This document shows, one piece after another, positions 1 to 64,000 of a DNA stretch of 64,000 nucleotides. This stretch comes from Faecalibacillus intestinalis (lineage in GTDB: Bacteria; Bacillota_I; Bacilli_A; Erysipelotrichales; Coprobacillaceae). The stretch spans positions 1 through 64,000 of the forward strand of contig NZ_PYLQ01000014.1 of NCBI RefSeq assembly GCF_003024685.1, written 5' to 3'. The position numbers and the translations under genes are program-made. The notes under the pieces are model-generated. The model was given only the letters and a program-made list of their open reading frames with translations. It had not been told where the DNA came from and ran no database searches. Positions within the stretch are counted from its first letter, which is position 1, and each line of letters opens with the position of its first letter.

Positions 1-89
1 CCCCTTAAAGACGATAAGGTAGATAGGTCAGGAGTGTAAGCATGGTGACATGTTAAGCGGACTGATACTAATAGGTCGAGGGCTTGACC
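1..89 (+). rRNA. rrl: 23S ribosomal RNA, 3' end only
   Basis: The first bases are the conserved tail of 23S rRNA: the region with GTAAGCATGGTGACATG, then the ACTGATACTAATAGGTCGAG block and the closing GGCTTGACC. The 5' part lies left of the window. A 5S gene follows after about 76 bases, the usual rRNA operon order. The exact 3' end is an estimate from the family pattern. Confidence 0.93.
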
Positions 90-165
90 GAAAAGGCAAG
101 CGAGCTTGAAAGAAGAAAAACTACTGTCTGGTTTTGAGTGTCCTGAAGACACTTGAAAAGAAGAA

Positions 166-273
166 TCTGGTAATGATAGCATGATGGACACACCTGTACC
201 CATTCCGAACACAGAAGTTAAGCATCATCGCGGCGAAGATAGTACATTGTGCGAAAATAGCTCGTTGCCAGTT
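166..273 (+). rRNA. rrf: 5S ribosomal RNA
   Basis: The 5' arm CTGGTAATG pairs with CGTTGCCAG at the 3' end (G-U pairs included), and the core CCCATTCCGAACACAGAAGT is the near-universal 5S loop region. Length is about 108 bases, slightly short because helix IV (around 240-258) is reduced. A T-rich run follows at 276-287, so the closing helix may double as the terminator stem of the rRNA operon. No tRNA follows. Confidence 0.94.
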
Positions 274-357
274 CCTTCTTTTTTTTTATGTTTTTACATA
301 CTATTAATCATAAGTTCAAATTGAAATGATAATTTTATTCTATATGGAGGGGAAAAG

Positions 358-3300
358 ATGTTACAAATAACAGATATCTGTAAACAGTATAAAACGGGAA
401 ATTTTATTCAAAAAGCTTTAGATCATGTCAGCCTTAATTTAAGAGATAATGAATTTGTGGCGATACTTGGTCCAAGTGGCTCTGGTAAAACCACACTTTT
501 AAATATTATTGGTGGATTAGATAGATATGACAGTGGAGACTTAATTATCAATGGTATCTCTACAAAAAAATATAAAGACCGAGATTGGGATTCTTATCGT
601 AATCACACAATCGGTTTTGTTTTCCAAAGTTATAACTTAATTCCACATCAGACAATTTTATCCAATGTTGAACTTGCGCTTACTATTTCTGGTGTTTCTA
701 AAGCACAAAGAAGAGAAAAAGCAATTGATGCTCTTACCAAGGTAGGATTAAGACAACAAATTCATAAAAAGCCTAATCAGTTATCAGGAGGACAAATGCA
801 ACGTGTTGCTATTGCAAGAGCATTGGTTAATGATCCTAATATTTTATTGGCTGATGAACCAACAGGAGCCTTAGATAGTGAAACGAGTATACAAGTTATG
901 GATTTATTAAAAGAAGTTGCTAAGGACAGACTTGTTGTTATGGTTACTCATAATCCAGAACTTGCCAAAGAATATGCAACACGTATTGTTACATTAAAAG
1001 ATGGAGTTATTTTAGATGATACAAACCCATATCATGTTAAAAGTTTTGTCCCACAACATCGTAATATGGGGAAAACATCTATGTCTTTACTTACATCACT
1101 ATCCCTTAGTTTTAATAATTTAAAAACAAAAAAAGGAAGGACTTTTTTAACATCTTTTGCAGGTTCTATAGGGATTATAGGAATAGCTCTTATATTATCT
1201 TTATCAAATGGTGTTAATACGTATATTCAAACAATTGAAGAAGATACGTTGTCAGAATATCCTTTACAAATTACAAGTACTGGTATAGATATGTCATCAA
1301 TGTTAGTAGATGATAGTCAAGATAAAAAACAATCTTCTAAAAATGATATTCAAGTAGCTAATATGATGACTACAATGTTTTCTAAAATTGGATCAAATGA
1401 TTTAGAATCATTAAGGAGTTATATTCAAAGTAATCAAAAACAATTAAAAAATTATTCCAATGCAATCGAATATACTTATAGTGTGACACCACAAATATAT
1501 CGCTATCAAGATAATACTTATAGACAAGTTAATCCTGATAAAACATTTAGTTCACTAGGAATGGGATCATCTACAAGTTCAAATAATATGATGTCTTCCA
1601 TGATGTCTACAGATGTCTTTAAATCCATGCCTAAAAATACCAACTTATTTAGTGGACAATATGATATGAAAGCAGGTCATTGGCCAAAAAAATATAATGA
1701 ATGTGTTGTTGTTCTTACTTCCTCTGGAAAGATAAGTGATATGATGGCTTATACACTTGGTTTAAGAGATTCATCAGAATTAGATCAAATGGTACAACAG
1801 TTTGCTAATGAAGAAGATGTAGATGTGACATTAAAAGAGGATGATTATAGTTATCAAGATATTTTAAATAAAACATTCAAACTTGTTAAATCGGCGGATT
1901 ATTATGAATATGATGAACAATATCATGTATATAAAGATAAATCTAATGATCAAACATATATGAATCAACTTGTTCAAAATGGTGAAGATTTAAAAATTGT
2001 AGGCATTGTCCAACCTAAAGATGACCAAACAGCGACCATGTTATCAACAGGAATTTATTATCCATCATCGCTTGTACAACATATTATAGAAAAGTCATTT
2101 ACAACCCAAATTGTTCAAGATCAATTAAAAAATAAAAATGTGAATATTTTTACAGGAAATGCTTTTGAAGAAAAAAATTCACAATTTGATTTAAGTTCAT
2201 TATTTACAATTGATCAAAACAAAATGCAATCAGCATTTAAGTTCAATACACAAGCTTTACAATTAGATTTTACGAATTTAAATCAAGAACTGACACATCT
2301 ATCACTTCCAACATTAGACATGAATCAAATAATTAATCAAATTCAATTTAATGTTTCAAGTGATCAACTTGATCATTTAGCTAATTCTTTATTAAATGGT
2401 TATTTAGAATATGAAAAAAATCATCCAGAAGTAAATATTAATCAAGCTACACAAGAATTTATAAATTACTTGCAAACAGATCATGCACGTCAAGTTATAG
2501 AAGAACAAGTAAAGAAATATATTGAAGATGGTATTGATCAAAATGAAATGCAACAAATTATCAATGCAGTCTTAGACGATTATAAAAAACAATTAGGCGC
2601 AAATGACTTAGATATTACAAAAATAAATGAGTATTTAATGAGCTATTTAAATTCTCAAGAAGCAAAGAATATTTTAACTCAAGAAATGACATCTATTATA
2701 CAATCAACAAACATAGAAACACAAATTTCTCAAATTATGTCTCAATATATGCAATCATCTATGCAAAATTTATCATCCTCTCTACAAAGAGGTATTCAAA
2801 AAAGTATGATGTCTATGAGTTCTTCAATGGCAAATGCTTTTCAATTTGATAGTCATGCTTTTGCAGAAGCAATGAGCTTTAGTGGTGATGAAAATGATTT
2901 TATGAGTATTATTTCATCAATGATGACAAGTGAACAAGATTCATATGATAATAATATAAAGAAATTAGGATATGCTGATTTTAAAAAACCAGCAAGTATT
3001 AGTATTTATCCTAAAAACTTTGAAAGCAAAGAAAAAGTGATTCACTTTTTAGATACGTACAATCATAAAATGGAAAAAACAAATCAAGAAGAAAAAGTCA
3101 TTACGTATACAGATTTTGTGGGAACATTAATGTCTTCGGTAACTGATATTGTTAATGTCATTAGTTATGTCCTTGTAGCCTTTGTAGGTATTTCATTGGT
3201 TGTTTCTTCAATTATGATAGGTGTTATTACGTATATTAGTGTTTTAGAACGTAAAAAAGAAATTGGTATATTAAGAGCCATAGGTGCTTCTAAACGTAAT

Positions 3301-3564
3301 ATTTCGCAAGTATTCAATGCTGAAACATTTATTATTGGCTTGTTTGCAGGTCTTATTGGAATTATTATTACATTACTCGCTCTTATCCCAGCTAATATTG
3401 TTATTCACAATATTGCAGATACAACAGCTGTTAATGCTTCTTTACCACCAGTTGCAGGAATTGTTTTAATTATTTTAAGCGTGATTTTAACTCTACTTGG
3501 AGGAATTGTTCCTTCTAAAAAAGCAGCGAAAGAAGATCCTGTAACAGCGTTAAGAACAGATTAA
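358..3564 (+). CDS. ABC transporter, fused ATPase-permease with giant extracellular domain (MacB/FtsX type)
   Basis: A 1068-aa fusion. Residues 1-225 form a LolD/MacB-class ATPase: Walker A GPSGSGKTT near 39-47, signature LSGGQMQRVAIARAL near 141, Walker B ILLADEPTGALD near 162. A first membrane helix lies near 265-290. About 640 residues follow that are predicted to be outside the cell, rich in Q, N, S and M. Three FtsX-type helices and the EIGILRAIGASKRNI motif close the protein (about 930-1065). Family members export or sense peptides, lipids or antibiotics rather than importing nutrients; the substrate is unknown. GGAGGGG at 346-352 supports the start. It is a lone gene after the rRNA operon with its own terminator and no two-component system beside it, unlike bacitracin-type modules. 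Confidence 0.88.
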   Translation: MLQITDICKQYKTGNFIQKALDHVSLNLRDNEFVAILGPSGSGKTTLLNIIGGLDRYDSGDLIINGISTKKYKDRDWDSYRNHTIGFVFQSYNLIPHQTILSNVELALTISGVSKAQRREKAIDALTKVGLRQQIHKKPNQLSGGQMQRVAIARALVNDPNILLADEPTGALDSETSIQVMDLLKEVAKDRLVVMVTHNPELAKEYATRIVTLKDGVILDDTNPYHVKSFVPQHRNMGKTSMSLLTSLSLSFNNLKTKKGRTFLTSFAGSIGIIGIALILSLSNGVNTYIQTIEEDTLSEYPLQITSTGIDMSSMLVDDSQDKKQSSKNDIQVANMMTTMFSKIGSNDLESLRSYIQSNQKQLKNYSNAIEYTYSVTPQIYRYQDNTYRQVNPDKTFSSLGMGSSTSSNNMMSSMMSTDVFKSMPKNTNLFSGQYDMKAGHWPKKYNECVVVLTSSGKISDMMAYTLGLRDSSELDQMVQQFANEEDVDVTLKEDDYSYQDILNKTFKLVKSADYYEYDEQYHVYKDKSNDQTYMNQLVQNGEDLKIVGIVQPKDDQTATMLSTGIYYPSSLVQHIIEKSFTTQIVQDQLKNKNVNIFTGNAFEEKNSQFDLSSLFTIDQNKMQSAFKFNTQALQLDFTNLNQELTHLSLPTLDMNQIINQIQFNVSSDQLDHLANSLLNGYLEYEKNHPEVNINQATQEFINYLQTDHARQVIEEQVKKYIEDGIDQNEMQQIINAVLDDYKKQLGANDLDITKINEYLMSYLNSQEAKNILTQEMTSIIQSTNIETQISQIMSQYMQSSMQNLSSSLQRGIQKSMMSMSSSMANAFQFDSHAFAEAMSFSGDENDFMSIISSMMTSEQDSYDNNIKKLGYADFKKPASISIYPKNFESKEKVIHFLDTYNHKMEKTNQEEKVITYTDFVGTLMSSVTDIVNVISYVLVAFVGISLVVSSIMIGVITYISVLERKKEIGILRAIGASKRNISQVFNAETFIIGLFAGLIGIIITLLALIPANIVIHNIADTTAVNASLPPVAGIVLIILSVILTLLGGIVPSKKAAKEDPVTALRTD

Positions 3565-3592
3565 AGAGTCTTTCTATTAGACTTTTTTTTCT
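3562..3592 (+). terminator. intrinsic terminator of the ABC transporter gene
   Basis: AGTCT and AGACT pair around the loop at 3572-3578 and are followed by a run of eight T. The hairpin starts at the stop codon. Confidence 0.7.
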
Positions 3593-3625
3593 TTAGATAT
3601 ATAATAAAATCAAGGAGTGAAGATT

Positions 3626-4555
3626 ATGGTAAAAGTAGATTTAATAACAGGTTTTTTAGGATCTGGTAAAACAACTTTCATAAAAAAATATGCTCAATAT
3701 TTAATTGATCAAGGATATAGAATTGGAATTATTGAAAACGATTTTGGTGCAGTTAATGTTGATATGATGTTATTACAAGATTTAGAATCAGAAAACTGTG
3801 AATTAGAAATGGTAGCAGGAGCTTGTGATAAGGATTGTCATCAAAGACGTTTTAAGACAAAATTGATATCTATGGGAATGAGAGGGTTTGATCGTGTTTT
3901 AGTAGAACCGTCAGGTATTTTTGATGTAGAAGAATTTTTTGATGTTTTACATGAAGAACCTCTTACAAATTGGTATGAAATAGGAAATGTATTTGCAATT
4001 GTAGATGCCTCATTAGAAAAGAATTTATCTAAAGAAGCCTCTTATTTACTTGCAAGCCAAATTGTAAGTGCAGGAAAAATTATTTTAAGTAAAGTAGATA
4101 CTACAAGTAAAGGAAGAATTGTAGAAACAATTCAACAAATGAATGATGCACTTGCTTTATTTCATGGAAAACCTCTTCTACAAGAAAGATTAAAAATTAA
4201 AAAATGGGATGAAATGACCCAAGAAGATTATCAAGAATTATTAAATAGTCAATATACAAATGATTATATTGAAAAATTATGGTTTAACCAAAATGATGCT
4301 TTTCAATCTCTTTATTATATGAATAATAGATTCAATCAAGATGAATTTATTCAAAAAATAAATCATATATTTAAAGATCAAGATTGTGGTCATGTCATGA
4401 GAGTTAAAGGTTTTTATCAAAAAGAAAAACACTGGTATGAAATCAATATGACTCAAGAAGATACCTCTATACAAGAAATCAATCAAGGGCAAGATGTCAT
4501 AATTGTTATGGGTGAAGAACTAAATAAAAATAAAATAGATCAATATTTTAAATAG
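3626..4555 (+). CDS. COG0523 (CobW/YjiA-type) G3E GTPase, probable metallochaperone
   Basis: A 309-aa G3E-family GTPase. The P-loop GFLGSGKTTF is near residues 9-18, a Walker B-like VLVEPSGIF near 98 and a base-specificity motif LSKVD near 155. The family delivers Zn or other metals to enzymes or inserts cobalt-type cofactors. The family's usual metal-binding CxCC motif is replaced by GACDKDC (near 72-78), so only two spaced cysteines remain and the metal or role may differ. A GTG nine bases upstream (3617) overlaps the Shine-Dalgarno AAGGAG, so the ATG at 3626 is chosen. Single-gene unit between two terminators; no zinc-uptake gene next to it. Confidence 0.85.
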   Translation: MVKVDLITGFLGSGKTTFIKKYAQYLIDQGYRIGIIENDFGAVNVDMMLLQDLESENCELEMVAGACDKDCHQRRFKTKLISMGMRGFDRVLVEPSGIFDVEEFFDVLHEEPLTNWYEIGNVFAIVDASLEKNLSKEASYLLASQIVSAGKIILSKVDTTSKGRIVETIQQMNDALALFHGKPLLQERLKIKKWDEMTQEDYQELLNSQYTNDYIEKLWFNQNDAFQSLYYMNNRFNQDEFIQKINHIFKDQDCGHVMRVKGFYQKEKHWYEINMTQEDTSIQEINQGQDVIIVMGEELNKNKIDQYFK

Positions 4556-4579
4556 AGATGTCAAAATCTCTATTTTTTG
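4552..4579 (+). terminator. intrinsic terminator after the G3E GTPase
   Basis: ATAGAGA and TCTCTAT form a 7-bp stem that includes the stop codon, followed by a T run. Confidence 0.75.
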
Positions 4580-4606
4580 TTAGAATGAATCCAAGTAGGT
4601 GAAACA

Positions 4607-5335
4607 ATGAAAATTATAAAATATTTATTACTGATATTTTTTATCATAAGTTTTATTATTTTTTTACTTCCTTTTTTATTAAAAGGAATCTTAAATATTG
4701 GAAATATAGCAGGAATGATAGTTTCTTTAGGCTGTTTCCTTATTATCTTTTTTAATAAGCCATTACATCATTTGATTTTTTCTAAAATAATATTATCTTT
4801 CATAATCATCCTTTTAGCAATTATTTCTACGTGTTCTTATAAAATACTTACAAATATGAATATATTACCTCAAGAAGAAACAACAGTTGTTGTTTTAGGA
4901 TGTCGTGTTAAAAATAAAAAACCAAGTCTTGCATTAAAAGAAAGACTTGATAAAACATATCAATATTTAAATGAAAATCCTAAATTACAATGTATTCTAT
5001 CAGGTGGACAAGGTGCTAATGAAGAAATATCAGAAGCTAAATGTATGTATCAATATCTTGTAAGTAAAGGAATTGATCCTCATCGCTTATATCAAGAAGA
5101 TAAGTCTACTTCTACAAGAGAAAATATATTGTTTTCTTATCAATTAATTAAAAAAGAAAATTTACCTAAAGCAATCACGATTATTACAAATGAATTTCAT
5201 GAATATCGTGCACAAACAATAGCTCGTCGATTAAATATCAAAAGTTATGCTATAAGTGCTCATACTGCTTGGTGGTTATTTCCTACATATTTTGTAAGAG
5301 AAATCTTTGGCATTGTTTATGAATTTATTCTTTAG
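4607..5335 (+). CDS. YdcF/SanA-like DUF218 membrane protein
   Basis: A 242-aa protein with three or four N-terminal membrane helices (about 5-80) and a C-terminal DUF218 domain. DUF218 hallmarks are visible: VVVLGCRVKNKKPS (near 93), a basic ALKERLDKT helix, LSGGQG (near 127), the STSTRENI block (near 166) and TNEFHEYRAQ (near 194). Relatives such as SanA and YdcF act at the envelope and affect vancomycin permeability or wall precursor handling, but no reaction is established. It starts a probable two-gene unit: the next gene's Shine-Dalgarno AGGAGG overlaps this stop codon. Confidence 0.82.
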   Translation: MKIIKYLLLIFFIISFIIFLLPFLLKGILNIGNIAGMIVSLGCFLIIFFNKPLHHLIFSKIILSFIIILLAIISTCSYKILTNMNILPQEETTVVVLGCRVKNKKPSLALKERLDKTYQYLNENPKLQCILSGGQGANEEISEAKCMYQYLVSKGIDPHRLYQEDKSTSTRENILFSYQLIKKENLPKAITIITNEFHEYRAQTIARRLNIKSYAISAHTAWWLFPTYFVREIFGIVYEFIL

Positions 5336-5346
5336 GAGGTAAGATT

Positions 5347-5817
5347 ATGGGAGGAATAAGTGTGTTAGTAGTTTTAGGTTTATTTATGTCTTTTTATGCA
5401 TTATATCTTTTTTTGATCTTTATCAGCATCTTTTATCTTGTTGAAAATTATATTTTTGAAAGTCTTTTTCTATATAATAAAACACATTCAAAAAAATCAT
5501 GGATTCCTTATTACAGTAAATATCTTCTAGGAAAAGAAGTAGCATTGGAAAAGGAAGGATTATTTTTAATGATGATTGAAATTATGGGAACAATTCTTTT
5601 TTATCTCTCTTTAAATGTTCAATTAGGTTCATTAGATACAATTATCTTTTTATTATTTTTAGGATGTGTTTTACTTTCTTTTATTATGAATATTTATATT
5701 TTACATCAAATTATAAAAAAGGTTTATCCTAAATATGGAGATTGGATCACTGTTTTCAATGTTTTAACATTGGGATTTTTTAGATCTATAAGTTTATTCC
5801 TTGTTAGAAATAAATAA
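5347..5817 (+). CDS. four-helix membrane protein of unknown function
   Basis: A 156-aa protein that is almost all hydrophobic, with four predicted helices (about 5-35, 72-92, 95-120, 130-152). Between helices 1 and 2 lies a polar stretch with a WIPYYSKYLLGKE motif. This W-x-P-Y/F-Y pattern occurs in uncharacterised DUF5684-like membrane proteins, but I do not assign it firmly. AGGAGGT sits on the stop of the YdcF-like gene, so the two are co-translated. No catalytic residues are evident. Confidence 0.7.
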   Translation: MGGISVLVVLGLFMSFYALYLFLIFISIFYLVENYIFESLFLYNKTHSKKSWIPYYSKYLLGKEVALEKEGLFLMMIEIMGTILFYLSLNVQLGSLDTIIFLLFLGCVLLSFIMNIYILHQIIKKVYPKYGDWITVFNVLTLGFFRSISLFLVRNK

Positions 5818-5880
5818 TAAAAAGACTATCTTTTTTTAAAGTTTGTGATAATATATTACACGAAATATGAGGTGATTGAG

Positions 5881-6222
5881 ATGAAACAAGTTGTTTTAGA
5901 ATTTGATGATGAAGAAATGGAATTATTAGAAGAACAATTTAAACAAATTCAAGATGTTGCTGGAATGGAAACAATTGAAGATTATATATATTATGCGACA
6001 ATGTCACATTGTAAAACAATGCAAGCAGCATCAAAAATGTTTGGACAATCAGGTGATATTGAAAAACTTATGGCTGATGAAAATGTTCATGTTGGTGTTG
6101 TAAACATGCCTATTCAATTATCTAATGTAGAAGATAAAGATGAATTTAGTAGATATTTAAATGATGTTTTAAATGATGCCGTAAAAGACTTCATGAATCG
6201 TAATAATGAGCCACTAAATTAA
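5881..6222 (+). CDS. conserved hypothetical acidic cytoplasmic protein, 113 aa
   Basis: I do not recognise this protein. It is acidic and soluble, begins MKQVVLEFDDEEMELL, and has a predicted helical N-terminal half and no membrane segment. The N-terminal pattern resembles small bacterial proteins with a strand followed by a helix (ribbon-helix-helix style), but that is only an impression. An in-frame ATG at 5845 lacks a ribosome site, whereas AGGTGATT lies just before 5881, which fixes the start. Its terminator is shared with the convergent mrp-like gene. Confidence 0.62.
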   Translation: MKQVVLEFDDEEMELLEEQFKQIQDVAGMETIEDYIYYATMSHCKTMQAASKMFGQSGDIEKLMADENVHVGVVNMPIQLSNVEDKDEFSRYLNDVLNDAVKDFMNRNNEPLN

Positions 6223-6244
6223 AAAAGCACGTGAGTGCTTTTTT
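6221..6244. terminator. bidirectional terminator between convergent genes
   Basis: AAAAAAGCAC and GTGCTTTTTT pair around a GTGA loop, with A and T runs on the two sides, so it works for both strands. It overlaps the stop codons of both flanking genes. Confidence 0.85.
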
Positions 6245-7058
6245 AAATATCTTTTACTTTTTGAGAAAACTCATCAAACCAATCAGAATGATAATTTTCA
6301 ACATAACCTTGATCAGATAATTGAGTCAATTCACTATCAATAGGTAATTGACCAAGTAATGGAAGTTGATAACGATCAGCCACTTCTTGACTATGACTCT
6401 TACCAAACATATAAATTTTCTTATCACAATCAGGACATTTAACATAAGACATATTTTCAACGATACCAATAATATCGACATCCATTTTTTTAGCCATATT
6501 AACAGCTTTACTTACAATCATCCCTACAAGTTCTTGAGGACTTGTCACAATGATTATACCATCTAATGGAAGTGATTGAAAAACTGTAAGTGGAACATCT
6601 CCTGTTCCTGGAGGCATATCAACAAACATATAATCAACATCTCCCCACATTACATCAGACCAGAATTGTTTGATCATTCCTGCAAGTACGGGACCACGCC
6701 AAATAACTGGTGTATCATTTGATTCTAATAATAAATTCGTAGACATAATTTTAATTCCTTGACTACTTTCAACAGGTGTGAATTCTTTACCATTAGATAA
6801 AACTTGTTTGTTTTCTACGCCAAAAATACGCCCTATAGAAGGTCCTGTAATATCACCATCTAGAATAGCTACTTTATATCCTTCTCTTTGTTTAGCAAGC
6901 GCCAATAATGAAGTTACTGAAGACTTTCCAACGCCTCCTTTACCACTTACAACACCAATCACTTTTTTTACATGAGAATGTGCATTCATTGGTGCTAAAA
7001 AATCTTTTTTTGAACATGTACTTTTACATGAATTACAATCATGATTACAATTAGCCAT
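6243..7058 (-). CDS. mrp: Mrp/NBP35-type ATP-binding Fe-S cluster carrier
   Basis: A 271-aa P-loop ATPase of the Mrp/ApbC/NBP35 family, which binds a [4Fe-4S] cluster and passes it to apo-proteins. The deviant Walker A GKGGVGKSS is near residues 39-47, then DGDITGPSIGR (switch I region), MPPGTGDVPLT, and the C-terminal cluster motif CPDC (near 208-211) at the dimer interface. The N-terminus carries a CNHDCNSCKSTC cysteine cluster, as in NBP35-like forms, in place of the DUF59 domain of longer Mrp proteins. AAGGAGAG precedes the start. It is transcribed alone, divergently from the MATE gene. Confidence 0.92.
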   Translation of the reverse strand: MANCNHDCNSCKSTCSKKDFLAPMNAHSHVKKVIGVVSGKGGVGKSSVTSLLALAKQREGYKVAILDGDITGPSIGRIFGVENKQVLSNGKEFTPVESSQGIKIMSTNLLLESNDTPVIWRGPVLAGMIKQFWSDVMWGDVDYMFVDMPPGTGDVPLTVFQSLPLDGIIIVTSPQELVGMIVSKAVNMAKKMDVDIIGIVENMSYVKCPDCDKKIYMFGKSHSQEVADRYQLPLLGQLPIDSELTQLSDQGYVENYHSDWFDEFSQKVKDI

Positions 7059-7171
7059 ACTACTCTCTCCTTTAACCTCTATACATTATAACCTAAAATC
7101 AAAAAATAAAAAAATAATATGATTGACTTTATATTAAAAACTCTTAATAATTAAATCTATGGAGGAAATTT

Positions 7172-8512
7172 ATGAAAAATTTAACTACAGGTCATTCTTT
7201 AAAACTTATCTTTTTCTTTGCTTTACCTTTAATGTTCGGTAATCTTTTACAACAACTTTATATCATGGTAGATACCATGATTGTAGGGCGTTTTGTAGGT
7301 GTTGATGCATTAGCTTCTATTGGTGGGGCAGATTGGATCAACTGGGCTATTTTAGGACTTTTAATGGGCTTTACACAAGGATTTTCAATTCGTGTATCTA
7401 ATTGTTTAGGGGCTAATGATGAAAAAGGAATGGAAAAATCAATTGCGATGTCCTATCTTTCATGTTTTGTAATAGCAATTTTAGTTATCATTTTTTCACA
7501 AATAATTATCGAACCTTTATTAAAACTATTAAATACACCAAGTCATACAATTCAAGGATCTATTACCTATTTAAGAATCATGTCTGGTGGAGCTTTAATT
7601 GTAATCTTTTATAATTGTTTTTCAAGTATTTTAAGAGCTATAGGAGATAGTCGTACACCGCTTATTGCAATGGTCATTGCTGCTTGTTTAAACGTTATAC
7701 TCGATTTATTATTTGTTTATATCTTTCATCAAGGAATTGCTGGTGCAGCAATAGCAACATTGATTTCACAATTATTTGCAGCTACTTTTTGTTATTTTAA
7801 ATTAAGAAAAGAATTACCCTTTAAAATTAAAAAAGATAGTTTTCAAATAGATCAAAAACTTATTTATCAACTCATTAAATTAGGTTTACCATTAGCTTTT
7901 CAAAACTTGATTATTGCTTTTGGTGGAATTGTTTTACAATCTGTAGTTAATGACTTTGGTTTCTTATTTATTGCTGGTTATACAGCAACAAATAAACTCT
8001 ATGGAATATTAGAAGTTGTTGCTATATCCTTTGGTTATGCAATTACAACCTTTGTTTCACAAAACTATGGAGCTAAAAAATATCAAAGAATGAAATCCGG
8101 TGTTTTTCAAGCAAATATTTTATCTGTTTTTATTTCCATTGTTATTATGATCGTTATTCTATTCTTTGGTAAAAAAATATTATTACTTTTTATATCTACG
8201 ACACCAAAACAAACACAAATTGTTTTAAAATATGCTTATGATTATTTATTTACAATGGCTGTTTGTTTACCAGTTTTATATATGTTATATTCTTATAGAA
8301 GTGCTCTTCAAGGGATGGAAAATACGATTATTCCAATGGTATCAGGAATTGTTGAGTTAATTATGAGAGTATCAGCAGCACTTATTTTACCGCATTATAT
8401 GGGTGTTTATGGAATATATTTAGCAGAGGTTCTTGCTTGGATTGCTGCTGCAATCATGCTTTATATTTTTTATCATATAGATTTACATCAATTAGATAAA
8501 GGAGTTATGTAA
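7172..8512 (+). CDS. MATE-family efflux transporter
   Basis: A 446-aa protein with the twelve-helix MATE fold: the N-terminal PLMFGNLLQQLYIMVDTMIVGRF region is the typical helix 1 motif, and the second half repeats it (GLPLAFQNLIIAFGGIVLQSVVN). The family exports cationic drugs or metabolites in exchange for Na+ or H+; the substrate cannot be read from sequence. GGAGG lies before the ATG. It is followed directly by a TTG-start small protein and a 100-aa protein in one unit, which ends at the palindromic terminator near 8976. Confidence 0.92.
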   Translation: MKNLTTGHSLKLIFFFALPLMFGNLLQQLYIMVDTMIVGRFVGVDALASIGGADWINWAILGLLMGFTQGFSIRVSNCLGANDEKGMEKSIAMSYLSCFVIAILVIIFSQIIIEPLLKLLNTPSHTIQGSITYLRIMSGGALIVIFYNCFSSILRAIGDSRTPLIAMVIAACLNVILDLLFVYIFHQGIAGAAIATLISQLFAATFCYFKLRKELPFKIKKDSFQIDQKLIYQLIKLGLPLAFQNLIIAFGGIVLQSVVNDFGFLFIAGYTATNKLYGILEVVAISFGYAITTFVSQNYGAKKYQRMKSGVFQANILSVFISIVIMIVILFFGKKILLLFISTTPKQTQIVLKYAYDYLFTMAVCLPVLYMLYSYRSALQGMENTIIPMVSGIVELIMRVSAALILPHYMGVYGIYLAEVLAWIAAAIMLYIFYHIDLHQLDKGVM

Positions 8513-8513
8513 T

Positions 8514-8678
8514 TTGGGTTGGCTTATTTTTATGTGGTTTGTCATTTTAATTGTAATGCTTATTCTTTATTTTATCATGATTGCATTTAAGGTAAGTAAG
8601 TTATATCATGATATAGAAAAAAGACAAAATGATGATTTTGAAAATATATCAAAGTTTAAAGAAAGGATGATGAAATAA
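8514..8678 (+). CDS. small single-helix membrane protein, 54 aa, TTG start
   Basis: A small gene wedged between the MATE and the 100-aa gene. It uses a TTG start at 8514, one base after the MATE stop, with AAAGGAG at 8498-8504 at good spacing. The product is one long hydrophobic helix (about residues 3-25, W, F, I, L and M rich) followed by a charged tail. Its TAA overlaps the ATG of the next gene (TAATG), a sign of translational coupling. No family recognised; a small partner of the MATE pump is possible but unproven. Confidence 0.72.
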   Translation: MGWLIFMWFVILIVMLILYFIMIAFKVSKLYHDIEKRQNDDFENISKFKERMMK

Positions 8679-8980
8679 TGTTAGGAACATTATATGTTGT
8701 TATATCAAGTTCAAAAGAAGAAGATTATCAAAAAGTAAAAGAGGAATTATTAGAAATCTATCCTGATTTTTCAGTATCTCCTTACAAAGAATCACAAATG
8801 GAAAAAGATGCTGTTGAATTCTTTGCGACTTGTCAAATAACAAAAGAAAAAGCACAAGAAGTTTTAGGTCAATTAAATAATGATTGGGATGGAGAAGTAG
8901 ATGATTGTATTGCTTATGGATTTAATACAAAAATGTTTGATTCTCTTGTCTATCATTTAAATTTTCAATTATACGATTAA
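8678..8980 (+). CDS. hypothetical soluble protein, 100 aa
   Basis: Not recognised. A small acidic protein with alternating strand and helix character (begins MLGTLYVVISSSKEED, ends with a predicted helix VYHLNFQLYD). No cysteine pair arrangement or known motif stands out. It is coupled to the 54-aa membrane protein through a one-base overlap, and the GAAAGGATGATG upstream supplies the ribosome site. Last gene of the MATE unit. Confidence 0.65.
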   Translation: MLGTLYVVISSSKEEDYQKVKEELLEIYPDFSVSPYKESQMEKDAVEFFATCQITKEKAQEVLGQLNNDWDGEVDDCIAYGFNTKMFDSLVYHLNFQLYD

Positions 8981-9007
8981 AATGGATGCCATGGCATCCA
9001 TTTTAAT
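8976..9007. terminator. perfect 32-bp palindrome serving as bidirectional terminator
   Basis: Two 15-bp arms (ATTAAAATGGATGCC and its complement) meet around AT. The ends are A- and T-rich, and the arms contain the stop codons of both convergent genes (8980 and 9003). It is long and perfect for a terminator, but its position fits that role. Confidence 0.75.
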
Positions 9008-9800
9008 TTGTATAAATTCCTGAAACAGTAAGCGTACTAGTACCTACAGGAATAGCTAAATTAGGAATTGTAAGTGTTGTTCCAGTAACATAAGTTGTTG
9101 GATCATAGATAATAGGTGTAGGTGAATCAGGTGTTGTTAGAGAAATACTATTAATTGTATATCCTGTTGGGAAAACATCACTAAATGAAACATTTGTTGC
9201 AGTTTCATTACCATTATTGATAATTTGGAAAGTATAAACAAGTGTGTCTCCACTATAAATACTAGCTTTATTTGCTGATTTGGTAATATCTAATGATACA
9301 TAATTTGCTAGTGTGACAGTTGCACTAGGATTTGGTGTGACAGCAACGATAGGACCAGTGGTTGATCCACCATTGGCTGTAATTGTTTGTGTATTTGTAA
9401 GCACATCTGGTCTTGTTGTAGGTGTCGTTGTTTCAAAAATAATAAGCACATTATCATTAGGATTTATTACATTATCAATGGTAAAAATAACTGTATTATT
9501 TGTTATTTGTACGTTTACTTCAATCGGTGTACCATTTAAATAACCTTCTACACTATTATCAATATATTGAGTGAGTCCTTTAGCTAAATCATCGACAACT
9601 GTTAAATTATAAAGTGAAGCACTTCCTGTATTTTCTACTCTTGTTACATAAGTGATTGTTTGATTAGGGGTATAAGTATCAAGAAGTGCTTCTTTAGTAG
9701 CAGTTAAGTCATAGAGACTTAATATTTGAGTTGTTACTGTATTTGAATTAGTTGTCATATTGTTGTAAAGCAAAGTGGCTTGATTGGCTATATTGTCCAT
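9003..9800 (-). CDS. DUF11 repeat protein without visible export signal
   Basis: A 265-aa Thr/Asn-rich protein with two DUF11 (isopeptide-like beta-sandwich) repeats, about 30-140 and 165-265. Each has the typical opening (ITYVTRVENTGSASLYNLTVVDDL; LVYTFQIINNGNETATNVSFSDVFP). DUF11 modules normally build surface or adhesive proteins, but this one has no signal peptide, membrane helix or sortase motif; it begins with a predicted amphipathic segment (MDNIANQATLLYNN). AAGGAGG before the ATG makes this start firm. A role in the spore coat or other non-secreted assembly is possible; nothing nearby confirms it. Confidence 0.8.
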   Translation of the reverse strand: MDNIANQATLLYNNMTTNSNTVTTQILSLYDLTATKEALLDTYTPNQTITYVTRVENTGSASLYNLTVVDDLAKGLTQYIDNSVEGYLNGTPIEVNVQITNNTVIFTIDNVINPNDNVLIIFETTTPTTRPDVLTNTQTITANGGSTTGPIVAVTPNPSATVTLANYVSLDITKSANKASIYSGDTLVYTFQIINNGNETATNVSFSDVFPTGYTINSISLTTPDSPTPIIYDPTTYVTGTTLTIPNLAIPVGTSTLTVSGIYTN

Positions 9801-9921
9801 AAATAACCTCCTTTCATTGTACTATATGAGGAATTAAAAAAAGATGTATGGACAAAAGGGCATAGAATAATTATTATTTTTGTGATAGAATTTCAAGTAA
9901 TTTAAGGAATCGAGGAAAGAT

Positions 9922-10605
9922 ATGGATAAGAAAAAAAGGTTATCGGATGATATTGCTGAGATGCTCCTTTCGATGATCGTCGTTGAAAAGAAATATTTAC
10001 CAGGAGATAAACTTCCTAATGAGATTGAATTATCTAAAGAATTAGGAGTTAGTCGTATTACATTAAGAGAAGCGATACGTATTTTAGTAACACGACATGT
10101 TTTAGAAATTAAAAGAGGGAAAGGAACTTTTGTTAGAGAAGATTATGATGTTCAAAGTTATGAAAAGTTCAATATACTTCCAGAAGTTAAAATGGGGGCA
10201 GATGATCTTTATGAAATTCGTTTGATTTTTGAACCAGAAATTGCTTATTATGCAACCCTTCGTGCAACAGATAAAGAATTAGAAAGAATTAATGCTTTAA
10301 AAAACGAAATTGAAGAATGTATTACAAATAAAAAAAGTTATGCAAAACAAGAAATGTTATTTCACTGTTCTATTGCTCAAGCAACTCATAATGAATTTAT
10401 GTCTAGGTTAGAACCAGTACTTCAAGAATCTATTCAAAAAGGGGTATTTCTTTATGAATATGAACATGTTTCTAATCAAAATATTATTTCAGATAATAAA
10501 ACGATTATGGAGTTTATGAATGCAAGAAACGCTGAAGGAGCTAAAAGTGCTATGCGTATTCACATCTTGAGGGCAATCAATCAATTAAAGTTAGAAAAGA
10601 AATAA
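9922..10605 (+). CDS. FadR-subfamily GntR transcriptional regulator (FCD domain)
   Basis: A 227-aa regulator: winged helix at about 5-75 ([26 protein letters not shown], then the wing GKGTFVRE) and a helical FCD ligand domain at 85-220. The FCD metal site looks partly altered: an expected middle His sits in a SDNKTIMEF context, and HILRAI keeps the last one. FCD regulators sense carboxylic acids such as pyruvate, lactate or glucuronate. It is 123 bases upstream of ilvC on the same strand, with a strong promoter and a direct repeat in the gap, so control of ilvC is a fair inference. AGGAAAG precedes the ATG. Confidence 0.85.
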
Positions 10606-10638
10606 TTGATGATTGTTAAAAAAATATTTAAAGAGAGC

Positions 10639-10678
10639 AGACAACGCTATTGACATAAGACAACGTTAGACGTATAAT
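10639..10678 (+). promoter_or_regulatory. ilvC promoter with overlapping direct repeats
   Basis: Perfect consensus promoter: TTGACA at 10650-10655, 17-bp spacer, TATAAT at 10673-10678. The octamer AGACAACG occurs at 10639-10646 and again at 10658-10665, one copy just upstream of the -35 and one in the spacer, 19 bases apart. Such placement suits a repressor site, perhaps for the FCD-GntR encoded upstream. Confidence 0.75.
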
Positions 10679-10707
10679 GGGTAACGAAAAAGGAAATCGA
10701 GTAATAA

Positions 10708-11745
<1,038 letters not shown>

Positions 11746-11753
11746 TCAATTAT

Positions 11754-11778
11754 GAGGATAGAAATATCCTCTTTTTTT
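11754..11778 (+). terminator. ilvC terminator
   Basis: GAGGATA and TATCCTC pair around a GAAA tetraloop, followed by seven T. Confidence 0.88.
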
Positions 11779-11834
11779 ATGCAAAAAAGCTATTGAATAT
11801 AAAATAAATAAGTAAAGATTAAATTAATCTCTAC

Positions 11835-12680
11835 TTATTTAAAACATTCAATAAATTGATTTATAAGAATAGGTGTTTCTTCATTCTTTCTCGTAATAAA
11901 AGCAATACCTGTATATAAATCTTTATCTTCTAAATAAGCATATTCTAAAGAAGAATCATAATTTAAAGATAAGCTACTTAAAGGAACGATAGCAACACCA
12001 ATACCACTGTTTGCCCAAATAAGAGAAGTTCGGCTATCGTCACAAGTCACTTTTATTTGAATTTGAATGTGTTTATTTAGGCTATAATCATTGATTAAAG
12101 GAAGATATCTTTGATGGATAATCAAAGGTATCTTTTTTAAGTCTTTCATTTTAGAAATAGGTCTTTTAAAATATTCTTTTTTACCTATAACAATCATAGG
12201 TTCTTTTTCTAAATAAAACGTATTAACTTTAGAAGTATCAAAAGGAGTTCTAACAATCCCTAAATCAATATTATGAGACAATAATAAATCAAGTATTTCA
12301 TAAGTAGAACCTTCATAAATACGATATTGAACATGATCATAGTGTTCAATAAAATGCTTAATATTATCTTGTTGAATTAAACCACCATTAGAAGAAGTAA
12401 TTCCAATTCTTAATACATCTTGAAAAGATTCTTTTAATTCATTTTTAGTAATTTCAGTTAAATCTAATATTTGAAGACATCTTTTATAAAAACGCATTCC
12501 TGCATCTGTTAATTCAATTTGTTTATTTCCTCTTTTTAACAAAGTAATACCAAGTTCTTCTTCTAATTGTTTAAGTTGAATAGATAAAGGGGGCTGTGCC
12601 ATATGTAAAACCTGTGCAGCTTTAGAAATAGTTCCTTCTTCTACAATTGTTTTAAAATACTTCATTTGTCGAATATCCAT
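11835..12680 (-). CDS. LysR-family transcriptional regulator
   Basis: A 281-aa LTTR: N-terminal helix-turn-helix MDIRQMKYFKTIVEEGTISKAAQVL through LTDAGMRFYKR (about 1-75) and a periplasmic-binding-like effector domain (about 90-280). The reading frame is open far upstream, but AAGGAGG lies just before the ATG at 12680, so the longer form is rejected. It faces a heterodimeric ABC exporter across a 100-base divergent gap holding a palindrome, so it may control that exporter and itself. The effector is unknown. Confidence 0.88.
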   Translation of the reverse strand: MDIRQMKYFKTIVEEGTISKAAQVLHMAQPPLSIQLKQLEEELGITLLKRGNKQIELTDAGMRFYKRCLQILDLTEITKNELKESFQDVLRIGITSSNGGLIQQDNIKHFIEHYDHVQYRIYEGSTYEILDLLLSHNIDLGIVRTPFDTSKVNTFYLEKEPMIVIGKKEYFKRPISKMKDLKKIPLIIHQRYLPLINDYSLNKHIQIQIKVTCDDSRTSLIWANSGIGVAIVPLSSLSLNYDSSLEYAYLEDKDLYTGIAFITRKNEETPILINQFIECFK

Positions 12681-12701
12681 TATAAATCCTCCTTTATATG
12701 T

Positions 12702-12762
12702 TAATAATATAATTATTATATAATATATATATTTTACATATAGATAAATCTTATCATATAAT
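12702..12762. promoter_or_regulatory. divergent lysR / ABC exporter control region
   Basis: TAATAAT, ATA, ATTATTA forms a 17-bp palindrome at 12702-12718, a candidate LTTR box in very AT-rich DNA. On the plus strand TTTACA (12733-12738), 18-bp spacer and TATAAT (12757-12762) form the exporter promoter. Confidence 0.55.
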
Positions 12763-12780
12763 AACGCAGAGGTGAAGAAT

Positions 12781-14499
12781 GTGAAACTGTTAAAATATGT
12801 AAAAGAGTTTAAGTTTTCAGCAACTTTAGGTTTTTTATTTAAAATCTTTGAAGCTGCTTTAGAATTATGTGTTCCCGTTGTTATGGCCTCTGTCATTGAT
12901 AAAGGAATTGCTTATAAAGATACCAATTATATTTTAAAATGTGGGCTCGTCCTTATTGGTTTAGCTGTTTTTGGTTATTTATTTGCACTTGTTTGTCAAT
13001 GGTATGCTTCCCTTACATCACAAAGTGTGGGGACACAACTTAGAAAAGATATGTATCATCAAATCAATCAATATGATGATGCCAATTTAGATACCCTTAC
13101 AGCACCATCATTAGTTACAAGACTTATTAATGATGTAGTACAAATTCAATTAGCTGTAGCGATGACGATTCGTCTTACATCAAGAGCTCCATTTTTAATG
13201 ATTGGTTCATTATTTATGGCGTTTATGATCAGTGGTTCTTTATCAATGATCTTTGTTGTAGGGGCGATTATTTTAGCGGTATCGATGTTATCAATTACAA
13301 TTATTTCGATGCCTTATTTCTCTCGTATTCAAAAGTTATTAGATAAGATTGCTTTAATAGCAAGAGAAAACTTAAAAGGTGTACGTGTTATTCGTGCTTT
13401 TTCAAATCAAAATCATGAAGTAAAAAGATTTAATTTAGAAACAAAAAATCAAAAAGATGAACAAGTAAAAGTAGGTAAAATACAAGCTTTATTAAATCCC
13501 TTTACTTATTTAATTGTAAACTTTGCAATCATTATTATTATTTATGCTAGTGGTTTCCAAGTCAATGTAGGAAGTCTTTCTCAAGGGGAAGTTATTGCCT
13601 TAATTAACTATATGAATAGTATTTTACAAGCACTCATTGTCTTTGCGAATGTTTTATCAATCTACAATAAAGCTACAGCAAGTTATCAAAGAGTTTTTGA
13701 AGTACTTGAAACAACACCGCAAGTAGAAGATCAAGGAAGTTATTCAACCCTTATTCCTAATGAAAAAATGATTGAATTTAAAGATGTCAACTTTGGATAT
13801 CTTCAAAAAGATGTGTTACACAACTTATCATTTACGATCAATAAAGGTGAAACAGTAGGAATTATTGGAGGAACGGGTGCTGGTAAATCAACACTAGTAT
13901 CCCTTATTGGAAGAAATTATGATGTTAGAAGTGGACAAATTAAAATAGCTGGTAAAAATATTCAAAATTATAAACTAGAAACATTAAGACAACATATCAG
14001 TTATGTTTTACAAAATACATCATTGATTTCAGGAACAATTAAAGAAAATATTTGTATGTCAAAACCTTACCAAGAAGAAACAATGAATAAAGCTTTAGAA
14101 GTTTCACAAGCTAAAGAATTTGTAAGTCGTCTTCCTCAAGGAATAGAAAGTGCTGTTGTTCAAGGTGGGAAAAACTTCTCTGGTGGACAAAGACAACGTT
14201 TAACAATAGCTAGAGCACTTTATAAACAAGCGGATATTTTAGTTTTAGATGATTGTTCAAGTGCGTTAGACTATGCAACAGATGCTGCTTTACAAAAACA
14301 ATTACAAGAATTAAAAGAAATGACAAAAATTGTTATTTCTCAAAGAACAGCGTCTTTAAAAAGATGTGATCGTATTATGGTTTTATATCATGGTGAACTT
14401 GTTGGTTTTGATTGTCATGAAGAATTATTAAAAAATTGTACGGTTTATAAAGAAATTTATGAATCTCAAAATAGTAAGGATGGTGATCTCAATGGATAA
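12781..14499 (+). CDS. heterodimeric ABC exporter subunit, degenerate ATP-site type (BmrC/TM287-like)
   Basis: A 572-aa half-transporter: six membrane helices (about 15-310) and an ATPase domain. Walker A GGTGAGKST is near 365 and signature FSGGQRQR near 470, both good. The Walker B stretch reads LVLDDCSSALD, so the catalytic Glu is Asp, and the switch His is Gln (VISQRTAS). This is the pattern of the subunit that carries the non-hydrolysing site in BmrCD-, LmrCD- or TM287/288-type exporters. GTG at 12781 is preferred over GTG at 12772, which lies inside the GAGGTG ribosome site. The stop overlaps the partner's start by 8 bases. Likely drug or lipid export. Confidence 0.9.
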   Translation: MKLLKYVKEFKFSATLGFLFKIFEAALELCVPVVMASVIDKGIAYKDTNYILKCGLVLIGLAVFGYLFALVCQWYASLTSQSVGTQLRKDMYHQINQYDDANLDTLTAPSLVTRLINDVVQIQLAVAMTIRLTSRAPFLMIGSLFMAFMISGSLSMIFVVGAIILAVSMLSITIISMPYFSRIQKLLDKIALIARENLKGVRVIRAFSNQNHEVKRFNLETKNQKDEQVKVGKIQALLNPFTYLIVNFAIIIIIYASGFQVNVGSLSQGEVIALINYMNSILQALIVFANVLSIYNKATASYQRVFEVLETTPQVEDQGSYSTLIPNEKMIEFKDVNFGYLQKDVLHNLSFTINKGETVGIIGGTGAGKSTLVSLIGRNYDVRSGQIKIAGKNIQNYKLETLRQHISYVLQNTSLISGTIKENICMSKPYQEETMNKALEVSQAKEFVSRLPQGIESAVVQGGKNFSGGQRQRLTIARALYKQADILVLDDCSSALDYATDAALQKQLQELKEMTKIVISQRTASLKRCDRIMVLYHGELVGFDCHEELLKNCTVYKEIYESQNSKDGDLNG

Positions 14500-16225
14500 A
14501 AAAACAATTAAAAGATTGCTTACATATTGTAAACCTTATCGTTTTTTAATTATGTTATTAACACTTTTATCAATTGTCTCTGTTGTCTTTACTTTACTTA
14601 CACCTGTTTTAATAGGTCAAGCAATAGATTTATTGGTTGGAAAGAATCAAGTTCATTTTCAAGCGTTATTGAACAAACTTATTTTTATTGGAATTGTTAT
14701 TTTAATTATTTCTTTGATTCAATGGATCACGGGACAAATTACAAATACAATTACTTATAATATTACGAATGATTTAAGAAATAGAGTATTTGATCAAATT
14801 CAAGTTCTTCCTTTAAAATATATTGATGCTACAAGTCATGGAGATATTTTAGGAAGATTGATCAATGATATTGATTTAATTGGACAAGGCTTATTACAAA
14901 GTTTTACATCCTTGCTTACAGGAATTGCAACAATTGTAGGAACGATTTTGATTATGGCTTATATTCATTTTTCGGTAGCTGTAATTGTGGTTGTTTTAAC
15001 ACCACTTTCTTTACTTGTCGCTTCTTTGATTGTTAAAAGAACACATTCTTATTTCCAAGAACAACTTGCTTTAAGAGGGGAAATGAATGGTTATTGTGAA
15101 GAAATGATAGGTAATCAAAAAATTGTTAATATTTTTGATTATCAAGAACAAAACGAAGAAAAGTTTAATGAAATCAATGAACGTATGCATAAAAGTGGGG
15201 TTATTTCACAATTCTATGGAGCTTTAATTAATCCTACAACACGTTTAGTTAATAGTATTGTTTATGCTGCTGTTGGTATTTTTGGAGCATTTCAAGTATT
15301 AAATGGTTCATTTACAGTAGGTATTCTTTCAAGCTTTTTAACATATGCTAACCAATATACAAAACCATTTAATGAAATATCATCCGTTATGTCAGAAATG
15401 CAAACAGCCATTGCGGCTAGTCAAAGAGTCTTTGCATTATTAGATGAAGAAACAATCCAAGAATTAACAACATCTAAAATCATTGAAAATAAACAAGGAC
15501 ATATTATCATTGATCATTTAAATTTCAGTTATGATCCAAGTAAACCATTAATTCAAGATTTTAACTATGAAGCTAAACCAGGAACAATGACAGCTATTGT
15601 AGGTAAAACAGGTTGTGGAAAAACAACATTAATTAACTTATTAATGCGTTTCTATGATCCTCAAGGTGGAAAAATTACAATTGATGATGTTAATATTGAA
15701 GATATGAACCGAGAAGATTTAAGAAAAATGTACGGTATGGTTTTACAAGATAGTTGGTTATTTAAAGGGACTATTAAAGAAAATATTGCTTATGGAAAAA
15801 CAAAAGCTAGTGATGAAGAAATCATTGAAGCGGCTAAAAAAGCACGTGTGCATAAATATATTATGTCTCTTCCTCAAGGATACGATACAATGGTCGAAGA
15901 AGATGGTGGAAATATGTCTCAAGGACAAATGCAACTTGTGTGTATTGCACGTATTATGTTAACACATCCACCAATGTTGATTTTAGATGAAGCAACAAGT
16001 TCAATCGATACGCGTACAGAATTACAAATTCAAAAAGCTTTTGATGAAATGATGAAAGGAAGAACAACCTTTATTGTTGCTCACCGTTTATCAACGATTA
16101 AAAATGCCAATCAAATCATCGTTATGGATCAAGGACATATTGTAGAAATTGGTAATCATGAAGAATTGCTTCAAAAACAAGGTTATTATCATCAACTTTA
16201 TTACAGTCAATTCGAAACTGAATAA
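14492..16225 (+). CDS. heterodimeric ABC exporter subunit, catalytic ATP-site type (BmrD/TM288-like)
   Basis: A 577-aa partner of the preceding gene: six helices, then an ATPase with Walker A GKTGCGKTT, full Walker B LILDEATSSID and switch VAHRLSTI, but a degraded signature MSQGQMQ in place of LSGGQ. Combined with its partner, one composite site is complete and the other is degenerate on all sides. The ATG at 14492 follows AAGGATGGTG and overlaps the end of the first gene. Expected to sit in the cytoplasmic membrane as a multidrug or lipid exporter; a terminator follows. Confidence 0.9.
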   Translation: MDKKTIKRLLTYCKPYRFLIMLLTLLSIVSVVFTLLTPVLIGQAIDLLVGKNQVHFQALLNKLIFIGIVILIISLIQWITGQITNTITYNITNDLRNRVFDQIQVLPLKYIDATSHGDILGRLINDIDLIGQGLLQSFTSLLTGIATIVGTILIMAYIHFSVAVIVVVLTPLSLLVASLIVKRTHSYFQEQLALRGEMNGYCEEMIGNQKIVNIFDYQEQNEEKFNEINERMHKSGVISQFYGALINPTTRLVNSIVYAAVGIFGAFQVLNGSFTVGILSSFLTYANQYTKPFNEISSVMSEMQTAIAASQRVFALLDEETIQELTTSKIIENKQGHIIIDHLNFSYDPSKPLIQDFNYEAKPGTMTAIVGKTGCGKTTLINLLMRFYDPQGGKITIDDVNIEDMNREDLRKMYGMVLQDSWLFKGTIKENIAYGKTKASDEEIIEAAKKARVHKYIMSLPQGYDTMVEEDGGNMSQGQMQLVCIARIMLTHPPMLILDEATSSIDTRTELQIQKAFDEMMKGRTTFIVAHRLSTIKNANQIIVMDQGHIVEIGNHEELLQKQGYYHQLYYSQFETE

Positions 16226-16230
16226 TCAAG

Positions 16231-16262
16231 AAAGTTACGATTTTAAGTCGTAACTTTTTTAT
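16231..16262 (+). terminator. terminator of the ABC exporter operon
   Basis: AAAGTTACGA and TCGTAACTTT form a 10-bp stem with a 7-base loop, followed by T. A second short hairpin (TAGTTACTT/AAGTAACTA, 16263-16282) with related sequence follows directly. Confidence 0.85.
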
Positions 16263-16355
16263 TAGTTACTTTGAAGTAACTATACCACAATATTGTGCGT
16301 GCTTTTTTTTATTAGAAATAAAATTATAATGAAAAACGAAAAAGGAGGCACAACA

Positions 16356-16955
16356 ATGAATGTTTCAACTTGTTTAAATATTTTAAGAGAAATCAAAGAT
16401 GTTGCTTTTGCAACCGTTGATGAAAATAATCAACCACAAGTAAGAATTATAGATGTGATGTTGGTTGAAGATAATAAATTATATTTTTGTACAGCAAGAG
16501 GAAAAGATTTTTATAAACAATTAAAAAATCATCCATACGTTGCAATTATAGGAATGAATAAAGAGTATCAAATGGTTCGTTTAAATGGACTTGTTAAACG
16601 ATTAGAAAAGCAAAAATATTGGATAGATCGTATTTTTAAACATAATTCATTAATGAATTATGTTTATCCAAATGAGAGTCGTTATATTTTAGAAGCCTTT
16701 TGTCTTGAAGAAGGTGAACTAGAATTCTTTGATTTAGGCAAAGAACCTATTTATAGAGAGAGTTTTTCAGTGAATAAAGAGATAAAACCTAAGGGATTTA
16801 TCATTAGTAATCAATGTATTCAATGTGGCTTATATCAAAAGAATTGTCCACAACAATGTATTTCAAATTATCAAATTCAACAAGAACGTTGTTTATATTG
16901 TGGATTATGTTATGAAAAATGTCCTGTACAAGCAATAGAAAGTAAAGTATTGTAA
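16356..16955 (+). CDS. FMN split-barrel (pyridoxamine-phosphate-oxidase-like) protein fused to a ferredoxin domain
   Basis: A 199-aa fusion. Residues 1-125 resemble PNPOx-like flavin-binding split barrels (ATVDENNQPQVRIIDVMLVEDNKLYFCTARGK). The C-terminus is a 2[4Fe-4S]-type ferredoxin: the second motif CLYCGLCYEKCP is complete, but the first reads CIQCGLYQKNCP with Tyr at the third Cys, so that cluster may be absent or [3Fe-4S]. Likely a small redox protein passing electrons between ferredoxin-like donors and a flavin; substrate unknown. AAGGAGG precedes the ATG at 16356; the upstream in-frame extension has no ribosome site. Confidence 0.85.
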   Translation: MNVSTCLNILREIKDVAFATVDENNQPQVRIIDVMLVEDNKLYFCTARGKDFYKQLKNHPYVAIIGMNKEYQMVRLNGLVKRLEKQKYWIDRIFKHNSLMNYVYPNESRYILEAFCLEEGELEFFDLGKEPIYRESFSVNKEIKPKGFIISNQCIQCGLYQKNCPQQCISNYQIQQERCLYCGLCYEKCPVQAIESKVL

Positions 16956-16974
16956 TATTCATACATTAGCTAAA

Positions 16975-17259
16975 GTGATTGATAATATAAGAGAAAGAAT
17001 GCAAAGTGATGATAGTTTTTCTTATTCCTATTTTCCGGTAATTCAATTTTATGATTATGGAAATGAAATTAAACAAAAACTCTCTATTGGTTATGGCAAA
17101 GAACTTCCTATAGGGAGTTCCTTAGAAATTATGTATGAGGAAAATAATCCTAAACGTATATTGATTTTAGAAAATAATCCACAAAAAAAGCTATATATCA
17201 TTTTTATAATTGTGGGTATTTCTTCGTTAATAGCAGGTTTAATAATACGTATTCTTTAA
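16975..17259 (+). pseudogene. probable DUF3592 protein remnant, N-terminus lost
   Basis: The frame encodes the middle and C-terminal part of a DUF3592-like membrane protein: a polar YFPVIQFYDYGNEIKQ stretch, the GSSLEIMYEENNPKRI strand and a C-terminal helix. The normal N-terminal helix is missing. The frame is open a little upstream (to 16939, into the preceding stop) with no ATG and no ribosome site; only a GTG at 16975 could start it. I read it as a 5'-truncated remnant, although weak expression cannot be excluded. Confidence 0.55.
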
Positions 17260-17292
17260 AGACTTACGAGATGATTTCGTAGGTTTTTTTAT
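17259..17292 (+). terminator. terminator after the DUF3592 remnant
   Basis: CTTACGA pairs with TCGTAGG (one G-U) around GATGATT, followed by seven T. Confidence 0.7.
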
Positions 17293-17401
17293 TAGAAACT
17301 TTTTTGGACTATCCGCCCATTGAAGAAGGTAGGAGAGATTGCTAAAATAATAATAGAAATGAGACAAATGTGAGACGAATTATCTTTAAACATATGATAC
17401 A

Positions 17402-17809
17402 ATGATAGAAAATGTAGATGATCCAACAGAAATCAAAAGATATCGAGATGTCGTAGAAATCAGTCAAAGTATGTTTGCAGGAAATTATGATGACTTAAGA
17501 AATAATCGTAAAATCGAAACAGAAAGCTTCACGATGGCGGCAACATTTACGTGTACAAATATTAGAAGAGAAGACTTACCAGAAGAAGATGAAATCAATA
17601 TGTGTAAGGCAATGGATCAATTATTTCAAAGAACGAGAGATGAAAGAAAACTCAATACTTTAAAAGAATTGCTTAAAGTGAAATTAGGAACTTTATCAAG
17701 TCCTTTAGAAAAACAACTCACAAATACATTGCTAGAAAAATTGAATGAACTTACATTAAATATCTTTAACATCAATAGTGAAGAAGGTGTTTTAAAAATT
17801 ATTAATTAA
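17402..17809 (+). pseudogene. C-terminal remnant of an Rpn-type PD-(D/E)XK nuclease/transposase (tentative)
   Basis: A 135-aa frame with no ribosome site before its ATG. The C-terminal KLGTLSSPLEKQL followed by LNELTLNIFNINSEEGVLKII resembles the tail of Rpn family recombination-promoting nucleases (DUF4351-like), where it follows an EINMCKA-type stretch. No PD-(D/E)XK catalytic core is present, so it would be a 3' fragment. The assignment rests on pattern memory only and could be wrong. Confidence 0.45.
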
Positions 17810-17814
17810 AAAAT

Positions 17815-17851
17815 AAACAGTTTGAAATAAATGCTATCTCAAACTGTTTTT
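17815..17851. terminator. terminator hairpin between 17809 and the convergent small gene
   Basis: AAACAGTTTGA and its complement TCAAACTGTTT form an 11-bp stem with T-run on the plus side and A-run on the other. Confidence 0.8.
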
Positions 17852-17864
17852 TAATGTAAATTAT

Positions 17865-18152
17865 TCAATTAAAAGAAAGATTTAAAGGAGTAGTTGATTC
17901 TTTTGTACCATGAGGAAGACGTTTTTTTAAAGGAATGACTTTAAAACCAGGGCATAGATACATAAAAGGGGAATAACGTAATTCATGGCTAAGTATAGAA
18001 ATAACTGTTTTTTGATCTAAAGATGTATAAACATCAAAAACAAGGTCAAAATCTAAAGGATGAATGTTTTTTAATTGAATGCGAGAATCTTTATGATTTT
18101 TAATCATTAATTTAAAAATGTGATAGTTACCTGCTGTAATACATAATTTCAT
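17865..18152 (-). CDS. hypothetical protein, 95 aa, basic C-terminus
   Basis: Not recognised. A short protein starting MKLCITAGNYHIFK with mixed strand/helix character, an internal LDFDLVFDVYTSL segment and a basic tail (VIPLKKRLPHG). No membrane helix. AAGGAGGTG directly before the ATG at 18152 is a very strong ribosome site, so it is probably expressed; the longer frame start is rejected. It is divergent from the TPP riboswitch, sharing about 90 bases of upstream DNA. Confidence 0.62.
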   Translation of the reverse strand: MKLCITAGNYHIFKLMIKNHKDSRIQLKNIHPLDFDLVFDVYTSLDQKTVISILSHELRYSPFMYLCPGFKVIPLKKRLPHGTKESTTPLNLSFN

Positions 18153-18237
18153 GAAAGCACCTCCTTTTATAGTTTGAACAAAAGCATAAATAATATGATT
18201 AAAAATAGACAATTTTTATTAAAAAAATTATAATAAA

Positions 18238-18316
18238 GGAAACGGGGAGCTTTTTGCTGAGAGTAAGTATTGACTTAGACCCATAACCTGATTTGGATAA
18301 TGCCAACGTAGGAGAT
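18238..18316 (+). ncRNA. TPP (THI-box) riboswitch
   Basis: The conserved THI-box parts occur in order: CGGGGAGC, GCTGAGAGT, GACCC, ACCTGATTTGGATAATGCCA and CGTAGGAGA. It senses thiamine pyrophosphate and lies about 85 bases before a thiE-thiD fusion, its expected target. Confidence 0.95.
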
Positions 18317-18346
18317 ATAAACGTTAACAGAGTTCAACAGGGCTCT

Positions 18347-18398
18347 CTTTTTATTTCCAGGGAAATAAAAAAAGAATATTGTAAAGAAAGAAGGAAAT
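18347..18398 (+). promoter_or_regulatory. putative expression platform of the TPP riboswitch
   Basis: TTTTTATTTCC and GGAAATAAAAA form a perfect hairpin at 18347-18371. The same ATTTCC could instead pair with GGAAAT of the thiE ribosome site (AAGGAAAT, 18391-18398). No strong GC-rich terminator is visible, so control of translation start is plausible; this is inference from complementarity. Confidence 0.45.
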
Positions 18399-18401
18399 TT
18401 G

Positions 18402-19835
18402 ATGAAATTAAATAAAGAAGATTTATTATTGTATGGAGTAACAGATTCAAAATATTTAAAAGGAAGAAAAATGTCGGAATTAGTTGAAGAAGCCATTCTT
18501 GGTGGTGTAACAATGATTCAACTAAGAGAAAAAGAAATGACACATGAAGCATTTAAACAAGAAGCATTGGATGTTCAAAGTGTGTGTCAAAAACATCATG
18601 TTCCTTTGATTATTAATGATGATGTTGAATTGTGTAAAGAAATTGATGCAGATGGGGTTCATATTGGGCAAGATGATTTAAATTTAAAAGAAGCAAGAAA
18701 AATATTAGGTGAAGATAAAATTATTGGTGTATCTGCACATAATTATGAAGAAGCAAAAATAGCTTTAGAAAATGGGGCTGATTATTTAGGTGTCGGAGCT
18801 ATTTTTGCAACTCAAACAAAAGATGATGCACAAAATATTTCAATGGATACATTAAATGAAATTTGTCAAAAAGTTGATATTCCTGTGGTTGCCATTGGTG
18901 GTATTAATCAAGTGAATATCTTAGAATTTATGGGTGTTGCTATTGATGGTGTTGCTATCGTTTCAAGTATCTTTGGAAGTGATGATATCCAAAAAGCAAG
19001 TAGCCTATTAAAAGATAAAATTCAAAGAGTTATCTCTAACAAAATGCCAACTTGCCTTACAATTGCAGGTAGTGATAGTAGTGGAGGTGCAGGAATTCAG
19101 GCAGATTTAAAAACAATGCTTGCAAATCGTGTTTATGCCATGTCTGTTATTGCTGCATTAACGGCTCAAAATACAACAGGAGTCGACGCGATTTATGATG
19201 TGGGTGCTTCTTTTGTCGCAAGTCAAATGGATAGTGTGTTTACAGATATTTATCCAATGGCTGTTAAAATTGGAATGGTTTCTCAAAAAGAAGTCATTTT
19301 ATCTATTAGTGGAAAGTTAAAACAATATCATGCACGTAATATCGTTGTTGATCCTGTGATGGTGGCTACAAGTGGGGCAAAACTTATTAGTGATGAAGCT
19401 ATTGATACATTAAAAGAAAATCTCTTCCCACTCGCAACGGTTTTAACACCAAATATTCCTGAAGCCGAAGTTTTATCAGGATTAAAAATCAATAATGAAG
19501 AAGAAATGTTAACAGCAGCTAAATATATTGGAGATCATTATCATTGTGCAGTATTACTTAAAGGTGGACATCAAATCAATGATGCTAATGATTTACTTTA
19601 TAAAGAAGGTAATTATCAATGGTTTAAAGGAAAACGTATTAATAACAATAATACTCATGGTACGGGATGTACTTTATCAAGTGCGATTGCTTCTTATTTA
19701 GCACGAGGTGAAAATTTGGAAAATGCTGTTAAAAAAGCTAAAGATTATATTTCGGGAGCGCTTGCGGCAATGCTTGATTTAGGACAAGGACAAGGCCCAA
19801 TGGATCATGGTTATGTTTTAGATAAAAAAGATTAG
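18402..19835 (+). CDS. thiED: bifunctional thiamine-phosphate synthase / HMP(-P) kinase
   Basis: A 477-aa fusion. Residues 1-205 are ThiE, a TIM barrel that joins HMP-PP and thiazole phosphate: TMIQLREKE, IINDDVELC, GVHIGQDD, and a VGAIF/AIGGI phosphate site. Residues 212-475 are ThiD, the ribokinase-like kinase: CLTIAGSDSSGGAGIQADLKT, TPNIPEAEVLSG, LLKGGH and the anion hole/catalytic THGTGCTLSSAIAS. Both halves look intact. Thus it covers HMP activation and the coupling step; no thiazole kinase gene is adjacent. TTG at 18399 abuts the ATG at 18402, which has better spacing from AAGGAAAT. Controlled by the upstream TPP riboswitch. Confidence 0.95.
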   Translation: MKLNKEDLLLYGVTDSKYLKGRKMSELVEEAILGGVTMIQLREKEMTHEAFKQEALDVQSVCQKHHVPLIINDDVELCKEIDADGVHIGQDDLNLKEARKILGEDKIIGVSAHNYEEAKIALENGADYLGVGAIFATQTKDDAQNISMDTLNEICQKVDIPVVAIGGINQVNILEFMGVAIDGVAIVSSIFGSDDIQKASSLLKDKIQRVISNKMPTCLTIAGSDSSGGAGIQADLKTMLANRVYAMSVIAALTAQNTTGVDAIYDVGASFVASQMDSVFTDIYPMAVKIGMVSQKEVILSISGKLKQYHARNIVVDPVMVATSGAKLISDEAIDTLKENLFPLATVLTPNIPEAEVLSGLKINNEEEMLTAAKYIGDHYHCAVLLKGGHQINDANDLLYKEGNYQWFKGKRINNNNTHGTGCTLSSAIASYLARGENLENAVKKAKDYISGALAAMLDLGQGQGPMDHGYVLDKKD

Positions 19836-19879
19836 ACGAATTGTCTATTTTATAGGTATAATAGTGGCGGGTGATGAAA

Positions 19880-21034
19880 ATGAATTATTATGAAGAAGCC
19901 TTGAAATTACATGAAAAACATCAAGGAAAAATACATACGGAATTAAATTGTGAAATTAATACAATGGATGATATGTCTGTTGTTTATACGCCAGGGGTTG
20001 CTGAACCTTGTCGTAAGATTGCTGAAAATGAAGAAGATGTTTATCGTTATACAACAAAATCAAATACAATTGCTGTTGTCTCAAATGGAACAGCTGTTTT
20101 AGGACTTGGAAATATTGGAGCCAAAGCTTCGATTCCAGTCATGGAAGGAAAAGCTGCTCTATTTAAAAAATTCGGAGATGTCAATGCGGTACCTATTTGT
20201 TTAGATACACAAGATAAAGAAGAATTGATTCAAACAGTTAAAAATATTGCACCATGTTTTGGTGGAATCAACTTAGAAGATATTGCTTCTCCAGATTGCT
20301 TTGAAATCGAAGAAAGATTAGATCAAATGTTAGATATTCCTGTATTCCATGATGATCAACATGGAACAGCTGTTGTTGTTTTAGCGGCCTTATATAACGC
20401 TTTAAGAGTGACAAAAAAAGATATCAAAGATATTACAGTTGTTTTAAATGGACCAGGAGCTGCAGGAACAGCTATTATTAAAATGATGCATACAGCCGGT
20501 GTTGGTAAAATTATTGCAGTGGATGAATTTGGGATTTTATATAAAGATAGACAAGAAGGACTTATTCCTCATAAGCGTGCTTTATGTGATATTACTAATC
20601 CTGATAATATGCAAGGTACATTAGCTGATGCATTAAAAGGTGCAGATGTTTTTGTAGGTGTTTCTAAACCAAATCTAGTAACTGATGAAATGGTTCATTC
20701 AATGAATAATGATCCAATTATCTTTGCAATGGCAAATCCTGAACCAGAAATTACTTATCAAAAAGCCAAAGCAGCAGGAGCAAGAGTTGTTGGAACAGGT
20801 CGTTCAGATTATCCAAATCAAATTAATAATGTTTTAGCTTTCCCTGGTATTTTTAAAGGAGCATTAGAAGCAAGAGTTCCTTCAATTACACCAGAAATGA
20901 AAGTAGCTGTGGCTAAAGCTATTGCAGATACAATCAGTGATGAAGATTTAAATGAAGAAAATATCATGCCAAAAATCTTCAATAAAGATGTGACAGCAGC
21001 TGTTGCTGATGCAATTAAACAATTTGCTAAATAA
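19880..21034 (+). CDS. malic enzyme (NAD-dependent, short bacterial form)
   Basis: A 384-aa malate dehydrogenase (oxaloacetate-decarboxylating), converting malate to pyruvate and CO2. Seen: [10 protein letters not shown] with the catalytic Tyr, [19 protein letters not shown] with the catalytic Lys, DDQHGTAVV metal-site motif, and the nucleotide fold [13 protein letters not shown] with an Asp-containing second strand end (IIAVDEF), which suggests NAD. Three nearby starts exist (GTG 19871, ATG 19874, ATG 19880); the GGCGGG ribosome site at 19866 best fits 19880. Short upstream hairpin TAGAC/GTCTA (19833-19847) may end the thiED transcript. Single gene, followed by a terminator. Confidence 0.93.
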
Positions 21035-21058
21035 AAAAGATATTAACAAAATAAATGA

Positions 21059-21077
21059 CCCTACCTATTTGGTAGGG
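21059..21077 (+). terminator. hairpin after malic enzyme
   Basis: CCCTACC and GGTAGGG pair perfectly around TATTT. The T-tract is weak (CTATTTC), so termination may be partial. Confidence 0.6.
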
Positions 21078-21162
21078 CTATTTCATATAATTATATTATC
21101 ATAGTTAAAGTGAAAGAAATCGATGATAAATATGGGTAGAGAGAATAGGGTGAAAATGATCA

Positions 21163-21602
21163 GTGAAAATAATTGAGATAAAAGATAGAAATGATGAACT
21201 ATTAAATACACTGTAAATGTTTGGGAAGATTCTGTAAAAGCCACACATACATTTTTAAATGAACAAGAAATTGAACATATTAAAGAATATATTCCAATGG
21301 CATTAAAGAATGTTGAACATTTGATGGTTGTAGATAATGATGATGCTGTGGGATTTATGGGAATTGAAAATCATAAATTAGAGATGTTGTTTATAGCTTC
21401 TAACCAAAGAGGAAAAGGGCTAGGTAAAGCTTTACTACAATATAGTATGAAGAATTATGGTGTTTGTGAATTAACGGTAAATGAGCAAAATCCGCAGGCT
21501 ATTGGTTTTTATGAAGTAATGAGATTTAAAACATACAAGAAAACAGAATTAGATGAAGCAGGAAACCCTTATCCGCTGTTATATATGAAATTAGATAGAT
21601 AA
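21163..21602 (+). pseudogene. GNAT-family N-acetyltransferase, frameshifted
   Basis: Two frames join into one GNAT protein. From GTG 21163 the frame reads VKIIEIKDRNDELLNTL and hits a stop at about 21211; the frame shifted by one base continues NVWEDSVKATHTFLNEQEI and runs to 21602. The joined product has the acetyl-CoA loop (NQRGKGLGKALL), the FYEVMRF segment and normal length near 146 aa. One missing base near 21209-21214 (CTGTAAATG where CTGTTAAATG would restore the frame) explains it. A start at 21297 would lose the first beta strand and helix. Probably inactive, unless this is a sequencing error. Confidence 0.8.
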
Positions 21603-21727
21603 GATTTTATAGAATTGTTTAAAAAATTAATTATAATGAATATGAAAAAAGAACAACAAACGGTTTACCTTGGATTTTAATAGTATGAAATAACTATCAC
21701 ACATTTTTCTAGAAACAAGAGGTAGTT

Positions 21728-21819
21728 ATTTTTGTTATATATAGAAGTAATTTTACAATGATATCTATTACTGACATGCTTAATGCAAGTGTCCATACTA
21801 AATAATATATAACAAAAAT
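21728..21819. repeat. 15-bp inverted repeat around a 62-bp non-coding core
   Basis: ATTTTTGTTATATAT (21728-21742) and its exact complement (21805-21819) enclose AT-rich DNA with no frame. The gap 21603-21858 otherwise holds only a weak AATAACTA/TAGTTATT hairpin (about 21688-21730) and the ribosome site AAGGAGG before the next gene. No flanking target duplication is seen, so I do not call it a mobile element. Confidence 0.5.
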
Positions 21820-21858
21820 GATTCTATTATGATAGAATGATACAAGGAGGTACATAGT

Positions 21859-22155
21859 ATGGAAGTTATGCTTATTGTTGGGTTATTTGCTTCATCTGCG
21901 CTTTCCTTAAATTTTATTGTTAATCAAAAATATAAATTAGCAGGATCAATGAATATTATTAACTTATGTTTAGTGGTAGCGACAGCTTATCAATTTGATC
22001 AAGTAAAGAATATTGTTTGGTTATTTGGAATTGCGACAGGAGTTGTACTTGTTTATTTTGTAGTAAGATTTCTTTTAAAGAAGAAGAAAAAAGAAAAACA
22101 ACAATCTATTGAAAATAAGGTTGTTGATGTAGATGTTGTAGATAAGGAGAATTAG
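21859..22155 (+). CDS. small membrane protein of unknown function, 98 aa
   Basis: Three hydrophobic helices (about 3-17, 30-45, 52-75) followed by a lysine-rich then Val/Asp-rich tail. No family recognised. AAGGAGG lies before the ATG. It is followed after three bases by the cyclophilin gene and then a phosphodiesterase gene, so these three form one operon. Confidence 0.65.
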   Translation: MEVMLIVGLFASSALSLNFIVNQKYKLAGSMNIINLCLVVATAYQFDQVKNIVWLFGIATGVVLVYFVVRFLLKKKKKEKQQSIENKVVDVDVVDKEN

Positions 22156-22158
22156 AGA

Positions 22159-22641
22159 ATGGAAAAAGTATTAATTGAAATTGAAATGGAAAATGGAGAT
22201 GTGATGAAAGGAGAACTTTATCCTGAAGTTGCACCAATTACAGTAGAAAACTTTTTAAAATTAATTGATGAAGATTTTTTTGCAGGATTGATTTTCCATA
22301 GAGTTATCCCAGAATTTATGATTCAAGGTGGGGGATATACAAAAGACTTTAAAGAAAAACATTGTGATTCTATTAAAGGTGAATTTAAAAGCAATGGTGT
22401 TAACAATGAATTAAAACATACAGAAGGTGTTTTATCTATGGCTAGAACAATGATCAAAGATTCAGCATCTTCACAATTCTTTATTATGCATAAACCAGCA
22501 CCACATTTAGATGGTGAATATGCTGCATTTGGTAAAATTACTGAAGGTTTAGATATTGTAGATCAAATTGCCAATGTCCCTACAAACTTCCAAGATTGTC
22601 CAACAGCACCAGTTGTGATCAAAACAATTAGAAGAGCGTAA
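22159..22641 (+). CDS. cyclophilin-type peptidyl-prolyl cis-trans isomerase
   Basis: A 160-aa cytoplasmic cyclophilin: FHRVIPEFMIQGG (catalytic Arg and adjacent residues, near 47-59), MARTMIKDSASSQFFIMHKPAPHLDGEYAAFGKI, a complete active site. It speeds proline isomerisation during folding. There is no signal peptide. AAGGAGAATTAGAG before the ATG overlaps the end of the preceding membrane-protein gene, so translation is coupled. Confidence 0.94.
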   Translation: MEKVLIEIEMENGDVMKGELYPEVAPITVENFLKLIDEDFFAGLIFHRVIPEFMIQGGGYTKDFKEKHCDSIKGEFKSNGVNNELKHTEGVLSMARTMIKDSASSQFFIMHKPAPHLDGEYAAFGKITEGLDIVDQIANVPTNFQDCPTAPVVIKTIRRA

Positions 22642-22645
22642 TTGT

Positions 22646-23188
22646 ATGAAAGTAATGTTTATATCAGATATTCATGGTTCTTATTATTGGGCAAATAGGG
22701 CCATTGAAAAATATCATGAAGAAAAAGCGGATAAACTTATTATTTTAGGGGATATTTTATATCATGGACCACGTAATGATTTACCTAAGGATTATAATTG
22801 TAAGAAGGTTATTGCTTTATTAAATCCTTTAAAGAAGGATATTATTGCAGTTAGAGGAAATTGTGATAGTGAAGTTGATCAAATGGTTTTAGATTTCCCT
22901 ATGCGTAGTGACTATGCTTTAATGGATGTTGATCAACATCATTTCTTTATGACACATGGACATTTATTTAATGAAGATCAACTTCCTTTATTAAATGAAA
23001 ATGATATTTTGATTTATGGACATTTTCATAAACCACTTGCTAAAAAAGAAAACGGTATTTATATTTTAAATCCGTCTTCGATTTCTTTACCTAAAGAAGG
23101 TACGAATAGCTATGGTATTTATGAAAATGACTGTTTTACAATTAAAACATTTGATAATGAAATTGTAAAACAAATACAATTAGATTAA
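22646..23188 (+). CDS. yfcE: YfcE-type metallophosphoesterase
   Basis: A 180-aa calcineurin-like phosphodiesterase. Metal ligands are in FISDIHGS (D6, H8), ILGDILYHGPRN, AVRGNCDSEVD, THGH and YGHFHKP, all present in order. The YfcE subfamily hydrolyses phosphodiesters with Mn; the natural substrate is unknown. It starts four bases after the cyclophilin stop with a weak ribosome site, suggesting coupling. A strong terminator follows, and a group II intron remnant begins just after it. Confidence 0.92.
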   Translation: MKVMFISDIHGSYYWANRAIEKYHEEKADKLIILGDILYHGPRNDLPKDYNCKKVIALLNPLKKDIIAVRGNCDSEVDQMVLDFPMRSDYALMDVDQHHFFMTHGHLFNEDQLPLLNENDILIYGHFHKPLAKKENGIYILNPSSISLPKEGTNSYGIYENDCFTIKTFDNEIVKQIQLD

Positions 23189-23194
23189 TGAAAG

Positions 23195-23228
23195 AATCGT
23201 TTGATAGATAATATCAAGCGATTTTTTT
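23195..23228 (+). terminator. terminator of the cyclophilin-yfcE operon
   Basis: AATCGTTTGATA and TATCAAGCGATT form a 12-bp stem (one G-U) followed by seven T. The intron remnant starts only a few bases later. Confidence 0.9.
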
Positions 23229-23231
23229 AAT

Positions 23232-23960
23232 GTGTGCCGGGCATGGCACTAATTCAGTTGGAGATAAACCAACCACAGGTATTTACCGCCAAGTGTAATG
23301 AACCACAAGTCATTGTCAGTGATGGCAAGGATGGAGGAAGTGGTGTAGTGATTCTTTTGAGCGTACGAACAGAAACTTGATATAAGGCTAAATGGTGGAT
23401 GAGATTGCATTACAAATCGAAGTCCAAAAGGTAAACGTAAAACCAAGACAGTAAATCAAGACGTTGTAAAAGTTAGAGGATTAGTGAATTACCCCGAGAG
23501 GTTTTGTGGACAACGAATTCCAGTAAACTTTAAAAGCAGTGATGGTACCGTTGGTCGAGAAAGGCTTGTCACAAAAAGTCAGCTGAGGTCGTAGTAGGTA
23601 GGACACACAATACTAAAGGACCTAATGTTTATATGATGTTTACTCATCATAAGCAATGTTTGAACAGTTCGAAATCGAGAATGGTCTCATAATTGGAAAT
23701 CGCAATTCCATGGAGATGAAGGTAGAGGGAATGGTTTCAAATATATTTACGAGTGAAGGAAGAAACAACATGAGATTAATTGAAGTGATATTAGATGATA
23801 AAAATCTAAATGAAGCAGTCAAGAGGGTCAAGCGTAATAAGGGTGTAGCGGGAGTTGATAAAATGATCGTTTATGAAATTCATACGTATTTTCAAAACAA
23901 TAAAGAAAGAATCAAAAAGGAAATATTGGAAAAGAAATATAGACCTCAACCAATTGCAAC
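23232..23960 (+). mobile_element. group II intron, 5' part only
   Basis: It opens with GTGTGCCGGGCATGGCAC, the GUGYG 5' end and first helix of bacterial group II introns. The ribozyme domain I region runs to about 23760, with typical blocks such as AACCACAAGTCATTGTCAGTG, CCCCGAGAGG and GTCGAGAAAGGC. The start of the intron-encoded reverse transcriptase follows. Domains IV (rest) to VI and the 3' end are missing because the sequence switches to a glycosidase gene near 23955. It sits right behind an intrinsic terminator, the habitual target of class C group II introns, but the class is not settled by what I can see. Confidence 0.85.
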
Positions 23961-24174
23961 AGGTGAATTAAAATTACCAATTAGTGGTTATGTGCATATG
24001 ATGAAAGTTTTTGAAAGAATGGTTTGTGAAGCAGCGGTTACTGGAAATAGAGATTTAGCTGTAACAGCTTTAAATATGAATCTGTTATGTCAAATTGATC
24101 ATGATGCTAATATTGTTATTGATGAACTTATTGAAGCGCATAAAGACTATTTACCACAGTTTAAACAATCTTAG
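23770..24174 (+). pseudogene. chimeric frame: reverse transcriptase start joined to GH4 glycosidase end
   Basis: Residues 1-60 (MRLIEVILDDKNLNEAVKRV, then NKGVAGVDKM and ILEKKYRPQPI) are the N-terminus of a group II intron reverse transcriptase. From about residue 63, the text changes to the C-terminus of a family 4 6-phospho-glycosidase (MMKVFERMVCEAAVTGNRDLAVTAL, then IVIDELIEAHKDYLPQF). Neither part has its catalytic centre: no YADD motif and no NAD-binding or metal site of GH4. The junction near 23955 is in frame, so a 134-aa fusion could be translated (GAAGG before ATG), but a function is unlikely. The GH4 remnant fits the sugar PTS genes downstream. Confidence 0.82.
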
Positions 24175-24187
24175 GATTGTTTTTTCT
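24163..24187 (+). terminator. terminator after the GH4 remnant
   Basis: AAACAATC and GATTGTTT pair around TTAG, followed by T. It overlaps the stop codon. Confidence 0.82.
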
Positions 24188-24230
24188 TTTACACAAAAAT
24201 AATCTTCTTGTTAAAAAGTCCGTGCAAATT

Positions 24231-24255
24231 AATTAAAAGTATGGTATTTTTAGAT
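24231..24255. promoter_or_regulatory. operator for the UTRA-GntR regulator, copy 1
   Basis: AATTAAAAGTA, then TGG, then TATTTTTAGAT. The left arm and centre are identical to the perfect palindrome before the PTS gene (25125-25151), while the right arm is imperfect. It lies 20 bases before the regulator gene, fitting autoregulation. Confidence 0.72.
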
Positions 24256-24274
24256 ATGGTAGGAGGGATAGTCT

Positions 24275-24988
24275 ATGGTTAAATATATTGATATCGCAGA
24301 TGATATTAGAAGTAAAATATTTGATAAGAAATATACATATGGACAAAAACTCCCTTATGAATATGTATTATGTGTTGCATACCATTGTAATAAAGAAACA
24401 ATGAAAAAAGCATTAGATATATTAGTCAAAGAAGGTTTAATTGTAAGAAGAAGAGGAGCAGGTACTTTTGTTAAAGATTATGATGCTTCTTCAGAAGATG
24501 CCACACAACTTAAACAATCAGGATTAGGCTTAACACGAAAATTAGATGGAAAAGTGGATTTAAAAAGTGAAATTATCGAGTTTTCTGTTATTCCTAGCGA
24601 TGAACATATATCTAAAAAATTACAAATAGAAGAGGGATCCTTTGTCTATCATATTATTAGAAAAAGAGTAGTGGATGATTTGCCGTATTGTCTAGAGATT
24701 ACATATATGCCCATCTCAATTATTCCAAATCTAAAATTGGAACATTTAAAAGGCTCGATTTATCAGTATATAGAAAAAGAGTTAAAATTAAAGATTCAAA
24801 GTTCTCATAAAACAATTCGTGCACATTTATCAAGTCCACTGGAACAAGAACAATTAGGATTAAAAGAATATGAACCTTATATTGAGGTAGAACAGACAGC
24901 TTATTTAAGTAGTGGGATTATCTTTGAATATTCATTTACAAGGTATCATTACAATAAATTCGAACTTCAAACTGTTACTGTTCAATAG
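24275..24988 (+). CDS. GntR-family regulator with UTRA domain (HutC subfamily), sugar-responsive
   Basis: A 237-aa regulator: winged helix about 1-70 (KLPYEYVLCVAYHCNKETMKKALDIL, wing GAGTFVKD) and a UTRA effector domain about 90-235 (FVYHIIRKRVVDDLPYCLEITYMP; the C-terminal EVEQTAYLSSGIIFEYSFTRYHY is typical). UTRA regulators near PTS genes usually bind sugar phosphates. The same palindrome stands before this gene and before the EIIC gene, so it very likely represses both. GGAGGG precedes the ATG. Confidence 0.9.
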   Translation: MVKYIDIADDIRSKIFDKKYTYGQKLPYEYVLCVAYHCNKETMKKALDILVKEGLIVRRRGAGTFVKDYDASSEDATQLKQSGLGLTRKLDGKVDLKSEIIEFSVIPSDEHISKKLQIEEGSFVYHIIRKRVVDDLPYCLEITYMPISIIPNLKLEHLKGSIYQYIEKELKLKIQSSHKTIRAHLSSPLEQEQLGLKEYEPYIEVEQTAYLSSGIIFEYSFTRYHYNKFELQTVTVQ

Positions 24989-25002
24989 TGAAAAACACAT
25001 CA

Positions 25003-25038
25003 AAAACGCTATTAAAATGATAGCGTTTTCTTTTTTTT
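25003..25038 (+). terminator. terminator of the GntR gene
   Basis: AAAACGCTAT and ATAGCGTTTT pair around a 7-base loop, then C and eight T. Confidence 0.9.
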
Positions 25039-25078
25039 ACAAAAAAATTCAAGAAAAATACCGGCTTTTTAAACCTTG

Positions 25079-25107
25079 AAAAATCCTTATTTTATGCGGA
25101 TTTTTTA
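25079..25107. terminator. second hairpin with T run upstream of the PTS promoter
   Basis: AAAAATCC and GGATTTTT pair around an 11-base loop. It could act as a back-up terminator. The gap 24989-25227 thus holds two hairpins, an operator and a promoter. Confidence 0.5.
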
Positions 25108-25124
25108 AAAAAATATGTTTTTTA

Positions 25125-25190
25125 AAATTAAAAGTATGGTACTTTTAATTTAAAAAACCATTGACTTTTATTTGCATAATAGATTATACT
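25125..25190 (+). promoter_or_regulatory. PTS promoter with GntR operator, copy 2
   Basis: A perfect palindrome of 12-bp arms around TGG (25125-25151; core AATTAAAAGTA) stands directly before TTGACT (25161-25166), 18-bp spacer and TATACT (25185-25190). The match to the site before the GntR gene makes a shared repressor likely. Confidence 0.8.
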
Positions 25191-25227
25191 ATTAGTGTCA
25201 AAAAAATATTTAAGGGAGGAAAAATTT

Positions 25228-26532
25228 ATGGACAAAATGGCGGATGTCTTAGGTCGCGCTGGTGCATGGTGCGGTCAAAACAAATATTTATCTGCAATTA
25301 AAAATGCGTTCCAAAACTTCATGCCTTTAACAATCGCTGGGGCAATTGGGGTTTTATGGTGTAACGTATTAGTTAACGACCAAACAGGTTTAGGATTATT
25401 CTTCAAACCAATCATGGCTTTAGATTTCTTAAATCCTGCATTCCAAGCCGTTAACTTCTGTACAATCAGCTGTATCACAGTTGGTATCACTCTTGGTATC
25501 GCCCAAGAAATCGGTGTTTGGAACATGGGAGCTGAAAGAGCTGGTTATATTCCAGGTTTAGTAGGTTTAGCTGCATGGTTATCAGTTACAAACACTTCAC
25601 ACATGGTAGACGGAGCTAAAGAAGCTTTCACTGGTATTGCTGGTAACGAATTAGGAGCTACTGGTTTATTCACTGGTATGATCATTGGTGTATTATCTGT
25701 AGAATTATTCTGCTTCTTCGAAAAACAAGATGCATTAAAAATTAAAATGCCAGAACAAGTTCCACCAGGAGTTGCTCGTGCATTCGAAGTTTTAGTACCA
25801 GCTACTATTACTTTAATCATCACTGCTTGTATTGGATCAGCATGTTATAACTTAACTGGTTTATACTTAAATGATGTTATCAAAAATGGTATCCAAGGTC
25901 CTTTAGGAGCTGTAGGTGCTACAATCCCAGGTGTTATGATTATCTATTTAGTAATCATGTTATTCTGGTTAGTAGGTATTCATGGTAATAACATGTTATC
26001 TGCAGTAAAAGAAGCATTATTTACTCCATTAGCGCTTGAAAACGTTGAAGCTTTCAATAAACATCAAACTCCAAAAAATATCATCAATATGTATTTCTTA
26101 CAAATGTGTGGTGAATTTGGTGGTTCAGGTGTTACTATCGGTTTAGTAATCGCAATCATGATCTTTGGTAAACGTGAAGATAATAAAGCAATCGCTACAT
26201 TATCATTAGTTCCAGGTTTATTCAACATCAATGAAACAGTTACATTTGGTATTCCAATGGTATTAAACCCAATCTTAGGTATTCCATTCGTAGTTGCTCC
26301 ATTAGTCACAATCATTATTGGTTATGTATTAACAGTTATCGGATTCTGTCCAGTTGCATGTTTAACAGTACCTTGGACATGTCCACCAATCGTATTTGGT
26401 TTCTTAGCATGTGGTGCTAACGTAATGGGTGCAGTAACTCAAGCAATCTTAATTGTTGTTTCAACAGTTATCTATGTACCATTCTTAATCTCTTACGAAA
26501 AATATCAAAACAAACAAGCTGCAGAAGCTTAA
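25228..26532 (+). CDS. PTS EIIC permease, lactose/cellobiose (CelB) family
   Basis: A 434-aa integral membrane sugar permease that phosphorylates its sugar during uptake. Many helices; the conserved loop with GIHGNNMLSAV and FNINETVTFGIPMVLNPILGIPFV (substrate His and Glu region) marks the lactose/cellobiose/chitobiose EIIC class. No EIIA or EIIB gene is adjacent, so those must come from elsewhere. Start at ATG 25228 after AAGGGAGGA; an in-frame GTG at 25195 lies upstream of that site. The neighbouring GH4 hydrolase is only a remnant, while an intact GH1 phospho-beta-glucosidase lies 9 kb away. Codon use is like that of strongly expressed genes. Confidence 0.92.
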   Translation: MDKMADVLGRAGAWCGQNKYLSAIKNAFQNFMPLTIAGAIGVLWCNVLVNDQTGLGLFFKPIMALDFLNPAFQAVNFCTISCITVGITLGIAQEIGVWNMGAERAGYIPGLVGLAAWLSVTNTSHMVDGAKEAFTGIAGNELGATGLFTGMIIGVLSVELFCFFEKQDALKIKMPEQVPPGVARAFEVLVPATITLIITACIGSACYNLTGLYLNDVIKNGIQGPLGAVGATIPGVMIIYLVIMLFWLVGIHGNNMLSAVKEALFTPLALENVEAFNKHQTPKNIINMYFLQMCGEFGGSGVTIGLVIAIMIFGKREDNKAIATLSLVPGLFNINETVTFGIPMVLNPILGIPFVVAPLVTIIIGYVLTVIGFCPVACLTVPWTCPPIVFGFLACGANVMGAVTQAILIVVSTVIYVPFLISYEKYQNKQAAEA

Positions 26533-26557
26533 TATTGATAAATTAAATAAGATAATG

Positions 26558-26590
26558 AATAAGGGCGGGATTCCCCGTCCCTTATTTTTT
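26558..26590 (+). terminator. PTS terminator
   Basis: AATAAGGG-CGGG pairs with CCCG-T-CCCTTATT (one bulged T) around a short loop, followed by six T. Confidence 0.88.
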
Positions 26591-26680
26591 AAAAAAATAT
26601 TTAATGAATATGAGTTGACTTTATTAAAGAAAATTGATATTTATTAAATATTGAAAGTATAGAATTAAAGAGGGGTTTTT

Positions 26681-27217
26681 ATGGAATCAAAAAAAGTCGA
26701 ATCAAATGCGGAATTAACACCATTTGAAAAAGAATTTAAAGTTCAATTAAATTTACCTGCTGCATACTTTAGTGTATTTTATGCAATCTATGTGGTGTAT
26801 ATGATTGTTTCGGGTAATTTTAGTGATTTACCTGCGGTTGTTGTATTAGGTGTCATTGCTATTGGGTATTTATTTGGATATAGACCTTATAAATATGTTG
26901 TAAAAAGAAGAACTTTAGAAATTCATAGAAGAATTGGAAAAACAAAAGAAATTAACTTAATGAACTGTGAAACAATTACAGATCCAATCGCTAAAATGAC
27001 AAAGATCATTACAAATGCACATTCATATGAAATCTATATGGATGATGGAACTCGTCAAACAGTTGCTCCAAAAGATCAAATGGGATTTGTGGATGCTGTT
27101 GTTCATTCAAATAAGAGAATTCACTGTCAAGTTGAAGAATATAACCAAACTCATCGTAAATGGGAAAAGAAAAGAAGAAAAGAAGAAAAGAAAGCTAAAA
27201 GAACTGCTGCTCAATAG
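26681..27217 (+). CDS. membrane protein with PH-like domain, 178 aa
   Basis: Two hydrophobic helices (about 28-47 and 52-70) after a polar N-terminus, then a beta-rich stretch (YVVKRRTLEIHRRIGKTKEINLMNCETI, then SYEIYMDDGTRQTVAPKDQMGFVDAV) that resembles bacterial PH-like domains behind a two-helix anchor, and finally a very basic KKRRKEEKKAKR tail. No enzyme motif. AGAGGGG before the ATG. It stands alone before glutamine synthetase. Function unknown; tail may bind membrane or nucleic acid. Confidence 0.65.
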   Translation: MESKKVESNAELTPFEKEFKVQLNLPAAYFSVFYAIYVVYMIVSGNFSDLPAVVVLGVIAIGYLFGYRPYKYVVKRRTLEIHRRIGKTKEINLMNCETITDPIAKMTKIITNAHSYEIYMDDGTRQTVAPKDQMGFVDAVVHSNKRIHCQVEEYNQTHRKWEKKRRKEEKKAKRTAAQ

Positions 27218-27234
27218 TATGCAGCTCTTTTTTT
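27201..27234 (+). terminator. terminator overlapping the PH-like gene's stop
   Basis: GAACTGC pairs with GCAGCTC (one mismatch) around a 13-base loop, then seven T. Confidence 0.65.
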
Positions 27235-27253
27235 GTATAAAATAAATAAAAAA

Positions 27254-27340
27254 TTATCAAAATGATAAAAACTTTGTAATAGTTGTTGACAACCTATATT
27301 TTCGTTTGTATAATGACATCATATAAATGATAATTTATAT
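27254..27340 (+). promoter_or_regulatory. glnN promoter region with three palindromes
   Basis: Consensus promoter TTGACA (27286-27291), 17-bp spacer, TATAAT (27309-27314). Palindromes: TTATCA-AAA-TGATAA (27254-27268) upstream, GTTGT-TG-ACAAC (27282-27293) over the -35, and ATATAAAT-GATA-ATTTATAT (27321-27340) in the leader. The regulator is unknown; no GlnR gene is near. Confidence 0.7.
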
Positions 27341-27362
27341 ACTAAATAAGGGGGATACAAAG

Positions 27363-29441
27363 ATGGAATTTAACAAGTTAGTTGAAGATTATGGATGCCT
27401 AGCTTTTACTGATGATGTTATGAAGGAAAGAATTCCTAAATCAACATATAAAGCATTCCATGAATCGCTTGATAAAGGCGAAGAATTATCAAAAGAATGT
27501 GCAACTGTTATTGCGAATGCAATGAAAATTTGGGCAGTTGAACATGGAGCTACACATTTTACTCACTGGTTTACACCAATGACAGGATTAACTGCAGAAA
27601 AGCATGATGCTTTCTTAGAACCAGATGGGTCAAAAGCTGTTTTAGAATTTAGTGGGAAAACATTAAGAAAAGGAGAACCTGATGCTTCTTCATTTCCATC
27701 AGGTGGTTTAAGAGCTACTTTCGAAGCAAGAGGATATACAGCATGGGATTGTACATCACCTGCATTCGTTAAAGATGGAACATTATATATTCCAACGTTA
27801 TTCTGTTCATATACTGGGGAAGCATTAGATAAGAAAACACCTTTACTTAGATCATGTGATGCATTAAGTAAAGCAGCTTGTCGTTTGTTACCTTTAATTG
27901 GGGTTGAAGGGGTAACTAAAGTTTCTGCTTCAGTAGGGGCTGAACAAGAATATTTCTTAGTTGATGATAAATATTATCAAGAACGTATGGATTTAAAATT
28001 AACTGGTAGAACTTTATTTGGAGCTATGGCACCAAAAGGACAAGAATTAGAAGATCATTACTTCGGTTCTTTAAAACGTAAAGTTGCGGCTTTCATGAAA
28101 GATTTAGATGCTGAATTATGGAAATACGGGATTCCATCTAAAACAAAACATAACGAAGTTGCACCTGCACAACATGAAGTTGCTTGTGTTTATGCAAAAG
28201 TAAATATTACGACAGACAACAACCATTTATTAATGCAAATTGCTCAAGATATCGCTAAAAAACATGGTTTACGTTGTTTATTACATGAAAAACCATTTGC
28301 TGGAGTTAATGGTTCTGGTAAACATGATAACTGGTCAGTAATTACTAATACAGGAATCAACTTATTTAATCCAGGAAAAAATCCTGAAGAAAATAAACCA
28401 TTCTTAGCTGCATTAGCTTGTACAATCAAAGCTGTTGATGAATATGCTGAAATCTTACGTATGTCAATTGCTTCTGCTGGAAACGATCATCGTTTAGGAG
28501 CTAACGAAGCACCACCAGCAATCATTTCTATGTTCTTAGGTGAAGAATTAGATAAAGTAGTAGAAGATATTTGTACTGGTAAAAAATCTGATCATGAAGA
28601 AATTGGACGTTTTGATACAGGTGTTTCTGTAGTACCAACTTTCTCTAAAGATAATACAGATCGTAACAGAACTTCACCATTTGCCTTTACAGGTAATAAA
28701 TTTGAATTCCGTGCTGTTGGTTCTGCACAATCTGTAGCTGGGCCTAACACAATTTTAAATTCTATGTTAGCTGAAGAAATGACACAAATGGCTGATGCTA
28801 TTGAAGGTGGAAAATCATTTGAAGAAGTTATTAAAGAATTTATTTCTGAACATAAGAGAATTATCTTCAATGGTGATGGATATTCAGCTGAATGGGAAGA
28901 AGAAGCAAAAAGACGTGGACTTCCTAACCACAAAAACACTGTTGATGCTTTGAAATGCTTAAAAGATCCAAAATATATTGATATGTTAGATCGTCAAGGT
29001 GTTTATACAAAAGTAGAAATCGCTTCACGTTATGAAATCTTATTAGATAACTATATTAAAACAATTCAAGTTGAAGCTTTAACTGCAGTTAAAATGGTTA
29101 AAACACAAATTTATCCAGCAGCTTGTGATTATTTAGCTAAAGTGTCGTCAGAAGTTGTTGCTGCAAAAGAAGCAGGTATTCCAGCAGCATTCTTAACTGA
29201 AGATGCAACAAAACTTGCAACATTATTACAAGAAGCTAAAGATAAATTAACAACATTAGAAGATAACATCTCAAAAGCTCAAAATAATGATGCTGAAATC
29301 TTTGAAGTTGCTACTATGTGGAGAGATGATGTCTTCGGTATTATGCAATCATTAAGAGAAACAATTGATACAATTGAAGAATTAGTAGATGATTCTTATT
29401 GGCCAATTCCAACTTATGTAGACTTATTATTTGGTATTTAA
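27363..29441 (+). CDS. glnN: glutamine synthetase, type III
   Basis: A 692-aa GSIII, making glutamine from glutamate, ammonia and ATP. Seen: the GSIII block FTPMTGLTAEKHDAF (70-84), GAEQEYFLVDD, the TKHNEVAPAQHE metal/substrate region, NGSGKHDNWS and GNDHRLGANEAPPAI. Length and motifs separate it from the ~450-aa GSI. It forms large cytoplasmic oligomers. ATG at 27363 follows AAGGGGGA; an earlier in-frame ATG lies before that site. Single gene with a very strong promoter. GSIII is common in gut Firmicutes and Bacteroidetes. Confidence 0.96.
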   Translation: MEFNKLVEDYGCLAFTDDVMKERIPKSTYKAFHESLDKGEELSKECATVIANAMKIWAVEHGATHFTHWFTPMTGLTAEKHDAFLEPDGSKAVLEFSGKTLRKGEPDASSFPSGGLRATFEARGYTAWDCTSPAFVKDGTLYIPTLFCSYTGEALDKKTPLLRSCDALSKAACRLLPLIGVEGVTKVSASVGAEQEYFLVDDKYYQERMDLKLTGRTLFGAMAPKGQELEDHYFGSLKRKVAAFMKDLDAELWKYGIPSKTKHNEVAPAQHEVACVYAKVNITTDNNHLLMQIAQDIAKKHGLRCLLHEKPFAGVNGSGKHDNWSVITNTGINLFNPGKNPEENKPFLAALACTIKAVDEYAEILRMSIASAGNDHRLGANEAPPAIISMFLGEELDKVVEDICTGKKSDHEEIGRFDTGVSVVPTFSKDNTDRNRTSPFAFTGNKFEFRAVGSAQSVAGPNTILNSMLAEEMTQMADAIEGGKSFEEVIKEFISEHKRIIFNGDGYSAEWEEEAKRRGLPNHKNTVDALKCLKDPKYIDMLDRQGVYTKVEIASRYEILLDNYIKTIQVEALTAVKMVKTQIYPAACDYLAKVSSEVVAAKEAGIPAAFLTEDATKLATLLQEAKDKLTTLEDNISKAQNNDAEIFEVATMWRDDVFGIMQSLRETIDTIEELVDDSYWPIPTYVDLLFGI

Positions 29442-29450
29442 TATATATAC

Positions 29451-29477
29451 AAAAATCGGTTCTATGAACCGATTTTT
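29451..29477. terminator. bidirectional terminator glnN / vanZ-like
   Basis: AAAAATCGGTTC and GAACCGATTTTT around TAT, with A and T runs on the two sides; it contains the stop codon of the minus-strand gene. Confidence 0.9.
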
Positions 29478-29881
29478 TTGTCCTTTCTTTTATTAATGAT
29501 ATAAATAATTAAAATCATAATCAGTGCACCTGTAGAATCAATACATACATCCCTAAATTGTCCAGCTCTACCAGCAATAAAGAGTTGATGAAATTCATCT
29601 GTGCAAGCATATAAAAATGTAAAAATGAATGATTTTACTAATGATTTTTCAATATGTACAATTGTTTTATAAATTAAAAATGCAAGAATGGCATATTCTG
29701 TCATATGCGCACATTTTCTTACAATGAAGGAAAGGGTATCTCTTGTAATTGGAAGTATGTAAATAATGATATCCACAATAAAATTACTTTGTTTAGAAGA
29801 ATCATTTCCTGGAGTTTGTGACATCACAAAGATAAAAATCATCCAAAGAATTGTAAGTATTAAGTATTTATTTTTCTTCAT
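29462..29881 (-). CDS. VanZ-family membrane protein
   Basis: A 139-aa protein with four helices and the VanZ pattern: N-terminal SQTPGNDSS loop, RKCAHMTEYAILAFLIY, and TDEFHQLFIAGRAGQFRDVCIDSTGA. VanZ relatives give low-level teicoplanin resistance in enterococci, but most family members have no known role. ATG 29881 is chosen (MKKNKYLIL); the in-frame extension to 29935 reads through the promoter of the opposite gene. No clear ribosome site precedes the ATG, but TATAAT sits only six bases before it, so the mRNA could be leaderless. Confidence 0.85.
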   Translation of the reverse strand: MKKNKYLILTILWMIFIFVMSQTPGNDSSKQSNFIVDIIIYILPITRDTLSFIVRKCAHMTEYAILAFLIYKTIVHIEKSLVKSFIFTFLYACTDEFHQLFIAGRAGQFRDVCIDSTGALIMILIIYIINKRKDKKIGS

Positions 29882-29918
29882 AGCTGCATTATAACAAATA
29901 ATAATTATAAAATAAATG

Positions 29919-29946
29919 TTTACAATTGTATACAATTTGATATAAT
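29919..29946 (+). promoter_or_regulatory. promoter of the glycine riboswitch/AGCS unit with TTGTATACAA operator
   Basis: TTTACA (29919-29924), 16-bp spacer, TATAAT (29941-29946). The perfect 14-bp palindrome AATTGTATACAATT (29924-29937) fills the spacer. The same core occurs before the opp and aconitase operons and matches FCD-GntR operators. Confidence 0.8.
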
Positions 29947-29950
29947 GAAA

Positions 29951-30124
29951 ACGTATATCGGATGATAATGGCGAAAGAGATTCTATAAGAACACCGAAGA
30001 ATTAAAGATTTCAGGTAAAAGGATCGCTATTGGACGAACCATTGGAGAGATTCATTCAATTGAACACCGAAGGAGCAAGCCCGTTAGGGTGAAACTCTCA
30101 GGTAAAAGGACAGTGGCTAAATAG
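29951..30124 (+). ncRNA. tandem glycine riboswitch
   Basis: Two aptamers in series. The first has GGCGAAAGAG, ACACCGAAGAA and TTTCAGGTAAAAGGATCG; the second has GGAGAGATT, ACACCGAAGGAGCAA, AACTCTCAGGTAAAAGGACAG. These are the glycine aptamer signatures, and the arrangement is the usual cooperative pair. The downstream CTAAT-TT-ATTAG hairpin (about 30149-30160) touches the ribosome site AGGAGGAG, so control may be at translation. Confidence 0.93.
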
Positions 30125-30172
30125 TATTTTTTCATTATTAATTCCGACTAATTTATTAGGAGGAGTTTTTTT

Positions 30173-31540
30173 ATGCAATTACTAACACAAATATTAAAAC
30201 AAATTAATGATTATGTATGGGGATTACCACTTATTTGTCTGTTATTAGGGACAGGTATTTACTTTACCTTCAAATTAAGATTGATCCAACTTACAAAATT
30301 AAAATTAGCTTTTAAATGCATCTTTAAAAAACAAGAAGGAGATGGAGATGTCAGTAGCTTTCAAGCTTTATGTACTGCACTTTCTTCAACGATAGGGACA
30401 GGAAACATTGTCGGAGTTGCTACAGCAATTGCAGCAGGTGGTCCAGGTGCTTTATTTTGGATGTGGATTTCAGCCTTTTTTGGGATGGCTACTAAATATT
30501 CCGAAGGGTTACTTGCAATTCGTTATCGTCAAAAAGATGAAAATGGTGAGATTGCAGGAGGACCAATGTATTATTTAGAAAAAGGTCTACATAGTCCTTT
30601 GCTTGCAAAAATTTTTGCTTTCTTTGGAGTCAGTGTGGCGTTACTTGGAATTGGAACATTTACGCAAGTAAAATCAATTTCTGATGCTCTTACTATGTCA
30701 TTTAGCATTCCACGTTACATAACAGCAATTCTTCTAACAATTGCAGTTGCTTTTATTACCATTGGAGGAATCAAAAGAATTGCTTCGGTGGCAGAAAAAG
30801 TTATTCCATTTATGTGCGTTTTATACATTGGAGGGGTTGTTTTAATACTTGTGTCACATATTACAGTATTACCAAGTACTATTGCTTTAATTATTAAATC
30901 AGCTTTTAGACCTCAAGCAGTTTTTGGTGGAGGAACTGGAATTACTATGGTTATTGCGATGCAAAAGGGAATTAGTCGAGGTATTTTCTCGAATGAAAGT
31001 GGACTTGGAAGTGCTCCAATTGCGGCAGCTGCAGCAAAGACAGATTCTTGTGTAGAACAAGGACTAGTTTCAATGACAGGGACATTTATTGATACGATTG
31101 TTATTTGTACAATGACAGGTCTTGCTATCGTGTTGACACAATCTTATACAACAGGATTAGATGGTGCAGCGATGACAACACATGCATTTTCAGTGGGACT
31201 ATTTATTCCATTAATTGGTAAATATATTGTCAATATTGGTCTTGTATTCTTTGCCTTTACAACAATTATTGGATGGAATTATTATGGTGAAAGATGTATG
31301 TATTATCTTAAAGGATTAAAAGCAGTAAAGATTTATAAAATTGTTTTTATTATATTTATTACAATTGGACCATTTATGTCTTTGGAATTTATCTTTGTTT
31401 TAGCTGATATTGTTAATGGTTGTATGGCAATTCCAAACTTAATTGGTTTAATTGGTTTAAGAAAAGAAATTGTTGAAGAAACTGAACAATATTTTGAATG
31501 TGATCAAGAAATAGAATTTATAACAAATATAGAAGGATAG
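30173..31540 (+). CDS. AGCS-family sodium:alanine/glycine symporter
   Basis: A 455-aa carrier with about eleven helices. The family signature lies in ALSSTIGTGNIVGVATAIAAGGPGALFWMW (near 70-100), with AGGPMYYLEKGL and FSNESGLGSAPIAAAAAKT further on. It imports alanine or glycine with Na+. The glycine riboswitch directly upstream points to glycine, and would let excess glycine be taken in or reused. AGGAGGAG before the ATG. A terminator shared with the convergent LysR gene follows. Confidence 0.94.
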   Translation: MQLLTQILKQINDYVWGLPLICLLLGTGIYFTFKLRLIQLTKLKLAFKCIFKKQEGDGDVSSFQALCTALSSTIGTGNIVGVATAIAAGGPGALFWMWISAFFGMATKYSEGLLAIRYRQKDENGEIAGGPMYYLEKGLHSPLLAKIFAFFGVSVALLGIGTFTQVKSISDALTMSFSIPRYITAILLTIAVAFITIGGIKRIASVAEKVIPFMCVLYIGGVVLILVSHITVLPSTIALIIKSAFRPQAVFGGGTGITMVIAMQKGISRGIFSNESGLGSAPIAAAAAKTDSCVEQGLVSMTGTFIDTIVICTMTGLAIVLTQSYTTGLDGAAMTTHAFSVGLFIPLIGKYIVNIGLVFFAFTTIIGWNYYGERCMYYLKGLKAVKIYKIVFIIFITIGPFMSLEFIFVLADIVNGCMAIPNLIGLIGLRKEIVEETEQYFECDQEIEFITNIEG

Positions 31541-31557
31541 CGAGGCTATCCTTTTTC
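31533..31557. terminator. terminator shared by AGCS and lysR genes
   Basis: AAGGATAGC and GCTATCCTT around GAG with T run; contains the minus-strand stop codon. Confidence 0.85.
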
Positions 31558-32319
31558 TATTAGCTGAATAATGTTTTGTAAGATTTTATTCGTAGAATTT
31601 AAATGGTAGTAGAAGGAAATGGGAGAGGAAATATCTAAATCTTGATATTGAAGATATTTAGAATACTGATTTGATTCGATAAAATCATGTAAAATAGCAT
31701 ATCCTTCTTTTAAACATACTTTTAAAAGTGTTTGTTCGATTTCATAGTTTTCTAGCGATTCTTGTCTTACATCATAGATAAGTTTTAAATTATTTAGAGA
31801 ACAATCTTGATGGTAATATTTTCTTAAATGACCTTTTTTTAATAAAAGATGATTTTCATCTTTTATTTCAGGATATTCAAAAGTAATAATCGCATCTAGT
31901 TTTCTTTCTTTAAATAAATGTAATAGTTCTAAACGTGAATAAGCTTGATATTGTAGATGAATCAAAGGGTAATTTTCTTTTATTTTTTGTAATAAGTTTA
32001 AAAGTAATTCATCATCTAATGATTTAATAAAACCAATAGAAAAAGTACAACGCTTTCCTCTTCGATATTCTTCTATGACTTTATAACTTAAATCAATATC
32101 CTCTAATATTTTCTTGGCATATGGCAAGTATGCTTGTCCTTCACTTGTAAGAGAAACAGATTTCTTTGACCGATGAAATAAAGGAATATCTAAATCACCT
32201 TCTAAACACTGAATTTGTTTAGTAATAGCTGTTTGACTAATATAAAAATTTTGAGCTGTTTTTGTAAAATTAAGTGTTTCACTTAAATCAACAAAATATT
32301 GAAGTTGTCTAATATTCAT
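31546..32319 (-). CDS. LysR-family regulator, divergent from a YczE-like gene
   Basis: A 257-aa LTTR: MNIRQLQYFVDLSETLNFTKTAQNFYISQTAITKQI helix-turn-helix, then LTSEGQAYLPYAKKIL linker helix, and a shortened effector domain. GAGGTGATTTT lies before the ATG. A perfect 15-bp palindrome of LTTR-box form stands 12 bases upstream, between this gene and the divergent YczE/YitT-type membrane protein, which is the likely target. Confidence 0.88.
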   Translation of the reverse strand: MNIRQLQYFVDLSETLNFTKTAQNFYISQTAITKQIQCLEGDLDIPLFHRSKKSVSLTSEGQAYLPYAKKILEDIDLSYKVIEEYRRGKRCTFSIGFIKSLDDELLLNLLQKIKENYPLIHLQYQAYSRLELLHLFKERKLDAIITFEYPEIKDENHLLLKKGHLRKYYHQDCSLNNLKLIYDVRQESLENYEIEQTLLKVCLKEGYAILHDFIESNQYSKYLQYQDLDISSPISFYYHLNSTNKILQNIIQLIEKG

Positions 32320-32330
32320 AAAATCACCTC

Positions 32331-32345
32331 ATAACTTATAGTTAT
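32331..32345. promoter_or_regulatory. candidate LysR-type operator
   Basis: ATAACT-TAT-AGTTAT, a perfect palindrome with the T-N11-A form of LTTR boxes, in the divergent gap beside TATAAT (32346-32351). Confidence 0.6.
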
Positions 32346-32416
32346 TATAATATGAAATAATAATATTGGAAAGTTATTAAAGAGGTTTATAAAATAAGAA
32401 TGAAAAGAGGGATGAT

Positions 32417-33034
32417 ATGAAAAGATATTTATATTATTTATTAGGAATGAATATATTAGTTTTAGGGATTACATGTAATACATTATCTGATTTAGGAGTA
32501 GGGGCCTTTAGTACACTTCCTTATGCGGTAAGTTTTTTAACCTTTCTAACATTTGGACAAGCAAATATTGTTTTTTATTTAATCTTCGTTTGTATTCAAA
32601 TGATTCTTGAAAGAAAAATCAGTATGAAGTTTATTTTAGAAATTCCGTTTTCTTTTATTTTTGGTTTTTTGGTAGATTTATATCAATACATAATACCTAC
32701 AATAAATTTGAATTTTTATACACAAATCCTTGTGTTATTAATAGGGAATACGTGTTGTGCAATAGGTGTGTATTTTATGATTAAAGGAAATTTAATTATG
32801 ACACCTGTTGATGGTTTGGTATTAAGTATTTCAGAAGTTTTCCATAGACCTTATTCTTTATGTAAGAACATCTTTGATATTAGTATGATTCTAGCAACAA
32901 TCATTATTTGTCTTATTTGTCATAGTTCTATTTATGGTGTTGGTATAGGAACTGTATTTTCAGCTTTCTACATAGGGCGTGTAATAAGCGTTTTAGAAAA
33001 TTTTAAATTTAAGACATATAAAAAATGCTATTAA
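32417..33034 (+). CDS. YczE/YitT-family (DUF6198-like) membrane protein
   Basis: A 205-aa protein with five or six helices. The N-terminal GMNILVLGITCNTLSDLGVGAFSTLPYAVSFL and the later MTPVDGLVLSISEVFHRPYSLCKNIFDISM follow the YczE/YyaS pattern. These proteins are thought to be transporters or exporters, without proven substrate. A LysR gene faces it, as is common for the family. GAGGGATG before the ATG. Confidence 0.82.
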   Translation: MKRYLYYLLGMNILVLGITCNTLSDLGVGAFSTLPYAVSFLTFLTFGQANIVFYLIFVCIQMILERKISMKFILEIPFSFIFGFLVDLYQYIIPTINLNFYTQILVLLIGNTCCAIGVYFMIKGNLIMTPVDGLVLSISEVFHRPYSLCKNIFDISMILATIIICLICHSSIYGVGIGTVFSAFYIGRVISVLENFKFKTYKKCY

Positions 33035-33076
33035 AAAATAATAACTCAATTGATTGAATTTTAAGTCGGAGGGAAA

Positions 33077-33913
33077 ATGCAAAAAATATATTATGAAATA
33101 ACAAAAACAATGAATAATTTACCTATAAGTATTTGTCCTCATAAAAAAAGCCCATGTAAAATTTGTACAGGACATTGGCATAGGTCTTTAGAATTATCAA
33201 TAGTGTTTGAAGGAAAAGTTATTTTTTTTAATGATGGGGTGAAAAGAATTCGTTATAAGAATGAAGTGAATATATCAAATTGTGAAGAAATTCATTATTC
33301 TATACCTCAATATAAAGAATTTGATGAAAAAATTGTAGGATATACAATGCATATAAATTACGGATTTTTAAAGAAAATGATACCTGATATTAAGAATATA
33401 TATTTCAATATTGACGAGCCGTTTTTAAATAAGAAAATAACAAAATATATGATGGATATTTATAGCTTTTATATAAGTAATCAATCTACCAAATATATGA
33501 ACATATTAATGGTGACACTGGAAATGTTAATTTTTTTATACGAAAATTGTAAAAATGAACGTAAAATGATTAAAACAGAAAAGACAAAAGATATATTAGA
33601 ATATGTTAATAACCACTATAATGAAGAATTGCTTGTATATGAGGTAGCAAAACGTTTTGGATATTCTAGAGAGTATTTTTCAAGATTTTTTAAAAAAGAA
33701 ATAGGTATTTCATTTAAAGATTATTTAACTCAATATAGATTAAATAAATCGCTAATTGAGTTAGAATTGAATAACAAAACAATTACTGATATTGCGTTTA
33801 ATACAGGATTTTCTAACGAAACACAATACATTAATTCTTTTAAAAAAATATTTAAATTGACACCAGGACAATATAGAAAGTCACATATTAATGACGAGAA
33901 AGTCACTAAATAA
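33077..33913 (+). CDS. AraC-family transcriptional regulator
   Basis: A 278-aa protein: N-terminal cupin-like sensor (GHWHRSLELSIVFEG, near 34-48) with a preceding CPHKKSPCKIC cysteine cluster that is unusual and might bind metal, and a C-terminal pair of helix-turn-helix motifs (YEVAKRFGYSREYFSRFFKKEIG; ITDIAFNTGFSNETQYINSFKKIFKLTPGQYR). GGAGGG precedes the ATG. It is 54 bases upstream of a secreted esterase on the same strand and is the obvious candidate for its activator. Linkage to other genes is unclear. Confidence 0.9.
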   Translation: MQKIYYEITKTMNNLPISICPHKKSPCKICTGHWHRSLELSIVFEGKVIFFNDGVKRIRYKNEVNISNCEEIHYSIPQYKEFDEKIVGYTMHINYGFLKKMIPDIKNIYFNIDEPFLNKKITKYMMDIYSFYISNQSTKYMNILMVTLEMLIFLYENCKNERKMIKTEKTKDILEYVNNHYNEELLVYEVAKRFGYSREYFSRFFKKEIGISFKDYLTQYRLNKSLIELELNNKTITDIAFNTGFSNETQYINSFKKIFKLTPGQYRKSHINDEKVTK

Positions 33914-33967
33914 ATATAATTTATCTATTATTTTCTATATATTTTAAATATAGAAAGGAAGGGTATC

Positions 33968-35401
33968 ATGAAAAAAATTACAACTTATTTATTTAGTATG
34001 ATGTTGTTGTTCTCTTTTGCAGTTATTCCAGTTTATGCATTAGATGGACAAAACGTTAATTTTGATTTACATTCTATAGTTTATGATGATGGAGAAGCTA
34101 TAGATTCTGTTGTTTTGAAAACATCTAATCTAGAAATTGATCATAGTAAGATAACAAAAGATATGTTTAAAGTTCATGCAACAGGAACAACAGTATATTC
34201 TAGTCAACTTGAAAATGAATTTTTTGGTCCTAATTCTCAATCTGGTTTACAACATTGTGGATTATATGATGAAGAAAGAGAAGTTGAAAGTGTAGAAGAA
34301 AAAAATGGAAATATTATTTTACACTTAGTGACCAATAAAGAAACAAAAGGGAAAAACACATTAGATTTTACAGCAAATTTTACAACGTTAAAAGGATGTA
34401 ATTCTTTATTGAATATAAAGTATACAATTACTTTGAATGAAGGATTACCATTAAAAGATGGAAGTGAATTAAGTAATATTCAATTTTTACAAAATGAAAA
34501 AATCATAAATGAAGAAATTGATAAATTTAGCGCAGGTGAATCAAATGGGTTAAAATATCAATTTTATACACCTAATAATGCAAATGATGGGAATAAACAC
34601 CCACTTATAGTATGGTTTCATGGAGGTGGAGAATCTGGATTTAGAGGATTGCACTATAATAATCTTTCTCAATTAAAAGCAAATAGAGGAGCTGTTGCTT
34701 TAGCAAGCGATGAAGCACAAAATATTTTTAATGGAGCATATGTATTGGCACCTCAAACTCCACATGAATGGTCAGAAAATATTGATGATTCAACAAAATT
34801 GATTAATAATATTATAAAAAATAATAATATTGATTCAAATAGAATATATTCTTATGGATGTTCAGCAGGAGGATATATGGCATTAGATATGGTTGTACAT
34901 AATCCAAATTTATTTGCTGCAGTAGTATCAACATGTCCAGCTATTGATCAACAAAACATAAAGACATATGGTGAAGGTAGAATAATTACAGATGAAGAGA
35001 TAAAATCAATTAATATACCAACATGGGTTATTCAAGCTAAAGATGATACAACAGTTAAATACGAAGAAAGTGCATTAAGAGTTTATACTTTATTAAAAGA
35101 TAAAGGTGCTATATTAACTACATATGAAACAGGTGGACATAGTTCTTGGATTCATACAGCTAAAAATGAGCCAGCAAATAATGGAGAACATTTATGGCAA
35201 TGGACAGCTAAACAATCTTTAAATGATGAAATAAAAACACCTGTAGAAAATACGATAAAAAATGAACCTGTTAAAAAAACAAGTGCAGTTAAAACAGGCG
35301 ATACAAACCATGTTTATTTATATGTTGTAACAGGAAGTATTAGTATGGCTGTAATGGCTGAGTATATTCACAATAAAAATAAAAAATCTATAACAAAATA
35401 A
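33968..35401 (+). CDS. secreted alpha/beta-hydrolase (esterase/peptidase type), likely wall-anchored
   Basis: A 477-aa protein. Signal peptide at 1-25 (KK, then hydrophobic core, cut near VYA-LDG). An Ig-like N-terminal domain precedes the alpha/beta hydrolase: oxyanion motif IVWFHGGGESG (near 213), nucleophile GCSAGG (near 298), probable Asp in KDDTTV and His in GGHSSW. The tail has SAVKTGD, a hydrophobic stretch and KNKK, the layout of a sortase sorting signal but with AVKTG instead of LPXTG. Similar modular enzymes cut acyl or aryl esters of plant polysaccharides; the substrate is not evident. A hairpin (33932-33956) lies just before its ribosome site. Confidence 0.82.
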   Translation: MKKITTYLFSMMLLFSFAVIPVYALDGQNVNFDLHSIVYDDGEAIDSVVLKTSNLEIDHSKITKDMFKVHATGTTVYSSQLENEFFGPNSQSGLQHCGLYDEEREVESVEEKNGNIILHLVTNKETKGKNTLDFTANFTTLKGCNSLLNIKYTITLNEGLPLKDGSELSNIQFLQNEKIINEEIDKFSAGESNGLKYQFYTPNNANDGNKHPLIVWFHGGGESGFRGLHYNNLSQLKANRGAVALASDEAQNIFNGAYVLAPQTPHEWSENIDDSTKLINNIIKNNNIDSNRIYSYGCSAGGYMALDMVVHNPNLFAAVVSTCPAIDQQNIKTYGEGRIITDEEIKSINIPTWVIQAKDDTTVKYEESALRVYTLLKDKGAILTTYETGGHSSWIHTAKNEPANNGEHLWQWTAKQSLNDEIKTPVENTIKNEPVKKTSAVKTGDTNHVYLYVVTGSISMAVMAEYIHNKNKKSITK

Positions 35402-35414
35402 TTAAAATATTACT

Positions 35415-35447
35415 AAAAAATTACGAAGCAATAATTCGTAATTTTTT
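35415..35447 (+). terminator. terminator of the esterase gene
   Basis: AAAAAATTACGAA and TTCGTAATTTTTT around a 7-base loop. Confidence 0.88.
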
Positions 35448-35463
35448 GCTTTATAATAGTAGA

Positions 35464-35498
35464 AAAAGAAGCTTAACAAAGTTAAACTTCTTTTTAAA
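35464..35498 (-). terminator. terminator of the GH1 gene
   Basis: On the minus strand AAGAAGtTTAAC pairs with GTTAAgCTTCTT around TTT, followed by a T run. Confidence 0.8.
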
Positions 35499-35509
35499 AT
35501 ACTTAATTA

Positions 35510-36928
<1,419 letters not shown>

Positions 36929-36997
36929 TTATATATCCTCCTTAAATTCAATGGTATTATACATAATTTATAAAAATATATTTATTTTTTTTAAAAT

Positions 36998-37033
36998 ATG
37001 AAAAAAATAGAACAGTTACGATTGTAGCTGTTC
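36998..37033 (-). terminator. terminator of the ABC-F gene
   Basis: On the minus strand GAACAG-C-TAC pairs with GTA-A-CTGTTC, followed by a T-rich run; includes the stop codon. Confidence 0.7.
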
Positions 37034-38866
37034 CCATTTTTCCATGATTTCCATTAATTCCATTTCTTTTTCATCAATAGAATCAGTAATTTCATTATAT
37101 TTTTTATAATTATTCATGACTTCTTCACTTGTTAGTTCCTCTTTTAAAGAATTAATTTCTTTTTCTAAAGAATCAATCGTTCTTTCAAGCTTTTTAATTT
37201 CATTCTTTGTTTTTTTATCAATGATCTGTCTTTGTCTTGCTTCGGTAACCACTTTTTGTGTTATCTCTACAACAGGTGTCTTTTGAGCTAAATAATCATC
37301 ATAATTACCATTATAAGAAAGACATTGATCTTTTTGTACTTCAATCACACGCGTTGCAATTTTGTTTATAAAATAACGATCATGACTAATAAATAAAATC
37401 GTTCCTTCAAAGCTCTTTAAAGCTTCTTCTAGGACTTCTTTAGAAGAAATGTCTAAGTGGTTGGTTGGTTCATCAAGAATTAAGAAGTTGGCTTGTTTTA
37501 ATAAAACTTCTGTTAAAACAACACGTCCTCTTTCTCCACCAGAAAGCATGGCAATATCTTTAAAGACATCATCGCCTCTAAAGTTAAACATAGCAAGGGT
37601 ACTTCTAATTTCTTGATTAGTCATACGTGGATAACAATCACTAATTTCATCAAAAATTGTTTTGTTATAGTTTAAAGATTCATGTTCTTGGTCATAGTAG
37701 GCCATTTCTACGTGACTACCAAAACGTATTTTTCCATGATCAATAGGAAGTTGACCTACAAGAGCTTTAAATAAAGTGGTTTTACCAACGCCATTTTCCC
37801 CAACAATCGCAATGCGCTCACCTTTTTTAATATCAAGATTACAGTGTTCAAAAACCATTTGATCATAACGCATTGATAAATCAGTGACTTTTAAAACATC
37901 ATAACCTGATTCAATAGCTGGTGTAAATTGAACAGTGATGGCACTTGGTAAATTTTCTGGTCGATCAATACGTTCAATCTTTGCAAGTTGTTTTTCTTTG
38001 GATTCTGCACGTTTAATACTTTTTTCACGATTGAATGATTTTAATGTATCAATACTTTCTTGTATTTTTTTTATTTCTTTTTGTTGATTGATATAGTGTT
38101 TTAAATCAATAGCACGTTGTGTTCTTTTTTGAATAGAATATTCTTCATAGCGACAATTATAACTGTGACTTTTTCCATTTTCTATTTCAATAATCTTATT
38201 AGAAACAACATCAATAAAATAACGGTCATGGCTGACCACAATCAAAGCATTTTTATAACCCTTTAAATAGTTTTCTAAAAAGGAAATAGCTTGACTATCT
38301 AAATGGTTGGTTGGTTCATCTAAAACCAAAAGTTTAGGCTCTTCTAATAAAAGCTTGGCAAGACAAAGTCTGGTTTTTTGACCTCCAGATAATTCATGGA
38401 CATATTTTTGAAAGTCATCTTCCACAAAGCCCATTCCTTTTAATACACCAATAATACGACTTGGATAACTAAAACCATCTTTTTCATTAAATCTTTGAGT
38501 TAATGAATCATATTCATTCATAACTTGTTCACTATGATCGTAAGACATCATACTTTCTAATTCACGCATACGATTTTCTATTTGAATAAGCGGATCAAAG
38601 ACTTCTAAAGCACATTCATAAATGGTTTTATTCATATCTAAATCATGATGTTGTTTTAAATAACCAACATTTAAATCACGGCTTTTAAATAAATCACCAC
38701 TATCATAACTTTCTTCACCAATTAAGATATTTAAGATAGTTGTTTTACCAGCTCCATTGACACCAATAATCGCAATTTTATCATGGTCATCTACTTTAAA
38801 ACTAATATCTTTTAATAAATCAATTCCTTGAAATGATTTCTTTATATTTGAACATTCTATAAGCAT
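37016..38866 (-). CDS. ABC-F family ribosome-associated ATPase (YdiF-like)
   Basis: A 616-aa protein with two ABC domains and no membrane part. Walker A1 GVNGAGKTT (near 35), signature LSGGQKTRLCLAK, Walker B LVLDEPTNHLD; a charged linker near 240-300 (the P-site tRNA interaction motif region of ABC-F); Walker A2 GENGVGKTT, LSGGERGRVVLTE, LILDEPTNHLD; and a C-terminal coiled coil (about 555-616). ABC-F proteins act on the ribosome to resolve stalls or give antibiotic protection. This one resembles the housekeeping YdiF group more than resistance types. It is 40 bases downstream of a tetR gene on the same strand, so co-transcription is likely. Confidence 0.92.
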   Translation of the reverse strand: MLIECSNIKKSFQGIDLLKDISFKVDDHDKIAIIGVNGAGKTTILNILIGEESYDSGDLFKSRDLNVGYLKQHHDLDMNKTIYECALEVFDPLIQIENRMRELESMMSYDHSEQVMNEYDSLTQRFNEKDGFSYPSRIIGVLKGMGFVEDDFQKYVHELSGGQKTRLCLAKLLLEEPKLLVLDEPTNHLDSQAISFLENYLKGYKNALIVVSHDRYFIDVVSNKIIEIENGKSHSYNCRYEEYSIQKRTQRAIDLKHYINQQKEIKKIQESIDTLKSFNREKSIKRAESKEKQLAKIERIDRPENLPSAITVQFTPAIESGYDVLKVTDLSMRYDQMVFEHCNLDIKKGERIAIVGENGVGKTTLFKALVGQLPIDHGKIRFGSHVEMAYYDQEHESLNYNKTIFDEISDCYPRMTNQEIRSTLAMFNFRGDDVFKDIAMLSGGERGRVVLTEVLLKQANFLILDEPTNHLDISSKEVLEEALKSFEGTILFISHDRYFINKIATRVIEVQKDQCLSYNGNYDDYLAQKTPVVEITQKVVTEARQRQIIDKKTKNEIKKLERTIDSLEKEINSLKEELTSEEVMNNYKKYNEITDSIDEKEMELMEIMEKWEQLQS

Positions 38867-38906
38867 TTTTCATCACCTCGACTATTCTATCAATAAAATA
38901 AGTTGT

Positions 38907-39494
38907 TTACAAATATTCTTTGTATAAATCTTGATAAGTGGAATCCACTTCTAATAAAGCATTCATACTTAAATAGAAAGATTCATCGAAGCACTTTTCT
39001 TCTTTTTTAATACACCATAAAGCTTCGTGACCTGTAAAGGTATGTGCTAAAGCTTGATATAAAATCTCTGGATTAGATAAATTATGAATTTCCTTTTGTT
39101 CTTGAGCTTTTTTTATAATAATGATACAAAGTTTTGTAAGATTATCACGCATATCAAAGCTATGACGATTTTCTTTTAAATTCGCAATAAACATTTGACT
39201 AAATAAATCATAACCATATTTTTTAGTATCTTTAATTAATGTAGAAAAGACAATAAGTAATTGTTGATAGTGACTATCACTATCAACTAGTTTATACGTG
39301 TCTTTTACAAGATGATCTATTGTTGAATCATAAAGATCTAAAATAAGTTCTTCCTTATTATTGACATATTTATATAAAGTTGGTTTGGTGATATGTAATT
39401 CATTACAAATATCTTGAATTGTGACATTGGTATAACCTTTGTCTAAAAAAAGCTGAACAGCTGTTTGTGATATTTTTTCTTTTGTTATTTTCAT
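38907..39494 (-). CDS. TetR-family transcriptional regulator
   Basis: A 195-aa protein: N-terminal HTH (ISQTAVQLFLDKGYTNVTIQDICNELHITKPTLYKYVNNKEELI, about 5-50) and a helical ligand domain. ATG 39494 follows AAGGAGA; an upstream in-frame start runs into the divergent promoter and is rejected. It faces the flavin enone reductase/SDR operon across a 156-base gap with an inverted repeat around the operon promoter, so it probably represses that operon. Confidence 0.9.
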   Translation of the reverse strand: MKITKEKISQTAVQLFLDKGYTNVTIQDICNELHITKPTLYKYVNNKEELILDLYDSTIDHLVKDTYKLVDSDSHYQQLLIVFSTLIKDTKKYGYDLFSQMFIANLKENRHSFDMRDNLTKLCIIIIKKAQEQKEIHNLSNPEILYQALAHTFTGHEALWCIKKEEKCFDESFYLSMNALLEVDSTYQDLYKEYL

Positions 39495-39557
39495 AAAATT
39501 CTCCTTAAAAATAATATACCATAATTTAACGCAAAGATGCTTGTTAAAAAATTCACT

Positions 39558-39620
39558 TTTATTTAATGAAAGCGTTGACATTTATTTTTACAGTTATATA
39601 ATTTACTTGAGTTAAATAAA
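39558..39620 (+). promoter_or_regulatory. promoter of the enone reductase operon flanked by an inverted repeat
   Basis: TTGACA (39575-39580), 16-bp spacer, TATAAT (39597-39602). TTTATTTAA (39558-39566) and its complement TTAAATAAA (39612-39620) bracket it. The arms are far apart for one TetR dimer, so looping or two half-site dimers would be needed. Confidence 0.6.
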
Positions 39621-39650
39621 CATTTACTATGGTAGAGGAGGAAAAAGAAA

Positions 39651-41567
39651 ATGGCTAAGAGTTTATTTGATAAGACATACATAGGAAAAATGAAATTAAA
39701 AAACAGAATTTTCATGTCACCTATGGGAACGACAGGAGAAGCTGATGGAGCTTACTGTAATGAAGGTATTGATTATTTTGAAGAAAGAGCAAAAGGTGGC
39801 GCTGGTTTAATTATTACAGGTGCTAACGTTGTTTCGACAAAATATGAACCAAGACCATGTACAGAACTTTCTGATTTCCATCATGTAGAAAGATTAAATA
39901 TGTTAATTGAAAGATGTCATGCTTATGGTGCAAAAGTCTGTGTACAATTATCACCAGGTTTAGGACGTCAACAATTTACTGATCCTTTTACACCACCTTA
40001 TAGTGCGGGTAGTGTAGGTGCATTCTGGTTCCCAGATTTAATTTGTAAACCTTTTTCAAAAGAAGATATTCATTATTTAGTAGAAAAAGTAGGGTACAGT
40101 GCTTCACTTGCTGTAAATGCTGGTGCGGACTGCGTTGAATTACATGCGTATGGAGGATATTTATTAGATCAATTCCATTCTGTTCAATGGAATAATAGAA
40201 CAGATGAATATGGTGGAACACTTGAAAATCGTATGCGTTTTACATTGGAATGTATTGAAGCAATTAAAAAGAATGTTCCAGATACAATGCCAGTGCTTGT
40301 TAAATTTACACCACATCAAAGAGTAGAAGGCTTTAGAACCATTGATGAAGGTATTGAAATGGCTAAAATCTTAGAAGAAGCAGGGGTTGATGCTTTACAT
40401 GTTGATACTGGATGTTATGAAGAATGGTTCCAAGCAATCACTACTGTTTATAGTAAAGAAGGATATAAATTAGATGTACAAAAAGCAATTAAAGATATTG
40501 TAAGTGTTCCAGTATTAGGTGATGGTAATTTAAAAGATCCTGAAGTGGCTAAAAAAGCTGTTGAAGATGGTATTTTAGATTATGTAGGACTTGCTCATCA
40601 AATGTTAGCTGATCCATATTGGCCTAAAAAAGTCAAAGCACATCATGAAGAAGATATCGCTCCATGTGTTGGATGTAATGAATGTTTACTTGCTGGATTT
40701 AGTGGAAAACACTACTATTGTGCGGTAAACCCATTATGTTATGCAGAAAAAGCTTATGCTTTACCACTTCCAAATGGTCAAAAACGTAATGTATTAGTTA
40801 TTGGTGGAGGTCCAGCTGGCATGATGGCTGCCATTACTGCAAAACGCCGTGGTTTTGATGTTGATTTATATGAAAAAGAAGATAAATTAGGTGGAACTTT
40901 ATGGCCTGCAGGTGGTCCTGATTTTAAAGCGGATGTTTTAAAATTAATTAAATACTTAGAAACACAATGTAAAAAACTAGATGTGAATATTCATTTAAAT
41001 TCACCTATTACTAAAGACAATCTTGAAGGAGATTATGACAAAGTTATTTTAGCTGCTGGTTCAACTCCTGCTATGCCACCAATTCCAGGTATTGATACCA
41101 CAGTTCTTGCGAGTGATTATTTAACACATCAAGCAACAGTTGGTAAAAAAGTCGTTGTTATCGGTGCTGGACTTGCTGGTACTGAAGCAGCTTGTGATAT
41201 TGCAGGAAAAGATGGAGATGTCACATTAGTTGAAATGTGTCCAGATATCTTATTTACAGCGAACCATTGTTTAAATAATGATCAACATTTAAGAAAAATG
41301 GTTAAAGATCGTGGTGTTAAAGTAGAAGCAAACGCTAAAGTAACAAATATTACACCAACAAGTGTTACATTTGAAAGAGATGGACAAACAATGACGCTTG
41401 AATGTGATACTGTTTTAAATGCTGTTGGATTTAGACCTAATAATCAATTAGAAGATTTATTAGATGAAAAATATGATGAAGTTGCTGTTATTGGAGATGC
41501 TGTTGCACCAAGAAAAATTTTAACTGCAATTCATGAGGGATATCATGCAATCCGTGTGATGGAATAG
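39651..41567 (+). CDS. old-yellow-enzyme-type FMN/FAD/[4Fe-4S] reductase (BaiCD/2,4-dienoyl-CoA reductase-like)
   Basis: A 638-aa enzyme. Residues 1-340 form an FMN TIM barrel (NRIFMSPMGTTGEADG; YLLDQFHSVQWNNRTDEYGG; VLGDGNLKDPE). The cluster motif CVGCNECLLAGF with a further Cys follows near 341-365, and 375-638 hold FAD/NAD folds (VIGGGPAGMMAAITAKRRG; VIGAGLAGTEAA; GDAV). Such enzymes reduce C=C bonds next to a carbonyl with NADH. The length and the YLLDQF stretch recall bile-acid BaiCD/BaiH. The next gene is an SDR alcohol dehydrogenase, so a ring enone could be reduced stepwise. The real substrate is unknown. Confidence 0.88.
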   Translation: MAKSLFDKTYIGKMKLKNRIFMSPMGTTGEADGAYCNEGIDYFEERAKGGAGLIITGANVVSTKYEPRPCTELSDFHHVERLNMLIERCHAYGAKVCVQLSPGLGRQQFTDPFTPPYSAGSVGAFWFPDLICKPFSKEDIHYLVEKVGYSASLAVNAGADCVELHAYGGYLLDQFHSVQWNNRTDEYGGTLENRMRFTLECIEAIKKNVPDTMPVLVKFTPHQRVEGFRTIDEGIEMAKILEEAGVDALHVDTGCYEEWFQAITTVYSKEGYKLDVQKAIKDIVSVPVLGDGNLKDPEVAKKAVEDGILDYVGLAHQMLADPYWPKKVKAHHEEDIAPCVGCNECLLAGFSGKHYYCAVNPLCYAEKAYALPLPNGQKRNVLVIGGGPAGMMAAITAKRRGFDVDLYEKEDKLGGTLWPAGGPDFKADVLKLIKYLETQCKKLDVNIHLNSPITKDNLEGDYDKVILAAGSTPAMPPIPGIDTTVLASDYLTHQATVGKKVVVIGAGLAGTEAACDIAGKDGDVTLVEMCPDILFTANHCLNNDQHLRKMVKDRGVKVEANAKVTNITPTSVTFERDGQTMTLECDTVLNAVGFRPNNQLEDLLDEKYDEVAVIGDAVAPRKILTAIHEGYHAIRVME

Positions 41568-41579
41568 GAGATATTAAAG

Positions 41580-42341
41580 ATGATTAGTTTTGATTTAACA
41601 GGGAAAGTAGCGGTTGTTACAGGAGCTTCAAGTGGGCTTGGACAACAATTTGCAAGAGCATTAAGTGAACAAGGATGCGATGTCGCTATCCTTGCACGTA
41701 GAAAAGAAAGATTAGAAGAATTTTCTAAAGAATTAAAACAAAATGGACATGATTGTTTACCTGTTTCATGTGATGTTACAGATGAAGAAAGTATTAAAAA
41801 TGCGGTTAAAGCTGTCGTCGATCATTTTGGAAAAATTGATATTCTTGTAAATAATGCTGGTGTTGTTGAATACTCAAGTGGTCTTCATGATCATACAACA
41901 GCCCAATGGGATAAAGTTTTAGATACAGATTTAAAAGGTGTTTTCCTCATGGCAAGAGAAGTTTCAACTATTATGATGAAACAAAAATATGGAAGAATTA
42001 TTAATATTTCATCGGTTGGTGGTATTCAAGCTGGACCTGCTCAAGTAAGTTATTTTGCGGCTAAAGGTGGGGTTGTTAACCTTACAAAAGCCATGGCAGG
42101 AGATCTAGCACCTTATGGTATTCTTGTTAATGCGATTGCACCAGGTGTCTATGATACAGAAATGACACATGATGCTTTAGATGCACCAGGTTCTCTTGTT
42201 TTAAAAAACAGAGTAGCTCTTAAGAGATTTGGTCGTGAAGGTGAAATGAACGGAGCACTTATCTATTTTGCAAGTGACGCTTGTACTTATACAACAGGAC
42301 AATTACTTGTTATAGATGGTGGAATGACAAGTATGCTTTAA
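41580..42341 (+). CDS. short-chain dehydrogenase/reductase, candidate hydroxysteroid-type
   Basis: A 253-aa classical SDR: VTGASSGLGQQFA (cofactor loop, near 12-24), NNAG, catalytic Ser in ISSVGG, and YFAAK (YxxxK). The residue region after strand 2 is ARRKERL, whose Arg pair suggests NADP(H). It starts 12 bases after the flavin reductase stop with AGGAGAT as ribosome site, so the pair is one operon. Likely it interconverts a keto and a hydroxy group on the compound handled by its neighbour. Specific 3-, 7- or 12-HSDH identity cannot be read here. Confidence 0.9.
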   Translation: MISFDLTGKVAVVTGASSGLGQQFARALSEQGCDVAILARRKERLEEFSKELKQNGHDCLPVSCDVTDEESIKNAVKAVVDHFGKIDILVNNAGVVEYSSGLHDHTTAQWDKVLDTDLKGVFLMAREVSTIMMKQKYGRIINISSVGGIQAGPAQVSYFAAKGGVVNLTKAMAGDLAPYGILVNAIAPGVYDTEMTHDALDAPGSLVLKNRVALKRFGREGEMNGALIYFASDACTYTTGQLLVIDGGMTSML

Positions 42342-42345
42342 AATG

Positions 42346-42384
42346 AAAAACAATATCCATGTGGATTGGATATTGTTTTTTTGC
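42346..42384 (+). terminator. terminator of the reductase/SDR operon
   Basis: AAAAACAATATCC and GGATATTGTTTTT, 13-bp stem around a 9-base loop, T run. Confidence 0.9.
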
Positions 42385-42449
42385 ATAAACAAGAACATTT
42401 TTTGTGAAAAAACATAAAATAATAAGGTATGAAATTAGATAATTGTTCA

Positions 42450-42504
42450 ATTGTATACAAAAATGCAATATTCTGTTGAAATAAAGAAAGCCCTTTGATA
42501 TAAT
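42450..42504 (+). promoter_or_regulatory. opp promoter with upstream TTGTATACAA operator
   Basis: TTGAAA (42476-42481), 17-bp spacer, TATAAT (42499-42504). The palindrome TTGTATACAA occupies 42451-42460, about 15 bases upstream of the -35, a position that suits activation or a distal repressor site. Confidence 0.75.
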
Positions 42505-42562
42505 ACAAAGGTACTTTAAAAAAGTTTAAGTAGGGAATTGTTAAAACTAGGAGGAAAGGGAA

Positions 42563-44158
42563 ATGAACTTATTAAAGAAATCTTTATCTGTTCTTGCTGT
42601 TGCTGCAATGGCTGTATCCTTAGCTGGATGTGGTGGTTCAAGTAGCTCAAGCAAAAGTACAGAAAGTGGCGAAAAAGTATTTCGCTTTGGTCAATCTAAT
42701 CCAAAAGTTGGTTTAGATATGCAAACTAACACTACCTCAGGGGCTTCTTCTGTTGCTGACAACGTATTAGAGGGATTATATCGTTGGAATGATGATAATA
42801 AAGAAGAATGTGTTCTTGCTAAAGATATGCCAGAGGTATCTGATGATGGATTAACTTATACAATTACACTTAAAAAAGGTGTTAAATTCTCAGATGGTTC
42901 TGATTTAACTACTGAAGATGTTAAATATACATTCGAAAGAATGTTTACACCAGCAACAGGATGTACAAATACATATATGTACAACATGATTACTGGTGCT
43001 CAAGATATGTTAGATGGTAAAGCTACTGAATTAAGTGGTTTTGAAACAGTTGATGATTACACTTTTAAATTACATATTGATTACAAATTTGCGCCATTTA
43101 TTGCTAACTTAGGTATGGACTATGCTTCAATTTATCCTTCAGATGCATGTGCTGCTGCTGGTGAAAACTGGGGTAAAGGAACTAACTTAATTGGTACTGG
43201 TCCTTATGTAATTAAAGAAAATGATGAACAAACTAAAGTTGTAATGGTACCAAATAAAAAATATCATGGTAAAAAAGCTAACTTAGATCGTTTAGAAATT
43301 GTTTATATTGATGATGCAAGTACAAAAATGATGGAATATGAACAAGGTAACATTGATATGTGTGACTTAGATACTTCATTATTAGATCAATATAAAGATA
43401 GTGATTTAAAAGATGAAATTACTCAAGTAACTCCATTAGGTACATATTTCTTATCAATTAAAGATAATGATCCAGTATTAAGTAATAAAGCAGTTAGAGA
43501 AGCAATCTCATTAGCTATTAACCGTAAAGAATTATGTAGTACTGTATTAAATGGTGCTGCTGAACCAGCTTCATCATTCTTAAATCCAAGTGTTCCAGGT
43601 CATGATGACAAATTAAAAACTTATGAACATAACGTTAAAAAAGCTAAACAAGTTTTAGCTGATGCAGGTATTTCAAACCCTACATTTACTTGCAAAGTTA
43701 GACAAAAAGAAGAAAAAATCGCTACTGCATTACAAGCTTACTTAAAAGAAGCTGGAATTACTATGAATGTAGAAACAATTGATGCAGGTATTTGGTCTTC
43801 AGCTAGAGCTGCTGGTGAATTACAAGCTACAGTTCTTGGTTGGTTCCCATTATATGCAGATGCTGATAACCAAATGTATACTTATTACTATTCAGAAAAC
43901 GCTGTAGGAAAAGGTGTATTCTACAATAATCCTGAATTCGATTCATTAATGAAAGAAGCTCGAGAATCAAATGATTCTGATAAACGTGTTGAATTATACA
44001 AAAAAGCAGATTATATCTTATCTCGTGATGATTATGGAACAATTCCATTATATTATGGTAAGTTACAATTTGTTGCTAAACCATATGTAAAAAATGCTAA
44101 ATTAGGAAACTTAATTTATCATTTATATAACATTGATATTGATTTATCTAAAAAATAG
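42563..44158 (+). CDS. oppA: oligopeptide ABC transporter substrate-binding lipoprotein
   Basis: A 531-aa family-5 solute-binding protein. The lipobox SLAGC puts the lipidated Cys at residue 23, followed by a Gly/Ser linker. The mature part has the peptide-binding signature (VADNVLEGLYRWNDD; LKKGVKFSDGSDLTTEDVKYTFERMF; GTGPYVI). It captures peptides outside the membrane for the OppBCDF complex. GGAGGAAAGGG precedes the ATG. First gene of a six-gene unit; a stable hairpin after it probably raises its share of the mRNA. Confidence 0.94.
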   Translation: MNLLKKSLSVLAVAAMAVSLAGCGGSSSSSKSTESGEKVFRFGQSNPKVGLDMQTNTTSGASSVADNVLEGLYRWNDDNKEECVLAKDMPEVSDDGLTYTITLKKGVKFSDGSDLTTEDVKYTFERMFTPATGCTNTYMYNMITGAQDMLDGKATELSGFETVDDYTFKLHIDYKFAPFIANLGMDYASIYPSDACAAAGENWGKGTNLIGTGPYVIKENDEQTKVVMVPNKKYHGKKANLDRLEIVYIDDASTKMMEYEQGNIDMCDLDTSLLDQYKDSDLKDEITQVTPLGTYFLSIKDNDPVLSNKAVREAISLAINRKELCSTVLNGAAEPASSFLNPSVPGHDDKLKTYEHNVKKAKQVLADAGISNPTFTCKVRQKEEKIATALQAYLKEAGITMNVETIDAGIWSSARAAGELQATVLGWFPLYADADNQMYTYYYSENAVGKGVFYNNPEFDSLMKEARESNDSDKRVELYKKADYILSRDDYGTIPLYYGKLQFVAKPYVKNAKLGNLIYHLYNIDIDLSKK

Positions 44159-44184
44159 TAAATGAAATTAAATAAGTGTTAATC

Positions 44185-44216
44185 ATATATGGAATGCAGC
44201 AATGCATTCCATATAT
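44185..44216 (+). other. intercistronic mRNA hairpin after oppA
   Basis: Perfect 14-bp stem (ATATATGGAATGCA with its complement) closed by a GCAA tetraloop, without a T-tract. Typical of processing or stabilising stems that let binding-protein mRNA outnumber the permease part. Confidence 0.75.
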
Positions 44217-44242
44217 TTATTGTAGGAAAAAGGAGGAAAAAT

Positions 44243-45175
44243 ATGACGAAGTATTTACTAAAACGTGTATTACAAGCTATTGGTGTCGTTTTTTGTATTT
44301 CGTTAATCACATTCTTTGTGTTAAACATTGTGCCTGGTAATCCAGTTGAAATCATGTTAGGTGAGTTCGCTGATCAAGCAACGATTGCACGTGTTACACA
44401 TGAAATGGGATTAGACCAACCAATTTATATTCAATATTTCAGCTGGTTAGGAAATATGCTTCAAGGAAACTTTGGAACATCATATTTCCAAAATAAACCA
44501 GTAATTGATATTTTAACAAGTTCATTTTTAGTAACGGCTAAGCTTGCTGGTATTGCTTATATATTAGCTGTTGTTTTAGGAATAGTAGTAGGTGTTGTGG
44601 CTGCCGTTAATCATGGTAAGTGGGTTGATTCAGCTTTAATGACAATTTCTGTATTTGGTATTTCAGCTCCCGCATTCTGGATTGCTATCATCTTACAAAT
44701 TGTTATCTGTTTGAAATTTAATTTATTACCTTTATCAGGTATTGATAGTTTTAAATCATTTATCTTACCAGGTATTGCCTTAGGTACAAGATATGCAGCA
44801 AGTATTGCTCGTATTACAAGAACAAGTATGTTAGATGTTTTATCACAAGATTACATCCGTACAGCTGAAGCTAAAGGTTTAAAAGGTTGGGTTGTTACAA
44901 TTAAACATGCTTTACGTAATGCGTTAATTCCAATTATTACAATTGCAGGATCTGATTTAGGAAACATCTTAACAGGATCTGTCTTAGTAGAATCTGTATT
45001 TTCAATTCCGGGAATTGGAAAAATGTTAGTAGATAGTATTAATACACGTGATTTACCAATCGTCCAAGGTGGCGTGATGTATATTGCGGTTATTTGTGTC
45101 ATTATGTATTTAGTAGTTGATTTACTTTATACAGTAGTCGACCCAAGAATTCGTTTAGGAAAGGAGTCATCATAA
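44243..45175 (+). CDS. oppB: oligopeptide ABC transporter permease OppB
   Basis: A 310-aa DppB/OppB-type permease: N-terminal helix (YLLKRVLQAIGVVFCISLITFF), the long first loop, then the EAA motif (TAEAKGLKGWVVTIKHALRNALIPI) that docks on the ATPases. Six helices. The ATG at 44243 after AAAGGAGG is chosen; an in-frame ATG at 44189 falls in the hairpin. Works with OppC, OppD and OppF. Confidence 0.94.
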   Translation: MTKYLLKRVLQAIGVVFCISLITFFVLNIVPGNPVEIMLGEFADQATIARVTHEMGLDQPIYIQYFSWLGNMLQGNFGTSYFQNKPVIDILTSSFLVTAKLAGIAYILAVVLGIVVGVVAAVNHGKWVDSALMTISVFGISAPAFWIAIILQIVICLKFNLLPLSGIDSFKSFILPGIALGTRYAASIARITRTSMLDVLSQDYIRTAEAKGLKGWVVTIKHALRNALIPIITIAGSDLGNILTGSVLVESVFSIPGIGKMLVDSINTRDLPIVQGGVMYIAVICVIMYLVVDLLYTVVDPRIRLGKESS

Positions 45176-45176
45176 A

Positions 45177-46046
45177 ATGTTTAAAAAGAAAAAAGATCAA
45201 ACATATCAAAGTTATTGGTCAATCAGTTGGAACATTTTCAAGAAAAATAAAGTAGCAATGGTATGTTTGTTCATCGTTATTCTTTTATGCTTAATTGCTT
45301 TATTTGCACCATTGATTGCTCCTTATGATCCAAACAAACAAGTTCTTACAGATCGTTTAATGAAACCTTGCGGACAACATTGGTTTGGTACAGATGATTT
45401 AGGAAGAGATATTTTTTCAAGAATTATTTATGGATGCCGTGTTTCTTTAAGTGTTGGTATCATTTCACAAATTATTGCGACAGTTATTGGGTATACGATG
45501 GGTGTTTGTGCCGGATATTTTGGTGGAAAAGTAGATTCTGTTATTTCATTTTTAATTCAAGTATTTTCATCTTTTCCATTCTTATTATTTGCGATGGCAA
45601 TCATGTTCGTTTTAGGACCAGGTTTAATTAACCTTTACTTAGCGCTTGGCCTTTTAGGTTGGGCTTCAACAGCCAGACTTATCCGTGGGGATGTTATGCG
45701 TCTTAAAAAGATGGAATACATCGATGCATGTAAAGTCAGCGGTGGAAATAGTTTTAGAATTATTATGAAACATTTATTACCTAACTGTTTATCAACATTA
45801 ATCGTTACTGTAACATTAGGTATTCCAAATGCAATTATGTCAGAAGCATCATTAAGCTTTTTAGGTTTAGGTGTTAAAGCACCAATGGCAAGCTGGGGTT
45901 CAATGATTAGTTTTTCACAACCATATATTCGTAGTGCAACATACTATTCAGTAATTCCAGGGTTAGCTATTATTATTACAGTATTAGCGTTCAATATGTT
46001 AGGTGATGGATTAAGAGATGCGCTTGATCCAAAATTAAGATCGTAA
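45177..46046 (+). CDS. oppC: oligopeptide ABC transporter permease OppC
   Basis: A 289-aa permease with the OppC N-terminal segment ([20 protein letters not shown]), [18 protein letters not shown], and EAA loop ([23 protein letters not shown]). It begins one base after the oppB stop, with AGGAGTC inside the oppB end as ribosome site. Six helices predicted. Confidence 0.94.
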
Positions 46047-46060
46047 AAAGGGGAAAAGAT

Positions 46061-47074
46061 ATGAGTGAAAATAAAGAATTATTAGAAGTCAAAGATCTTG
46101 GTATTACCTTCTTTACAGATCGTGGAGCGCTTCCTGCTGTACAAGAAGTAAGTTTTAATATCAAACCAGGAGAAACTTTAGGAGTTGTTGGAGAATCTGG
46201 TTGTGGTAAAAGTATGACAGCTTTATCATTAATGCAATTAATACCATCTCCTCCAGGTAAAATTACTGCTGGTGAAATTATGTATAAAGGGGAAGATTTA
46301 TTAAAGAAATCTCCTAAAGAAATGAGAGATATTCGTGGTAAAGAAATCTCAATGATTTTCCAAGAGCCAATGACATCTTTAAATCCAGTTATTACTGTTG
46401 GAAAACAAATTATGGAAGCTGTTTTAACTCATGAAAAAATGAGTAAACAAGAAGCTAAAGAACGTGCTTTAGAAATGATTAAACTTGTAGGTATTCCAAT
46501 GCCTGAAAAAGTATTTGCTTCTTGCCCACATCAATTGTCTGGTGGGATGAGACAAAGAATCATGATTGCGATGGCACTTTCATGTAATCCATCATTATTG
46601 ATTTGCGATGAACCTACAACAGCATTAGATGTGACTATTCAAGCACAAATCTTAAAATTAATTAATAAAATGAAAAAAGAATTAAATACAGCCGTATTAT
46701 TAATTACACATGATATGGGTGTTATTTCAGAAATGGCAGATAATGTAATCGTTATGTATGCAGGTAAGATCGTAGAATATACAAATGTAGAAGATTTATT
46801 TAAAAATCCTTTACATCCTTATACTATTGGTCTAAGAAGATCAATCCCTGATATCGATAGCGATGATCAAGAAGAATTGGAAGTTATTCCTGGTTCTGTA
46901 CCAATGCTTTATGAACTTCCAAAAGGATGTTTCTTCGCACCACGTTGTAAACATGCTAAAGAAATCTGTCATCAAGAATGTCCAGCAATGATGGAACATG
47001 GTGAAAACCATTTAGTTCGTTGTTGGAAATATCATGAAAGATGGAATAAGGAGGATGTAGAAAATGGAAAATAA
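46061..47074 (+). CDS. oppD: oligopeptide ABC transporter ATPase OppD
   Basis: A 337-aa ATPase: Walker [25 protein letters not shown], Walker [13 protein letters not shown], switch ITHDMGV, plus the C-terminal oligopeptide domain with [19 protein letters not shown] cysteines (the Fe-S type cysteine cluster of Opp/Dpp ATPases). The Walker A has SM where ST is usual. AAGGGGA precedes the ATG; its end overlaps oppF by 11 bases. Confidence 0.94.
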
Positions 47075-48050
47075 TCAAGACGTTTTATTAAAAGTAGAAC
47101 ACTTAAAGAAATATTATTCTATTAAATCATCTTCTTTAAGAGGTAAAAAAAGCGTTGTTAAAGCGGTAGATGATATTAGCTTTGATGTTAAAATAGGAGA
47201 AACTTTTGGGATTGTTGGTGAATCAGGATGTGGTAAATCAACAATGGGTAAAAGTGTAATCCGTCTAATTGAACCAACTGAAGGAAAGGTTATCTTAGAT
47301 GGTCAAGATTTTACAAGCTTAAAAGGTAAAGAATTACAAGAAGCACGTGATAAAATCAAATTGATTTTCCAAGATCCTTATGCTTCTTTAAATCCACGTA
47401 TGACAGTTAAAGATATTATTGCTGAACCAATTGATATCGCTAAATGTTATAAAACAAAAGAAGAACGTGATGCACGTGTTGTGGAAGTTATGAAACAAGT
47501 TGGTTTAAACTTAGATTACATGTATCGTTATCCTCATGAATTTTCAGGAGGACAAAGACAACGTATTGGGATTGCCCGTGCAATTGCTTTACAACCAAAA
47601 TTGATTATTTGTGATGAACCTGTTTCAGCATTAGATGTTTCAATTCAAGCAAAAATCATTAACTTATTAAATGAATTACAAGAAAAAATGGGTATTGCTT
47701 ATATCTTCATTTCCCATGACTTAAGTGTTGTAAAACATATTGCTGATAGAGTAGGGGTTATGTATTTAGGTAATATGATGGAAATGGCTGATACAGAATC
47801 ACTTTATGCCAAACCATTACATCCTTATACTCAAGCATTATTTTCAGCAATTCCAAGAATCGGAAAAGAAAGAATTGAAGATAAACAAATCTTAGGTGGC
47901 GATGTGCCAAGTCCAGCCAACCCACCAAAAGGATGTCGTTTCTGTACAAGATGTCCGAAAGTAATGGATATTTGTAAAACAGAGAGACCCGATTTTAAAG
48001 AAGTAGAACCAGGTCATTTCTGCGCATGTCATTTATATGATAAAAAGTAA
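47064..48050 (+). CDS. oppF: oligopeptide ABC transporter ATPase OppF
   Basis: A 328-aa ATPase: Walker [25 protein letters not shown], Walker [13 protein letters not shown], switch ISHDLSV, and a C-terminal [14 protein letters not shown] cysteine motif. AAGGAGG within the end of oppD gives the ribosome site, so translation is coupled. Together with OppD it powers peptide uptake. Confidence 0.94.
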
Positions 48051-48065
48051 AAGGGGTATTATAAA

Positions 48066-49106
48066 ATGGAAATGAATATTAACAAAAATGAATTAGTTGA
48101 ATTATGTAAAGAATTTATTGATGTACCAAGTCCAGTTAGTTATTATGAAGAAGTTTTCCCTTTATTAGAAAAAAAAGCTGCTGAATTTGGATTAGAAGTA
48201 ACTTATGATCGTAAAAGAACAGCTTACATTACTTTAGAAGGAGAAGATAATTCTAAAACAGTATGTTTGGGTGCTCACTTAGATACAATTGGTTTAGTTG
48301 TTCGTCATATTGATGATAACGGTCATTTAATTGTAAGACAATTAGGTGGTGTTAACTACCATAGTATGGAAGGTGAAGGTGTTACTCTTATTACAAGAGA
48401 TGGACGCAAATATAGAGGTATGGTTATTTGTAAAGCTCACTCAGTTCATGTATTTGAAGATGCTAGAACAATGCCAAGAGATGAAGATCATATGGAAGTT
48501 ATCTTACATGAAGATGTTCATTCTAAAGAAGAAGTTATGGCTTTAGGTATTGATCATGGTGATGTGATCTCTGTAGATCCTCATTTCGAATATACACCAT
48601 CAGGATATGTTGTTTCACGTTATATTGATGATAAAGCTGCAGTTGCTGCATTAATCGAAATGATGGCTTACTTCAAAAGAAATAACTTAAAACCAAAATA
48701 TCGTACATTATTAGCTTTCCCAATTTATGAAGAAATCGGACATGGTGGAGCTTATGTACCAGAAGAAGTAGAAGAATATGTTGCTTTAGATATTGGATTA
48801 ATTGGGCCTGATTATCATGCTGATGAAAAAACAGTAAGTATCTGTGCTAAAGATAACTATTCTCCATATGACAGAGAACTTACTACAAGAATTATCAACC
48901 AAGCTAAAAAAACAAACTTACATTATTGTGTTGATGTTTTCTTCCATTATGGAACAGACGCTAATGCTGCAATTCGTGCAGGTAATAATGTTTATGCTGC
49001 AGCATTTGGTATGGCTGTGATCAATTCACATGGTAAAGAACGTTGTCATATTGATTCAATCGTAGATACAACAAAACTTGCGATTGCATATGCCTTAGAT
49101 TTATAA
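48066..49106 (+). CDS. M42-family metallo-aminopeptidase (glutamyl aminopeptidase/FrvX type)
   Basis: A 346-aa cytoplasmic co-catalytic metal peptidase. Metal and catalytic residues: GAHLDTIGLV (His-x-Asp), RYIDDKAAVAAL, YEEIGHGGAY (catalytic Glu-Glu), DIGL, and a final His in HGKERCHIDSI. M42 enzymes form large tetrahedral particles that trim N-terminal residues from short peptides. Placed 15 bases after oppF in the same operon, it would degrade the imported peptides. Terminator follows. Confidence 0.92.
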   Translation: MEMNINKNELVELCKEFIDVPSPVSYYEEVFPLLEKKAAEFGLEVTYDRKRTAYITLEGEDNSKTVCLGAHLDTIGLVVRHIDDNGHLIVRQLGGVNYHSMEGEGVTLITRDGRKYRGMVICKAHSVHVFEDARTMPRDEDHMEVILHEDVHSKEEVMALGIDHGDVISVDPHFEYTPSGYVVSRYIDDKAAVAALIEMMAYFKRNNLKPKYRTLLAFPIYEEIGHGGAYVPEEVEEYVALDIGLIGPDYHADEKTVSICAKDNYSPYDRELTTRIINQAKKTNLHYCVDVFFHYGTDANAAIRAGNNVYAAAFGMAVINSHGKERCHIDSIVDTTKLAIAYALDL

Positions 49107-49133
49107 AAAAAGCGGAGCTTTTGCTCCCTTTTT
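49106..49133 (+). terminator. terminator of the opp-M42 operon
   Basis: GGAGC and GCTCC around TTTT, extended by AAAAAG/CTTTTT outer pairing. Confidence 0.75.
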
Positions 49134-49146
49134 AAATGATTGATAA

Positions 49147-49157
49147 CTGTATACAAT
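49147..49157. promoter_or_regulatory. TTGTATACAA-type site, distal copy upstream of acn
   Basis: CTGTATACAAT: the core TGTATACA with one changed outer base, about 80 bases upstream of the perfect site at 49239. A pair of sites could allow cooperative binding. Confidence 0.5.
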
Positions 49158-49211
49158 ATACAATTTTAATGGAATATACGTAAAAAAATCCCTTTATTTA
49201 CTTAGAATGTA

Positions 49212-49250
49212 TTTACAATAATACACATGGAATGTATAATTGTATACAAT
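49212..49250 (+). promoter_or_regulatory. aconitase operon promoter with perfect TTGTATACAA operator
   Basis: TTTACA (49212-49217), 17-bp spacer, TATAAT (49235-49240), with ATTGTATACAAT at 49239-49250 overlapping the end of the -10 and the transcription start. Ideal for repression, most simply by the FCD-GntR encoded at the end of this operon. Confidence 0.82.
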
Positions 49251-49273
49251 CGTAATAAGGGGGACGTAGAATA

Positions 49274-51193
49274 ATGAATTTAGCGTATAAAATCTTAAGT
49301 ACTAAACTTAAAAGTGGTGAGTTAGTCGCTGGTCAACAAATAGGGATTCAAATTGATCAAACATTAACTCAAGATTCAACAGGGACAATGGCTTATTTAC
49401 AATTAGAGGCAATGGGAATTGAACATGTAGCGGTTGAAAAGGCAGTTGCATATATTGATCATAATATGTTACAAACAGGTTTTGAAAATATGGATGATCA
49501 TGAGTTTATTCGTAGTGTAGCAAAAAAACACGGAATTACTTTTTCTAAACCAGGAAATGGTGTTTGCCATCAATTGCAATTAGAAAACTTTGCAAAACCT
49601 GGTAAAACATTAGTAGGATCAGATTCACATACACCAACATGTGGTGCGATGGGAATGATTGCTATTGGGGCAGGAGGATTAGATGTCGCTGTAGCAATGG
49701 CAACAGGTACATATTATTTACAATGTCCAAGTGTTGTTAGAGTGAATTTAGTAGGTAAAAAAGCAAAATGGGCTTCGGCTAAAGATGTTATTTTATATAT
49801 TTTACAACAATTATCTGTCAAAGGTGGAGTTAATAAGATTATTGAATACACTGGAGAAGGTTTAAAAGAATTATCATTAACAGATCGTGCAACTATTTGT
49901 AATATGGGGGCTGAATTAGGGGCAACGACTTCTGTCTTTCCAACAGATGAAATTACTAAAGAATACTTAATTCAACAAGGAAGAGAAGAAGATTATGTTG
50001 AATTAAAAGCGGATGAAGATGCTACATATGATGAAGAAATCATCGTTGATTTATCAAAATTAGTACCATTAACTGCTAAACCACATAGTCCAGATGCAGT
50101 TGTACCAGTAAGTGAATTAAAAGGAATGAAAATTAATCAAGTAGTGATTGGTTCATGTACAAACTCATCACTTCCTGATATGTTAAAAGCTGCAAAAATC
50201 TTAAAAGGAAGAAGAGTAGCAACTCATGTATCACTTGTTATTGCTCCAGGTTCTTCTAGTATTCTAGCAATGCTTTCTAAATGTGGAGCTTTAGCGGATA
50301 TGATTGCCTCTGGGGCAAGAATTCTTGAATGTGGTTGTGGACCATGCATCGGTATGGGGCAAGCACCACTTTCTAAAGGTGTTTCTTTAAGAACTATCAA
50401 CCGTAACTTTAAAGGACGTTCAGGAACAAATGATGCTAGTGTTTATTTAGTATCACCTGAAGTTGCTGCTTTAAGTGCAATCAAAGGATATTTAACAGAT
50501 GAATTTGAAGATGATATGTATTTAGACGATATTGAAAATACACCATTTGTGAAGAATAAGAATTTCTTTATTGATGAATATGATCCTCAAAATGAAGTTT
50601 ATATGGGACCAAATATTAAACCAGTTCCTCGAGGAGATAAATTACCAGATACATTTAAAGGTAAAGTATGTTTAAAAGTAGGAGATAATATTTCTACAGA
50701 CCACATTGTGCCATCTGATTCTAAATTACTCCCATATAGAAGTAATGTGCCACATCTTGCTAAATTCTCTTTCTGTAAAGTAGATGATCAATTCTATAAT
50801 AGATGCATTGAAAATGGTGGAGGATTTATTGTTGGTGGAGATAACTATGGTCAAGGTTCTTCACGTGAACATGCAGCCCTTGTTCCTAATTATTTAAAGA
50901 TCAAAGCAATTTTTGCTATTTCATTTGCAAGAATTCATCGTTCGAACTTAATTAATAATGGTATTTTACCACTTGTTATTAATCAAAAAGATTACGATTT
51001 CTTTAATGATCAAGATGAATATGAATTAATTAATTTATTAGATAGTGTTGAAAACAATAAAGATATTACTGTTATCAATAAAACAAATAATCAAACAATT
51101 ACCGCAAAATTAAAATTATCACCAAGAGAAAAAACAATGATTCAATATGGTGGTCTATTAAATGCAATTAAAGAATTAGGAGGTGACTTTTAA
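49274..51193 (+). CDS. acn: aconitate hydratase (single-chain, ~640-aa type)
   Basis: A 639-aa aconitase-family protein that interconverts citrate and isocitrate. Fe-S ligands in GSCTNS (near 297) and CGCGPCIGMG (near 357); swivel domain near 470-639 with GDNISTDHI and GGDNYGQGSSREHAAL. The compact form is like putative aconitases of Clostridia rather than 900-aa AcnA. Homoaconitase or isopropylmalate isomerase activity cannot be ruled out by length alone, but the adjoining NAD-isocitrate dehydrogenase supports aconitase. AAGGGGGACG precedes the ATG. No citrate synthase in the operon. Confidence 0.9.
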   Translation: MNLAYKILSTKLKSGELVAGQQIGIQIDQTLTQDSTGTMAYLQLEAMGIEHVAVEKAVAYIDHNMLQTGFENMDDHEFIRSVAKKHGITFSKPGNGVCHQLQLENFAKPGKTLVGSDSHTPTCGAMGMIAIGAGGLDVAVAMATGTYYLQCPSVVRVNLVGKKAKWASAKDVILYILQQLSVKGGVNKIIEYTGEGLKELSLTDRATICNMGAELGATTSVFPTDEITKEYLIQQGREEDYVELKADEDATYDEEIIVDLSKLVPLTAKPHSPDAVVPVSELKGMKINQVVIGSCTNSSLPDMLKAAKILKGRRVATHVSLVIAPGSSSILAMLSKCGALADMIASGARILECGCGPCIGMGQAPLSKGVSLRTINRNFKGRSGTNDASVYLVSPEVAALSAIKGYLTDEFEDDMYLDDIENTPFVKNKNFFIDEYDPQNEVYMGPNIKPVPRGDKLPDTFKGKVCLKVGDNISTDHIVPSDSKLLPYRSNVPHLAKFSFCKVDDQFYNRCIENGGGFIVGGDNYGQGSSREHAALVPNYLKIKAIFAISFARIHRSNLINNGILPLVINQKDYDFFNDQDEYELINLLDSVENNKDITVINKTNNQTITAKLKLSPREKTMIQYGGLLNAIKELGGDF

Positions 51194-52185
51194 TGAAAGC
51201 AGTATTAATTCCAGGTGATGGAATCGGAAAAGAAATTTCACAAAGTGTTGTTGACATTACAAAAGCGATGAATTTAGATATTGAATGGGTAGAATATCAA
51301 GCTGGTGCAGAATATGCTGCTAAAACAAAAGAAGTCTTTGAACCAGGACTTGTAGATGCTATTAAAGAATATAAATGGGCATTAAAAGGTCCAACAGCAA
51401 CACCTATTGGTACAGGATTTAGAAGTGTCAATGTTGCTTTAAGACAAAAATTTGCAACTTATGCCAATGTAAGACCAATTCGTTCTTTTAAAGGAATTGA
51501 TTCTAAATATGAAAATATTGATTTAGTCATGATTCGTGAAAATACGGAAGATCTTTATAAAGGAATTGAATATATGGTGGGTGATGATGTTGCGCATGGT
51601 ATTAAATTAATTACTAGAGAAGCCAGTGAAAAGATTTGTCGTTATGCTTTTGAATATGCAAAAGCAAATGGTAGAAAAAAAGTCACAGCCATTCATAAAG
51701 CGAATATTATGAAATTTACAGATGGATTATTCTTAGAATGTTTTAGAAATGTAGGTAAAGATTATCCAGAAATCGAAAAACAAGAAGTAATCATTGATAA
51801 TATGTGTATGCAGCTTGTTTTAAGACCAGAAACATTTGATGTATTGGTTGCTCCTAATTTATATGGAGATATTGTTTCTGATTTATGTGCAGGTTTAGTA
51901 GGTGGATTAGGATTTGCTCCTAGTGGAAATATTGGAGATGAATACCGTATTTATGAAGCTGTTCATGGTAGTGCTCCTGATATTGCAGGAAAAGGAATTG
52001 CCAATCCAAGTGCATTGCTTTTAGCGTTTGCTTTAATGTTAGAAGCCTTAGGACAAAATGATCAAGCAAATAGGCTACGTGATGCACTTTCAAAAGTCGT
52101 AGAAGAGGGAAAAATTGTAACGCGTGATATTGGTGGACATGCTTCTACAAAGGAATTCACGCAAGCAATTATAGATAGGTTATAG
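51193..52185 (+). CDS. icd: NAD-dependent isocitrate dehydrogenase (short form)
   Basis: A 330-aa beta-decarboxylating dehydrogenase. IPGDGIGKEI start, ALRQKFATYANVRP, RENTEDLYKGIEY (phosphate loop typical of isocitrate rather than isopropylmalate enzymes), KANIMKFTDGLF, and EAVHGSAPDIAGKGIANPSA. Produces 2-oxoglutarate for glutamate. Its ATG overlaps the acn stop (TAATG) and AGGAGGTGA lies in the acn end, so the pair is coupled. Confidence 0.9.
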   Translation: MKAVLIPGDGIGKEISQSVVDITKAMNLDIEWVEYQAGAEYAAKTKEVFEPGLVDAIKEYKWALKGPTATPIGTGFRSVNVALRQKFATYANVRPIRSFKGIDSKYENIDLVMIRENTEDLYKGIEYMVGDDVAHGIKLITREASEKICRYAFEYAKANGRKKVTAIHKANIMKFTDGLFLECFRNVGKDYPEIEKQEVIIDNMCMQLVLRPETFDVLVAPNLYGDIVSDLCAGLVGGLGFAPSGNIGDEYRIYEAVHGSAPDIAGKGIANPSALLLAFALMLEALGQNDQANRLRDALSKVVEEGKIVTRDIGGHASTKEFTQAIIDRL

Positions 52186-52186
52186 T

Positions 52187-52870
52187 ATGAAAAAAAATAT
52201 TTTAGAAAATGCAGGACATGGTTCCTTAGGACATCGCATCTTTTGTATTTTAAGAGATAAGATTTTAAATGAAGAATATGAAAAAGGACAAAAATTAAAT
52301 GAAGTTGTTCTTTCTAAAGAACTAAATATTTCTAGAACACCTATTAGAGAAGCTTTAAAACAATTAGAGTTAGAAGGATTAGTTAAAAGTATTCCTAATA
52401 AAGGAGTTTATGTATTAGGTTTTTCATCAAGAGATATTGATGATATGTTAGAAATTCGTGTTGTTTTAGAAAGTTTATCTGTACAACTTGCTATTGATCG
52501 TATTACTCAAGAAGAATTAGATAGAATTAAAGAAATCTATGATTTATTAGAATTCTATGCTGAAAAAAATGATCAAGAAAGATTTACAGAAGTAAACATT
52601 GATTTCCATGAAGCTATTTATAGAGCAACTCATTCACAATATTTTGAACAATTATTGTCAGATATTAACTATTATATTCATGTTACTTCCAGACATTCAA
52701 TTAAACAACCAAATCGTTTAATTGAAGCAGCACAAGAACATAAAGAAATTTATGAAGCGATTGTAAAGAAAGATAAAGCACTAGCAAAAGCAAATGTTGA
52801 AAAACATATTAGAAAAACACAATCATTAGTAAGAAATTATTATGATGAAAAAGATGAAACGCAAGAGTAA
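52187..52870 (+). CDS. FadR-subfamily GntR regulator (FCD domain), probable TTGTATACAA-binding protein
   Basis: A 227-aa regulator: winged helix 10-80 (KLNEVVLSKELNISRTPIREALKQL, wing NKGVYV) and an FCD domain with metal-site residues in DFHEAIYRATHS, EHKEIYEAI and EKHIRK. It begins two bases after icd and has no separate ribosome site of note. FCD regulators usually bind TTGTATACAA-like palindromes, and that sequence lies at this operon's promoter and two others in the window. The ligand is likely a small di- or tricarboxylate such as citrate, or a related acid; this is inference. Confidence 0.87.
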   Translation: MKKNILENAGHGSLGHRIFCILRDKILNEEYEKGQKLNEVVLSKELNISRTPIREALKQLELEGLVKSIPNKGVYVLGFSSRDIDDMLEIRVVLESLSVQLAIDRITQEELDRIKEIYDLLEFYAEKNDQERFTEVNIDFHEAIYRATHSQYFEQLLSDINYYIHVTSRHSIKQPNRLIEAAQEHKEIYEAIVKKDKALAKANVEKHIRKTQSLVRNYYDEKDETQE

Positions 52871-52890
52871 TGATTCTTGTGTTTTTCTTT
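52857..52890 (+). terminator. terminator of the acn-icd-gntR operon
   Basis: AAACGCAAGA and TCTTGTGTTT pair (one G-U) with a T-rich tail; the arm overlaps the stop codon. Confidence 0.75.
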
Positions 52891-52931
52891 TTAATAAAGT
52901 GCTATAATAAAAAACGAATTGGGGGAGAATT

Positions 52932-54497
52932 ATGGAAAGAAAAGAGTTTTCAATTGCTCGTTTTTTAAGCTCTAAAAGTCGTTTTGATAATATTGTTTTA
53001 TTAGAAGGATTTATTGTTGGTATTTTAGCGGGTATTGTGGGTGTTGTTTATAGATTGTTGCTTTCTTATGGAGAAAAGATGGCTTATTTTGTAGTGGATT
53101 ATATCAAAAATAACACACTTCATTTATGTATTTGGATTGTATGTGTTTTAATTATTGGTTTTATTATTTCTAAGCTTTTAAAATATGAATCTTATATTTC
53201 AGGAAGTGGAATTCCACAAGTAGAAGCAGAAATGATTGATCAAATTGATGAAAAATGGTATAAAGTTATTCTTGCTAAAATGGTAGCAGGGACACTTTCT
53301 ATTGTAGGGGGGTTATCATTAGGTAGAGAAGGACCAAGTATTCAACTTGGAGCAATGGTTGGTAAAGGACTAGCTTCTGCATTTAAAAGAATGAAACTTG
53401 AGGAAAAATATCTTTTAACGTGTGGGGCAGCAGCAGGACTTTCAGCAGCCTTTAATGCACCACTTGCTGGGGTGTTATTTGCTTTGGAAGAAATCCATAA
53501 AAACTTTTCACCACTGGCACTTGTTACTGTTATGGTAGCATCTTTAACAGGTGATTTTATAAGTAAAAATATTTTTGGGATGACCCCTTCACTTTATTTT
53601 CCACTTGCAGATACTTTGCCTTTAGGACAATATGGTTTTCTTATTATTTTAGGGATTATTGTTGGTGTATTAGGTGTTATTTATAATAAAACAACTATGT
53701 TTACTTTAAAACTCTATGATAAAATTACATTCTTGAAAAACAATCAAAAAATCTATATTCCTTTATTGATTTCTGTTGTTTTTATGATCTTTTATCCAGA
53801 TGTTTTATGTGGTGGACATCATATTATAGATATTCTTCATGAAGGAAACTTTGTCTTAAGTACCATTTTATTACTTTTATTAATGAAATTTATCTTTTCA
53901 CTTATTTCCTTTGGCTCAGGCACACCAGGAGGTATCTTCTTTCCTTTGCTTGTTTTAGGAAGCTTAATAGGTTGTGCGTATGCTTTAATTGTGACAACTT
54001 ATTGTGGTGTTCCACAAATGTATTTTAATAACTTTATAGTTGTAGCAATGGCGGGATTATTTGCGAGTATTGTTCGTGCTCCTATTACAGGCATTGTTTT
54101 AATTGCAGAAATGTGTGGAAGTTTATCACAATTTTTACCAATTGCTGTATGTAGTTTTGTTGGTTATGTTGTAGCTAATATGATGAAATGTGAACCTATT
54201 TATCATAGTTTACTTAATCGAATGATTAAAAATGGCAATCATGAAATTTCCTTAGAAGAAAAAGAAATTCTCCATTATTCTGTAGAACTTGGTTCATGTT
54301 GTTTAGATTTACCAATCAAAGAATTAGGATTACCTAAAGAATGTATTATTATTTCTATTAATCGAGGAATTGAAGAAATTGTACCACGAGGAGATACAAT
54401 TCTACATTTAGGTGATCATTTAACAATCTTAGTGAATAAAGAAAATAGAGAAGTGACAAAAGATATCTTACATAAATTTTTTACATTGGAAATATAG
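52932..54497 (+). CDS. ClC-type chloride/proton antiporter with RCK_C domain
   Basis: A 521-aa ClC protein. Selectivity motifs GSGIPQ (near 91), GREGPS (near 131, with the gating Glu) and GGIFFP (near 333) are complete. ALEEIHKNF carries the inner proton Glu, so it should be an antiporter rather than a channel. Residues about 440-520 resemble a TrkA-C/RCK_C regulatory domain (ELGLPKECIIISINRG, GDHLTILV). TATAAT at about 52903 and GGGGGAG before the ATG. Roles in acid resistance or fluoride/chloride handling are possible. Confidence 0.93.
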   Translation: MERKEFSIARFLSSKSRFDNIVLLEGFIVGILAGIVGVVYRLLLSYGEKMAYFVVDYIKNNTLHLCIWIVCVLIIGFIISKLLKYESYISGSGIPQVEAEMIDQIDEKWYKVILAKMVAGTLSIVGGLSLGREGPSIQLGAMVGKGLASAFKRMKLEEKYLLTCGAAAGLSAAFNAPLAGVLFALEEIHKNFSPLALVTVMVASLTGDFISKNIFGMTPSLYFPLADTLPLGQYGFLIILGIIVGVLGVIYNKTTMFTLKLYDKITFLKNNQKIYIPLLISVVFMIFYPDVLCGGHHIIDILHEGNFVLSTILLLLLMKFIFSLISFGSGTPGGIFFPLLVLGSLIGCAYALIVTTYCGVPQMYFNNFIVVAMAGLFASIVRAPITGIVLIAEMCGSLSQFLPIAVCSFVGYVVANMMKCEPIYHSLLNRMIKNGNHEISLEEKEILHYSVELGSCCLDLPIKELGLPKECIIISINRGIEEIVPRGDTILHLGDHLTILVNKENREVTKDILHKFFTLEI

Positions 54498-54505
54498 GTA
54501 ATAAT

Positions 54506-54982
54506 ATGTTTAGAGAAATGAGAAGAAAAAAACAAAAATTAACTGAAAAGCAATGTATTGATATTTTAAAAAGAGCAAAAACAGCAACACTTGCTTTACA
54601 TGGTGATGATGGGTATCCATATTCAGTTCCTGTTAATTATGTTTACTTAGATGGAAAGATTTATTTTCATGGAGCAAAATCAGGACATAAAATAGACGCT
54701 ATTAAAAATAATTCTAAAGTATCAATAAGTATTATTGATCAAGAAGATGTTATTGAAGAAGAATTAACAACTTATTTTAGAAGTATTATTCTTTTTGGAA
54801 AAGCAAAAATCTTACAAGATGATGATGAAATCTATCAAGCGGTAAATGCTTTAGGATTAAAATATTGTAATGATGAAGTTGCAGTTGAAAAAGAAATTCA
54901 AAGAGAATGGAAAGATCTTTGTTGTGTAGAAATTATAATTGAACATTTAACAGGTAAACAAGCGATTGAACTTGTAAAATAA
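54506..54982 (+). CDS. NimA-like flavin-binding protein (PNPOx family)
   Basis: A 158-aa split-barrel protein: MRRKKQKLTEKQCIDIL, LALHGDDGYPYSVPVNYVYLDGKIYFHGAKSGHKIDAI is the block typical of the NimA/YvgN-like FMN proteins, some of which reduce 5-nitroimidazoles. Most family members have no proven activity, so a resistance phenotype should not be assumed. It starts eight bases after the ClC gene. Convergent with the PHP gene through a shared terminator. Confidence 0.85.
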   Translation: MFREMRRKKQKLTEKQCIDILKRAKTATLALHGDDGYPYSVPVNYVYLDGKIYFHGAKSGHKIDAIKNNSKVSISIIDQEDVIEEELTTYFRSIILFGKAKILQDDDEIYQAVNALGLKYCNDEVAVEKEIQREWKDLCCVEIIIEHLTGKQAIELVK

Positions 54983-55010
54983 AAAATAAGGAAAAAATCC
55001 TTATTTTTTT
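54981..55010. terminator. bidirectional terminator nimA-like / PHP gene
   Basis: AAAAAATAAGGA and TCCTTATTTTTT around a five-A loop. Confidence 0.88.
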
Positions 55011-55768
55011 AATGTCTGAATTGTATCAATTAGTTCAACATCTAAAGAAGATAGATAATTGAAAGCTTGTTGATAAATATCATCTTTTAATAAAGCATCA
55101 GGACTATGTGCATCAAAGCCAATGATTGCTTTATTTTTATAGTGACTTGCAATTTTCCAAAAAGCATTATTTGGATAATGTCTATGTGTCATAAATCCTA
55201 ATAGATTAAATTCTAGAGGCATATCTTTTTCTTTAGCATAAGCGCATAAACGTGACATTTCTTCTTGATAAAGTTTTGAATCTTTATCATAGTAAACAAG
55301 ATCAGGATGAGCTATATAACTATAAAGACCTGTATCGATTGCTTTAATACAATGATCTACATAAGCTTTTAAATAGTATTCATTGACAGGACTTCCAAAG
55401 TATTGATGAAGTTCATCTGTTTCATAGTAATGATTTCCTAAAATAATGTAATCAATTTGTTTATCTTTTAACATCTTTTCAAGCCAAGGCATATATCTTT
55501 CAAAATATTCACATTCTAATCCAATTAAAATAGAAATTTGATCTTTATATTTTTCTTTAAGATAACGAATGCTTTCAATATAATCATCTAATTGACTTTC
55601 AGGCATACGCATTGTTGCTTTAAAAGAAGAATCATAATGCCAAGGTGTATGATCAGAAAATCCTAATTCTTTGATGCCAGCTTTAATAGCTGCTTTTACA
55701 TATTCTTCATCTTTTCCACTAGCGTGATAGCATCTCGCGGTATGGGTATGATAATTATTTTTATTCAT
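55001..55768 (-). CDS. PHP-domain phosphatase of the HisJ/HisK (histidinol-phosphatase) family
   Basis: A 255-aa PHP protein. Metal ligands in NYHTHTARCYHASG (H-x-H), GFSDHTPW, GLECEYF, GNHYY, AHPDLVYY and GFDAHSP, a full set. The family removes phosphate from histidinol phosphate, but no other his genes are near, so another phosphate ester is possible. GAGGTGAAA precedes the ATG. Single gene. Confidence 0.87.
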   Translation of the reverse strand: MNKNNYHTHTARCYHASGKDEEYVKAAIKAGIKELGFSDHTPWHYDSSFKATMRMPESQLDDYIESIRYLKEKYKDQISILIGLECEYFERYMPWLEKMLKDKQIDYIILGNHYYETDELHQYFGSPVNEYYLKAYVDHCIKAIDTGLYSYIAHPDLVYYDKDSKLYQEEMSRLCAYAKEKDMPLEFNLLGFMTHRHYPNNAFWKIASHYKNKAIIGFDAHSPDALLKDDIYQQAFNYLSSLDVELIDTIQTLKK

Positions 55769-55794
55769 GGTTTCACCTCGAAAATATTATAATA

Positions 55795-55824
55795 CAAAAA
55801 AAGGAATATACAAATGTATATTCC
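55795..55824 (-). terminator. terminator of the pspA-like operon
   Basis: On the minus strand GGAATATA pairs with TATATTCC, followed by eight T. Confidence 0.85.
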
Positions 55825-55833
55825 AAGCAATTA

Positions 55834-56511
55834 TTATAATCCAAGTTTTGCTTTCATAGCAGCTAATTCATCTTCAACAGAAGCGTCACTACCGTTTGAT
55901 GTATACTTATCAGCAAGAGTAGAAGCAGCACTTGTATGAGTGTTTAATTCTGCTTCAGCAGTTGCAGCATCTAACATTTTTTCAGCTTTCTTTTCATAGC
56001 GTTCAAATGATTCCATAGAAGATTTTGCTTTATCTCCACCAGAAACAATTTTATTAATATGTTCTTGAGCTTTAGCAGAAGCAACTGTTGCTTTAATAGC
56101 ATCTCTTCTAGCTTCTAATGTTTCGATATCGTTTACTAATTTATCATGCATTTGACGCATTTTATCAGCATTGGCATGAGTAAGTTCTTGTGTTTTTTTG
56201 TATGAAACAAGATTGCTTTCATATTGTTGTTTTTTAGCAATCAATGTTCTTGCATCATCTTCATTACCCGCTTTTAAAGCATTTTGAGCAGCTGTTGTGT
56301 ATTTAGCAATTTCATCTTCACATTCTTGAACTTGACGATCTGCACTTTTTGCATCAGCAATAATGTTGGCTGTTTCTTTTTTTACTTCAGCTAAATCTTC
56401 TCTTAAATCTCTTAATGTTTGATCAATCATTTTTGCTGGATCTTCGCATTTGTCTAATAAAGCATTAATGTTACTTTTCATAATGTCTGTAAATCTTGTT
56501 AAAATTCCCAT
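55834..56511 (-). CDS. PspA/IM30 (ESCRT-III-like) family protein
   Basis: A 225-aa, almost entirely helical protein with the PspA start (MGILTRFTDIMKSNINALLDKCEDPAKMIDQTLRDL) and long coiled-coil hairpin (about 25-150). The C-terminal part ends EDELAAMKAKLGL, as in LiaH/PspA forms. Such proteins polymerise on damaged membranes. It begins two bases after the stop of a membrane protein gene, so the two act together, the partner perhaps serving as its membrane anchor. Confidence 0.92.
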   Translation of the reverse strand: MGILTRFTDIMKSNINALLDKCEDPAKMIDQTLRDLREDLAEVKKETANIIADAKSADRQVQECEDEIAKYTTAAQNALKAGNEDDARTLIAKKQQYESNLVSYKKTQELTHANADKMRQMHDKLVNDIETLEARRDAIKATVASAKAQEHINKIVSGGDKAKSSMESFERYEKKAEKMLDAATAEAELNTHTSAASTLADKYTSNGSDASVEDELAAMKAKLGL

Positions 56512-56513
56512 AG

Positions 56514-57479
56514 TTAATCTTTCCCTTCTTCATTTAAGTATTTGTCTCTTAATTCATCTGATTTATCAAGAGGTGTTTTTAATATTTCAACTGTTTCTTT
56601 AGCTTTTTCTTTATCTCGTTTAAATTTCATACGCAAGATATAAATAATTCCACCAATTACAATGATAATGCCAACAATAATACAAATGATTTTAATAATA
56701 TCATTAGAAGTTGTTGATTTTTCCATAATCGTATTTGCTGTTGAATTAAATGTCTTTGTAAATACCTCTACTGTAGAAAGTGAATCATCTGTCCAATAAC
56801 GATCTATGTAGTTCCAAAAAATATTAACAGCTTCACTATCCATTACCGAAGTTACCTGTTTCCCATTAACATAAGCCATATAACCTATTTCATTAGGATC
56901 TTGATCTTCATAGTAAACAAATAAGAAAGTATCTTCGTTATCAATGTTTTGTTCATACCAGTTTTGTGCATAATTATCTTTTTGACTATCACTTGTAAGT
57001 GTTTCATCATAGCTCTTTAAATAAATATAAGGTTGAATTCCTGTTTTGTTATAGAAATTCTTAAGATTTTTAGAAAGTTTTGATGTGTTTTCTACATAAC
57101 CTAGTTCATCTTTAATGCAGTTATTATCGTAAGGAATAGGATTTTCTATCTTTTCACGATTGATTGTTGATGTAACGTCACTATCATCACTAGCAATCAT
57201 AAAAAAGCTAAAAATAACAACTGCGAAAACAATTAAACAAGCGATCAAAGTTCCTAAACCACTTGAAGAACTAGTATAAACATTTCTTCTATATCCATAA
57301 TAGCCTCTTCGAGGAGGTGGTGGAGTATGATGATAATGATGCATAGAGGGACCTCTGTTAAAAGATGAGCTTCCTGTAGGACGACTTGATCTGCCAACAT
57401 GGTGTCCGCCTCCAACACGACTACTTGAATGCCCACCAGAAGAGCGATGTCCTCCACCGCTAGTTCCAGGTCTTGGCAT
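56514..57479 (-). CDS. membrane protein with Gly/Ser/His-rich N-terminus and TPM-like domain
   Basis: A 321-aa protein. The first 65 residues are low-complexity and basic (GGGHRSSGGHSSS, HHYHHTPPPPRRGYYGYRR). Helix 1 is near 74-95, then an extracytoplasmic part (about 95-255) whose LSKNLKNFYNKTGIQPYIYL and NEDTFLFVYYEDQD look like the TPM (TLP18.3/Psb32/MOLO-1) fold, then helix 2 near 263-285 and a charged tail. Paired with pspA, it suggests an envelope-stress module. GAGGTGAAAAT precedes the ATG. Confidence 0.8.
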   Translation of the reverse strand: MPRPGTSGGGHRSSGGHSSSRVGGGHHVGRSSRPTGSSSFNRGPSMHHYHHTPPPPRRGYYGYRRNVYTSSSSGLGTLIACLIVFAVVIFSFFMIASDDSDVTSTINREKIENPIPYDNNCIKDELGYVENTSKLSKNLKNFYNKTGIQPYIYLKSYDETLTSDSQKDNYAQNWYEQNIDNEDTFLFVYYEDQDPNEIGYMAYVNGKQVTSVMDSEAVNIFWNYIDRYWTDDSLSTVEVFTKTFNSTANTIMEKSTTSNDIIKIICIIVGIIIVIGGIIYILRMKFKRDKEKAKETVEILKTPLDKSDELRDKYLNEEGKD

Positions 57480-57579
57480 ATTTTCACCTCTTTTCTTAAT
57501 ATTTTATTATAGTAATTATACCTTAATTTTCTATGAAAAAATAGAGATAAGATAAAAATAAAAAAATGAATAAAAGAGA

Positions 57580-57633
57580 TTGACAGTATAGTTAGTCTAT
57601 GCTAACATATAGTTGTGGTTAGCGAAGGATAAC
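57580..57633 (+). promoter_or_regulatory. DtxR-type operator in promoter of the 26-aa peptide gene
   Basis: TTGACA (57580-57585), 17-bp spacer, TAACAT (57603-57608). GTTAG-TCTATG-CTAAC at 57591-57606 covers spacer and -10; a weaker GTTAG/TAAC pair lies at 57618-57633. The same element is repeated at the feo promoter 750 bases away. Confidence 0.78.
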
Positions 57634-57654
57634 TTACAGAAGGAGTAAAGAGCT

Positions 57655-57735
57655 ATGAAAAATAAATTCAAACGCAGCTTGATTGCTCTGGCTTTACAAA
57701 TGAGTGTCATCGTTGCTGCAATATTATTCGTTTAA
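57655..57735 (+). CDS. 26-residue membrane peptide, iron/manganese-type regulation
   Basis: A tiny gene with an excellent ribosome site (AGAAGGAGT) and its own operator-bearing promoter and terminator. The product is a basic start (MKNKFKR) followed by one hydrophobic helix of about 19 residues, with no cysteine or histidine. It could sit in the membrane as a small regulator of a transporter. No family recognised. It lies between the pspA module (divergent) and the dtxR gene (convergent), and its operator ties it to the neighbouring feo locus. Confidence 0.72.
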   Translation: MKNKFKRSLIALALQMSVIVAAILFV

Positions 57736-57738
57736 TTG

Positions 57739-57835
57739 TCTTATGATTTATTTAACTTAAATTAGCCAAATTCCTTTTTCCTATCATAAGATTATTAAGT
57801 GAAGCAAAAGTTTGGTAAGATTACTTACCTTTTTT
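57739..57835 (+). terminator. 3' region of the peptide gene with hairpin and terminator
   Basis: TCTTATGAT (57739-57747) pairs with ATCATAAGA (57783-57791) over a 35-base loop; then GGTAAG-ATTA-CTTACC (57814-57829) with six T ends the transcript. The mRNA is longer in its 3' part than in its coding part. Confidence 0.75.
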
Positions 57836-57846
57836 GTTTATATAAT

Positions 57847-57873
57847 AAAAAATAGCTCGCTGAGCTATTTTTT
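57847..57873. terminator. terminator of the dtxR-like gene (bidirectional)
   Basis: AAAAAATAGCTC and GAGCTATTTTTT around GCT. Confidence 0.88.
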
Positions 57874-58227
57874 CATATGTTCTTTAATTTTATTCATTGT
57901 TTCATCAGAAATAACATGTTCGATACGACATGCATCATTAACAGCAGTGTCATGAGATACACCGATACTTTCAAAAAATGAAGAAAGTGTATCATGACGA
58001 TCATAAATTGTTGTAGCAACTTTTAAACCTTTATCAGTTAATTCAATATATCCTTTACTATCAACAATAATATATTCATCTTTCTTTAATAAACCAATAG
58101 CACGAGAGACACTCGGTTTAGAATAATTAAGCTCATGAGCAATATCTATGGAACGAACATCCTTATTTCTTTTAGATAAAACAAGAATTGTTTCTAAATA
58201 CATTTCTCCTGATTCTTGTAAGTTCAT
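57865..58227 (-). CDS. DtxR/MntR-family metal-dependent regulator, short form
   Basis: A 120-aa regulator: winged HTH (VRSIDIAHELNYSKPSVSRAIGLLKKDEYIIVDSKGYIELTDKG, about 25-75), then the dimer/metal domain (ACRIEHVISDETMNKI; the C-R-x-E-H-V-I-S stretch holds metal ligands). The SH3 domain of long DtxR forms is missing. ATG 58227 is preferred because GAGGTG is six bases before it; GTG/ATG at 58236/58233 lie within or too near that site. It faces the feo operon across an operator cluster, so it should be the Fe(II)-responsive repressor of feo and of the small peptide gene. Confidence 0.9.
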   Translation of the reverse strand: MNLQESGEMYLETILVLSKRNKDVRSIDIAHELNYSKPSVSRAIGLLKKDEYIIVDSKGYIELTDKGLKVATTIYDRHDTLSSFFESIGVSHDTAVNDACRIEHVISDETMNKIKEHMKK

Positions 58228-58307
58228 GTGCATCACCTCTTTGCATATTATACCATATTTTTAACAAGATAAGCAATGAAATCACTTTGCTAAATCAAGA
58301 AAGAGGG

Positions 58308-58422
58308 TTGACATTGATAACGAAATGCAGTATATTCTATTTGAAGTTAGAGAAGTCTAACTATATTTTATGTCTTATAGTTAGCGAATACTAATCAAAT
58401 TAGCATAACCTAATGTGGTTAG
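58308..58422 (+). promoter_or_regulatory. feo promoter with array of DtxR-type operators
   Basis: TTGACA (58308-58313), 17-bp spacer, TATATT (58331-58336). Downstream follow GTTAG-AGAAGT-CTAAC (58346-58361), GTTAG-CGAATA-CTAAT (58380-58395), ATTAG-CATAAC-CTAAT (58399-58414) and a half-site GTTAG (58418-58422). The arms match the TTAGGTTAG-type core of DtxR sites. All lie in the leader after the start point, suggesting roadblock repression. Confidence 0.82.
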
Positions 58423-58452
58423 CGAGGACAAATTCTTGAGGAGGTAAGTAAG

Positions 58453-58662
58453 ATGCCGTTAACAATGTTAAACATAGGAGAAACCGGTGAAATCAAAAGA
58501 ATTGGTGGTAACGAAGAAACAAGAAGATTTTTAAATAATCTTGGTTTTGTTGTTGGTGCTGAAGTTGTTGTTGTTTCGGCAATCGGGGGAAATGTGATTG
58601 TTAATATCAAGGATTCTCGCGTTGCTATTAATGAAGATATGGCAAAACGTATCATGGTGTAG
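58453..58662 (+). CDS. feoA: FeoA-domain protein, first copy
   Basis: A 69-aa SH3-like FeoA protein (MLNIGETGEIKRIGGNEETRRFLNNLGFVVGAEVVVVSAIGGNVIVNIKDSRVAI). FeoA assists FeoB in ferrous iron uptake at the inner face of the membrane. AGGAGGTAAG precedes the ATG. First gene of the feo operon. Confidence 0.93.
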   Translation: MPLTMLNIGETGEIKRIGGNEETRRFLNNLGFVVGAEVVVVSAIGGNVIVNIKDSRVAINEDMAKRIMV

Positions 58663-58678
58663 AAAAGGGGGAAGTGTT

Positions 58679-58897
58679 GTGAAACTTAATGAAGTAGAAG
58701 TTGGTAGCACTGTCACTGTTAAGAAAATTGAAGGTGATGGAGCTTACAAAAGACGTATTATGGATATGGGTATCACTAAAGGGGTAGAATTATACATTAG
58801 AAAAGTTGCTCCTCTTGGAGATCCTGTTGAAATTACTGTAAGAGGTTATGAATTATCAGTTAGAAAAAACGATGCACAATGTGTTGAAGTTGAATAA
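58679..58897 (+). CDS. feoA: FeoA-domain protein, second copy
   Basis: A 72-aa FeoA protein starting at GTG 58679 after AAGGGGGAA (KLNEVEVGSTVTVKKIEGDGAYKRRIMDMGITKGVELYIRKVAPLGDPVEITVRGYELSVRKNDA). The frame is open further upstream inside the first feoA, but without a ribosome site. It is closer to classical FeoA than the first copy. Two FeoA before one FeoB is common in Clostridia and relatives. Confidence 0.92.
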   Translation: MKLNEVEVGSTVTVKKIEGDGAYKRRIMDMGITKGVELYIRKVAPLGDPVEITVRGYELSVRKNDAQCVEVE

Positions 58898-58915
58898 CGG
58901 AGGGGAAAGTTAAAA

Positions 58916-61090
58916 ATGAATATTAAATTTGCGCTTGCAGGTAACCCTAACTGTGGTAAAACAACAATGTTTAACGCATTAACAGGTGCTAATCAATATG
59001 TTGGTAACTGGCCAGGTGTTACTGTAGAAAAGAAAGAAGGAAAAGTAAAAGGAAACAAAGAAGATAATATTACTGTTGTTGACTTACCAGGTATTTACTC
59101 TTTATCTCCTTATACATTAGAAGAAGTTGTCAGCCGTGATTTTCTTTTAAATGAAGATCCAGATGTCATTATTGACTTAGTTGACGCTACTAATATTGAA
59201 AGAAACTTATATTTAACAACTCAATTGATTGAAACTGGGGTTCCAGTAGTTATTGCTTTAAATATGGCAGACTTAATTGAAAAAAGAGGTTTAAAAATTG
59301 ACACTAAACGTTTATCAATGGTATTAGGATGTCCTATTATTGAAACTTCAGCTTTAAAAGGAACAGGTTTAAAAGAATTAATTGCTGAAGCTGTTAAAGT
59401 TGCTAAACAAGGTGAACATCAATTACCTCAATCTATCTTTAGTGAAAAGATTGAAAAAGCAATTGATACTGTTGTTCCAGCATTATCTGAAACAATTACA
59501 GCTAATAAGAAAAGATGGTATGCTGTTAAAGTTTTAGAAAATGATGAAAAAGTAATGAATCATATTGTATTAAGTAGTCAAAATAAAACAACAATTGATT
59601 CTTTAAGAAAAGAATTAGAAACTGAATTAGATGATGATATGGAAAGTATTATTACTGATGGACGTTATACTTATATTCAAAAATTAATTTCAACAACTGT
59701 TGAAAAACCAAAAGAAAAATTAACAATGTCAGATAAAATTGATAAAATTGTTACTAACAGATTCTTAGGAATTCCAATTTTCTTAGCTGTTATGTTTGTT
59801 GTTTACTATATTTCAGTAACAACTATCGGTACATTTGTTACTGATTGGACAAATGATGTCTTCGTTGTTGCAATTCAAGATGCTGTATCTGGATTCTTAG
59901 GTTCAGTTGGCGCAAGTAGTTTATTAACTGCGGTTATCGTTGATGGTATTATTGGTGGTGTTGGAGCTGTTATTGGATTTGCTCCTCAAATGGCAATTCT
60001 ATTCTTATTCTTATCAATCTTAGAAGATTGTGGATACATGGTACGTATTGCTTTCGTTATGGATAGAGTATTTAGATATTTCGGTTTATCAGGAAAAAGC
60101 TTTATTCCATTATTAATTGGTTCTGGTTGTGGTATTCCTGCTATTATGGCATCAAAAACAATCGAACAAGATAATGATCGTCGTTTAACTATTATGACTG
60201 CGACATTTATTCCTTGTGGAGCTAAGTTACCTGTTATTGCTTTATTAGGTGGTGTTATGGCTGGTAAAGTTGCTGGTTGGAAAGCTGCAGGATTTATTGC
60301 TCCTGCAATGTACTTCGTAGGAATTGCTGCAGTATTAGTTGCTGCAATTATGTTAAAGAAAACAAAACCTTTCTCAGGTAAACCTGCACCATTCGTTATG
60401 GAATTACCTGAATATCATATTCCTAGTGCAAAAACTGTATTATTACATGTATGGGAAAGATTAAAAGGATTCTTAATTAAAGCTGGTACTATTTTAGTTG
60501 TTGCTTGTATCGTTATTTGGTTCTTATCTACATTTGGATTTGAAGGTGGATCATTCGGTATGGTTGAAGATACTGCTAACAGTTTAATTGCTGCTATTGG
60601 TGATTTCATCGCTCCAATCTTTGCACCTCTTGGATTTGGTAACTGGCAATCTGTTGCTTCTTCATTAACTGGATTCTCAGCTAAAGAAGCAATCGTTTCA
60701 ACAATGGGTGTATTAGCTAATGTTGCTGGAGATCCTGAAGATGCTGTAAACGTTGCTGCTGGTGTAGCTAAATGGTTCCCAACAGGAATGGCTGCTTTAT
60801 CATTCTTAATCTTTAACTTATTAGATTCACCATGTTTAGCTGCTATTTCAACTATGGCAAGTGAATTAAATGATAGAAAATGGTTCTGGTTTGCAATTGT
60901 ATTCCAAAACGTATATGCTTATTGTATCTCATTAATGGTTTATCAAATTGGTTCATTAGTATTATATGGAACATTTGGATTCTGGACTGTTGTAGCGTTC
61001 ATTGTTCTAGCCTTCATGTTATTCATGTTGTTTAGACCTGATCCTTATAAAGATCAAAAAACTTATTCATTAAGATCAGTTGAAGCATAA
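58916..61090 (+). CDS. feoB: ferrous iron transporter FeoB
   Basis: A 724-aa transporter. Cytosolic G domain: G1 GNPNCGKTT (8-16), G3 DLPGIY, G4 NMAD, G5 SALKG; then a GDI-like helical part and the membrane domain with two Gate repeats (GSGCGIPAIMASKTI; LLDSPCLAAISTM, each with a conserved Cys). Takes up Fe(II). GGAGGGGAAAG before the ATG. Co-transcribed with two FeoA genes and small accessory genes, under DtxR-type control. Confidence 0.97.
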   Translation: MNIKFALAGNPNCGKTTMFNALTGANQYVGNWPGVTVEKKEGKVKGNKEDNITVVDLPGIYSLSPYTLEEVVSRDFLLNEDPDVIIDLVDATNIERNLYLTTQLIETGVPVVIALNMADLIEKRGLKIDTKRLSMVLGCPIIETSALKGTGLKELIAEAVKVAKQGEHQLPQSIFSEKIEKAIDTVVPALSETITANKKRWYAVKVLENDEKVMNHIVLSSQNKTTIDSLRKELETELDDDMESIITDGRYTYIQKLISTTVEKPKEKLTMSDKIDKIVTNRFLGIPIFLAVMFVVYYISVTTIGTFVTDWTNDVFVVAIQDAVSGFLGSVGASSLLTAVIVDGIIGGVGAVIGFAPQMAILFLFLSILEDCGYMVRIAFVMDRVFRYFGLSGKSFIPLLIGSGCGIPAIMASKTIEQDNDRRLTIMTATFIPCGAKLPVIALLGGVMAGKVAGWKAAGFIAPAMYFVGIAAVLVAAIMLKKTKPFSGKPAPFVMELPEYHIPSAKTVLLHVWERLKGFLIKAGTILVVACIVIWFLSTFGFEGGSFGMVEDTANSLIAAIGDFIAPIFAPLGFGNWQSVASSLTGFSAKEAIVSTMGVLANVAGDPEDAVNVAAGVAKWFPTGMAALSFLIFNLLDSPCLAAISTMASELNDRKWFWFAIVFQNVYAYCISLMVYQIGSLVLYGTFGFWTVVAFIVLAFMLFMLFRPDPYKDQKTYSLRSVEA

Positions 61091-61091
61091 T

Positions 61092-61116
61092 AAAATCCGG
61101 AGTTATTCCGGATTTT
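61092..61116 (+). other. hairpin between feoB and the accessory genes
   Basis: AAAATCCGGA and TCCGGATTTT around GTTAT with a short T run; could be an attenuating terminator or mRNA-stabilising stem, since the next gene is 24 bases away on the same strand. Confidence 0.65.
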
Positions 61117-61139
61117 AATAAATTAAAGGAGGTATTATT

Positions 61140-61328
61140 ATGGCTAATGTGATTATTGTTTTATTAATTGTTGCCTATTGTGCATGGGTCATCTATACAC
61201 ATTTCTTTAGAAAGAAAGATGGACATAAGTGTAGTGGTATTTGTGCAGGGTGTAGTCAATGTTCATCTCCTTTAGATGATTATTATAGAGATCAAAAGAA
61301 AATGAAAGAGAGACATAATCATGGGTAA
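61140..61328 (+). CDS. FeoB-associated Cys-rich membrane protein
   Basis: A 62-aa protein of the FeoB_associated family: one N-terminal helix (MANVIIVLLIVAYCAWVIYT), basic RKK, and then CSGICAGCSQC, the Cys-rich signature. The tail is His-containing. It likely assists iron handling near FeoB, in the manner of FeoC or as a metal donor/acceptor. AAGGAGG before the ATG. Its end overlaps the next small gene by eight bases. Confidence 0.88.
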   Translation: MANVIIVLLIVAYCAWVIYTHFFRKKDGHKCSGICAGCSQCSSPLDDYYRDQKKMKERHNHG

Positions 61329-61434
61329 TGTAAGTGGTTCGACTTTCTATATGTTTTTAGGAGTACTTGTTATTTATTTAATAGGTGTTTCTATTTACAC
61401 ACTTGTTCAAAAAATTAAGAAGAAAAGAAAATAA
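61321..61434 (+). CDS. small single-helix membrane protein, 37 aa
   Basis: An ATG at 61321 overlaps the end of the FeoB-associated gene (ATGGGTAA). The product has a short polar start, one hydrophobic helix (about residues 9-30) and a strongly basic KKIKKKRK tail. No ribosome site of note; AAAGAGAGAC lies upstream and coupling would serve. No family recognised, but its position inside the feo accessory cluster makes it a likely real gene. Confidence 0.62.
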   Translation: MGNVSGSTFYMFLGVLVIYLIGVSIYTLVQKIKKKRK

Positions 61435-61446
61435 CAGGAGGTAATT

Positions 61447-61800
61447 ATGGCTAATGTTATTATCGTTCTTATATTAGTTGTGGTTGTTGGTATTGCTTTA
61501 AAATCAACAAGAAAGCATATGAAAGGTGAAAGTTCTTGTTGTGGTGGCGGTGGAGAAATCTATCAAGCTGTTGAAGATAAAAAATTAGACAATCCAATTA
61601 TTAAAGAAAAAGTATTTAAAATTAAAGGTATGACTTGTCAACATTGTGTGGCTAATGTAACACGTGCAATTAATGCTATTGAAGGCGTAAGTTCACAAGT
61701 GAACTTAAAAAAAGAAGAAGCACATGTTGTCTATGATCGAGATGTTGATGATCAAGTTATTATAGCTGCTGTCAAACAAGCAGGATATGATGTTATTTAG
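61447..61800 (+). CDS. membrane-anchored heavy-metal-associated (HMA) domain protein
   Basis: A 117-aa fusion: N-terminal helix starting MANVIIVL, the same eight residues as the FeoB-associated protein two genes upstream, a SSCCGGGG cysteine motif, and a C-terminal HMA domain with GMTCQHC (near 65-71), which binds Cu(I) or similar soft metals in CopZ and P-type ATPases. No copper ATPase is adjacent. The domain may serve iron or copper traffic at the membrane. AGGAGGT before the ATG. Last gene before the terminator. Confidence 0.85.
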   Translation: MANVIIVLILVVVVGIALKSTRKHMKGESSCCGGGGEIYQAVEDKKLDNPIIKEKVFKIKGMTCQHCVANVTRAINAIEGVSSQVNLKKEEAHVVYDRDVDDQVIIAAVKQAGYDVI

Positions 61801-61828
61801 GGAAGAAGAAATTCTTCTCTTTTTTTAT
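61801..61828 (+). terminator. feo operon terminator
   Basis: GAAGAAG with CTTCTC pairing around a short loop, then seven T. Confidence 0.65.
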
Positions 61829-61845
61829 AAAATGATTGATATTCA

Positions 61846-61879
61846 TGTCTATACATGGTACATTTGATATGTATAGACA
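61846..61879. repeat. 11-bp inverted repeat in the non-coding gap
   Basis: TGTCTATACAT (61846-61856) and its exact complement ATGTATAGACA (61869-61879) around 12 bases, close to TATAAT at 61883. The gap 61829-61975 has no coding frame. Another TGTCTATA occurs at about 61953. Could be an operator for an unseen transcript. Confidence 0.45.
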
Positions 61880-61975
61880 AGATATAATTGTTGCGATTAA
61901 AAGTTAAAGAAATACACATCTCATACACCAAGCACTCCAAATTCTTTAATAATGTCTATATATAATGAAGTATCT

Positions 61976-62005
61976 AAAAAGAGGATTTCAAAAATCCTCT
62001 TTTTT
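61976..62005. terminator. terminator of the PBP / DUF4240 unit (bidirectional)
   Basis: AAAAAGAGGATTT and AAATCCTCTTTTT around a 3-base loop. Confidence 0.88.
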
Positions 62006-62436
62006 TACCAATATTTGGTATTGCTTTTTGTTTGAATATTATATTTAGGTGTATGTGGATATTTTTCAATAGATTTGTTGTTTTTGATAGACCAAGCTTT
62101 TGCTGGAAGCGTTAAAAGCTGTGGACATTTTAATTCACCATCTAGTGGTTTAATGAGGGAAATGATATCATGATAATATTTATTACCATTTGTAAGAACA
62201 TAAGCTCTTTGATTTAAGAAATCTTCCTCATTAAATTGTTCTTGATTGATACTATGTTCATAGATTTCTTTACGATCTAATTCATATAGAAATTCAGACA
62301 TTAAATCATGAAAATCAAAAATATATTGATCTTTATGATTTACTAAAAAATTAATAATTGGTTCAAAAACTTCATCTGTATTTTCGTTATTCCAATCTCC
62401 TTTTTTTAATATTCCCCAAAAAGAATTTTTAAACAT
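62005..62436 (-). CDS. DUF4240-like protein
   Basis: A 143-aa (from ATG 62436) soluble acidic protein. The pattern FKNSFWGILKKG, FDFHDLMSEFLYELDRKEIYEHSI, FLNQRAYVLTNGNKYYHDII resembles DUF4240, a family with no known biochemical role, often linked to polymorphic-toxin immunity-like contexts. Several in-frame ATGs lie at 62436-62481; GGTG before 62436 favours the shortest. It follows the PBP gene by about 40 bases on the same strand. No toxin gene is adjacent. Confidence 0.65.
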   Translation of the reverse strand: MFKNSFWGILKKGDWNNENTDEVFEPIINFLVNHKDQYIFDFHDLMSEFLYELDRKEIYEHSINQEQFNEEDFLNQRAYVLTNGNKYYHDIISLIKPLDGELKCPQLLTLPAKAWSIKNNKSIEKYPHTPKYNIQTKSNTKYW

Positions 62437-62477
62437 TTTCATCACCATATCCATTCTATAGGATAATGAACAAGATA

Positions 62478-64000
62478 TCAAGGAGTCCCTTTTCTAAACC
62501 AATAAACAATCCCTGTTTCATCAATATTTCCAGAGATAGGATTAATAGCGATAGCATTTAATTTAGATGTTAATTTATACCAACTTTCTTTTTTGATTTC
62601 TTTATTTAAAAAATCAATTGCTAATTCTTTAGCAAGCACTTTTTCCTGACTGTTTTCTATTTTTCGATTATCATCATAGCCTACCCAACCATTAATGAGG
62701 ATATTAGGATTATAAGCAACAATCAAATTATCATAATCAGTACTCCCTGTTTTACATGCTACTGTGTATTTTGTTTGATAATTTTCCATTGTTGCATTTA
62801 AATAAGTTGAAAATTGTTTATTAAAGGTTCCTGTTAATAATTGATTGAGGATTAAACAGCTTTCTTTGTTCAAATTTTGAATTCTTTGATTTTTATGTTG
62901 ATAAATAGTTTTTCCTTGATGATCAACGATTTTTTCAATGGTATAAAGATGTTGATATTTACCACCAGAAGCAATATTACAGTAGATATTTGAAAGATTA
63001 TAAATGTTTGTATTAACTGTTCCAAGTGCTAAAGAGGCGTTGTTTTTAGCGTTGATTCCATAGGATTTGAGAAAATCTCTAAGATTTTCTGTGCCTAAAA
63101 ATAAATGTGTTTTTACAGCAAAAATATTATCGCTGACAGCAATAGCTTGAGCAAGTGTGATTTCTTGATAAGCATATTTTTGATGAAAATTAGCAGGAGA
63201 GTAAGTTGTATTGTTACTTAATTTAAAGGTCGTTGGTTCGCATAGAAAACGTGTAGAGGGGTTAAATCCGTTTTCTAAGGCTAAATAGTAGAGAAAAGGT
63301 TTCATTGTACTTCCTATTTGTCTAGAAGCATGTATTGCACGATTATATTGAGAATTAGCGTAATCTTTACCACCAATCAAGGCTTGTAATTGATTGGTTT
63401 TAGGATTTGCGACCGTAAAAGCGCATTGTAGATCACCTTGTATTTTCTTTTCTTTAATAAGATCATTTAAAGTATTTTGATATTCACTGTTAAAAGAAGT
63501 ATAAATATTTAATCCTTTATTTAAATATTGATTATTATAAAAACCTAATTCCTCTAGTTCTTCTAAAACAGTATCCTTATAATAATAAGTAGACATATTT
63601 TCATTAAGTGAATGTTCACTTGCTAAATTAAGAGTTTGCTTTTGAGTGGCCTCTAAAATACTTTGAGTAATCATTTGATTATCATACATAGCTTTTAAAA
63701 CAAGATTTTGTCTTTGTTTAGCTCTTTCTTTGTTTAAAATTGGTGAATAATATTGGGGACCATTGACAACCCCTGCTAACATGCTTGCTTCATTTAAAGT
63801 CAATTCTTTTGCTTTTTTACCATAGAAATACTGGGAAGCATTTTCAATGCCATAAATTCCATGTCCAAAATAGACATTATTGATATAACCTTCTAAAATT
63901 TCCTTTTTTGATAAATGCGTTTCTAATTGTAAAGTAAAAAAAGCTTCTTTTACTTTACGAGACCAAGTCTTTTCATTTGTTAAATAAAGAAGACGAGCGT
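62478..64000 (-). CDS. bifunctional class A penicillin-binding protein (partial, 5' end outside window)
   Basis: The reading frame is open to the right edge; the gene starts beyond 64000. The visible 507 residues begin in the GT51 glycosyltransferase domain (TLQLETHLSKKEILEGYINNVYFGHGIYGIENA, ASMLAG), followed by a linker and the transpeptidase with all three motifs: SxxK in GSTMKP, SxN in VSDNIF and KTGS in ACKTGS. It builds and cross-links peptidoglycan at the outer membrane face. Apparent internal starts should not be used, because the GT51 part continues upstream without break. Confidence 0.93.
   Translation of the reverse strand, partial: ARLLYLTNEKTWSRKVKEAFFTLQLETHLSKKEILEGYINNVYFGHGIYGIENASQYFYGKKAKELTLNEASMLAGVVNGPQYYSPILNKERAKQRQNLVLKAMYDNQMITQSILEATQKQTLNLASEHSLNENMSTYYYKDTVLEELEELGFYNNQYLNKGLNIYTSFNSEYQNTLNDLIKEKKIQGDLQCAFTVANPKTNQLQALIGGKDYANSQYNRAIHASRQIGSTMKPFLYYLALENGFNPSTRFLCEPTTFKLSNNTTYSPANFHQKYAYQEITLAQAIAVSDNIFAVKTHLFLGTENLRDFLKSYGINAKNNASLALGTVNTNIYNLSNIYCNIASGGKYQHLYTIEKIVDHQGKTIYQHKNQRIQNLNKESCLILNQLLTGTFNKQFSTYLNATMENYQTKYTVACKTGSTDYDNLIVAYNPNILINGWVGYDDNRKIENSQEKVLAKELAIDFLNKEIKKESWYKLTSKLNAIAINPISGNIDETGIVYWFRKGTP

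Follow-up and report, generated by a model that had tools for sequence, protein, structure and literature searches.

A DtxR-type operator beside feo in Faecalibacillus intestinalis precedes a probable iron-sparing RNA that also carries a small membrane-peptide reading frame

Next to the genes for a DtxR-family repressor and the feo operon, Faecalibacillus intestinalis carries a short transcription unit of its own, and the question it raises is whether the product that matters is a 26-residue membrane peptide, the RNA itself, or both. A preliminary description of the window (the whole stretch of 64,000 nucleotides that was analysed) had presented the unit as a stand-alone, metal-regulated peptide gene and had mentioned a role as RNA regulator in passing. 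The promoter, operator, ribosome site, 81-base gene and terminator that it described were all recovered, and with their surroundings they are arranged as follows.

57580-57585 and 57603-57608, plus strand: promoter with -35 TTGACA, a 17-base spacer and -10 TAACAT preceded by TGC (from sequence)
57591-57606, no strand assigned: DtxR-type operator GTTAG-N6-CTAAC, exact match, overlapping the spacer and the -10
57618-57633, no strand assigned: second, degenerate operator copy GTTAGCGAAGGATAAC, with one mismatch
57638-57645, plus strand: ribosome-binding site AGAAGGAG of the peptide gene, nine bases 5' of the ATG at 57655 (from sequence)
57655-57735, plus strand: ORF of 81 bases for a 26-residue one-helix membrane peptide (from translation)
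57732-57798, plus strand: long hairpin with arms 57732-57747 and 57783-57798 and a 35-nt loop (structure prediction)
57760-57767, plus strand: loop module 1 AAUUAGCC, its AGCC part invariant, complementary to start-codon contexts such as AUGGCUAAUU
57770-57781, plus strand: loop module 2 AUUCCUUUUUCC, invariant in six genomes, complementary to GGAAAAAGGAAU, that is, ribosome site, spacer and AUG
57814-57835, plus strand: intrinsic terminator GGTAAG-ATTA-CTTACC-T6
57865-58236, minus strand: gene of a dtxR/mntR-family repressor of 123 aa, convergent with the unit and its presumed regulator (Pfam Fe_dep_repress and Fe_dep_repr_C above cut-off)
58346-58361, no strand assigned: exact operator copy in the feo promoter region, upstream of feoA
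58453-61090, plus strand: feoA-feoA-feoB operon, co-regulated neighbour (FeoA by Pfam, feoB from the deduced sequence)

The product of the ORF is MKNKFKRSLIALALQMSVIVAAILFV; the degenerate operator copy overlaps the expected transcript start, and the 3' part of the unit folds with z = -4.2 relative to shuffled sequences. The full-length unit has a single match in the 2.79-Mb assembly. It is flanked by an unrelated membrane-protein gene and by the convergent repressor gene, after which come feoA-feoA-feoB and FeoB-associated genes.

Six genomes of the genus were compared, namely that of the window (G000), G001, G002, G003, G004, which is Faecalibacillus faecis (NZ_PYLP01000012.1), and G005, which is [Clostridium] spiroforme An567. 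The promoter layout is identical in all six, and promoter and terminator are conserved throughout at the sequence level, as befits a discrete transcript with its own intrinsic terminator; since all five other genomes conserve the unit, its existence goes beyond chance. When peptide and operator were sought near dtxR and feo in these relatives, as the preliminary description had suggested, the unit was found beside dtxR or one gene away in six out of six and the peptide in five; the single intervening gene occurs in G001 and G005. Sequencing-adapter sequence (AGATGTGTATAAGAGACAG) was observed at two contig ends of G001, a public MAG (L006:1-22, L021:1-23), where it cuts exactly through this promoter.

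The operator gives an indication of the signal. Exact copies of GTTAG-N6-CTAAC are found in the window at the unit and at feo only, and 11 such sites occur in the 2.79 Mb of the genome. The unit's operator had been called equal to that of feo, and the motif is indeed the same, but the middle six bases differ and the feo box lies further downstream of TTGACA. Exact sites in this genome also precede flavodoxin, peroxiredoxin and enolase genes and an ABC pair. The longer pattern TTGAC-N6-GTTAG-N6-CTAACAT is present in 27 of 43 genomes of the family, with almost no matches to a reversed control pattern, and family-wide this combination of promoter and operator precedes feoA or feoB, flavodoxin, ABC transporter and fecCD-type genes, the names at these sites being our own, from deduced sequences. 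Tandem operator boxes also occur upstream of flavodoxin and ABC genes in the family. Genes of the feoAB, flavodoxin and fecCD-type transport classes are the classic content of an iron-starvation regulon. Metal regulation of the unit, as proposed earlier, is probable on two grounds: its operator recurs in front of feo, flavodoxin and transporter genes, and the neighbouring gene codes for a DtxR-family repressor. The unit is accordingly likely to be repressed by DtxR and induced by iron starvation. The metal could also be manganese, since the NCBIfam models closest to the 123-aa repressor are those of MntR, with scores below cut-off.

Two further observations concern the regulon. In two species, exact DtxR-type boxes immediately precede enolase (G000:C8:2332-2372, L092/L093; L071 in G005), and this glycolytic enzyme apparently belongs to the iron regulon. 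Another exact box (G000:C2:246493-246508, L088) stands just 5' of a peroxiredoxin-like gene, which is followed by a thioredoxin-reductase-like gene, and oxidative-stress genes may be part of the same regulon.

The RNA and the ORF differ in their distribution. By covariance model and alignment, the 3' RNA (57731-57837) was found in all six genomes. The covariance model retrieved no genomes beyond these from 43 of the family and 196 of the order, under filters so strict that remote relatives could be missed, and a scan of 84,980 species genomes gave five records, all apparently of the Faecalibacillus-type genus; in these collections no homologue outside the genus was found. Searches against Rfam, permissive and at gathering scores, gave chance-level matches and no family at the locus. 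Membership in FsrA, IsrR or a curated Rfam family was rejected, there being no covariance-model match above the gathering score. Elsewhere in the window, an Rfam scan matched tandem glycine riboswitch aptamers (29962-30123) and a group II intron RNA domain (23313-23485).

The ORF is present in five of the six genomes and cleanly missing from G005, which keeps its last codons alone and retains promoter, operator, hairpin, loop and terminator, so that the base-pairing part is separable from the ORF. A ferritin-like gene was noticed close to this ORF-less copy (L107:1697-2212). In the six-genome alignment, the best-conserved transcribed stretch is the loop of the 3' hairpin, not the ORF, and within that loop AGCC(AA/UU)AUUCCUUUUUCC varies at only two positions. 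The hairpin shows few compensatory changes (2 of 20 pairs).

For the peptide, the preliminary description had looked to a conserved frame and a synonymous pattern of substitution, and both were found: in five genomes the frame has stayed at 26 codons, free of indels, and the changes are concentrated at third codon positions (8/4/18 by codon position between G000 and G002, 5/3/10 between G000 and G001). No Pfam or NCBIfam match to the peptide was obtained. A peptide gene is thus probable in these five genomes, but the unit does not centre on the peptide, because G005 retains operator and RNA without it. Given the coding-type substitutions, the peptide is probably translated where its ORF is present, and a role at FeoB is possible in view of their co-regulation. 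Since the loop is best conserved, G005 manages without the ORF and the ORF is coding-like elsewhere, both halves are probably functional, with the RNA as the shared core.

The loop is complementary to GGAAAAAGGAAU and GGCUAAUU, which are ribosome-site, spacer and start-codon sequence; it thus presents ribosome sites with a matching seed that is conserved and unpaired. Exact copies of GGAAAAAGGAAT occur at five sites outside the RNA gene in the window's genome. At three of them the match overlaps the translation start of a flavoenzyme from an Fe-S-type family, namely an FMN reductase whose Cys motif is of the iron-sulfur-flavoprotein kind and two old-yellow-enzyme-type proteins. The exact 12-mer by itself was nevertheless rejected as a target predictor, because the exact seed sites in the other genomes are mostly within genes and few are at starts; these few include a conserved flavoenzyme (G003), an aldo/keto reductase (G004) and a MATE transporter (G002).

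Duplex energies were calculated for a 1.25-Mb sample that covers about 45% of the genome and contains about 900 gene starts, as called by a simple script; other genomes were likewise examined in samples. Genes with Fe-S motifs, a label guessed from cysteine motifs, pair 3.1 kcal/mol better than the rest, as compared to 1.0 +/- 0.5 for shuffled loop RNAs, none of 300 of which reach 3.1. After removal of two stretches chosen for exact sites, the difference is 3.0 (p = 0.0001). In windows covering the whole transcript the bias peaks exactly at the loop (57759-57785), and it is absent with the 16S anti-Shine-Dalgarno sequence as control. By Pfam, about 9 of the top 30 genes are iron-linked versus 1 of 30 SD-matched controls (a radical-SAM protein), with labels in both groups assigned by us and not blind. 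The iron-linked genes encode Mrp, a BaiCD-like Fe-S flavoenzyme, three FMN-reductase-type flavoproteins with Cys motifs, an Fe alcohol dehydrogenase, a 4Fe-4S pyridine-nucleotide oxidoreductase, a 4Fe-4S aldo/keto reductase and a HypB/CobW-type protein; several predicted targets are paralogues and therefore not independent observations. Non-iron genes also score well, including NusA, a GntR regulator and DNA polymerase III alpha. Predicted targets within the window are:

6243-7058, minus strand: predicted lead target, Mrp/ApbC-type Fe-S carrier (Pfam, NCBIfam), -24.7 kcal/mol, rank 1
39651-41567, plus strand: predicted target, BaiCD-like Fe-S flavoenzyme of the old yellow enzyme family, -20.1 to -20.8 kcal/mol

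Pairing with Mrp is predicted over about 7049-7072, which covers the ribosome site, the AUG and codons 2-4. With the RNA of the respective species, this duplex is predicted in all six, and it scores better than 98.7-100% of shuffled RNAs; Mrp ranks 1 of 889 in G000, 1 of 492 in G005 and 3 of 239 in G002. It is also the best joint match among 138 (G005) and 54 (G002) orthologue pairs, by 4 and 8 kcal/mol, respectively, and this conservation of pairing is partly conservation of the Mrp leader. The BaiCD-like site is retained in G003 and G004 and weaker in G002. The Fe-S enrichment found in the window's genome is weaker in G005 (p = 0.13; 4 of 120 shuffles reach the observed value) and thin in G002, where it rests on three genes. 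A DUF362-like 4Fe-4S protein (our label) comes first in G002 and fifth in G005, and rubrerythrin-like and aconitase genes rank high in G005. Aconitase is a classic target of iron-sparing sRNAs; it was rejected as a conserved target, with -20.5 in G005 but -9.4 in the window's genome. With its conserved unpaired loop, the Fe-S pairing bias and the conserved Mrp pairing, the RNA regulator that had figured as a side remark has become the better-supported half of the preliminary description.

From the sequence elements, their conservation, the loss of the ORF in a single species, the substitution pattern and the Fe-S pairing bias, we consider it likely that the unit is an iron-starvation-induced, DtxR-repressed base-pairing sRNA that spares iron at Fe-S proteins and is also coding in five of the six species. 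With ample iron (or possibly manganese), the repressor of the DtxR family would carry its metal, bind GTTAG-N6-CTAAC and block the promoter; when the metal is scarce, an RNA of about 220 nt would be expressed, ending at its own terminator. The long hairpin would expose a 35-nt single-stranded loop with the modules AAUUAGCC and AUUCCUUUUUCC, which would pair with start-codon and ribosome-site sequences in mRNAs of Fe-S and other iron proteins, with Mrp/ApbC as lead target together with Fe-S flavoenzymes. Such pairing would stop translation in vivo and thereby spare iron, and the 5' half would encode the membrane peptide in five of the six species, giving a dual-function RNA with the layout of SgrS/SgrT. 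A more specific version is tentative and in our view rather doubtful: a genus-specific, Hfq-less dual RNA under DtxR control would direct a two-part seed, covering ribosome site and start codon together, against the synthesis of Fe-S proteins, Mrp first of all, and its peptide would address the same iron problem from the membrane, for example through FeoB. If so, one transcript would govern both iron demand and iron supply. No Hfq gene was found in the window's genome by a search that detects Hfq in five control genomes.

The same locus could be read as a small-protein gene, that is, an iron-regulated mRNA whose peptide tunes FeoB or another transporter and whose 3' hairpin is a 3' UTR with terminator. 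This agrees with the good ribosome site, with the indel-free frame and its third-position changes in five genomes (8/4/18 for G000-G002), and with the position beside feo and the co-regulation with it. It is unlikely all the same, as G005 has kept promoter, operator, loop and terminator without an ORF, the Fe-S pairing bias is located in the loop, and the loop is more conserved than the ORF, which is unexpected in a passive 3' UTR. A peptide of the type I toxin kind, controlled in cis by its own RNA, would be short and hydrophobic with a positively charged N-terminus, as this one is, and its ribosome site can pair within the transcript. However, there is a single genomic copy, an antisense gene was not seen, and the peptide is tied to an iron operator and was lost in G005 without other change, which makes this reading highly improbable.

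If the RNA does act by pairing, its main targets may be genes for uptake, regulation or general functions whose ribosome sites are of the GGAAAAAGG type, and the Fe-S bias would then be a by-product of a common leader style. The presence of non-iron genes among the best matches, some of them conserved (NusA, a GntR/UTRA regulator), and the weak bias in G005 point in this direction, but neither the 16S anti-SD control nor shuffled RNAs reproduce the bias and Mrp is the top joint match among orthologues by 4-8 kcal/mol; we regard it as quite unlikely that general targets prevail. Manganese as the signal, with an MntR-like repressor and the unit in a manganese response, is suggested by the similarity of the 123-aa repressor to MntR models, below cut-off as it is. 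It is decidedly unlikely when set against the regulon, which comprises classic genes of iron starvation (feoAB, flavodoxin and fecCD-type transport), and against predicted targets that are Fe-S proteins.

The most economical reading is that of an iron-sparing base-pairing RNA which would work like IsrR, FsrA and RyhB. In the part of its published account on which we draw, IsrR of Staphylococcus is a Fur-regulated iron-sparing sRNA, conserved genus-wide and Hfq-independent, whose conserved C-rich unpaired regions face the ribosome sites of Fe-S enzyme mRNAs (PMC9410917). With IsrR as described there, the unit would share control by an iron-uptake regulator (here probable), pyrimidine-rich conserved single-stranded regions against ribosome sites, predicted Fe-S enzyme targets, conservation across one genus and independence of Hfq (here, no Hfq gene found). 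It differs in that no sequence or Rfam relation was found, in its DtxR-type instead of Fur-type operator, in its one large loop with a two-part seed, and in the conserved ORF of most species, whereas that part of the account reports none for IsrR (PMC9410917). As summarized in the same place, FsrA of Bacillus subtilis is an iron-starvation sRNA whose pyrimidine motif binds Shine-Dalgarno sequences (PMC9410917), and the pyrimidine motif of the unit would be aimed at such sequences too. Unlike the unit, FsrA is Fur-controlled and has FbpA/B/C as helpers, and homology between the two was not detected. MrsI of mycobacteria is controlled by IdeR, a DtxR-family repressor, but it differs in phylum, sequence and architecture, and we know of no coding part in it. 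It is named among the iron-sparing sRNAs in the part of the literature cited above (PMC9410917).

In its layout, with a 5' small-protein ORF, a 3' base-pairing region and a terminator, the unit resembles SgrS/SgrT and VcdRP (PMC8672173, PMC4021124). The sgrT ORF likewise occurs in a subset of species, the pairing region of SgrS being more widely conserved (PMC8672173). Those RNAs answer to sugar or carbon state and need Hfq, whereas iron is the probable signal here, and the encoded product is a single-helix membrane peptide. There is a precedent for an iron RNA that codes, since RyhB of E. coli was reported to encode a nonapeptide, RyhP, with an ATT start and a weak ribosome site (PMC5331693). 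With its 26 codons, ATG start, strong ribosome site and coding-type pattern of conservation, the present ORF goes beyond that case.

A literature search found no paper on an iron-sparing RNA in the Erysipelotrichales, or on one under a DtxR-type operator there. These organisms are common human gut bacteria. Each lineage seems to evolve iron-sparing RNAs of its own, and the present one would show their logic without Hfq and with a distinctive two-part seed. Its peptide, which comes and goes between species, would offer a natural experiment on the assembly of dual-function RNAs. Concrete predictions follow for the duplex at the mrp start site and for the ORF-less relative as a natural mutant.

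A comparable arrangement was seen in another family of the order (G042, L009:1500-1720), where the same DtxR-type box promoter is followed by a stretch without a convincing ORF, with a terminator at its end and a small hairpin whose loop contains ACCUCCUU. No relatives of this candidate were found in 78 genomes of its family, and it may be an iron RNA of separate origin that follows the same logic.
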